Source of the DNA: Candidatus Hydrogenedentota bacterium | GTDB lineage: Bacteria > Hydrogenedentota > Hydrogenedentia > Hydrogenedentales > CAITNO01 | DNA: 33,864 nt | Direction: 5' to 3' | NCBI GenBank assembly: GCA_029776995.1 | Contig: JAKOTZ010000127.1 | Location: 1-33,864 of the forward strand | Notes under the pieces: generated by a model | What the model was told of the DNA's origin: nothing | What the model saw: the letters and a program-made list of their open reading frames with translations, nothing else | The model's database searches: none | Part shown: positions 1 through 33,864 of the stretch, piece after piece | Layout of the letters: every line of letters begins with the position of its first letter | Numbering within the stretch: position 1 is the stretch's first letter | Translations under genes and position numbers: made by a program

Positions 1-996
1 CAAATATCAATATTAAAAGACAAAAACGAAAATAAGGGATATTTCGAAATCCAGGTCTCGATAAAGAAAAATGCCTCGCTGAAAATTCTGCCCAAAGACA
101 TCACATTTGTGCTGGACGCATCCAGCAGCATTACCCAGCGGAAGCTGGACCTCAACGTCAGGGCCGTTTCCCGGGTGCTGAACCTGCTGCGTCTGGAAGA
201 CCGCTTCAATATCGTAGTGTTCCGGGATAATCCGGTGTTTTTCAGTCCCAACCGCCGGCCGGCCACGCCGGAAGCTATCGCCGAAGCCCAAAAATTCATC
301 AAAGGGATCCAGTCCATCGGCCAGACGGATGTATTTGCCGCCCTGAGCGCCGTCATTACGGATCCACCCCGAACGGGAATCCCCGGCCTGATCTTCGTAC
401 TGACCGACGGCCAGCCCACCACCGGACTGCAGGATACCCGGGCCATCATTAACCAGGTGTCCGATAACAACCGTTCGGGAAACACCCTGTTTCCCTTTGG
501 CAGCGGCAATCGGGTAAACCAGTATCTAATGGACCTGCTGGCCTACCGCAATCGGGGAAAATCCATGGTGGAACCCAGTATCGACCGCACAGACGACTCT
601 TTCCTGCGGTTTTTTGAAGATTTGCTGGACCCCGTGCTGGTCAATATCCGGACCGATTACAGCCGTACAGGCGCGTCGGAAATCTACCCTTCGGCCATGC
701 CCGACTTTTACCTGAAGTGGCCGGTCAAGGTCTACGGAAGGTTCGATCCGGATAAGGAAAAAGAACTGGTCATGCGCATTTCAGGCCGGGCGCTGGACCG
801 CCAGAAAGAACTTATCTTCAAGGCTCGGCTGGATAACGCCCCTGCAGCCGATCCGGAAGTCCGGAAACGCTGGGCTTTTGCCAAAGCCTACCACATCATC
901 AGCGAAATCGCCCGGTCCGGTGAACGGCCGGAGTTGCTGCAGACGCTTCGGGAACTGCGGGACCAGTACGGCGTAAAAACGGTGTACAGCCAGTGA
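1..996 (+). CDS. ITIH-like von Willebrand factor A domain protein, 5' truncated
   Basis: The reading frame is open from base 1, so the GTG at 109 in the ORF track is inside the domain (it falls in the first beta strand) and the true start lies upstream of the window. The visible 331 residues hold a VWA domain with a complete metal-ion-dependent adhesion site: DASSS near fragment residue 39, Thr109 in GQTD and Asp136 in LTDG. The order and spacing, including the run after the VWA core about bulk residues such as FFEDLLDPVL, resemble inter-alpha-trypsin inhibitor (VIT-VWA) proteins, which are usually exported and bind ligands through Mg2+. The C-terminal 80 residues include a short helical tail. 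It ends in a 4-base GTGA overlap with the kinase gene downstream, suggesting coupled translation. The N-terminal VIT domain and any signal peptide cannot be seen here. Confidence 0.85.
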   Translation, partial: QISILKDKNENKGYFEIQVSIKKNASLKILPKDITFVLDASSSITQRKLDLNVRAVSRVLNLLRLEDRFNIVVFRDNPVFFSPNRRPATPEAIAEAQKFIKGIQSIGQTDVFAALSAVITDPPRTGIPGLIFVLTDGQPTTGLQDTRAIINQVSDNNRSGNTLFPFGSGNRVNQYLMDLLAYRNRGKSMVEPSIDRTDDSFLRFFEDLLDPVLVNIRTDYSRTGASEIYPSAMPDFYLKWPVKVYGRFDPDKEKELVMRISGRALDRQKELIFKARLDNAPAADPEVRKRWAFAKAYHIISEIARSGERPELLQTLRELRDQYGVKTVYSQ

Positions 997-2702
997 TCTC
1001 CAATGCCCAGCGCCTCCCGAGCGGCAATCTGGTTCCTCCCCTGTCCTGCACCGAATGGCTGGAGCGGCTGGACCGTTCACAGGACGGCTGGCCGGATCTG
1101 TTCCGGATATACGGGAACCGGCCGGATCTGGTCCGCCAAAAGGTGCGGCTAATTCGCGCGGGGCTCTTCCATTTTCTTTCGGTTCACGGGAACCTTTCCG
1201 TCCGCGTGTACCGGGCCCCAGGCCGGATCAACCTGCGGGGGATGCACGTGGATACCCACGGCGGCTGGCTGAACCTGCAGACCCACCACCGGGAAACCCT
1301 GGTTGCGGCCGCCAAAACCGATGATCCTGTTCACCGGTACGCCAACGGGGATCCGGCTTTTACAGGGGTTGAATTTACGCTCACGCCGTACCTGGACCGC
1401 CTGGCATCCGTTCGCCAGCGACACACTCCCGACGATCCCGCGGCCCTGCTGGAACTGGCTGACATTCAGGCAGGTTCCGGACTGCCATCCTGGGGACGTT
1501 ACGCTTTGGGAACCGCCCTCACGGCCATTTTTCATGGATCGCCTCCGGATGGAGGGCTCAGGGCGGTTGTCTGGAGCGATACGGTTCAGGGCGCGTCCCT
1601 GAGTTCGTCGGCATCGCTGTGCGTGGCGCTGACGCTCGCCCAGTGGGGGCGCGCCGGCATGACCCCGCCCCTGGCCCCGCTGGTCCACGGGTCCCGGCAG
1701 GCGGAATGGTTCGCCGGCGCGCGGGTGGGACTGAGCGACCAGGGAGCCGTTGCGCTGGGGCAACCGGGTTCAGTACTGTTTACGGCACTGTGGGGACCGG
1801 AACTTTTTCCTGCACCTCCCGCCTGGCACCCATTTCCGGAGGATGCGACCATTCTTATCCTCCACACGTTCACCAGCAGGCACCTGAGCGGCAGCAGGCG
1901 GGCCGATTACGCGCGCAACCGTTTTGCCTATTCCATGGCGCTGCGCATGCTGGAATCCGCCGCGGCCCCCCTGCGTGGGCCGTATCAGCCGATTGCTTTT
2001 TCCACCTTTCCCGAAGTGCTGGCAGCCTTCCCGGACAACTGCGACCGGTTAAGGCTCATCGCAAACCTACCCGACAGCCTGGATCTCGCGGATCTGGAAC
2101 ACCGGTACGGCATTTTCGCCGTCCGCGAGGCATATGACCGTCTCTTTGGAGACCTCCCCCCCGCGGAGCGGCCGACCCGGTTCGCCATCCGGGGCCCCGT
2201 ACTGTTCGGGCTGGCAGAAACACTTCGGGCCCACCGGTTTTTTGAAGCCCTGCGATCAAACGACCTGGAACGAATGGGCCTGCTGATGCGGATCGGGCAC
2301 GATGGCGACCGGGTTACGGACACGGCCGGACGCCCATATACGGTCCCGACTGACTCGGCAACGATCCGGGAATGGATCGCCCGGAACCGTCCCCTGGAGG
2401 AGTGCCCAGGCGCTTATGGCGCGAGCACGCCGACCCTGGACAGGGCAGTGGATACAGCCACCCAGGCGGGAGCGGTCGGCGCGTGCCTGACCGGCGCGGG
2501 TATGGGCGGGGCGGCGCTGGCATTGTGCCGGAAAACGGACGCGGAAGCGATCCGGGAATCCATCGCGCGCTGCCTGGCGTCAGATGATTTTCAGCGGCTC
2601 CGCGGCCGCGATGCCCAGCCATGGCCGGAAGACGCAGCCCAGACCGCCGTGGAAGAAAATATAGCGGTGGCCGGCGCGGGAATACTTCCGCCACCCGCGT
2701 AA
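993..2702 (+). CDS. Galactokinase-like GHMP kinase, long divergent form
   Basis: This looks like an ATP-dependent sugar 1-kinase of the GHMP superfamily, closest to galactokinase. Seen: an N-terminal galactokinase-type segment, APGR at residues 75-78, the phosphate-binding GASLSSSASL at 200-209, the catalytic-base Asp249 in GLSDQ, and the third motif TGAGMGG at 500-506. At 569 residues it is much longer than the roughly 390 of classical GalK, with the extra length spread through the middle and C-terminal half. The GalK signature G-E-H-T-D is here G-M-H-V-D (83-87), so the sugar-contacting Glu is Met; the Arg, His and Asp of the site are kept. The substrate may therefore be a different sugar, and I give no symbol. 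The GTG start overlaps the stop of the VWA gene (GTGA). It converges on rsmE with only 23 bases between. Confidence 0.8.
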   Translation: MISNAQRLPSGNLVPPLSCTEWLERLDRSQDGWPDLFRIYGNRPDLVRQKVRLIRAGLFHFLSVHGNLSVRVYRAPGRINLRGMHVDTHGGWLNLQTHHRETLVAAAKTDDPVHRYANGDPAFTGVEFTLTPYLDRLASVRQRHTPDDPAALLELADIQAGSGLPSWGRYALGTALTAIFHGSPPDGGLRAVVWSDTVQGASLSSSASLCVALTLAQWGRAGMTPPLAPLVHGSRQAEWFAGARVGLSDQGAVALGQPGSVLFTALWGPELFPAPPAWHPFPEDATILILHTFTSRHLSGSRRADYARNRFAYSMALRMLESAAAPLRGPYQPIAFSTFPEVLAAFPDNCDRLRLIANLPDSLDLADLEHRYGIFAVREAYDRLFGDLPPAERPTRFAIRGPVLFGLAETLRAHRFFEALRSNDLERMGLLMRIGHDGDRVTDTAGRPYTVPTDSATIREWIARNRPLEECPGAYGASTPTLDRAVDTATQAGAVGACLTGAGMGGAALALCRKTDAEAIRESIARCLASDDFQRLRGRDAQPWPEDAAQTAVEENIAVAGAGILPPPA

Positions 2703-2725
2703 CCGCATGACTGGGAACAAGATAA

Positions 2726-3460
2726 CTACCCGGCTGACAGCCGCGTTCCCAGCCTTCCCAGGGCATTCAGGACCAGCGCGCAGGCTGTAACAGCGGCCAC
2801 CTCCGTCCGCAGCACCTGCGGCCCCAGGGAAATCGGCACTGCTCCCGCGTCACGCAGGAGTGCTGCCTCGTTCCGGGTAAAGCCGCCCTCCGGACCGATA
2901 ACCACACCGCAGTCCCCTTGGATTACGGATCGCTCCGCGTGAGGCAACAGCCCGGGTTCCACCGCGGCCAGCCAGAAACGGCTGGGATTTTCAGCCAGAA
3001 GCTCCTCCAGCCGGGCCGCGACGGCCAGCGCCGGCAGGCGGTTCCGGCCGCACTGCTTGCAGGATGCCACAGCGACCCGGGCCATCCGCTGGGACAGCGC
3101 CGGTTTGTGCTGGGAACGCTCCGCCCTCCAGAACGTAACGCGGTCCACTCCCAGGTCTACGGCGCGGGCCACGATTTCATCGGCCACAGCGGCAGACTGC
3201 GGCCAGGCGCAGGCCATAAGGAAATCCTGACGCGGTAGCGGATCTTCGCCGGTTTCAGCGGACAGCATGGCAGCCCGGTTTTTACCGTATATCCGCAGGG
3301 GACCCAGCGCCCAGGCGCCTTGACCGTTAAATACCATACACGTATCCCCGTCCACCAGGCGCAGTACCCGAACCGCATGGTGGGCTTCTTCTGTCGGTAA
3401 GACAACTTCCTGTCCATTCAGAAAGGCAGCATTCGGAATATAAAAACGGGGCGGCAGCAT
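2726..3460 (-). CDS. rsmE: 16S rRNA (uracil-1498-N3)-methyltransferase RsmE
   Basis: RsmE is a SPOUT-fold, SAM-dependent enzyme that methylates N3 of U1498 in 16S rRNA of the assembled 30S subunit. The 244 residues match the usual length. Seen: an N-terminal PUA-like part (RFYIPN, then HHAVRVLRLVDGD), a central block with ARAVDLGV and SCKQCGRNRLP, and the C-terminal knot with IGPEGGFTRNEA and LGPQVLRTEVAA, which form the SAM pocket. The ATG at 3460 is preceded by AGGAG with an 8-base spacer. It is divergent from the M28 peptidase gene and convergent with the kinase gene, so it is probably transcribed alone. Confidence 0.95.
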   Translation of the reverse strand: MLPPRFYIPNAAFLNGQEVVLPTEEAHHAVRVLRLVDGDTCMVFNGQGAWALGPLRIYGKNRAAMLSAETGEDPLPRQDFLMACAWPQSAAVADEIVARAVDLGVDRVTFWRAERSQHKPALSQRMARVAVASCKQCGRNRLPALAVAARLEELLAENPSRFWLAAVEPGLLPHAERSVIQGDCGVVIGPEGGFTRNEAALLRDAGAVPISLGPQVLRTEVAAVTACALVLNALGRLGTRLSAG

Positions 3461-3565
3461 GACTGGATCTCCTACAGATCCGCATTATGCGATTTTGTGG
3501 ACGTGCCGATGCAACCGGCAGCCTCGTGAAATGGTCCAAACAGCAGTCTTCGAATTCCATTGAAC

Positions 3566-3572
3566 AGGAGGT
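3566..3572 (+). promoter_or_regulatory. Strong Shine-Dalgarno site for the M28 peptidase gene
   Basis: AGGAGGT lies 7 bases before the ATG at 3580. It decides the start: the ORF track begins 31 codons earlier at 3487, where there is no such site and the residues are hydrophilic, while the start at 3580 puts a hydrophobic signal-anchor at the N-terminus. Confidence 0.8.
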
Positions 3573-3579
3573 ATTCAAG

Positions 3580-5937
3580 ATGGCGTATCCCCGGTGGGTC
3601 TGGCTGCTGTTTTTTTCGGTGTTGGCCATAGTGTTCATGTCCTGGTGGGCCTCCCTTCCCCCTTCTCCAAAACCCATCGACGCGCCTCCCGAACAGTTTT
3701 CGGCAGAGCGGGCCATGGTCCACCTGAAAGACCTGGCGCGGGCGCCTCATCCGGCGGGGTCTCCGGAGAACGATCGGGTATTTGAAAGGATTCAGGAGAT
3801 CCTTCGGGAAATGGGGGTTGAGATGGAGGTCATCAATGAACCGGCAGTCCATGGAGACCGAAGGGCGGCCTGGGGGCGCGCGGTGCTGGCGCGTATCCGC
3901 GGCACAGACCCGGACGGCAAAGCGATCGCGGTGGATGCCCATTTCGACTCTGTACCGTATGGTCCCGGAGCGGCGGACGACCTGTCCGGGGGAGTGGCAA
4001 TGCTCGAGGCCTGCCGCGCCCTGAAATATCTTCCTCCCCTGCGCCATGATGTGATTTTCGTATTTTCTGACCAGGAAGAAGTAGGCGGCGACGGCGCGCG
4101 GGCTTTTTCGCGCCATCCCTGGTACAACGACGTGGCCGTGGTGCTGGGGCTCGAGGTGCGGGGGGTAAAAGGTCCTTCCCTGATGTTTGAAACATCGGAC
4201 CGCAATGGGCCGATCATCCGCCATCTGGCCCTGTCCGGCGCGCCGGTCAGAACCAATTCCATTTTTTTCGGCATCTACGACCGACTGCCCTTTGGCAGTA
4301 ATTTCGGCCACTACAAACGTTCGCGCCCCGGTTACAACCTGGCTTTCGTCGACGGATTTGCCTATTACCACACCATGCTGGACCGGCCGGACAAAGTCAG
4401 CCTGGCCTCCATACAGCACCACGGGGAACAGGTGCTGGCCCTGTGCCGGTATTTTGGCAGCCTGGAGCAATTGGACCGCGAAAAAATGTACGGTCCAAAC
4501 CTGACCTACTTCAATCTGATCGGCTCCAAGGTTATCCTTTATCCGCCCTGGGTGGACCAGGCGCTGCTGGGGCTTGCGCTGATCCTGCTGGGGCTTGCAC
4601 TGGGAACCGGTTTTACCCGGGGCGCGCTGCGTCCGTCCGGAATGTTGTCGGCCATGGGCGTGGCGCTGGTCTGCCTTGCGCTGGGGGCGGCAGCCGCCTT
4701 CGCCGCGGGCGTGGTGCCCATATTCTTCTGGCGGGAAGCGGCGCTGTACAGTTATAAGTACTACGCGCTTGCGGCGCTCCTGCTGGCGGCCGGCCTGTGC
4801 GCCGCAGCATCCGGATGGCGGCATCCCCGGCCGGCGGAACTTGCTGCCGCGGGCCTGCTGCTCTGGCTGGCTCCCACGGCCGTGTTCTTCCGGTACGCCG
4901 CGGAAGGGCTGCACTTGGCGGTATTCCCCCTGCTGGCGGGCACGCTGGGTGTACTGGCCTCCGTCCGCAACCCGGAAGCGGAACCTTCACCGGCCGCCCG
5001 GTGGGTACTGCTGGCGTGCTGGGCTCCGGTAATCAGCATTCTCACGCCACTTTTTGATTATTCCCTGCACACGCTGACCAGCGCGATCATGCTGGGGCTG
5101 TGTCCCCTGTTCGCGCTGCTGACGCTTATGATGGCTCCCCTGACCGAGCCGCTGTTCCGCATGGGCTGGAAACTCCGGGTTGCGGCAATGCTTGCTCTGC
5201 TGCTGGCAGGAACAGCCGTACTGGGGGTTGGCATCCTGAAAAACCGTCCGACGCCGGATTCGCCCGCGCTGAACTGCCTGTGCTACGCCGTTGATTTCCG
5301 GGAAAGCAAAGCCTGGTGGCTCAGTTCGGACCGCAACAACGCGGAATGGTTCCGGGATATTTTCAAACGGGAGTTTCCTTTTGGGCTTTACCGGAATGAT
5401 CCTCCCACGGACGCGTGGACATCCCGGTATTTTCCCGCGGGCACGCCACGGGAGAGCGCGGAACCGTTCCGCCCGGGCGACCAGCGTCTGTACCTGAAGG
5501 CGCCCGCTCCGCTTCCGCCTTTTAAACCGCTGGAGATGGAAGTCCTGGAACGGTCTGAAGACAACGGACAGGTCCACTGGAAGGTCCGGGTATGGTCTCC
5601 CCGCCAGGCGTCCCGAATCTGGATTAAAAACGCCGGCAACAGTGCGCTGGCGTCGTTCAGCATAGCGGGGAACAGCGTGAAGGACTGCGGTCCCGGAGAA
5701 GATTTTGCCCTGTACTACATGCCGGCAGCGGGCACGGAAATCGCGTTTTCTCTGCCGGCCGGAGAATCACCGGCCTTTGACGTCCGGGAAGAATCCTGGA
5801 TTATGCCGACCGACATCGAAGGATACGAACCCAGGCCGCCGCACATGATTCCGGAGCCAAACCGGGTACTCGACTTTTACTCGCGCATGCACAGCGAACA
5901 CGTTTACAGCGTCTCCCGGATCAGCCTGGCTCCGTAA
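3580..5937 (+). CDS. Membrane-anchored M28-family zinc metallopeptidase
   Basis: A predicted 785-residue membrane protease. An N-terminal anchor (about residues 6-25) leads into an exported M28 aminopeptidase-type domain. The expected two-zinc ligand set is visible: His121 in HFDS, Asp133/134 in AADD, Glu166-Glu167 in DQEE (general base plus ligand), Glu192 in LEVRG and His264 in YHTMLD. From about residue 325 to 550 follow roughly eight hydrophobic, Ala/Leu-rich membrane segments, and then a C-terminal soluble domain of about 230 residues. This order (M28 domain, multi-span membrane part, soluble tail) is that of the ERMP1/Fxna and vacuolar membrane protease group. The substrate is unknown; release of N-terminal amino acids from peptides at the envelope is a reasonable inference. 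It appears to be a single-gene unit. Confidence 0.85.
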   Translation: MAYPRWVWLLFFSVLAIVFMSWWASLPPSPKPIDAPPEQFSAERAMVHLKDLARAPHPAGSPENDRVFERIQEILREMGVEMEVINEPAVHGDRRAAWGRAVLARIRGTDPDGKAIAVDAHFDSVPYGPGAADDLSGGVAMLEACRALKYLPPLRHDVIFVFSDQEEVGGDGARAFSRHPWYNDVAVVLGLEVRGVKGPSLMFETSDRNGPIIRHLALSGAPVRTNSIFFGIYDRLPFGSNFGHYKRSRPGYNLAFVDGFAYYHTMLDRPDKVSLASIQHHGEQVLALCRYFGSLEQLDREKMYGPNLTYFNLIGSKVILYPPWVDQALLGLALILLGLALGTGFTRGALRPSGMLSAMGVALVCLALGAAAAFAAGVVPIFFWREAALYSYKYYALAALLLAAGLCAAASGWRHPRPAELAAAGLLLWLAPTAVFFRYAAEGLHLAVFPLLAGTLGVLASVRNPEAEPSPAARWVLLACWAPVISILTPLFDYSLHTLTSAIMLGLCPLFALLTLMMAPLTEPLFRMGWKLRVAAMLALLLAGTAVLGVGILKNRPTPDSPALNCLCYAVDFRESKAWWLSSDRNNAEWFRDIFKREFPFGLYRNDPPTDAWTSRYFPAGTPRESAEPFRPGDQRLYLKAPAPLPPFKPLEMEVLERSEDNGQVHWKVRVWSPRQASRIWIKNAGNSALASFSIAGNSVKDCGPGEDFALYYMPAAGTEIAFSLPAGESPAFDVREESWIMPTDIEGYEPRPPHMIPEPNRVLDFYSRMHSEHVYSVSRISLAP

Positions 5938-5966
5938 CGTAACAGAATAACAGAAAAACTGCCGGG

Positions 5967-5996
5967 TTGACGGACAGTCGCGGTGGAAGGTATGAG
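5967..5996 (+). promoter_or_regulatory. Possible sigma70-type promoter for the GH127 gene
   Basis: TTGACG and TATGAG are separated by 18 bases in the 169-base gap between the M28 and GH127 genes. The -35 box is good, the -10 box only fair. Transcription would begin near 6003, leaving a leader of about 100 bases in which I see no recognisable riboswitch. Confidence 0.35.
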
Positions 5997-6091
5997 TATT
6001 CTCCGACCGCGGCGAACAACAGGGTTATCCTTTCGCGAACCCGTATTGCATTATGGCCGGATGCTCTGGCATGCTGTGTTTTAATCATGAA

Positions 6092-6099
6092 GAGGGAGG
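6092..6099 (+). promoter_or_regulatory. Shine-Dalgarno site deciding the GH127 start
   Basis: GAGGGAGG ends 7 bases before the ATG at 6107. It favours that start over the ATG at 6053 used in the ORF track, and the chosen start gives a normal signal peptide. Confidence 0.75.
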
Positions 6100-6106
6100 C
6101 CAAAAC

Positions 6107-7915
6107 ATGCCGCAAAGCAAGTTTCTTCCAGTTGTGGCGGTTCTTCTTTTTGCGACCGCGCCGGGGATGAACCAGGGATTCTGTGACGGCCATTTCATTC
6201 CCGGGGGGGAACTGGCCGCCCGGATCGACCTGACCCACCAGCGGTTCGACTGGATCCAGGAACCGGCCTTTTCAGATGTGTTCATCCTGCAGGACGTGGC
6301 CCTGGACCCGGCTACGCCGCGGCGGTTCCAGGAATTCAGCGGAGACGTATCGGGGCGTTTTCTGGGCGCCCTGGCCCTGACGGCGCGGGGGGCATCAGAC
6401 TGGCAGCGCCTGGACCGCCTGGTTGAAAAAATCATCGGCTTTCAGCGAGCAGACGGCAGGTTCGGCAACGCGGAGCTGCCCTTTGACGCGGCATCGGTGG
6501 GGCGGGACCAGATGGCGCTTCTGTGGGGCAACGGCCGCCTGCTTACCGGGCTGATGGAATACTGGGACAAACGCCGGAATCCCGAGGCGCTCGCCGCGGC
6601 CCGCCGGCTGGGCGATTTTCTGCTGGGCGTTTTTGAAGACTGCTCTTCTCCCGCCGTGGTTGAACGGCTCCGAGGCGCCGCGGCCAATGGGTATATCTGC
6701 TTCACGCAGCTGAACGAGGGGCTGGAGCTGCTCAGCCGCGCCACGGGGGAAGAAAAGTACCGCCATGCCGCCCGGCGGATGCTGTCCATGATGGATCCCG
6801 CCGCGGAAGGCGCCCAGCATACCCACGGTTTCCTGACCACCATGCGGGGCCATATGATGATCTTTGAAAGCACCGGAGACCGGACGCTGCTGGAAGAAAC
6901 GCTGGGCCGCTGGCGGGAAATTGAAGCGGGAAGCTTTCTGCTGACCAACGGCGGGGTGCTGGAGTATTTCAAACACGACTACAACCGGGATGAGGGATGC
7001 TCCGAATCGGATCTGCTGCGGCTCTGCCTGCAGCTTTGGCGCGCGACCGGCAATAACATCTGGCTGGACCGCGCGGAAAAATGCCTGGTGAACGTGTTCA
7101 GCGCGTGCCAGTTTGAAACGGGCGATTTCGGGCACCGGTGCTACGACCACTGGGGCTACATCGCCACGCCCGGTCCCGGAAGGGCCTGGTGGTGCTGCAC
7201 AATGCACGGCCTTCGCGCGCTCGCCGACGTGGCGGATGCGGTAGTTACAGCGGCTTCCGACGGCATCCGGGTAAACCTGTTTTTCAGCGGCCATTACGAG
7301 GAAGACGGCTTCGCCCTCGACATGAGCAGGACCGGGGGTAATGGCGGAACTTTTACGTATAACATCCGGTTCAGCCGCGTGGAGCCGGACGCCCGCGAGA
7401 AACCGGTGCTGATCCGATACCCGGAATGGGCCGGCCCAATAGCCGCGCGGGTCAATGGACAGCCGGTCCAGCCTGAAATCAGCAACGGCTACGGACGGCT
7501 TACCGGCCCGTGGCACACGGGGGATACCGTCGAGGTTGCTGTTACCTGCCGCGTACGGATGCTGTCCCGGGATGGAAGTGAAATTAAGGAACCGCTTCCG
7601 GACCAGCCCTTTGAAGCGGCGCTCTTCGTGGGCCCCTGGCTGATGGCGGTAAGCGCGGCTGTCAATCCGATGTTCCACGGGGAGCCTTATCTGGAAAACA
7701 TCATGGAAGTGGGCAGCCTGGCGACCCTGCAGGAATCCGTATTCTTCGCGGATGAAGAACGGTATCCCCTGGAAAGCGGCCCCCGGCTGACGGTTCCCTA
7801 TCGGCATAGAGGCTTCACGGAACCCGCAACGGCGGAATTACGGCCCATTTCGGACCAGACCCGGTATGTCCAGACGACACTGACCTACTGGCACCGCTGG
7901 CAGAAAGCGCGATAA
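6107..7915 (+). CDS. Exported GH127-like (DUF1680) beta-L-arabinofuranosidase
   Basis: Predicted 602-residue glycoside hydrolase with an N-terminal signal peptide (hydrophobic about residues 5-16, cleavage probably near 20-25). The alpha/alpha barrel region and the cysteine-based active site of GH127 are recognisable: Glu296 and Cys298 in DEGCSE, and the pair Cys363-Cys364 in WWCCTMHG. In characterised GH127 enzymes these residues bind zinc and one Cys of the pair is the nucleophile in retaining hydrolysis of beta-L-arabinofuranosides. Related families (GH142, GH146 and other DUF1680 members) share the same layout, so the exact sugar is not settled. A C-terminal beta-sandwich region follows from about residue 480. 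It stands alone, but the window also encodes an exported GH51 arabinofuranosidase 18 kb away, pointing to use of arabinose-containing glycans. Confidence 0.8.
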   Translation: MPQSKFLPVVAVLLFATAPGMNQGFCDGHFIPGGELAARIDLTHQRFDWIQEPAFSDVFILQDVALDPATPRRFQEFSGDVSGRFLGALALTARGASDWQRLDRLVEKIIGFQRADGRFGNAELPFDAASVGRDQMALLWGNGRLLTGLMEYWDKRRNPEALAAARRLGDFLLGVFEDCSSPAVVERLRGAAANGYICFTQLNEGLELLSRATGEEKYRHAARRMLSMMDPAAEGAQHTHGFLTTMRGHMMIFESTGDRTLLEETLGRWREIEAGSFLLTNGGVLEYFKHDYNRDEGCSESDLLRLCLQLWRATGNNIWLDRAEKCLVNVFSACQFETGDFGHRCYDHWGYIATPGPGRAWWCCTMHGLRALADVADAVVTAASDGIRVNLFFSGHYEEDGFALDMSRTGGNGGTFTYNIRFSRVEPDAREKPVLIRYPEWAGPIAARVNGQPVQPEISNGYGRLTGPWHTGDTVEVAVTCRVRMLSRDGSEIKEPLPDQPFEAALFVGPWLMAVSAAVNPMFHGEPYLENIMEVGSLATLQESVFFADEERYPLESGPRLTVPYRHRGFTEPATAELRPISDQTRYVQTTLTYWHRWQKAR

Positions 7916-7976
7916 AACGTCTGACCGGGGTCCGCGGAAAACTGATACCCCTACACCGGAGCAGGCTCAGGACCGG

Positions 7977-8540
7977 TTACTTTTTACGCGACTTTTCCTG
8001 CTGCCTGATTAATTCTTCTTCCCGCTGAAACTCAATGCGGTACCGGTCTCTTCCGAAACGGGCGGCCAGTTGGGCCAGCTCCTCCTGTCCTTTGCCGTCC
8101 AGTTTACGGCCATCGATCCCATAGCGGGGCTTGACTTTCTGGGTCTTCATGGGGCGGAACCACGCCATCAGCGCCAGAATAACCACCGCAAAGGCAAGTT
8201 CCACGTACACGACCCACTCGGGATCATAGCGATCCAGCTTCCACGGAACGAACAGCGGAGTGGTCCACTCTACCGCATCCACGGGCATTCCATCCGGCCG
8301 CAGCGCTTTCATGGAGGAGCTGTTTCTGAACCAGGCGGTCAGCCGGGTGAACACGTGCACCACGGAGTGCATGATCAGCAGATAAATGGAGTATTCGATC
8401 GCGTAGAGGATCAGCGGAATACTCCACTTCCGCAAAAGCACAATGAGAATCAGCGCGACCACGCCCCCCGCGCCATAAGCCACCGCATTTTCCAGAATAT
8501 GGTCCTGAATCGGCTGAATTTCGTATAAAAGTTCGTCCAT
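7977..8540 (-). CDS. Uncharacterised three-span membrane protein
   Basis: I do not recognise a family. The ATG at 8540 (protein starting MDELLYE, 187 residues) is preferred to the track start at 8606, because the extra 22 residues are unlike a leader and a TATAAT-like box lies inside that stretch. Three hydrophobic segments are seen, at about residues 17-35, 41-65 and 109-127. A polar loop of about 45 residues separates the second and third segments, and a charged, helical, Lys/Glu/Gln-rich tail of about 55 residues ends in EKSRKK, probably cytoplasmic. It lies downstream of the TetR gene on the same strand with a 103-base gap, so it could be a target of that regulator, but this is inference from position. 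It converges with the GH127 gene. Confidence 0.65.
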   Translation of the reverse strand: MDELLYEIQPIQDHILENAVAYGAGGVVALILIVLLRKWSIPLILYAIEYSIYLLIMHSVVHVFTRLTAWFRNSSSMKALRPDGMPVDAVEWTTPLFVPWKLDRYDPEWVVYVELAFAVVILALMAWFRPMKTQKVKPRYGIDGRKLDGKGQEELAQLAARFGRDRYRIEFQREEELIRQQEKSRKK

Positions 8541-8568
8541 AGCACACCGCCCGAAACAATCTGTTTTT

Positions 8569-8574
8569 ATTATA
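8569..8574 (-). promoter_or_regulatory. Possible -10 box for the three-span membrane protein gene
   Basis: On the minus strand a perfect TATAAT sits 28 bases before the ATG at 8540. No convincing -35 hexamer is found at the usual distance, so an activator or another sigma factor would be needed if this is a real promoter. Confidence 0.35.
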
Positions 8575-8614
8575 CCCGAGCCTTCCGCCCTGAGCGGATA
8601 CCCCAAACCTCACC

Positions 8615-8635
8615 TTGAAAATAAAATTATTTCAA
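8615..8635. repeat. AT-rich imperfect inverted repeat between TetR and membrane genes
   Basis: TTGAAA and TTTCAA arms, extended by TAA/TTA around a short A-rich centre, form a 21-base dyad in otherwise GC-rich DNA. It lies directly after the TetR stop codon and about 40 bases upstream of the TATAAT box of the membrane-protein gene. It could be an operator or a weak hairpin at the end of the TetR message; it lacks a GC stem and following T-run, so it is not a standard terminator. Confidence 0.4.
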
Positions 8636-8643
8636 CCACGGCA

Positions 8644-9288
8644 TCAGACGTATCGGAATTGCGCGGACAGGTGGAAAGGCGAAACTTCCTTGTAACAGGC
8701 GCCGTAGTAGAACAGGTCCACCAGGGCATCAGCGAGTTCGTCGGTGAGCACCATGCCCCGGATGTGGGTTTTTGCCATGATATGGGTATCCATAAGCCCA
8801 ATGAAGGCGAGAGTAAGGCTTTGCGCGTCACCGCCGGCCAGTTCTGCCCGGTCCAGCCCTTCCTGAATGATTTCGAGCACCCGCTGGAACCGTTTACGGC
8901 GGAAGGCCAGTTTATCAAGCCGCGGCGCGCTGGCGGGAGGAGTAAAATACATCTGAAAGATCAGCCGGATCTCGCGCGGATACTGTTCAGCGACGGAAAA
9001 AGTCAATCTCATAACCGCTTTGAGTCGTCCGATGGTGTCAGCATAGTGCTGGCGGATGGCGGTGAGCTTTTCCAGGAAGTCGTTGAAGATGGGTTCAACC
9101 AGCCTTCTGAAAAGATCTTCCTTGTTTTTGAAATAGTAATACAGCACAGGCCTGGTAACGCCAGCCCCGGCAATAATTTCCCGGATACTGGTACCGTCAT
9201 AGCCTTTTTCTGAAAAGAGGTCCAGCGCGCTTTGCAGGAGCCTGATTTCAGCTTCATTTCCAGTGTAGGCGGGCAACTGATCCGTCAT
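8644..9288 (-). CDS. TetR/AcrR-family transcriptional regulator
   Basis: A 214-residue one-component repressor-type protein. The N-terminal DNA-binding domain is clear: ALDLFSEKGYDGTSIREI followed by the recognition helix region GVTRPVLYYYFKNKEDLF (about residues 21-61), the hallmark of TetR proteins. The remaining 150 residues form the variable helical ligand-binding and dimer domain, which gives no ligand clue. The nearest possible targets are its own gene, through the AT-rich promoter region at 9289-9360, and the small membrane protein gene downstream. It lies 112 bases after lpxK on the same strand, and the gap contains a TATAAT box, so it probably has its own promoter. Confidence 0.93.
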   Translation of the reverse strand: MTDQLPAYTGNEAEIRLLQSALDLFSEKGYDGTSIREIIAGAGVTRPVLYYYFKNKEDLFRRLVEPIFNDFLEKLTAIRQHYADTIGRLKAVMRLTFSVAEQYPREIRLIFQMYFTPPASAPRLDKLAFRRKRFQRVLEIIQEGLDRAELAGGDAQSLTLAFIGLMDTHIMAKTHIRGMVLTDELADALVDLFYYGACYKEVSPFHLSAQFRYV

Positions 9289-9320
9289 AAGCGATTTCCC
9301 GGGGATAATACTTACCGTTA

Positions 9321-9326
9321 ATTATA
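9321..9326 (-). promoter_or_regulatory. Likely -10 box of the TetR gene in an AT-rich gap
   Basis: TATAAT on the minus strand, 32 bases before the ATG at 9288, inside a marked AT-rich stretch (9311-9360) between lpxK and the TetR gene. The -35 position is occupied by a T-rich, non-consensus sequence. Imperfect repeats of a GTAA-type word flank the box and may be operator half-sites for autorepression. Confidence 0.45.
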
Positions 9327-9400
9327 TCACAATTTACTAATAAAAATGATAAAAACTGAATGAGATAGTGCCTGAGGCGCACAATTCAGCGGCCGCGCGC

Positions 9401-10402
9401 CTAGAGATTGTAATCTTCGAGGGAAATACGCAGCACGTATACCGGAATATCCGTTTCAGGCGGATGAAAATCCAGGCGGGCCGCATCCTTTTCCGTGATG
9501 ATGATTGGACGCGTTCCCTGAAAGAGATGCCGGTGAAAGACCGCGTGATCGCGCAACGCCTGAGACCGGCACAGAACCACGCCGAGGCGTTCGAGCAGTT
9601 CGAAGAAACCGCGGCTGTCGCCAATCGCGCACAGGGCGTCCGCTTCGACGCCGCGCAAGGCATCGATCGGCAACATGGCCCCGTCCCGCAGCCGTTCAAA
9701 ACCTTCCGGCGCGTGCCGGGTCAGCCGAACCGGCCGTCCTGGACACAACGCGGCGATGGTGTCCAGCAAAGCAGGGAGTTCCGCGCAACGATCGGCATGG
9801 GTAATGAGGACATGGGTGGCCCGGGCCGCGGCGGACGGGTATTCGCGAAGGATCCCCCGCGGAATAAGCGAACCGTTTCCGAAAGGATTCGCCGCGTTGA
9901 CTACCAGAATATTTTCATCCCGATCCAGGGAAACCGCCTGAAATCCGTCGTCCAGAATCAGGCAATCGCACCCCCGCTCTATTGCGGCTTTCGCGCCGGC
10001 CACGCGGTCTCGGCAGCGCACTATGGTAAGCCCGGGCAGACGCCGCGCCATCAGGGCGGCCTCATCGCCCAGCTCGCGCCAGTGAATGGGTTTTTCTGAT
10101 GTCCAGATGAAAGGTTCCCGGACGCGCGGCGCGCCGTACCCGCGGGTAAGCACCGCCACGCGGGCCCCCGCGGCAAGTTCCGCCGCGGCCCGCTCGAGCA
10201 CAGCGGGCGTCTTTCCGGTTCCGCCGGCGGTGAGATTACCGAAACTGATCACCCGGGCGGGCACACGGACGCGCGGCGCAGCCAGACGCCGGCTCATGCC
10301 CCACGCCTGAAAGGGTGTGGCAGTTCCCAGCAACAGGTCCAGCCAGGCGGGCGCACGCCCTCCGCGGCTGATTTCGTCCATCCAATGCCGCAACGGTCCC
10401 AT
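9401..10402 (-). CDS. lpxK: Tetraacyldisaccharide 4'-kinase LpxK
   Basis: LpxK phosphorylates the 4' position of the lipid A disaccharide at the cytoplasmic face of the inner membrane, the sixth step of the Raetz pathway. The 333 residues fit the family. Seen: hydrophobic, membrane-facing N-terminal region, the P-loop TAGGTGKT at 58-65, LTRGYG at 85-90, the active-site DDGFQ at 151-155, PRGILRE and the C-terminal TEKDAARL. Its ATG overlaps the stop of dprA by one base (TAATG), so the two are probably translated together. This gene is the main evidence that the cell has an outer membrane with lipid A. Confidence 0.95.
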   Translation of the reverse strand: MGPLRHWMDEISRGGRAPAWLDLLLGTATPFQAWGMSRRLAAPRVRVPARVISFGNLTAGGTGKTPAVLERAAAELAAGARVAVLTRGYGAPRVREPFIWTSEKPIHWRELGDEAALMARRLPGLTIVRCRDRVAGAKAAIERGCDCLILDDGFQAVSLDRDENILVVNAANPFGNGSLIPRGILREYPSAAARATHVLITHADRCAELPALLDTIAALCPGRPVRLTRHAPEGFERLRDGAMLPIDALRGVEADALCAIGDSRGFFELLERLGVVLCRSQALRDHAVFHRHLFQGTRPIIITEKDAARLDFHPPETDIPVYVLRISLEDYNL

Positions 10403-11628
10403 TATCCGCGCCCTGAGCGCCGCGCGCCGGCCGGAGCGAAGCGCTGTCCGCTGAACTGCCTGGCCAGACCCTTAAGCTCCAGCATGGTAAGCGCCGCCAG
10501 GGCCTCTGGAACCGGAATCCGGCAAACCATGGCGACCTCATCCACAAACGATCCCTCCGGATTCAGCGCAGCCAGGACATCGGCCTCCACCGGGGTAAGC
10601 GCCTGCGCCGACGCCGGAGGGACGGGAAATTCCTCCGTATGCCGGCCCGCCTGCCTCTGCTTACCGGAATGGGCTTGTGCCGTCTCCCGTTCTTCCGCGG
10701 CACCGAATAAATCCTCCGCATCCGCGCCGCTCCGGGTATCTTTGGGATAAAAATCCTGTGGCAGCCTGAGTTCCTGAAGGATATCATCGGCGGATTCAAC
10801 CAGTTTTGCCCCTTCCCGGATGAGCGCATGGGGTCCCCGGCTGTTGGCGCGGTTCACCGGCCCCGGCACCGCGAACACTTCACGTCCCTGCTCGGCGGCC
10901 AGCCGCGCGGTAATAAGGGAACCGCTTCCGGGCGGCGCTTCCACCACCACCACGCCCATGGACAACCCGCTGATGATGCGGTTACGCTGGGGGAAATGTC
11001 CTTTGAGCGCTTTGGCCCCCATTGGAAAAGGCGAGATCACCGCGCCGTTCCGGATAATGTCCGCCATGAGGTGGGCGTGAAGGGCCGGGAAGACTTCATC
11101 CACTCCGCAACCCAGCACGGCAATGGTCCTCCCGCCGGCCTGGATGGCGCCCCGGTGCGCGGCGCCGTCAATGCCCTCCGCCATGCCGCTTACGACAGTA
11201 ATACCCCGGCGCGCGAGATCCCCTGCGATCCGCTCTGCCTGCTCCAGGCCATAGGAAGAAGGGCGGCGGGTTCCAACGACCGCGACTGCGTAATGATCCG
11301 TTTCAAGCAGCGTACCCCGGACAAACAGCGTCAGGGGGGGATCGTAAATTTCGGCGAGACTGGGAGGATAGTCCGGACATTCCATCGTAACGAGGCGCGC
11401 GCCGCAGGCATCCATGAGCTGTTCCTGCAGGCGGATATCTACCTGCCCGGATGCGCCGTGAACTTCCCGGGCCACTTTGTCTCCGACGATCTCGGCCAGC
11501 GCGGCAACCGGCTGGCGGAGCACTTCACCCGGATCACGGTATCGGGCCAGCAGGCGCAAGAACAGGGCGCTTCCCACCCCTGGCACCATGGCCAGGGTTA
11601 ACCAGTCCTTTTGTCGCGGCGTGAGCAT
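10402..11628 (-). CDS. dprA: DNA-processing protein DprA
   Basis: DprA binds single-stranded DNA entering during natural transformation and loads RecA on it. Seen in 408 residues: an N-terminal SAM/helix-hairpin-helix-like region (about 1-70), then the Rossmann core with YPPSLAEIYDPP, VVGTRRPSSYG, SGMAEGIDGAAH, LGCGVDEVFP, FPQRNRIISGLS and SGSLITARLA, followed by a low-complexity linker (about 290-335) and a C-terminal winged-helix (DML1-type) domain beginning near LTPVEADVL. All core motifs are intact. The start overlaps the stop of the HEAT-repeat gene by one base (TGATG) and its stop overlaps lpxK by one base. Confidence 0.95.
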   Translation of the reverse strand: MLTPRQKDWLTLAMVPGVGSALFLRLLARYRDPGEVLRQPVAALAEIVGDKVAREVHGASGQVDIRLQEQLMDACGARLVTMECPDYPPSLAEIYDPPLTLFVRGTLLETDHYAVAVVGTRRPSSYGLEQAERIAGDLARRGITVVSGMAEGIDGAAHRGAIQAGGRTIAVLGCGVDEVFPALHAHLMADIIRNGAVISPFPMGAKALKGHFPQRNRIISGLSMGVVVVEAPPGSGSLITARLAAEQGREVFAVPGPVNRANSRGPHALIREGAKLVESADDILQELRLPQDFYPKDTRSGADAEDLFGAAEERETAQAHSGKQRQAGRHTEEFPVPPASAQALTPVEADVLAALNPEGSFVDEVAMVCRIPVPEALAALTMLELKGLARQFSGQRFAPAGARRSGRG

Positions 11629-12983
11629 CAGCGTTTTCTTCCAATACTTTTCGGGTTGCGCGCGGATCCCGGTTGGGATGACGCACTGCTTTCCGCCGAA
11701 GATGCCCGCGGGACCGTGCCGTCAGACGCCGGCAACAGGGGCGGCTCCTCTCGGGGAAATTCCAGCGGCTGCGGCGTTACGGCTTCATCTGGGGATTTTG
11801 GGGGAGGCTGCGGCGGAGGGGGCAACATGATCCCCGTTTCCTCCTGATACCAGACCCGCCAAAGTCCCGCGTCTGTTCCCAGGGGCTGTCCCGTTAACGC
11901 GCGCAAGGCTTTTGCGGCGACTTCCCGCATGCCCCGGTTTTGCTCCATTACGGCGATCAGCGCCGGAACCGCGCGAATGGGATCCTTTCGGGCCACACAT
12001 TTCACCGCCACTTCTTCCTGGTACCGACCAACATTTTTCCTGCCGCAGGCGGCCTCGAAAATCCAATTTTCGGATTCCAGGGTACCCAGGGCATCCAGGG
12101 CGGTAACGGCGTCCGGTCCAGCTTCTTCCGGCCGGTTCTCCAGCAGCTCGATCCATACCCTCGCCGCGCAGGGGGGGCGGAGACACCTGAGCGCTTCCTG
12201 GCAACAGCGCGCCAAATCGCCGGTTGCATCCAGCGCCAAAGCGCACAGCAGATCGGACGCGATCCCCGAACCTGAGCGACCCAGCGCCCACGCGGCGACG
12301 CACCGGTGGCGTGCCGGCTCGGACTCCGCCTCCAGGGTTTTCCGCAACAGCGGCGCGATCATGGGACCGATTTCGGGAAGCATGCAGTCCACCGAGAAAA
12401 CCGCATCAGCTTCTCCCCAGGACAGCGTCCGCATAACATACGCGAACAGCTGTTCCCGGGGAATATCCAGCAGGGCATTCCGCGCGCTCAGCCGTACGCG
12501 CTCGTCGGGATGATAACAGGCGTCCGTAAAAATCCCCGGCATGTCCCGAAGCTGTTCCGCGGTGAGCGGCCAGAGTTCGACCGCTTTGGCGTAATCCTCG
12601 GGAGGAGCTGTTTCCCGCAGCCGGTTCAAGAAATCGACCGTTTCCTGTCGGCTGGAAGAGGCGTATCCGGCATCCTCCTCCCGGATTGCCGCATCAGGAA
12701 AGGCCGGCGGCACTTCAGCAGGCGGCATGGAACGGAAGTCCGATCCGTCCTGCTGATCTGTTTCGCTTTCCGGAAAGGCTACGGCTCCGACCGACCGCTC
12801 CGGCACAGCGTTACCGGATGGCGGCAACCGGTCGTCCCGCCCGGGAACGAACGGCGGCGTCTGGGCCAGCGAGAATGTCTGGGCCACGATCCATACCGCC
12901 ATCAGGCAGGAGAAACCACACGGCCGACGCAGGCCACGCATTGGATAACTGCCCATTCCTGTATCCCGTCCGGTGCCAGTCAT
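11628..12983 (-). CDS. Secreted HEAT-repeat protein
   Basis: Up to 451 residues, with an N-terminal hydrophobic signal sequence (around LMAVWIVAQTFSLAQ, cleavage after about residue 41). Start choice is unsure: in-frame ATGs at 12983, 12956 and 12938 would all keep the signal peptide, and none has a strong Shine-Dalgarno site. After a Pro-rich, disordered stretch come helical repeats from about residue 150 to 385 (for example DERVRLSARNALL, AAWALGRSG and REVAAKALRALTG) that look like HEAT/PBS-type repeats used for protein binding. The C-terminal 60 residues are Pro/Ser-rich (PPPPQPPPKSP) and end in basic residues. No enzyme motif is seen. It overlaps dprA by one base. A scaffold in the periplasm is plausible but not shown. 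Confidence 0.75.
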   Translation of the reverse strand: MTGTGRDTGMGSYPMRGLRRPCGFSCLMAVWIVAQTFSLAQTPPFVPGRDDRLPPSGNAVPERSVGAVAFPESETDQQDGSDFRSMPPAEVPPAFPDAAIREEDAGYASSSRQETVDFLNRLRETAPPEDYAKAVELWPLTAEQLRDMPGIFTDACYHPDERVRLSARNALLDIPREQLFAYVMRTLSWGEADAVFSVDCMLPEIGPMIAPLLRKTLEAESEPARHRCVAAWALGRSGSGIASDLLCALALDATGDLARCCQEALRCLRPPCAARVWIELLENRPEEAGPDAVTALDALGTLESENWIFEAACGRKNVGRYQEEVAVKCVARKDPIRAVPALIAVMEQNRGMREVAAKALRALTGQPLGTDAGLWRVWYQEETGIMLPPPPQPPPKSPDEAVTPQPLEFPREEPPLLPASDGTVPRASSAESSASSQPGSARNPKSIGRKR

Positions 12984-13040
12984 AGCGATATTCTAGCGGT
13001 CCCTGCCGTCATTCGCATACGGCCACCCGGCCGCACGCGG

Positions 13041-14285
13041 TCAGGCCGTGTGAAAGATGCCGCCAAGCCTGGCAATGATATCCGCGGGATCTCCCGCGGT
13101 AAGATCCTCAGCCAGGAAGGCCTGTTTGGTGGTCCGCAGCGTAACCACCAGCGTAGGCGGAGCGCCTGGGCGGGGCTGGTCTTCCACGAACATGTATCCG
13201 TCAAAGTGGATCTGGTCCACCCTGCCGACCTCATCTCCGGCGAAGAGTTCATACATGACACGCAGGACGGTATCGCACAGCGCGGTGGTGTATACCGCGG
13301 CGCGCTGTTCCTCCGTGAGCAGCCGCTCATGGAACGTATTGGTCTGTGGGTCATAATCGACGGCGTAAAGCCACGGAAATGTCCGCAGGGGCGGCAACAG
13401 ATACTCGACCTGGATACCCCGGTCCAACTCGTAATAATCCATATCGTAGGAATGCGGAAAGAATTCGGGCAGGCGGGCGTGGGTCAACAGGAGATCGCAG
13501 TAATCCAGCACGGCATAGGGCTCACCCAGCATGTAGGCTTTGCGTTTGGCATCAATGATGGGCTTGCACTGCTCGCGCTCGGTAAGATAACGCTTTCTGG
13601 CCTGTTCCCAAAGGGCAAGCGCCTGTTCATGCTGGGCCTTGAGCGCGCGGACCACCTGCTGGTGACGCTGCAGTTCAGCCTGGTGATGCTGCATGATCCG
13701 CTTGCAGACCTCTTCCCACTGTTTATGGGCCGCTTCGTAGCGGGCCAGCGCCTCCGCTTCTTTTTCTTCGCGCCTGGACCGCACCAGCTTATCCATGGCG
13801 TCCAATTTTGGAATAAAGACTTCGTCCGTGCGCAGGGGTTCCCGTGGAATCCTGGGCATTTCCGGCGGGGGGGGAAATTCCGGAGGATCCGGCTGGGGGA
13901 CCGTGTAGTCGGGATACTCTTTGACTTTTTCCCAATCCAGCCTGGGCGTAGTTTTTACGGCTTCGGACAGGATGCCCGCGATTTCTCTGAGCTCATCCTG
14001 AGCCAGGGCGGTCCGGGCTTCAGCAATTTTAATTTTCTGGGCGGGCTTGAGATCGGGCCTTTTGGCGTTCATTTCCAACCCAAGCCGTTTCCGTTTGACC
14101 TCATTGCGGTGGTCCTGAATGCCCTGCCAGATTTTTTCGACGAGCGCGGCTTTGTGGATTACCAGGAGGGGCATATCACTGAAAACCACCCGCTGTTTAC
14201 CCAGCGAGGGATAGCGAACCGGCATACGGTATAACTGCAGTCCGGATCCGCTCTGGTAACTTTCGAGATCCTGTTCGTCGTACAT
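13041..14285 (-). CDS. Coiled-coil protein related to the N-terminal part of Mrr-type endonucleases, without nuclease domain
   Basis: Predicted 414 residues from the ATG at 14285; the track start at 14303 is a TTG and the ATG has a GGGAAG site upstream. Residues about 50-110 and 185-270 are rich in Arg, Glu, Gln and Ala and are probably coiled coil, separated by a Pro-rich stretch. The last 150 residues (CDLLLTHARLPEFFP, VEYLLPPL, then LRVMYELFAGDEVGRVDQIHFDGYM and AEDLTAGDPADIIARLGGI) match from memory a conserved region that, in many type IV restriction-like proteins, is followed by an Mrr nuclease domain. Here the protein stops straight after that region, and only 57 bases remain before the next gene, so no nuclease is present. 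It has its own likely promoter. Function unknown; no signal peptide, so probably cytoplasmic. Confidence 0.65.
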   Translation of the reverse strand: MYDEQDLESYQSGSGLQLYRMPVRYPSLGKQRVVFSDMPLLVIHKAALVEKIWQGIQDHRNEVKRKRLGLEMNAKRPDLKPAQKIKIAEARTALAQDELREIAGILSEAVKTTPRLDWEKVKEYPDYTVPQPDPPEFPPPPEMPRIPREPLRTDEVFIPKLDAMDKLVRSRREEKEAEALARYEAAHKQWEEVCKRIMQHHQAELQRHQQVVRALKAQHEQALALWEQARKRYLTEREQCKPIIDAKRKAYMLGEPYAVLDYCDLLLTHARLPEFFPHSYDMDYYELDRGIQVEYLLPPLRTFPWLYAVDYDPQTNTFHERLLTEEQRAAVYTTALCDTVLRVMYELFAGDEVGRVDQIHFDGYMFVEDQPRPGAPPTLVVTLRTTKQAFLAEDLTAGDPADIIARLGGIFHTA

Positions 14286-14321
14286 CAGGCTTCCCGCCGG
14301 CAACTTTTTGCTTAATGAAAG

Positions 14322-14350
14322 ATTTTACACTATACGGTACATTATGTCCA
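14322..14350 (-). promoter_or_regulatory. Likely sigma70-type promoter of the Mrr-associated coiled-coil gene
   Basis: On the minus strand TGGACA (5 of 6) and TAAAAT (5 of 6) are separated by exactly 17 bases. The start of transcription would be near 14315, about 30 bases before the ATG at 14285. It lies right after the thiD stop codon, so it separates the six-gene operon upstream from the coiled-coil, HEAT, dprA and lpxK group. Confidence 0.65.
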
Positions 14351-14353
14351 GTA

Positions 14354-15169
14354 TTATTCCAAATTTTTTGGGCCGGAAATCATCCAGCCGTGGTGCAACG
14401 GGCCGTGCCCCTGCCCCACCTTCAATTCATCGGCTCGCCGAATAGCTTCCGTAAGATAATCTTTAGCCCGGCGAACGGCTTCGGGGACCGGATATCCGAA
14501 ACCGACCATAGTTGCGATGGCGGCCGAAAAGGTACAACCTGTTCCATGGGTATTGGGCGTATTTATTCTTGAACTACGAAAAACACGTATTTCCTCGCCG
14601 TCGTAGAGGTAATCCGTCACATCCTGTCCGTCGGCATGTCCCCCTTTGAGCAGGACCCAGGCGGGACCCAAATCTTTCAGGGCTTTCAGCATATCCTCCG
14701 GTTTATTCACATCCATTGGACGTCCGGTCAGCAGTTCCGCCTCGGGCAGATTCGGGGTCAGTACTGAACAAAGGGGAATAAGTTTCCGGCGCAGCACCTC
14801 CCGCGCGTCGGGCTCTAAAAGGGGATCTCCGCTTTTGGCGGCCATGACCGGATCCACGACGATATTGCGCGCGCCATAACGGTCAAGACGGTCTGCGACC
14901 GCCTCCACAACCGCCGCATCCGCCAGCATCCCGGTTTTGATGGCGTCGCATCCGATATCGTCCATCACCGCGTCCAGCTGGGCCACCACCATATCAGGAT
15001 GCAGGGCTACCGCCCGGGTAACAGCGCGGGTATTCTGCGCGGTAACCGCCGTGATCACGGACATGCCATACCCGCCCAGGGCCAGTATCGTTTTCAGGTC
15101 TGCCTGAATGCCGGCACCTCCGCCGCTGTCACTTCCGGCAATGGTAAGAATTCTTGGAATCCGCTTCAC
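14354..15169 (-). CDS. thiD: Hydroxymethylpyrimidine (phosphate) kinase ThiD
   Basis: ThiD carries out two phosphorylations to make HMP-diphosphate, the pyrimidine half of thiamine. The ribokinase-fold motifs are intact: [18 protein letters not shown] at the N-terminus, [35 protein letters not shown] and the anion-hole and base motif [13 protein letters not shown]. Start: the track uses a TTG at 15175, but AGAGGA directly abuts it, whereas a GTG at 15169 has the same AGAGGA at a 6-base spacing, so I take the GTG (271 residues). No thiamine riboswitch is seen; the gene follows mnmG by 30 bases and is likely the last gene of its operon. Confidence 0.94.
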
Positions 15170-15175
15170 TTTCAA

Positions 15176-15181
15176 TCCTCT
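15176..15181 (-). promoter_or_regulatory. Shine-Dalgarno site deciding the thiD start
   Basis: AGAGGA on the minus strand, 6 bases before the GTG at 15169 and 0 bases before the TTG at 15175. The spacing favours the GTG. Confidence 0.6.
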
Positions 15182-15199
15182 TAAGCTGTTTTGGCTCTG

Positions 15200-17089
15200 T
15201 CATGCCGTATTCTGCTGTGTTCCCCGCTTCTTTTCCAGCCATATGTGCAGCATGGCGACATCGGAAGCGCGAACACCGGGAACCCGGGCCGCCTGTCCCA
15301 GGGTCATGGGCCGCATTTCCGTCAGGCGCTGGCGGGTTTCACGGGGCAATCCGGGTATGGATGCGTAATCCAGGTCCGAGGGAATCGCAAGATGCTCAAC
15401 GGCCTGAAACCGCTGAATGGACAGGCGTTCCCGTTCGAGATAACCGGCGTATTTGACTTCGATTTCCACTTTTTCCATAACTTCCCTGGGCAGCGATTCC
15501 GGCGGCGGAGAAAAACGCCAGAGATCCGCGAGCGCAATACCCGGGCGGCTCAAAAGAGCGGCTACCGTCTGAGGCGCCGTTATGGGTTTCCCTCCGCAGG
15601 ATTCCAACAGGGCATTCAGTTCGGGGCACGGACCCAGCCGGACGGATTCAATCCGGCGCCGTTCGGCATCGGCCAGGGCACGCTTACTCCGCGCCTGATC
15701 CAGAATACGCCGGTCGGCAAATCCCAATTCGGCCAGCCGTTCGTCGGCGTTGTCGTGCCGGAGATGGAGCCGGTACTCGGCGCGGGAAGTGAACAGCCTG
15801 TACGGCTCCAGCACGCCGCGGGTGACAATATCATCCACCATCACACCGATATAGGCCTGGCTCCGGTCAATAATCAGCGGCGGCCTTCCCTCCAGTTTCC
15901 GGACGGCATTCAGGGCGGCATAGATTCCCTGTCCCGCTGCCTCTTCATATCCGGAGGTGCCATTGATCTGGCCGGCATGGTACAGCCCCTCCACCCGCCG
16001 GGTCTCCAGGGTAAGGTACAACTCGGTGGGCGGCACGAAATCATATTCCACGGCGTAACCGGGGCGGATAATTTCGGCATTCTCCAGGCCGGGGCAGCTG
16101 TGGAGCATTTCCAGCTGCACGTCCTCGGGAAGGCTGGTGGACAGGCCGTTGACATAGAACTCAGCGGTCTCCAGTCCTTCCGGTTCAAGGAAAAGATGGT
16201 GGCTGTCGCGGTCCGGAAATTTTACGTATTTATCCTCGATGCTGGGGCAGTAACGAGTCCCGATTCCTTCAATGCGCCCGGAGTAAAGCGGCGACCGGTC
16301 CATGGCCGCCAGAATGATCTCGCGGGTACGGGCCGTCGTGCGGGTCAGCCAGCAGGAGACCTGAAAGGGATGAAAGGATTCGCGGTCCGTACTGAAGGAA
16401 AACGGGACCGGGTCGCTGTCTCCAGGCTGTTCTTCGAGCACGGAGAAATCAATGCTGCGGCGGTGTATACGGGGACAGGTTCCGGTTTTCAGACGCCCCA
16501 CCGGAAAACCCAACTGCCGGTACGCTTCACTGAGGTGATCCGCCGGCGGCGCCCCTCCCCGCCCGCCCGCAATGGATGTCATCCCGTAATGGAGGCGTCC
16601 TCGCAGAAAGGTGCCGGTACAGATGATAACCGCGCGGGCGTGAATTTCTTCACCGAGTGAGGTCCGCACCCCGCGGATACGCAAACGATCGCCGGATCCG
16701 GAGGGTTCGGTAATCAGGCCGGTAACTTCGGCCTGTTTGAGCAGAAGGTTTTCCTGGGCTTCGCAGACGGCTTTCATCCGGTACTGGTACCGGACGCGGT
16801 CGGCCTGGGCGCGGGGGGAGTGGACGGCAGGCCCTTTGGACCGGTTCAGCATGCGAAACTGGATGCCCGTGGCATCAATGGCGCGCGCCATTTCACCGCC
16901 GAGCGCGTCGATTTCACGGACGAGCTGGCCTTTGGCCACGCCGCCGATGGCGGGATTACAGGACATCTGGCCGATGGTGTCCATGTTCAGGCCGATCATC
17001 ATGGTCCGATGCCCCATACGGGCGCAGGCCAGCGCGGCCTCAATGCCCGCGTGTCCGGCCCCAACCACAATGACCTCGGGATCCGCCAT
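15200..17089 (-). CDS. mnmG: tRNA uridine-34 5-carboxymethylaminomethyl modification enzyme MnmG (GidA)
   Basis: MnmG, with MnmE, adds the aminomethyl or carboxymethylaminomethyl group to U34 of certain tRNAs, using FAD and a folate methylene group. The 629 residues fit the family. Seen: the dinucleotide-binding [12 protein letters not shown] near the N-terminus, [16 protein letters not shown], the FAD-pocket and catalytic region ([21 protein letters not shown]), [11 protein letters not shown], the Rossmann return [16 protein letters not shown], and the C-terminal helical domain used to bind tRNA and MnmE. It begins 8 bases after the purE stop. mnmE is not in the window. Confidence 0.96.
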
Positions 17090-17097
17090 GGAGACGA

Positions 17098-17592
17098 TCA
17101 GTCCTCCAGTTTGATTGACAGGATCCGTTCGGCCTGGCTGGCCCGGAATTCCTGGAGTTTTTGGGCGAGCCCGGAATCTTCGAGGGCGAGAATTTCCACG
17201 GCCAGCAGCGCGGCATTCGTGGCGCCGGCGGAACCGATTGCCACCCCCGCCACAGGCACGCCGGGAGGCATCTGGGCGATGGCATACAGGGCATCCACGC
17301 CGTTGAGGGCGCCGGATGCGAGGGGTACGCCGATGACCGGCTTGACGGTCAGGGCAGCCACAGCGCCGGGAAGCGCGGCGGCCATTCCCGCGCCGGCGAT
17401 GAAGACTTTAACCCCCTCGGCATCCTTGCGGCGGACATACTCCGCCACGGCGTCCGGGGTGCGATGGGCGGACAGCACCCGGCTCTCATGGGGCACACCG
17501 AACTGCGCCAGGATCTGGTGCGTCTTTTTGAGCACCTCCCAGTCCGAGTCGCTGCCCATCAAGATGCATACGAGGTGTGAGGAAGTATTCAC
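17098..17592 (-). CDS. purE: N5-carboxyaminoimidazole ribonucleotide mutase PurE (class I)
   Basis: PurE converts N5-CAIR to CAIR in purine synthesis. The 164 residues show the family motifs MGSDSDW (12-18), the active-site SAHRTP (41-46), [11 protein letters not shown] (66-76), [17 protein letters not shown] and the Gly/Ala-rich [10 protein letters not shown]. In typical class I PurE the second of these motifs reads GAAHLPG; here the His is Ala73, an unusual change next to the substrate. The GTG start has AAAGGAG 5 bases upstream. No purK is adjacent; mnmG follows at once. Confidence 0.93.
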
Positions 17593-17621
17593 GGTATCTC
17601 CTTTCCGGTTTTGTTATCCGT

Positions 17622-18029
17622 TCAGAAATGGCGTTCGATATAGTCCAGCGCGGCCTCCAGGCTGGGGAGAATTTTGGTGCAATACCGCACCATCCAGGGG
17701 GACATGTCCTGAAAAGAAAATGGGCTGAAAGCAATCACAAATTTACCCAGGTCGTGCGCGGCATAAAAAACCTCCATGGAGGTACCTATGGAAGGCTTGC
17801 AGTAATTTACCAGCAGGATATCGGCATCCCGGACATCCTGGAGGTCAAATTCCACGATTTCGTTCGCGCTGTCCAGCTCACGGTCGCGGAAGTTTCGCCG
17901 CATGGGATCCAGCAGGATAAAGCGACCCGCAAGGCGCTCCTTGGCCCGCTGGCGCCAGGGGACCGACTCTTCCGCTGAAGCGTCCATGATAGGCCCGCTG
18001 AGGTAAATCTTTTTTGCCTGGTTCGTCAT
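17622..18029 (-). CDS. Nucleoside 2-deoxyribosyltransferase-like protein
   Basis: A 135-residue, Rossmann-like protein. Seen: the opening strand IYLSGPI (8-14), DLQDVRDADILLVN (62-75) and PSIGTSMEVFYA (79-90), where Glu86 sits at the place of the catalytic nucleophile in N-deoxyribosyltransferases. The family (including DUF4406-type and DNPH1/Rcl-like proteins) cleaves or exchanges the N-glycosidic bond of deoxynucleosides or nucleotides. The C-terminal half (FAFSPF-type stretch, then helices) lacks features that fix the substrate. It sits 29 bases upstream of purE and 28 bases after the aldo/keto reductase gene, so a role in nucleotide salvage would fit but is inference. Confidence 0.75.
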   Translation of the reverse strand: MTNQAKKIYLSGPIMDASAEESVPWRQRAKERLAGRFILLDPMRRNFRDRELDSANEIVEFDLQDVRDADILLVNYCKPSIGTSMEVFYAAHDLGKFVIAFSPFSFQDMSPWMVRYCTKILPSLEAALDYIERHF

Positions 18030-18057
18030 GGGATCTGTATTCTCCCGAAGCTTTCCG

Positions 18058-19050
18058 TCAGGCGAGGGGCCAGTCCTGCTCTACCCAGGTCCGGATCTGC
18101 TGAACCTCATCATCATCCAGGATCAGATCCCCCGCCGCGGCATTTTCGATGACCTGGCTTTCGGACCGGGCACCTGCCAGGGCGGTAGTCATGCCCGGCT
18201 GCGCGACCAGCCAGGCGAGAAAGACCTGTCCCAGGGTAGCCCCATGGCGTTCCGCAATGGGGCGTGTCTTTTCGAGCAGGTCCCAGACCTTAACACGGTT
18301 TTCCCTGCTGAACAGGGGTTTGGTCCGGCGCAGATCGCCTTCCGGAAACTCGCGGTCCGGCGTAACTTTTCCGGTCAGCAACCCCTGCGCAATGGGGCTG
18401 TACGCCAAAATTCCGATCTGATGCTCCCGGCAGAAGGGCAGGACATCTTTCTCAATCTTCCTGACCAGGGCGCTGTATTCCGGCTGGTCCGAAACGATCT
18501 CGCCATGCCGCAGGCATTCTTCCATCATGGCAGGCGTGAAATTGCTGACGCCGGCATACCGGATTTTGCCTTCTTTTTTCAGGTCCATCAGCGCGCCCAT
18601 GGTATCGGCCAGGGGCGTGGTGGAGTCCGGCCAGTGGCACTGATACAGGTCGATGCAATCCACGCCCAGGCGGCGCAGGCTCTGTTCACATTCCCACCGG
18701 ATGGATTCCGGGCGGAGATTTTTGTAAATGGCCCTCGGGTTCCCGTCATTGTCCCGGGTATCGAAGAATTTTTCACCCTCAGCCAGGTCCCAGCGGAGTC
18801 CACATTTGGTGGCAATAATAACTTTGTCGCGCCTGTCCGCGATGGCCCTGCCGACCACCCGCTCACTGTGCCCCATACCGTAAATGGGCGCCGTATCAAT
18901 AAGCGTCATCCCGTGGTCAACCGCGGCATGGATGGCCCGAACGGCCTCGTCGTCCTGCGTTCCCCCCCACAGCCAGCCGCCGATCGCCCATGCCCCGAAA
19001 GAAATCACCGGAACATTCAGGTCACTGGTACCCAATTGACGAAATTTCAT
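18058..19050 (-). CDS. Aldo/keto reductase
   Basis: A 330-residue (alpha/beta)8-barrel NADPH-dependent oxidoreductase. The catalytic tetrad is complete: Asp52 and Tyr57 in DTAPIYG, Lys82 in ATKCG and His139 in YQCHWPD. Further family signs are RLGVDCIDLYQ, KIRYAGVSNF and the C-terminal cofactor region LAGARSESQVIENA. The WGGTQDDE stretch near the N-terminus and DTAPIYGMGHSE are typical of the group that includes YajO/YghZ-like and plant-type reductases; the substrate cannot be told. The ATG has AGGAGG 6 bases upstream. The gene follows the LysM protein gene by 39 bases in a likely operon. Confidence 0.93.
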   Translation of the reverse strand: MKFRQLGTSDLNVPVISFGAWAIGGWLWGGTQDDEAVRAIHAAVDHGMTLIDTAPIYGMGHSERVVGRAIADRRDKVIIATKCGLRWDLAEGEKFFDTRDNDGNPRAIYKNLRPESIRWECEQSLRRLGVDCIDLYQCHWPDSTTPLADTMGALMDLKKEGKIRYAGVSNFTPAMMEECLRHGEIVSDQPEYSALVRKIEKDVLPFCREHQIGILAYSPIAQGLLTGKVTPDREFPEGDLRRTKPLFSRENRVKVWDLLEKTRPIAERHGATLGQVFLAWLVAQPGMTTALAGARSESQVIENAAAGDLILDDDEVQQIRTWVEQDWPLA

Positions 19051-19089
19051 AGCGTGCCTCCTGTATGTTGTTACCCGGCGGATATGCTG

Positions 19090-21216
19090 TTACTGTTCCG
19101 GCTGGGCCGATTCAGCGGATTCCCCCGCCTTGACCGGCACCTTCAGCCTGGACCCGAGCTTAACCAGATTTTTATCCTGGATATTGTTAATCCGCATCAG
19201 TTCCGCCTGACTGATGCCATAACGGGCGGAGATCCGCCCCAACGTATCACCGGGCTGCACCACATAAATTTCATAGGCTGTTTCATCAGCAGCTGAAACA
19301 GAAACGGTTGGATCCGGGGATTTTATTTCTTGCTGCCCCTCAGCCGCAGGCGTGGATTCCGGGACAGCCGGCGCCGCGTCCGAGCCGGGGGCAGGATTGG
19401 CGCCTTCGTCCACGGCAGGCGCCGATGGGGCGGCCTGATTCGCGTCCGCGGCATCATCTGCCTGACGGTATATTCTGAGCACGGTCCCCGCGACAATACG
19501 GTTCGCATCCGTAATCCCGTTCCACGCTTTCAGGTCAGCCAGCGGGACCCCGTATTTTTGGGCGATGGTGGAAAGTCCCTCCCCCGGTTCTATACGGTGC
19601 TCAATGAATGGCGTATCCGGAGGCGGTAAGACGGCGGAAGACTCCGCCGAAGCTCCCTGTGCTTCGGAGACAGACTCCCCTGCCTGGGAAACAGGAGCCG
19701 TCTCCGTACCGCCCTCCTGTCCTGCTTCGGACGCAACGGCCTGATCGGCCTGCGCTTCCGGCGACGGCGGAGCAGCAGGTTCTTCCGTCTTTTCCGACAC
19801 ATCATGCGCGGGGCTGCCTGTATCCGTCCGCGGTGAAGGTTCTGACTCCGTCTCGGAGTCGGCATCTGCTCCTGAAACCGGCTTTTCCGGGGCAGGGGCG
19901 GTCGAAACGGTATCTGTGGTGATCCCCCCCGTCGTTTCAGCCTCTCCCGGCTCTGCAGCCTGGGGAGCATGCTCCGGAACAGACGGGACGGTTTGACTGC
20001 CATGATCCGAATCCGGCCTGCCGGGAGTTTCTGAAGAAGCGGGTTCGGCTTTTTCCGGAGCAGCCGCCGCCCGCCCGGCGTAGCGTTGCCGGAAACGTTC
20101 GAGCCGCTCCGCGCTCTGCCGCAGCTGCTCGGCCGGCAGCCCGGCGAGGTTGAAGGACATCAGCACCCCCACGGCCGTATCCTGACGGTCGAAATCAACC
20201 AGCGCGGCGTCACATCCGGCCGCCAGGCAGCGAACGGCGAGCGATGAAATGTCTTCCTCTCCGGCAATTTCAACCGGATCCAAAGCATCCCCCAGGATCA
20301 GCCCGTCATACTGCCATTTCTGGCGCAACAAGTCCCGGACAATGACGGGAGAGGCACAGGCGGGCCGGGGCGGCTTTCTGGCATCAAGGGCAGGCACCGC
20401 AATCTGTCCGACCACCAACGCCGGAGATCCCGCCTGTATGGCCTGAAGAAACGGTTCCACGGACCGCGCCAGGAGATCAAAATCGCTTTCCGTGATCAGA
20501 GGTAATCCTTCCGGCGAATAGCTGTCCGGAGCGCCGGGAAACGACCATGCCGCGACGGCCATACCATTTTCAAGCAGGAACCGGTTCAGGTTCAACCCCA
20601 CCTGAACGGCATCCGCCGGCGGCATAGAAATGCCGAAAAAGTCCACTGCCTGAGACACGGATCCGCCTTTGGGGGAAGCATAGGCCAGACAGGGACCGAA
20701 CCAGCCTGAAACTTCCCACTGCCGAAGGGTTTCGAGAAGTCCCGCGGCAAGCAGTTCTGTTGCCGCCTGCCCCTCCCGGGAATCCGGAACTGACAGCATC
20801 CCCTTTTCCCCCGCCGTATCCAACAGCACCGCGGGAGCATTTCGCAAGCCATTCAGCACGGCAATGGCTTCCCGCATTATTCTTGGGTCTCCGCCGCCAT
20901 CAGCGCGCAGCACTACGACAGCCGGGCGCAGCTCAACAATAACGTCCCGCCAGAGATACCGAAACGTATCCGGACGTAACACCGGAATAATGTGTCGTCC
21001 CTGTTCCCCTTCGATGTTCTGGAGGGTAGTGGATGCATTGAGGGGGTTCTCCGGAAACTGCCGGACTTCAGCAACAGGCGCCGTTCCCTGTTCACGGGCG
21101 CCGAACAGCGCCATGAACAGGTACATGATGCCCATGCCCAATGCGAACCCGAGAATAAACGTCATAACCAGCGATACAGAACCGCCGTATGATTTTCTGC
21201 GCCGATAATACGCCAT
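19090..21216 (-). CDS. Membrane-anchored LysM protein with a degenerate GH3 (NagZ-like) domain
   Basis: Predicted 708 residues from the ATG at 21216 (AAGGTG upstream; the track start at 21255 adds 13 residues). Order seen: a basic cytoplasmic start, one membrane anchor (about 14-38), a barrel-like domain (75-380), a long acidic Pro/Ala/Glu/Ser linker (382-537), LysM1 (538-585), a 62-residue linker and LysM2 (648-696). LysM repeats bind N-acetylglucosamine in peptidoglycan. The barrel aligns with family GH3 beta-N-acetylglucosaminidases: FPGAPDSYSPEGLPLI stands where NagZ has FPGHGDTDVDSHYGLPLV, and GLILGDALDPVEI carries Asp310 at the nucleophile place. The Lys-His and Asp-Ser-His residues used for binding and acid-base catalysis are missing, so it is probably a non-catalytic wall-binding protein facing the periplasm. 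First gene of a likely six-gene operon. Confidence 0.8.
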   Translation of the reverse strand: MAYYRRRKSYGGSVSLVMTFILGFALGMGIMYLFMALFGAREQGTAPVAEVRQFPENPLNASTTLQNIEGEQGRHIIPVLRPDTFRYLWRDVIVELRPAVVVLRADGGGDPRIMREAIAVLNGLRNAPAVLLDTAGEKGMLSVPDSREGQAATELLAAGLLETLRQWEVSGWFGPCLAYASPKGGSVSQAVDFFGISMPPADAVQVGLNLNRFLLENGMAVAAWSFPGAPDSYSPEGLPLITESDFDLLARSVEPFLQAIQAGSPALVVGQIAVPALDARKPPRPACASPVIVRDLLRQKWQYDGLILGDALDPVEIAGEEDISSLAVRCLAAGCDAALVDFDRQDTAVGVLMSFNLAGLPAEQLRQSAERLERFRQRYAGRAAAAPEKAEPASSETPGRPDSDHGSQTVPSVPEHAPQAAEPGEAETTGGITTDTVSTAPAPEKPVSGADADSETESEPSPRTDTGSPAHDVSEKTEEPAAPPSPEAQADQAVASEAGQEGGTETAPVSQAGESVSEAQGASAESSAVLPPPDTPFIEHRIEPGEGLSTIAQKYGVPLADLKAWNGITDANRIVAGTVLRIYRQADDAADANQAAPSAPAVDEGANPAPGSDAAPAVPESTPAAEGQQEIKSPDPTVSVSAADETAYEIYVVQPGDTLGRISARYGISQAELMRINNIQDKNLVKLGSRLKVPVKAGESAESAQPEQ

Positions 21217-21260
21217 GAGACACCTTTTCGTACGGAAGGAGTGAAGTTTGCACATTATTA

Positions 21261-21289
21261 TTGCACTTTTGGGGCAAAAAGAGTAAAAT
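21261..21289 (+). promoter_or_regulatory. Sigma70-type promoter for the small protein and GGDEF operon
   Basis: TTGCAC and TAAAAT separated by exactly 17 bases, in an AT-rich gap between divergent genes. Transcription would begin near 21296, about 35 bases before the ATG at 21331. A second -10-like word (TATATA) follows at once. The divergent LysM gene starts at 21216, so the same 114-base gap must also hold its promoter, which I cannot place. Confidence 0.65.
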
Positions 21290-21330
21290 TGTATATAGAG
21301 CGAGAACGAGAACGGATGAAAGGATGGGTT

Positions 21331-21558
21331 ATGAAGCCGCGTATATTGTGGCGGGTGTTGGCGGTGTGTGTGATCCTGAGTGTGGTTACGCTGTGGTGGG
21401 CTCCCGCAGCCTCAGCACAGTCAGCAGACCAGAAACTGGCCACCCAGTCCGGGCTGGGATCAAAACAGCTCGACAAAGATAAACTCCCCGGGAAACTTGA
21501 GTTCGGCATCACCGCGGCGTCCGTGATCGGAGCAATCGCCGCAATCAAGTACTTGTAA
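21331..21558 (+). CDS. Small secreted or membrane protein, 75 residues
   Basis: No family recognised. The ATG at 21331 is chosen because AAAGGA lies 6 bases upstream and it gives a classical signal peptide: basic MKPR, a hydrophobic run, and an ASAQ-type cleavage site near residue 29. The track start at 21241 lies upstream of the -10 box and is unlikely. The mature part is only about 45 residues: a polar stretch (DQKLATQSGLGSKQLDKDKLPGK) followed by a C-terminal hydrophobic segment (FGITAASVIGAIAAIKYL) that could insert in a membrane or form an amphipathic helix. First gene after a good promoter and 27 bases before the GGDEF gene, in the same frame, with a single TAA and nine codons between them. 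Confidence 0.65.
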   Translation: MKPRILWRVLAVCVILSVVTLWWAPAASAQSADQKLATQSGLGSKQLDKDKLPGKLEFGITAASVIGAIAAIKYL

Positions 21559-21585
21559 TTCCATGGCCTGAGCGGAACGTCAGGA

Positions 21586-22953
21586 GTGACCCATCATCCC
21601 AGGCACAAAGGGGGTAAAAGTACGCGGGTCCAGGATGTTGGCTCCGTTCCGCGGGTGTTGATTGCCGACGCCGACCCCAATACGCAGTCCGTAACGAAGA
21701 TTTATTTTGAAGACGAGGGGATGGCCGTTACGTTTGTGTCAAGCTTCAGGGAAGCCCAGGAGGAACTGTCCGGGAAGGAATACGACCTCGCGCTGATAGA
21801 TCTTGCCCTGCCCGGGGGCACCGCGCTGGAACTGCTGGAATGGATCCGAGACCAGGGGTTAACCACGGCTGCCGTGGTGCTTGCCGCATCGATGGACGTG
21901 CAGGAGGCGCTCGCGGCGCTGCACCTGGGGGCGTATGATTTTCTGCTGAAGCCGTTCCACCTCAGCCAACTGGCGTTCGCCGCCCAAAAAGCCCTGGAAC
22001 GCCGTCGTTTACTGCTGGAAAACCTCTCCTATCAGCGGGACCTGGAACGCCGTGTGGAAGAAGCAACCGCCGACCTGCGCAAGGCGAATGAAGCGCTGTA
22101 CGACACCAAAGAATACCTGGAACGCCTCCTGGACAGTTCGACCGACGCAATTTTCACCGTTGACCGGGAGTTCAACATCTCCTACACCAACCGGGGCGCC
22201 AAAGCCATGCTGGGGGATCCGGGGAACCAGCTTGAAGGCATGCCGGTCTCCGCAATCCTGGCCCGGGGCGAAAGCGAAGTCCTGGAACTGCAGGAAGACC
22301 TTCAGGTCGGGCCGGTATATTCCCATGAATCCGTGCTTCGCGCGCTGGACGGACGCCTGATCTCGGTTATCGCGTCGTGTTCCTATGTTCGGGACCAGTC
22401 GGGCAACATCCGCTCGGTCGTGGTGCTGTGCAAAGACATCACCCGCCAGAAACAACTGGAAGAAGAACTGAAAGAGCTGTCCATCAAGGATGGCCTGACC
22501 GGGCTCTACAACCACCGGTATTTCCACGAGAAACTTCGGGAAGAGCTTGAGCGCGCCCGGCGGCAGCGCCGCCCGCTGTCCATGCTGATATTTGACGTGG
22601 ACCACTTTAAGCAATATAACGACACCCACGGGCACCTGGAAGGCGACAAGGTACTGAGAACCATTGGAGAGGTGATCCGGGAACACACCCGGGGCTACGT
22701 GGACACCTGTTTCCGGTACGGCGGGGATGAGTTTGTTGTACTGCTGCCAGACACCGATGAAAGTCAGGCCGAAGGCGTCGCGGAACGGATCCGCCTCGCG
22801 TTTGAAGAAAAGAAGTTCGGCGACTGCACGCTCAGCGTGGGGGTGATGGAATACCGCGACGAGATATCCCCGGAAAGCTTTTTCGCAAAAGCCGACCAGA
22901 TCATGTATGATGCCAAACGCGCGGGGGGAAACCGGGTATACTCGGTCCGGTAA
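21586..22953 (+). CDS. Response regulator with PAS and GGDEF domains (predicted diguanylate cyclase)
   Basis: A 455-residue cytoplasmic signalling protein. Receiver domain about 22-135: acidic pocket DAD, phosphoacceptor Asp72 in ALIDLALPGG and Lys122 in LLKPF. A coiled coil (about 136-180) leads to a PAS domain (about 180-295, starting LLDSSTDAIFTVD), then a GGDEF domain (about 300-455) with DVDHFKQYND for metal and GTP and an intact GGDEF at 379-383, so it should make c-di-GMP. The inhibitory site is not canonical: RGYVD replaces RxxD at the expected distance. The GTG start is the first possible codon after the upstream stop; AGGA touches it with no spacer, so the start is not certain. No histidine kinase is nearby. 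Confidence 0.88.
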   Translation: MTHHPRHKGGKSTRVQDVGSVPRVLIADADPNTQSVTKIYFEDEGMAVTFVSSFREAQEELSGKEYDLALIDLALPGGTALELLEWIRDQGLTTAAVVLAASMDVQEALAALHLGAYDFLLKPFHLSQLAFAAQKALERRRLLLENLSYQRDLERRVEEATADLRKANEALYDTKEYLERLLDSSTDAIFTVDREFNISYTNRGAKAMLGDPGNQLEGMPVSAILARGESEVLELQEDLQVGPVYSHESVLRALDGRLISVIASCSYVRDQSGNIRSVVVLCKDITRQKQLEEELKELSIKDGLTGLYNHRYFHEKLREELERARRQRRPLSMLIFDVDHFKQYNDTHGHLEGDKVLRTIGEVIREHTRGYVDTCFRYGGDEFVVLLPDTDESQAEGVAERIRLAFEEKKFGDCTLSVGVMEYRDEISPESFFAKADQIMYDAKRAGGNRVYSVR

Positions 22954-22999
22954 GGGGAAATCGACGCGCACGCAAAAAGGCAACAGCGGGAGCCAATCC

Positions 23000-23821
23000 A
23001 TGAAACTGGGAATCTGCAACGAGATTTTTAAGGAATGGAATGACATCGAACGGACGATCCATTATGTCCGGGAAATCGGCTACGATGGGCTCGAGATTGC
23101 GCCCTTCACGCTGGCGCCCTACGTAACGGAGATATCCGACCAGACCCGGCGTCAAATCACACGCGCCGCCAGCGCGGCGGGCCTGGATATTCTGGGAATC
23201 CACTGGGTATTTGTCGGCCCGAAACCTGAAGAGGTTTACCTGACCCATCCCGACCCGGAGGTCAGGCGGTTCACGGCACAATACCTGATTGATCTGGTCC
23301 GCTTCTGCGGAGATATCGGAGGGCGGATTCTGGTTTTCGGTTCGCCCAGGCAGCGAAACGTCCTTCGGGACGTGACCTATAACCAGGCTTTCGGCTGGGC
23401 GAGGGAAGTCTTTGAGCAGGCGCTGCCCGCCTGCGAACAGCACGGCGTAACCATCTGCATGGAACAGCTGACCCACCTGGAAACCAATTTCTGCCAGACG
23501 CCGGAAGAAACGGTGGAACTGATTGAAGCGATCAACCACCCGAATTTCCAGCTGCTGCTGGACACAAAGGCGATGTCCTTTCTGCCGGAAGACCGGCCGA
23601 CGGTGATCCGGAAATATGGAAAATACCTGAAACATTACCACGCCAATGACGCCAACATGCACGGTCCGGGGTGGGGTGATGTGGATTTCGGCCCGATTTT
23701 TGACGCGCTATACGATATAAACTATACAGGATATGTTTCTGTGGAAGTATTCCGTTTTGAGGCGGGACCGGAGGCCATAGCCACCCGCAGCCTGGAATAT
23801 CTGAAACGCTTTCTGCGTTAG
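23000..23821 (+). CDS. Sugar phosphate isomerase/epimerase-like TIM-barrel protein
   Basis: A 273-residue protein of the xylose isomerase-like (AP endonuclease 2) TIM-barrel group. The ATG at 23000 (MKLGICNEIF) is preferred to the track start at 22907, because the latter overlaps the GGDEF gene and adds a non-conserved basic stretch; GGGAG lies upstream of 23000. Candidate metal ligands in the usual order are Glu155 (CMEQL), Asp188 (LLDTKAM), His214 (HYHAND) and Glu249 (SVEVF). Known members convert ketoses, inosose or hydroxypyruvate, and sequence alone does not show which. It lies 46 bases after the GGDEF gene and 24 bases before pdxH. Confidence 0.85.
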   Translation: MKLGICNEIFKEWNDIERTIHYVREIGYDGLEIAPFTLAPYVTEISDQTRRQITRAASAAGLDILGIHWVFVGPKPEEVYLTHPDPEVRRFTAQYLIDLVRFCGDIGGRILVFGSPRQRNVLRDVTYNQAFGWAREVFEQALPACEQHGVTICMEQLTHLETNFCQTPEETVELIEAINHPNFQLLLDTKAMSFLPEDRPTVIRKYGKYLKHYHANDANMHGPGWGDVDFGPIFDALYDINYTGYVSVEVFRFEAGPEAIATRSLEYLKRFLR

Positions 23822-23845
23822 GAACTATCCAATTCGGAAAGAACC

Positions 23846-24442
23846 ATGCAGACAATTCCCCAGGAACCTGATCCTTTCACGCTGTTCACCGCGTGGTACG
23901 CAGAAGCGGAGGCATGCGAGGCCATAGATGACCACACCGCGGTGGCCCTGGCCACGTGCGGCGCGGATGGCCAGCCGGACGCGCGCATGGTGCTGCTGAA
24001 AGGATACGATACGAAAGGATTTGTTTTTTACACGAACCTGACCAGCCCGAAAGCCCGGCAGCTGCAGGAGAATCCCCGGGCCTGCCTGTGCTTCTACTGG
24101 ATGCCGCTGGAAAAGCAGGTGCGCATCCGGGGGAGCATCGAACCGGTAACCGACGCCGAGGCCGACGCTTACTTTTCGACCCGCCCGCGGCAAAGCCAGA
24201 TTGGCGCGTGGGCGTCAAAGCAATCCCAGACGCTGGAAGGCCGGTTCGAGCTGGAAAAACGGATCATCAAATATGGCGCGCGGTTCGCGCTGGGATCCAT
24301 CCCCCGTCCGCCATTCTGGTCCGGATTCCGCCTCCGGCCGGAAGAAATTGAATTCTGGCTGAAAATGCCGTATCGTCTTCATGATCGGGTGCTGTACACG
24401 CGCGGAGAATCCGGGTGGGAATCCCGGCGTCTCTTTCCGTAG
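23846..24442 (+). CDS. pdxH: Pyridoxamine/pyridoxine 5'-phosphate oxidase PdxH
   Basis: PdxH oxidises PNP or PMP to pyridoxal 5'-phosphate with FMN and oxygen. The 198 residues fit a slightly shortened family member. Seen: the FMN-binding split-barrel segments (ARMVLLKGYD, GFVFYTNLTSPKARQL, CFYWMPLEKQVRIRG) and the C-terminal signature with PPFWSGFRLRPEEIEFW and RLHDRVLY. The need for oxygen would be notable if the organism is anaerobic, which the window does not decide. It is followed after 10 bases by a small membrane protein gene. Confidence 0.95.
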   Translation: MQTIPQEPDPFTLFTAWYAEAEACEAIDDHTAVALATCGADGQPDARMVLLKGYDTKGFVFYTNLTSPKARQLQENPRACLCFYWMPLEKQVRIRGSIEPVTDAEADAYFSTRPRQSQIGAWASKQSQTLEGRFELEKRIIKYGARFALGSIPRPPFWSGFRLRPEEIEFWLKMPYRLHDRVLYTRGESGWESRRLFP

Positions 24443-24445
24443 GAG
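24441..24445 (+). promoter_or_regulatory. Shine-Dalgarno site deciding the start of the four-span membrane protein
   Basis: AGGAG follows the pdxH stop and lies 7 bases before the ATG at 24453. It rules out the longer track start at 24381, which would overlap pdxH. Confidence 0.7.
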
Positions 24446-24452
24446 CACGGCA

Positions 24453-24983
24453 ATGACGCTGTACTATATCTGCATAGCGGCAGGCTTTGCGGCATGGTTG
24501 CTGATTGCCCTGGGATCGGTCCGGAAAACGTGGAAACGTCCCGCGGACCGCCTGCACAGGCTCCAGACGGAAGGCGTCCTGATGCTGCTTTTCGGAATGT
24601 TCGCGGCATGGGCGCTTTTTGACCGCCAGTGGGGCATTGACCGCGAACGGACCAGCGCGTTCGCCTACTGGTTCACCCACGGAGAACGGGGACTGTTCTG
24701 GATTGGGCAGCTGCTGCTGTTTATGGCCTATTTTCTGGAGCGGCGCCCCCGCCCCGGACTGAGGCCCTGGCCATCCGGAATCCGGTTGATTTCAGTGGCA
24801 GGCATCACCGCCGGGCTTTGCGGCGCGGTATTGGGTTTGTTCGCGCTGAATCCTTCAGCGTGGACACTCCCCTGGTCATGGTCCCGCGAATGGTGGTCCC
24901 TGGGGCTGATTCCCTTTGCCGCGCAGTACGCCAGGGAAGGCTGGACGGTATTATCTGAAGCAGGAACCGTTAATAACTTATAA
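24453..24983 (+). CDS. Uncharacterised four-span membrane protein
   Basis: A 176-residue inner-membrane protein that I do not recognise. Hydrophobic segments are seen at about residues 3-23, 41-57, 78-94 and 111-130, with a fifth weaker one near 147-160. A short basic loop (RKTWKRPADRLHRL) follows the first segment and would face the cytoplasm. Trp is frequent in the third and last parts. No catalytic motif is seen. It is packed between pdxH (10 bases) and hisG (13 bases), so it belongs to the same transcript, but nothing links its role to them. Confidence 0.7.
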   Translation: MTLYYICIAAGFAAWLLIALGSVRKTWKRPADRLHRLQTEGVLMLLFGMFAAWALFDRQWGIDRERTSAFAYWFTHGERGLFWIGQLLLFMAYFLERRPRPGLRPWPSGIRLISVAGITAGLCGAVLGLFALNPSAWTLPWSWSREWWSLGLIPFAAQYAREGWTVLSEAGTVNNL

Positions 24984-24996
24984 ACAGGATCATTGT

Positions 24997-26052
24997 ATGG
25001 AAAACGCCAACACCAGACTGATTATCGGCATGCCGGCCGGATCACTTGCTGATCCCAAACGCGGAGGCAACCTGGTTACCCTGCTTAAATCCGCGGGGTT
25101 TCCGACCAAAGGCTATGAGGATGGGGGGCCGACCACTTTTACGCTGCACACGGCGCTGGTGGGTTGGGACGGCCGTCCGCAGGAATTCGGCGCGCAGCTG
25201 GCCCTGGATGAGCTGGACCTGGCCATCGGCGGAGACGACTGGATCACGGAACGACTCCTGGAGTACCGGTACGAATACGGGAAAGAGGTGTTCCTAAACA
25301 AGGTGCTCTCCCTGAACCGCGGTTCCGTTCGGATTGTGGCCGTATGCCGTCCGATAGAACAGCATCCGAACTTTGACGCCTGGCTGAAAAGCCTGCTGGA
25401 GCGGGAAGGGCTGATCCGCATGGTTTCGGAAATGCCCTACCTGGCGGTGGAATGGTTCCGGAAAAAGGCGTCCACCCTTGGGGTCGACTCCGCCGACCTG
25501 CCTTACGCGGTACAGAAGTACGGCGCGCCGCCGCGTATTGAACGGGGGCTCGTGGTCTACGAGTCGTGGGGAAAAACCGAGTCTAAGATCGCCAACGGAG
25601 CGGTGGACCTCGGCCTGGAAATCACCCAGACCGGCAGCGCCATCCGCAATTACGGACTGCACATCGCGGAGACCATCATGAACTCGGAAACAGGAGTATG
25701 GGCATCCCCCAGCCTGCGGAACAACCCCGAGAAACTGGAACTGGCCCGGATGTTTCTGCTGAACCTTTACGGCGCGGTGTTCGCGGAAAATAAATCGCTT
25801 CTGCTGTTCAACATCAAGCGGGAACAGGCTGCCGCCGCTCAGCAGTACCTTCAGGAAAACGGGCTGTTCGGCGATGAGCCGACCATAAACGAAGGCGTCA
25901 ACTACGTGGAATTCAGCATCCAGGTGGACCTGTCCAGAAGCGACCTTTCCGTCGCGCGGGTCCGGTATGAACTGGCAAAACTGGGCGCGACCCACATCGA
26001 AACGATCCCCCTGAATTCGTGCATCCCCAGCGTAAACGTTATTGATCTGTAA
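24997..26052 (+). CDS. hisG: ATP phosphoribosyltransferase HisG, divergent long form
   Basis: HisG joins ATP and PRPP in the first step of histidine synthesis. The 351-residue protein is longer than usual (about 290-300 for the long form). Start at the ATG 24997, with ACAGGAT upstream; the track start at 24916 would overlap the membrane gene. Seen: N-terminal IIGMPAGSLADPKRGG, then LDELDLAIGGDDWITE, the PRPP loop region DLGLEITQTGSAIRNYGL, AETIMNSETGVWASP, and a C-terminal regulatory ACT-like domain (LLFNIKREQ to LGATHIETIPLNSCIP), so it should not need HisZ. An insertion of about 50 residues lies around 150-200. Other his genes are absent, so a related but different role is possible. It is the last gene before a terminator. 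Confidence 0.75.
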   Translation: MENANTRLIIGMPAGSLADPKRGGNLVTLLKSAGFPTKGYEDGGPTTFTLHTALVGWDGRPQEFGAQLALDELDLAIGGDDWITERLLEYRYEYGKEVFLNKVLSLNRGSVRIVAVCRPIEQHPNFDAWLKSLLEREGLIRMVSEMPYLAVEWFRKKASTLGVDSADLPYAVQKYGAPPRIERGLVVYESWGKTESKIANGAVDLGLEITQTGSAIRNYGLHIAETIMNSETGVWASPSLRNNPEKLELARMFLLNLYGAVFAENKSLLLFNIKREQAAAAQQYLQENGLFGDEPTINEGVNYVEFSIQVDLSRSDLSVARVRYELAKLGATHIETIPLNSCIPSVNVIDL

Positions 26053-26083
26053 CCGGCCTCCCCAAACCTGGCGTTCTACCAGT

Positions 26084-26112
26084 CCCGCCCTTCCCGGGCG
26101 GGCTTGTTTTTT
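26084..26112 (+). terminator. Intrinsic terminator after hisG
   Basis: A perfect 7-base GC stem (CCCGCCC and GGGCGGG) around a 5-base loop is followed by CTTGTTTTTT. It lies 32 bases after the hisG stop and closes the operon that begins at 21331. It is the only clear Rho-independent terminator I see in the window. Confidence 0.9.
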
Positions 26113-26177
26113 GATCGGCCATATGACCATACTACTAGCAGTCAGTACACCTTGAAATTCGCCTGGAGGAAAAACCC

Positions 26178-28169
26178 ATGAAACAGCTGATGGTTTTCAG
26201 TGCGGCAATGGCGGTTTTGGTTCTGGCTACGCCAACAGGCGGGCTTGCCCTGGACGGCATGTCCGCCGATGAAACCGGCATTTCGATCGATGTCTCCTCA
26301 GAAACCGCCCCCATATCGCCATATATTTACGGCCAGTTCATCGAACATCTCGGCCGGTGCATCTATGGTGGAATCTGGGCGGAAATGCTGGAAGACCGGA
26401 AGTTTTATTATCCGGTAGACGGCACGGAGCCGGCGTGGAGGCCTGCTGAGGGCAATCCGCCGACCGAGGAAAACGGCGAGCTGCCATTTAAAATCCTGGT
26501 CGCATCGCCATGGAAAATCGTTGGAGACCGCCAGGCCGTCAGTATGACACGGGAAAACGTGTGGACAGGCGAACACGACGTGCTGTTGTCAGGAGGATCG
26601 GCAGAGGCGCCCAACGGCATATGCCAGGAAGGATTAGCCCTCGTGGCCGGAAAATCCTACCTGGGACGGGTGGTCATCAAAAAACTGGAGGGGAACCCGG
26701 TCCTGCGGATCAGCCTGCGCGACAGTGTTCAGGGAAGTATTATCCAACAGTCGGTCTTTGAAAAACTGACGCCGGATTTTTCTTCGTATGAGTTTGAATT
26801 CAACGCTGACGGGGACAACAGTAACGCCGCGCTGGCTTTGGAAATAATTGCCCCGGGCAAAGTGCAGATTGGCGCGGTTTCGCTGATGCCGTCGGATAAC
26901 GTGGAGGGATTCCGGGCGGATACGCTCGCGCTGCTGCGCGAACTGAACGCTCCGGTATACCGGTGGCCGGGAGGCAACTTTGTCAGCGGTTACGACTGGC
27001 GGGATGGAATCGGAGAGCGGGATAAACGCCCGCCCCGGAAAAATCCGGCATGGACAGGGGTGGAACCCAATGACGTCGGCATCCACGAATTCCTCCGGTT
27101 CTGCGAACTGGTTAACGCGGAACCCTATGTGGCGATCAATACCGGCCTGGGTTCAGTGGAATCAGGGGCTTCACTGGTCCGGTATGTAACTTCGCCGCCT
27201 GATACGCCGGAGGGCGCGGAACGGGCACGCAACGGCCGGAAAGAACCCTGGCCGGTGAAATGGTGGTGCGTCGGCAACGAGATGTACGGGGACTGGCAGC
27301 TGGGACATGTTCCGCTGGAGGAATACCAGAAGCGGCACAACGCTTTTGCCGAAGCGATCCGGGCCGCGCAACCCGACGCCATTCTGGTGGGGGTGGGCGC
27401 CGTGGGCAACTGGTCTGAAGGCATGCTGAAACATTGCGGAAACCATATGGACCACATCAGCGAACACACCTACTGGGGCGATAAAAAGGACGTGTGGGAA
27501 TATACCCAGCAGGCCGTGGAAGCAATCGACAATATCGCCAATGCCCACCGGAAATACCGGATGGACCTCCCGGAACTCGCGGGGAAAGATATCCGGATTG
27601 TCCTGGACGAATGGAACTACTGGCACGGGCCGCACTATTACGGGGAACTGGGCGTCCGGTACTTCCATAAAGATGCCCTGGGAGCCGCCCGGGCTCTCCA
27701 CGCGTTGCACCGTAACAGCGACATGTACGTCATGGCGAATTACGCCCAGACCGTGAACGTGATCGGGGCCATAAAAACCACCCGCACGAAAGCGATCTTT
27801 GACGCCACGGCCCTGCCCCTGAAACTGTATCGCGAACATTTCGGAAACCGGCCGGTGCTGGTTTCGTGCGGCATACCGAAGGTAGACGCTTCCGCCGCGC
27901 TGACGGAAGACGGCAAAACACTCACGCTGGGGATCGTCAACTGCAACGCGGAAAGCATCACAGTCCCGATCAACATCCGCAACGGGAAAGCCAGCCTGGC
28001 TGAACCCCTCAAAGGCTGGCTCATCCAGCAGGATGACCCAATGGCCGCCAACGTGCCGTCCAAACCGGATAACATCACCATCCGGGAACAGGCTTTCACG
28101 GTGGAATCAGGAAACCTGGCGCTGCCTGCCCTGAGCATTTCGCTCATTCATATTCCAGTTACACGATAG
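26178..28169 (+). CDS. Exported GH51 alpha-L-arabinofuranosidase
   Basis: A 663-residue retaining glycosidase that releases alpha-L-arabinofuranose from arabinan, arabinoxylan or related glycans. An N-terminal signal peptide (hydrophobic about 5-24) is followed by the GH51 entry motif YGQFIEHLGRCIYGG (about 51-65), an inserted carbohydrate-binding-like region (about 100-235), then the catalytic barrel with PVYRWPGGNFVSGYDWRDG, the acid-base Glu368 in GNEMYG and the nucleophile Glu478 in LDEWNYW, and a C-terminal beta-sandwich. All catalytic features are intact. AGGA with good spacing precedes the ATG. It follows the hisG terminator, so it has its own promoter in the 65-base gap, which I could not place with confidence. 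The GH127 gene at 6107 may act on the same sort of polymers. Confidence 0.92.
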   Translation: MKQLMVFSAAMAVLVLATPTGGLALDGMSADETGISIDVSSETAPISPYIYGQFIEHLGRCIYGGIWAEMLEDRKFYYPVDGTEPAWRPAEGNPPTEENGELPFKILVASPWKIVGDRQAVSMTRENVWTGEHDVLLSGGSAEAPNGICQEGLALVAGKSYLGRVVIKKLEGNPVLRISLRDSVQGSIIQQSVFEKLTPDFSSYEFEFNADGDNSNAALALEIIAPGKVQIGAVSLMPSDNVEGFRADTLALLRELNAPVYRWPGGNFVSGYDWRDGIGERDKRPPRKNPAWTGVEPNDVGIHEFLRFCELVNAEPYVAINTGLGSVESGASLVRYVTSPPDTPEGAERARNGRKEPWPVKWWCVGNEMYGDWQLGHVPLEEYQKRHNAFAEAIRAAQPDAILVGVGAVGNWSEGMLKHCGNHMDHISEHTYWGDKKDVWEYTQQAVEAIDNIANAHRKYRMDLPELAGKDIRIVLDEWNYWHGPHYYGELGVRYFHKDALGAARALHALHRNSDMYVMANYAQTVNVIGAIKTTRTKAIFDATALPLKLYREHFGNRPVLVSCGIPKVDASAALTEDGKTLTLGIVNCNAESITVPINIRNGKASLAEPLKGWLIQQDDPMAANVPSKPDNITIREQAFTVESGNLALPALSISLIHIPVTR

Positions 28170-28199
28170 CCATGCGGCAGTTTTGCAGGAGATCCAATC

Positions 28200-29213
28200 A
28201 TGAAGGGACGGGAGCGGGTTCTGGCGGTTCTGGAAGGGCGAACACCGGATACGGTGCCTTTTATGCCGATCACCATGATGTTCGCGGCGGACCTGATCGG
28301 AAAGCCCTACGGGAAATACGCGACCGACTACCGGGTACTGGTGGAAGGGCAATTGCGGGTGGCGGAGATTTTTCAGGCGGACCACGTGTCGTGCATCTCT
28401 GATCCCGCACGTGAAGCGGCAGACTGCGGGGCGGCAATCGTGTATTTTGAAGACCAGCCTCCCGCCATCGATGAAAGCAACGCGCTGCTGTCCGACAAAA
28501 CCACCCTGGCGAATCTTCGGAAACCCGATCCGCTGGGGGGAGGCAGAATGCATGACCGGATTCAGGCGGCCGCGCTGTTTGCGGAAAAGGTTGGGCGTGA
28601 CCTGCTGATAGAAGGGTGGGTGGAAGGTCCCATGGCGCTGGGAGCTGACCTTCGGGGCATCAATACGATCATGCTCGATTTCTACGACGATGAGCCGTTC
28701 GTGCGGGACCTCATGGCCTTCTGCGCGGATCTGGCCATTGATTTTGCCCGGGCGCAACTGGAAGCCGGCGCGCATATTATCGGCATAGGCGACGCGGCGG
28801 CGTCGCTGATCGGCCCGGAACTGTACGCGACCTACGTGCGGCCGGAGGAAAAACGGATTATTGACGCGATCCACGCAATGGGCGGCAAAACCCGGTTGCA
28901 CATCTGCGGCAATACCACGCCGCTGCTTCCCCACTTCCGTGATCTGGGCGCCGACATGATTGACCTAGATTCGATGGTGTCCATGGCGGAGGCACGGTCT
29001 ATACTGGGGCCCGCACAGGTACTGTCGGGAAACATCGAGCCGGTAAAAGGGTTGTGCGACGGCACGCCCGCTCAGGTTGCGGCCATCATGCGGGAAACTG
29101 TTGAGACCTGCGGCCCCGCCTACATCATGACTGCCGGGTGCGAGGTAGTACGGACCACACCGAACCGAAACCTGCACGCCATGCGTAACGGGGGACGCCA
29201 CGCACATCCCTGA
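28200..29213 (+). CDS. Uroporphyrinogen decarboxylase/MtaA-like methyltransferase
   Basis: A 337-residue TIM-barrel protein of the UroD superfamily, closer to the corrinoid methyltransferases MtaA/MtbA/CmuA than to haem HemE. Seen: the opening KGRERVLAVLEGRTPDTVPF, GPMALGADLRG, and the likely zinc site His234-x-Cys236 (HICGNTTPLL) with Cys314 (AGCEV). In MtaA-type enzymes such a site activates a thiol to accept a methyl group from a corrinoid protein. The HemE-like arginines for porphyrin binding are not evident. The partner corrinoid protein and its reactivase are not in the window. It lies 30 bases after the GH51 gene and could share its transcript; it converges on the giant lipoprotein gene. 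Confidence 0.8.
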   Translation: MKGRERVLAVLEGRTPDTVPFMPITMMFAADLIGKPYGKYATDYRVLVEGQLRVAEIFQADHVSCISDPAREAADCGAAIVYFEDQPPAIDESNALLSDKTTLANLRKPDPLGGGRMHDRIQAAALFAEKVGRDLLIEGWVEGPMALGADLRGINTIMLDFYDDEPFVRDLMAFCADLAIDFARAQLEAGAHIIGIGDAAASLIGPELYATYVRPEEKRIIDAIHAMGGKTRLHICGNTTPLLPHFRDLGADMIDLDSMVSMAEARSILGPAQVLSGNIEPVKGLCDGTPAQVAAIMRETVETCGPAYIMTAGCEVVRTTPNRNLHAMRNGGRHAHP

Positions 29214-29251
29214 CAGGCGTTTTCCCGCGGCGCTACCCCGTTTAATTTAAA

Positions 29252-32200
29252 TCAGTCCGTGTCGGTATAACTGAACCAGATGGGGCCGTATATGCCCGTA
29301 ATCCGGATGGATCCGTAGTTGTAATCCAGATAAAATTCGCCGGAGTATTCCCCTGGCTCCGTCTGCGCGCGGTCGGCCTGAACGGTGAATGTGCCGGGGA
29401 CTTCCGTAAGGCCGGAGACCTGCTCGATTACAGGCTCATAAACAAAAGCGCCTACTCCGGTTCCGGACAAAGACATCGGTCCCTGGCGAACCGTCCAGTA
29501 CAGCTGCACGTCCGTCGGGAGATGGGATCCGCCCTTATTGAAGACGTTCATCGTAACCGGCTCCGTAACTGTGTCCAGGTCGATCACGCTGTTCTCCACA
29601 TCCGTGAACAGGTCTGGGGCCAGCGTAACCATGGGCCGTGGCAGCGACGGCGCGCGGAAGGGCGACTCAACAACCCGAATGGTATCGGGGTAGGTGAAGT
29701 ATTTTCCGTCCGGAGAACCATCGTAAACGGGGGCGTCCACCGAAAGCCGCACCAGGAACGGAGCGGTTGCGCCCGTTACCGTAATATTGAACAGGGAGCC
29801 CCAGTCCCCATACTGCAGGGTACGCCCCGCCGGGGCCGTCATGGTAAACGGCGCGCCCACGACCGGCGTGCCGGTCCATTCAGCAAACAATCCGCCTTCT
29901 GTTGATGGAGCCGGCGCAATAGCCACCGTAGCACCCGGCGCATCTTCAACATTGATGGTAAAGGTCATCTGGGTGATATTTCTGGGCGCGTAATCCATAT
30001 AAACCGTCACGGTCGTCGCTCCGCCGCTGACCAGGCCGTCCGACTTCATGCCAATCTGGCCCAGCTTAACGTCATCCGCATAGGCTTCGTAAGGCACATC
30101 ATTAATTTCGATGAAGCCCGAAACCGGAGGCGTACGGTCGGTAACCGTCATTGTCAATCCCATTTTCGCCGTTGTGGATTCGTTCAGGGATACGTACTGA
30201 AGCGTCACGTGGGAACGCAGATCCTTGGGTATGGAGGAGGCGTTCTCAGGGTCACCCGGATCGGTGCGGCACCATTTGAGCAGTTCGCTCAACAACGGAG
30301 TTTTTGATCCGTCGCTGTTGCGCCTGACATCTGTGGCGTAATAATGGCCGCCTATACCCGCAGAGATCCGCACCAGCGAATTGGCCAGGATGTCATTGCC
30401 CCACCCCACGGCGAATACCCGCGTCCTCGTGGATTCCAGGAAATCACGCACCGGTCCCAGTTCGCCCGGCGGCGTAGTGCGGCGTCCGTCACTGACCAGA
30501 ATCAGGATGCTTTCATCGCCGCTGTCGAAGGGGATATAGTGCCTTCCCCGATCCACGCTGTACAGCGTAACCGCGCCGGCAAGCACAGCCGGTAACAGCT
30601 CCGTAGCTCCATTATCCTGAACATCCAGCTGCTGCAGACGGTACTGTAATACGGTTTTGTCCTGTACAAACGCTTCGGAAACCATCCAGGAAGCGGGATC
30701 AGGCGCGCCATAAATCAGCCGCAGCGGTGTCTGGTAGTAAGGACTGCGTTCATTAAAGATGCCAAGCGCCACTTTGCACTGCTGCGGCAGTTCATCAATC
30801 AGTTCGGCCACGCACTGCTGATACAGCGCGGTCAGGGCGTCCACCCCAGGCGGCGGGGTCAGCTGTCCATCCGCCACCAACGCCTCGGCGGCCGCTCTCA
30901 TACTGCCGGAAAAGTCCAGCATGATGAGCACGTTAAAGCTCAGCCGTTCATCTTTTTTGACAAACACGCTGGTTTCAGAGGTTTCGAGCGGCTGATTGTC
31001 TTCGGTAATCAGAGGCTCCAGATTAACCGCCGGATACAGGATCCGGGGATCCACCGGATCATCCTCCAGGAAAGAGAACGGGCGGAACGCGCTGTCCCTC
31101 AGGAGCAGGTTTGCCCTCAGAAGAGACGGCGGCCGAAGCATAGGCAGGGCCGTTTCAATAGTAAGGTCCGCCACATCCACGGATATTTCAATTTCAACCG
31201 GGGTAACCGGGAGGGCATCCGGCGGCACATCCACTGCCCGGACGATCAACTTGCCGACTGCGCCGGTGGAAGAGATGCGCGACCTGTCAATAGAGACGTC
31301 CAGCTGCCGCCAGTCCGGAACAATTCCCGCCGGCACGCCTATACTTTGCCCGAAACGGGGCTCCACAAACAACCATTCGGGCCGGGTGGATTCCACCTCG
31401 AAATATAGTGTTTCACCGGGATCACCCAGATTGGCCACCTCCACGACAGCCGTATTGTCATACCGTCCCATGGCCAGGCGGGATGGACGGGTACCGATAA
31501 TCAGCCTGAAAGGAACCCGTACCTGCACTTCCAAAATCACCTGGGGCCGCAGCGGATCGTTGGACTCCAGCACCAGATTGTACGTTGCGCCTTCGCGGCC
31601 CAGGGTGGAGCGGTCGACAGTAACCGTCACCGACTGTTGGCGTCCGGCGCGCACCTGACCCTGCTGAGGATTAATGGAAGTGATCCAGGAGGGAATCTGC
31701 TGGTCCTGCGCCACCCGCCAGGTCAGGTCACCCTCTCCGCTGTTCACGATGGTGAAAGACTGCTGATCCTCTCCGATGGCCAGATTTATGAAGGGCGTTC
31801 CGGATCCGTCCTGGCCCTCGCCGACCACCTCAAAAACCGGATATTTGGGGACACTTCCGGCAACCGTCACCTGGACAGATCCCGTAAAATCGCCGGATGC
31901 GTTTACAGTAAAGGTATGGCTGAAATTGGTCTGCCCGGCAGTCACCAGAGCACGGTCTACCCGAAGTTCAAAAGTCTGAGTCGCCGCACCAGAAAGGGAT
32001 CCAGAGGTAGGCCCGACCAGCGTAAGCCATGCCGGGAACGCGGAAGTATCAATATTCCAGTTCACCGTCCCGATGCCGTCATTCCACACGGCCACGGTTT
32101 CCCCTGAACGGACATCGCCCAGGTTAATATCGGTAGGCGCCACGCGCAACGCCGCGGGCCGCGGCCTGCTGAAGGCAACGCTGACCGTGTCAAACCCATT

Positions 32201-33457
32201 GTCCGCGCTGATCCGGAGTTCCGCTGAATAAGTTCCCGGATCCACCTGAGCGGGATCAACAGAAACCGTAAGGTCCTGAGATGCCCCGCCCGCCAGGGTC
32301 CCTGAAGCAGGCGAAAAAGATAACCACTGTGATCCGGACACATTCTGAGCGCTCCAGCCCACCGCGGAGGTTCCCAGGTTGGTCAGTGTGACCACGCCCT
32401 GGGTTACGCCGGTAATCTCACCCAAATCCAGGGTTGTCGGCGCCACCTCAAACCGGGAATAGGTCAGGGTAACCGGAACCTCCTGGAACAGCTCGCCGCC
32501 GGGCACAGAAACCGTTACCGTTCCGGAATATGCTCCCGGTACCAGGGAAGCGATATTTGCCGTTACATTCACCAGCCCAGTGCTGGAGGCCGCCACGGTA
32601 ACGCTGGCCTGGCTCACCGTCAGCCAGCTTCCGCCATCCGCGGTCTGAGCGGCCACGTTGAATGTAACCGGCTCCGCGCTCTGGTTGACCAGGCTCAGCG
32701 AGCGGGTCGTGTTCTGTCGGACTCTCCCGAAATCAATGGAAGTTGGCGCCACGCGGAGGTAGGGTACCCGCACAGAGACATTTACCAGGGCATTTCCACC
32801 GTTAGATGAAATGCCCAGCACGGCCGTATACGGATCCGGCCTGCCCGTAACCGCATTTCGGTCGACCTGGACGGTTACCGCGCTTTGCCCGCCAAATACC
32901 GGAATGGTTCCGGTGGCAGGCGTAACCGAAAGCCAGGGCGCCGTGGCCGGAACCGCAATCTGCCATTCCAGCGGGGCATTTCCCTGATTGGTCAGGGTCA
33001 GAACCTGCTCCACCAGGTTTTGCCCGAAATCAATGGAATCCGCGGAAACTTCAAGCAGCGGCGCATATTCCCGCGTAACCGCCACCTTAACTGTCTTATC
33101 CCCTCCGTTGGAAGTGATCAGAATCTCGCCTTTTGGTGTCGGCGTGTTGGGTAACTGTTCCGAAACGATATCCACCTGCAGAAAATACGGGCTGGAGGCT
33201 GTCGCGGTACCGTTAAGGCTGGAAGCCTTTTCCGCCGGTACGGTTTTTTGCGAAAGCTGAATCCAGGGCGTCTGCGTTTCAGCGGAAAAACGCAGTGTCC
33301 CACCACCCGTGTTTTCAATCCGAAGCACCGTTCCCGTGACACTCTGGTCCAGAGCGATGGATCCAGGCGTTACGCTGAGCACAGGAGTCAACGCCGGACA
33401 TCCTGTCAAGAACAGCCCTGTCAGGGAAGCCAGCAACATCAACCATATTCTGGGCAT
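29252..33457 (-). CDS. Giant surface lipoprotein with Ig/BACON-like repeats and a VWA domain
   Basis: Predicted 1,401 residues from the ATG at 33457 (MPRIWLM), chosen over 33481 because it gives a standard lipoprotein leader ending in LTGC with Cys20. The first two-thirds consist of about seven beta-sandwich repeats of some 90-110 residues, each opening with a variant of LRVAPTSIDFGRV and followed by a hydrophobic-strand pattern with WLxVxP, as in BACON or choice-of-anchor domains. A VWA domain follows with a complete MIDAS: DFSGS near 847-852, Thr in NGATELL and Asp in VSDGRRTT. The last 330 residues are further beta-rich regions. This suggests a cell-surface adhesin or binder held by lipid. 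It is probably in one operon with the related partial gene upstream. Confidence 0.85.
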   Translation of the reverse strand: MPRIWLMLLASLTGLFLTGCPALTPVLSVTPGSIALDQSVTGTVLRIENTGGGTLRFSAETQTPWIQLSQKTVPAEKASSLNGTATASSPYFLQVDIVSEQLPNTPTPKGEILITSNGGDKTVKVAVTREYAPLLEVSADSIDFGQNLVEQVLTLTNQGNAPLEWQIAVPATAPWLSVTPATGTIPVFGGQSAVTVQVDRNAVTGRPDPYTAVLGISSNGGNALVNVSVRVPYLRVAPTSIDFGRVRQNTTRSLSLVNQSAEPVTFNVAAQTADGGSWLTVSQASVTVAASSTGLVNVTANIASLVPGAYSGTVTVSVPGGELFQEVPVTLTYSRFEVAPTTLDLGEITGVTQGVVTLTNLGTSAVGWSAQNVSGSQWLSFSPASGTLAGGASQDLTVSVDPAQVDPGTYSAELRISADNGFDTVSVAFSRPRPAALRVAPTDINLGDVRSGETVAVWNDGIGTVNWNIDTSAFPAWLTLVGPTSGSLSGAATQTFELRVDRALVTAGQTNFSHTFTVNASGDFTGSVQVTVAGSVPKYPVFEVVGEGQDGSGTPFINLAIGEDQQSFTIVNSGEGDLTWRVAQDQQIPSWITSINPQQGQVRAGRQQSVTVTVDRSTLGREGATYNLVLESNDPLRPQVILEVQVRVPFRLIIGTRPSRLAMGRYDNTAVVEVANLGDPGETLYFEVESTRPEWLFVEPRFGQSIGVPAGIVPDWRQLDVSIDRSRISSTGAVGKLIVRAVDVPPDALPVTPVEIEISVDVADLTIETALPMLRPPSLLRANLLLRDSAFRPFSFLEDDPVDPRILYPAVNLEPLITEDNQPLETSETSVFVKKDERLSFNVLIMLDFSGSMRAAAEALVADGQLTPPPGVDALTALYQQCVAELIDELPQQCKVALGIFNERSPYYQTPLRLIYGAPDPASWMVSEAFVQDKTVLQYRLQQLDVQDNGATELLPAVLAGAVTLYSVDRGRHYIPFDSGDESILILVSDGRRTTPPGELGPVRDFLESTRTRVFAVGWGNDILANSLVRISAGIGGHYYATDVRRNSDGSKTPLLSELLKWCRTDPGDPENASSIPKDLRSHVTLQYVSLNESTTAKMGLTMTVTDRTPPVSGFIEINDVPYEAYADDVKLGQIGMKSDGLVSGGATTVTVYMDYAPRNITQMTFTINVEDAPGATVAIAPAPSTEGGLFAEWTGTPVVGAPFTMTAPAGRTLQYGDWGSLFNITVTGATAPFLVRLSVDAPVYDGSPDGKYFTYPDTIRVVESPFRAPSLPRPMVTLAPDLFTDVENSVIDLDTVTEPVTMNVFNKGGSHLPTDVQLYWTVRQGPMSLSGTGVGAFVYEPVIEQVSGLTEVPGTFTVQADRAQTEPGEYSGEFYLDYNYGSIRITGIYGPIWFSYTDTD
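31400..33360 (-). repeat. Tandem Ig/BACON-like domain repeats inside the giant lipoprotein
   Basis: About seven degenerate protein repeats are encoded here, each starting with a hydrophobic strand and a V-x-P-T-x-I-D-x-G type motif. At DNA level they are diverged, with only short shared words such as GGCGCCAC at the VAPT position, so they are old duplications or converged under selection rather than recent copies. Confidence 0.75.
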
Positions 33458-33520
33458 ATGAGTAACCCCGTTTTCAGTCATCGAGCCGGCAAGTCATAAC
33501 CGACCCTGAAGACGCTACCT

Positions 33521-33864
33521 TCAATTCTGTGTGTAAATCAGCCTGTATCGAATCGAGCCGAACGCATCGGTATTTACAACCAGCACCGCTTCATAGGAAC
33601 CATTAGGAAGACCGGAACTGTCGATGCTGACCTGGAAATTGGCTGTTTCGCCGGGCGCCAGCGGCGCGCCACCAGTATTAGGTGTCAGCGTAATTCGGGA
33701 AATGATTGAATTGCCCGGCAGGGTGCCCGGCAGGTCCTCCAGGCTGAGAGACCAGGAAAACGTGTCCAGGCGGTTGTTGGCCAGTACCGCCGTAACTGAA
33801 CCGCCGCTCAAGTCAATAACCGACGGCGCAATCAACCCGCCGGGATAACGGGCATCCGCCGGAT
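33521..33864 (-). CDS. BACON/choice-of-anchor-type protein, 5' truncated
   Basis: The frame is open to the window edge on the minus strand; the track start at 33835 is a TTG inside the domain, and residues encoded up to 33864 (PDARYPGGLIAPSVIDLSGGS) continue the same pattern. The visible 113 residues are one beta-sandwich repeat with APSVIDLSGGSV at the front and SYEAVLVVNTDAFGSIRYRLIYTQN at the C-terminus, closely resembling the repeats of the giant lipoprotein next to it. It ends 63 bases before that gene, so the two probably form an operon of paralogues. Signal peptide and total length are not visible. Confidence 0.75.
   Translation of the reverse strand, partial: PADARYPGGLIAPSVIDLSGGSVTAVLANNRLDTFSWSLSLEDLPGTLPGNSIISRITLTPNTGGAPLAPGETANFQVSIDSSGLPNGSYEAVLVVNTDAFGSIRYRLIYTQN

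Follow-up and report, generated by a model that had tools for sequence, protein, structure and literature searches.

What becomes of the sensing half of a restriction enzyme when its nuclease is gone is a question raised by a minus-strand gene in a contig of Candidatus Hydrogenedentota (JAKOTZ010000127.1; the window analyzed here is its whole stretch of 33,864 nucleotides). A sequence-only reading had matched the last 150 residues of the gene product to the region that precedes the nuclease in Mrr-type proteins, and had noted that the gene stops where the nuclease should begin. The features of the locus are as follows.

13041..14285, minus strand: nuclease-free mREase_IV-like protein of 414 aa, start ATG at 14285, stop codon 13043..13041
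14172..14285, minus strand: residues 1–38, N-terminal three-stranded sheet (model strands E8–11, E17–25 and E30–36, and alignment)
13530..14171, minus strand: residues 39–252, basic helices, Pro-rich linker and long coiled-coil helix 169–252 (model helices H39–74, H81–102 and H169–252)
13044..13529, minus strand: residues 253–414, C-terminal acidic alpha/beta domain, then the stop codon (separate model and family alignment)
12984..13040, minus strand: gap of 57 bases, without a nuclease frame, to the next same-strand gene (start 12983)
14354..15175, minus strand: thiD, upstream of the mREase_IV-like gene (tblastn synteny)

Relationship of the protein to type IV restriction enzymes

The 414-residue protein had no Pfam match and no meaningful NCBIfam family match. 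The PADLOC profile for mREase_IV (PDLC03663) matched residues 200–407 (E 1.2e-10), and all 15 host-family members scanned against it also matched. Alignment with hhalign of the host-family profile to a profile of five relatives, mostly nuclease-bearing with one (L020) nuclease-free, gave a probability of 100 and an E-value of 2.8e-47. These matches bear out the link to Mrr-type proteins that had been proposed for the C-terminal 150 residues; those residues are indeed homologous, but the homology is in fact nearly full length, with residues 9–412 collinear. The nuclease-bearing relatives were drawn from plasmids and viral contigs, and the window protein shares only ~20% identity with them. The relatives matching PDLC03663, such as Pseudochrobactrum P0002, Agrobacterium P0003 and that of the viral contig L073, share the domain order of the window protein: N-terminal half, then coiled coil, then C-terminal alpha/beta domain. 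Comparison by eye indicated that the N-terminal sheet and helix are also present in the nuclease-bearing L069, L070 and L073, and in a relative from genome G048 (L020) a DUF4236 domain precedes the stretch matching the sheet. A linker and an Mrr_cat nuclease are present in the PDLC03663 relatives and missing from the window protein, which is chromosomal and universal in its family.

The last position of the window protein aligns with residue 396 of P0002, in which Pfam Mrr_cat spans residues 433–549; the window protein is thus without the linker as well as the nuclease. The gene therefore does stop before the nuclease, though not exactly at its start as had been thought: the protein halts after its last conserved domain, ~35–40 residues ahead of the expected beginning of Mrr_cat. 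By sequence comparison, it corresponds to the whole pre-nuclease part of mREase_IV enzymes, ending at a domain edge. The Mrr_cat domain was absent from the window protein and from every complete family member, and tblastn with three Mrr regions found no significant nuclease remnant, frameshifted or split, in the window or the 16 sister loci (best E 0.045), in agreement with the earlier statement that the 57-base gap holds no shifted nuclease frame. Among the 10 other window proteins scanned, none had a restriction-type nuclease domain; an AP_endonuc_2 match at 22907–23818 belongs to the xylose-isomerase-like TIM barrel family and is not a nuclease of this type. The nuclease that defines a restriction enzyme was looked for and is absent, so the window protein should not be classed as one. 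Its origin is ordinary, being in the known mREase_IV family, but its state is unusual, as it is a nuclease-free member behaving as a core gene.

Conservation of the gene in the Hydrogenedentaceae

Our survey covered 68 draft metagenome assemblies of the phylum, 17 from the host family (Candidatus Hydrogenedentota, Hydrogenedentaceae) and 51 others. The gene was present as one copy in all 17 family genomes and in only one of the other 51. The complete copies, which represent seven genera, all end at the identical alignment position (the G013 and G009 copies are cut by contig ends and that of G014 is without its start), and no family copy had an internal stop. This common end point and the lack of a remnant nearby uphold the view of the nuclease-free form as a genuine conserved protein, and not the outcome of a frameshift or of a break in the assembly.

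Restriction proteins are normally patchy in distribution, mobile and quick to evolve. Between this genome and its genus sister, the dN/dS of the mREase_IV-like gene was 0.033, compared with 0.046 for TetR, 0.048 for mnmG, 0.094 for thiD, 0.097 for dprA and 0.165 for lpxK, ratios that are approximate because dS is near saturation. The ranking by pN/pS was similar, the mREase_IV-like gene again being lowest (0.077 versus 0.108–0.402). Purifying selection on the gene is very strong, above that on mnmG, thiD and dprA.

The one constant feature of its surroundings is a same-strand thiD immediately upstream, seen in 15/15 readable family loci at distances of tens to a few hundred bases, while other neighbors vary. 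In this genome the neighbors are thiD, a HEAT-like protein and dprA.

Nuclease-free relatives on plasmids and viral contigs

The nearest relative outside the host family is L020 of G048 (support 95/86), which has the N-terminal DUF4236 domain and also ends ahead of the nuclease. The DUF4236 proteins (L020 and P0009, from a ter operon) resemble the window protein in being nuclease-free and in having the same C-terminal region, but they carry DUF4236 (PF14020) at their N-terminus, which the window protein does not. A DUF4236 match was found in only one of 15 members scanned.

A different arrangement was seen on a Kocuria rosea plasmid (NZ_CP126484.1, L064:1784-4404), in which the gene for a nuclease-free protein of 415 residues (P0007; mREase_IV-like, E 1.9e-41) overlaps by one base the gene for P0008, which has DUF4041 and GIY-YIG (T5orf172) domains and a match to PADLOC PD-Lambda-1 (E 2e-96). 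A similar pair with an overlap of a few bases was present on a viral contig (L076:4821-7362), although its first gene appears split. Both modules share with the window a nuclease-free mREase_IV-like protein, but differ in the DUF4041 and GIY-YIG gene that directly follows, an arrangement not found in the host family. In the window protein itself, neither DUF4041 nor GIY-YIG gave a Pfam or PADLOC match. The DUF4041 domain of SNIPE promotes binding to DNA, and without its membrane anchor the nuclease is toxic to the host (PMC13190303). In the PD-Lambda-1/SNIPE-type genes of the Kocuria and L076 modules, no membrane anchor is obvious, and the N-terminus is instead rich in Pro and Trp. These pairs are possibly a variant of SNIPE that leaves tethering or restraint to the upstream protein.

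The ter operon of Enterobacterales plasmids (Leclercia IncHI2A, L077:3515-4723) includes a DUF4236 protein that appears to share the C-terminal region, and on an Aromatoleum plasmid a shorter nuclease-free protein is beside terB and terC (L078:3830-4651). The membership of P0009 was based on tblastn from L073 (~25% identity, E ~1e-5) and visible motif agreement; hhalign of the family profile against the single P0009 sequence was not significant. The sequences associated with ter genes have long branches, and of the whole set it is their assignment to the family that is weakest. In the literature we found nothing linking DUF4236 with restriction or tellurium. We also considered and rejected the window protein as a component of a Ter stress-response cluster: TerD is absent from this genome, and the gene sits with thiD, the HEAT-like protein and dprA.

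Both states were found when relatives with and without the nuclease were counted, as the earlier reading had proposed, although the collections were small and biased and the counts are not frequencies. Ten of the 11 viral-contig loci had the nuclease in the same frame, the other being the two-gene module. A search with the pre-nuclease part of L073 yielded 24 plasmid records, of which 15 were nuclease-bearing by annotation or reading and six were nuclease-free (Kocuria, four Enterobacterales ter plasmids and Aromatoleum); two Pseudonocardia copies were in two pieces, and one unannotated Streptomyces record was not assigned a state. On one Pseudonocardia plasmid (L079:2249-3568), the mREase_IV gene is annotated as pre-nuclease and nuclease pieces and is probably broken.

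With the nuclease columns left out of the alignment, the unrooted tree showed three changes of nuclease state, and a single nuclease-free clade was rejected (p 7e-7). On this tree, nuclease-free forms outside the host family arose separately. The host family and G048 branch beside the nuclease-bearing L073 (96/82), and loss of the nuclease in the host lineage is likely, with the direction (lost here or gained in the relatives) not fixed because the tree is unrooted.

Predicted structure of the protein

AlphaFold2 modeled the whole protein with a mean pLDDT of 90.8 (11 sequences) and the C-terminal domain alone with a mean of 91.3 (22 sequences). In the model, a small sheet of three strands is followed by basic helices, a Pro-rich stretch and a helix of 84 residues; the alpha/beta domain at the end is the most widely conserved part of the family by alignment. 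Foldseek searches of the PDB with the whole protein and the C-terminal domain gave no convincing match to a solved structure and none to an enzyme-like fold. The best PDB fold matches were CamS sex-pheromone precursors (E 0.01 for the whole protein and 0.001 for the C-terminal domain), for which homology was not accepted at TM-scores of only 0.12 and 0.25, respectively. A viral structure library gave no match below 0.001, and a sequence search of solved structures gave none.

The charge of the two ends differs. Helix 39–112 has a net charge of +2 to +11, and the C-terminal domain has one of -6 to -18 in the family. The C-terminal domain is mostly acidic in nuclease-bearing relatives too (-1 to -13), so its acidity is not special to the nuclease-free form. 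This acidity argues against direct DNA binding by that domain; the charge pattern is only suggestive, and binding by the basic N-terminal half is putative.

Possible role of the protein in the host family

Based on its collinearity and profile matches with the mREase_IV family, single copy in 17/17 family genomes against 1/51 elsewhere in the phylum, fixed end point, thiD neighbor, low dN/dS, folded model and the recurrence of nuclease-free forms, we consider it rather probable that the protein is a domesticated, nuclease-free member of that family, acting as a housekeeping coiled-coil adaptor. A protein with the build of a restriction enzyme's sensing half has probably been turned from part of a weapon into a routine cellular protein, whose mode of action may resemble that of the non-catalytic portion of a type IV restriction protein. 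The basic N-terminal half would contact nucleic acid or another partner, and the acidic C-terminal domain would bind a protein. In the restriction enzymes, we suppose, the latter would both hold the Mrr nuclease in cis and release it, while in the host family the output would be a cellular partner and not a nuclease encoded next door. With such a partner, the role would be routine (regulation, stress sensing or scaffolding) and not restriction; the regulatory or scaffold role suggested earlier is compatible with the data. More tentatively, and with somewhat less than even expectation, we speculate that the pre-Mrr region is an autonomous adaptor for varied effectors (the Mrr nuclease in cis, a SNIPE-type nuclease in trans, Ter systems) that has become a core nuclease-free regulator in the Hydrogenedentaceae.

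It is unlikely that the protein still serves in defence with a nuclease provided in trans from elsewhere in the genome, on the pattern of the Kocuria and viral modules. The overlapping genes of those modules show that such pairs exist. However, no nuclease was seen adjoining the gene in the family loci, and DUF4041 was found in 0/17 family genomes, in a search that is weak since it had no positive control. Proteins with Mrr_cat were found in only 11/17 family genomes. The one in this genome (L003 1006-1950) is E. coli Mrr-like (PDLC03657, E 3.1e-89) and, like the relatives of the window protein, belongs to type IV restriction in a broad sense, but its likeness to PDLC03663 is confined to the nuclease, a part missing from the window protein. 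It was rejected as a partner, being of a different family, with Mrr_cat not universal in the host family. The universality, stable locus and strong constraint of the window gene are also unlike those of a defence gene.

We regard as slightly less probable again an enzymatic or structural role tied to ThiD and the thiamine pathway, in which the likeness to restriction proteins would reflect a shared scaffold only. In its favor, thiD is the sole constant neighbor; against it, the fold searches returned nothing enzyme-like. In addition, the genes ahead of thiD vary by genus (mnmG, topA and others), such that the two genes may be a mere inherited pair, reflecting gene order and not a functional link.

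An inhibitor or dominant-negative form of a full-length Mrr-type protein, or a shield against incoming mREase_IV through mixed dead oligomers, seems quite improbable. Its coiled coil and its collinearity with the regulatory part speak for such a role, but no nuclease-bearing, full-length relative was found in this genome, the 16 other family genomes or the 51 other phylum genomes. The earlier proposal that the protein may inhibit or partner a full-length copy elsewhere consequently fails for the phylum genomes searched, and with ~20% identity to the nuclease-bearing forms mixed oligomers are unlikely. Finally, although the catalytic domain is missing, the reading of the gene as a restriction gene that is simply truncated, decayed to a pseudogene or misassembled has practically no chance of being correct and was ruled out by the end point shared across seven genera, the lack of a remnant or internal stops and the strong selection along its entire length.

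Here a restriction protein's non-catalytic part is universal in one family, fixed beside thiD and more constrained than mnmG, which provides a clean natural case for asking what the pre-Mrr region does without a nuclease. No Pfam or NCBIfam model used here covers this region, and the PDLC03663 defence profile can mislabel a core cellular gene as a type IV restriction enzyme. If the adaptor reading is true, a defence sensor has been recruited to housekeeping, with a C-terminal domain that is structurally undescribed.

Additional observations on the window

A sigma-70-like site (10/12) is located at 14350..14322, between thiD and the mREase_IV-like gene, with about one such site expected by chance in the scanned region; it may provide the mREase_IV-like gene with a promoter separate from that of thiD. 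The gene that follows the mREase_IV-like gene (11628–12983) encodes a product with weak HEAT-repeat similarity and overlaps the start of dprA by one base. It is fast-evolving, with 56% identity within the genus and a dN/dS of 0.146, and was not found beside the mREase_IV-like gene outside the genus. At 29255–33481, the window encodes a long protein with repeated BACON/ASH-type Ig-like domains, to which the repeats of HYDIN/Cep192 are similar.
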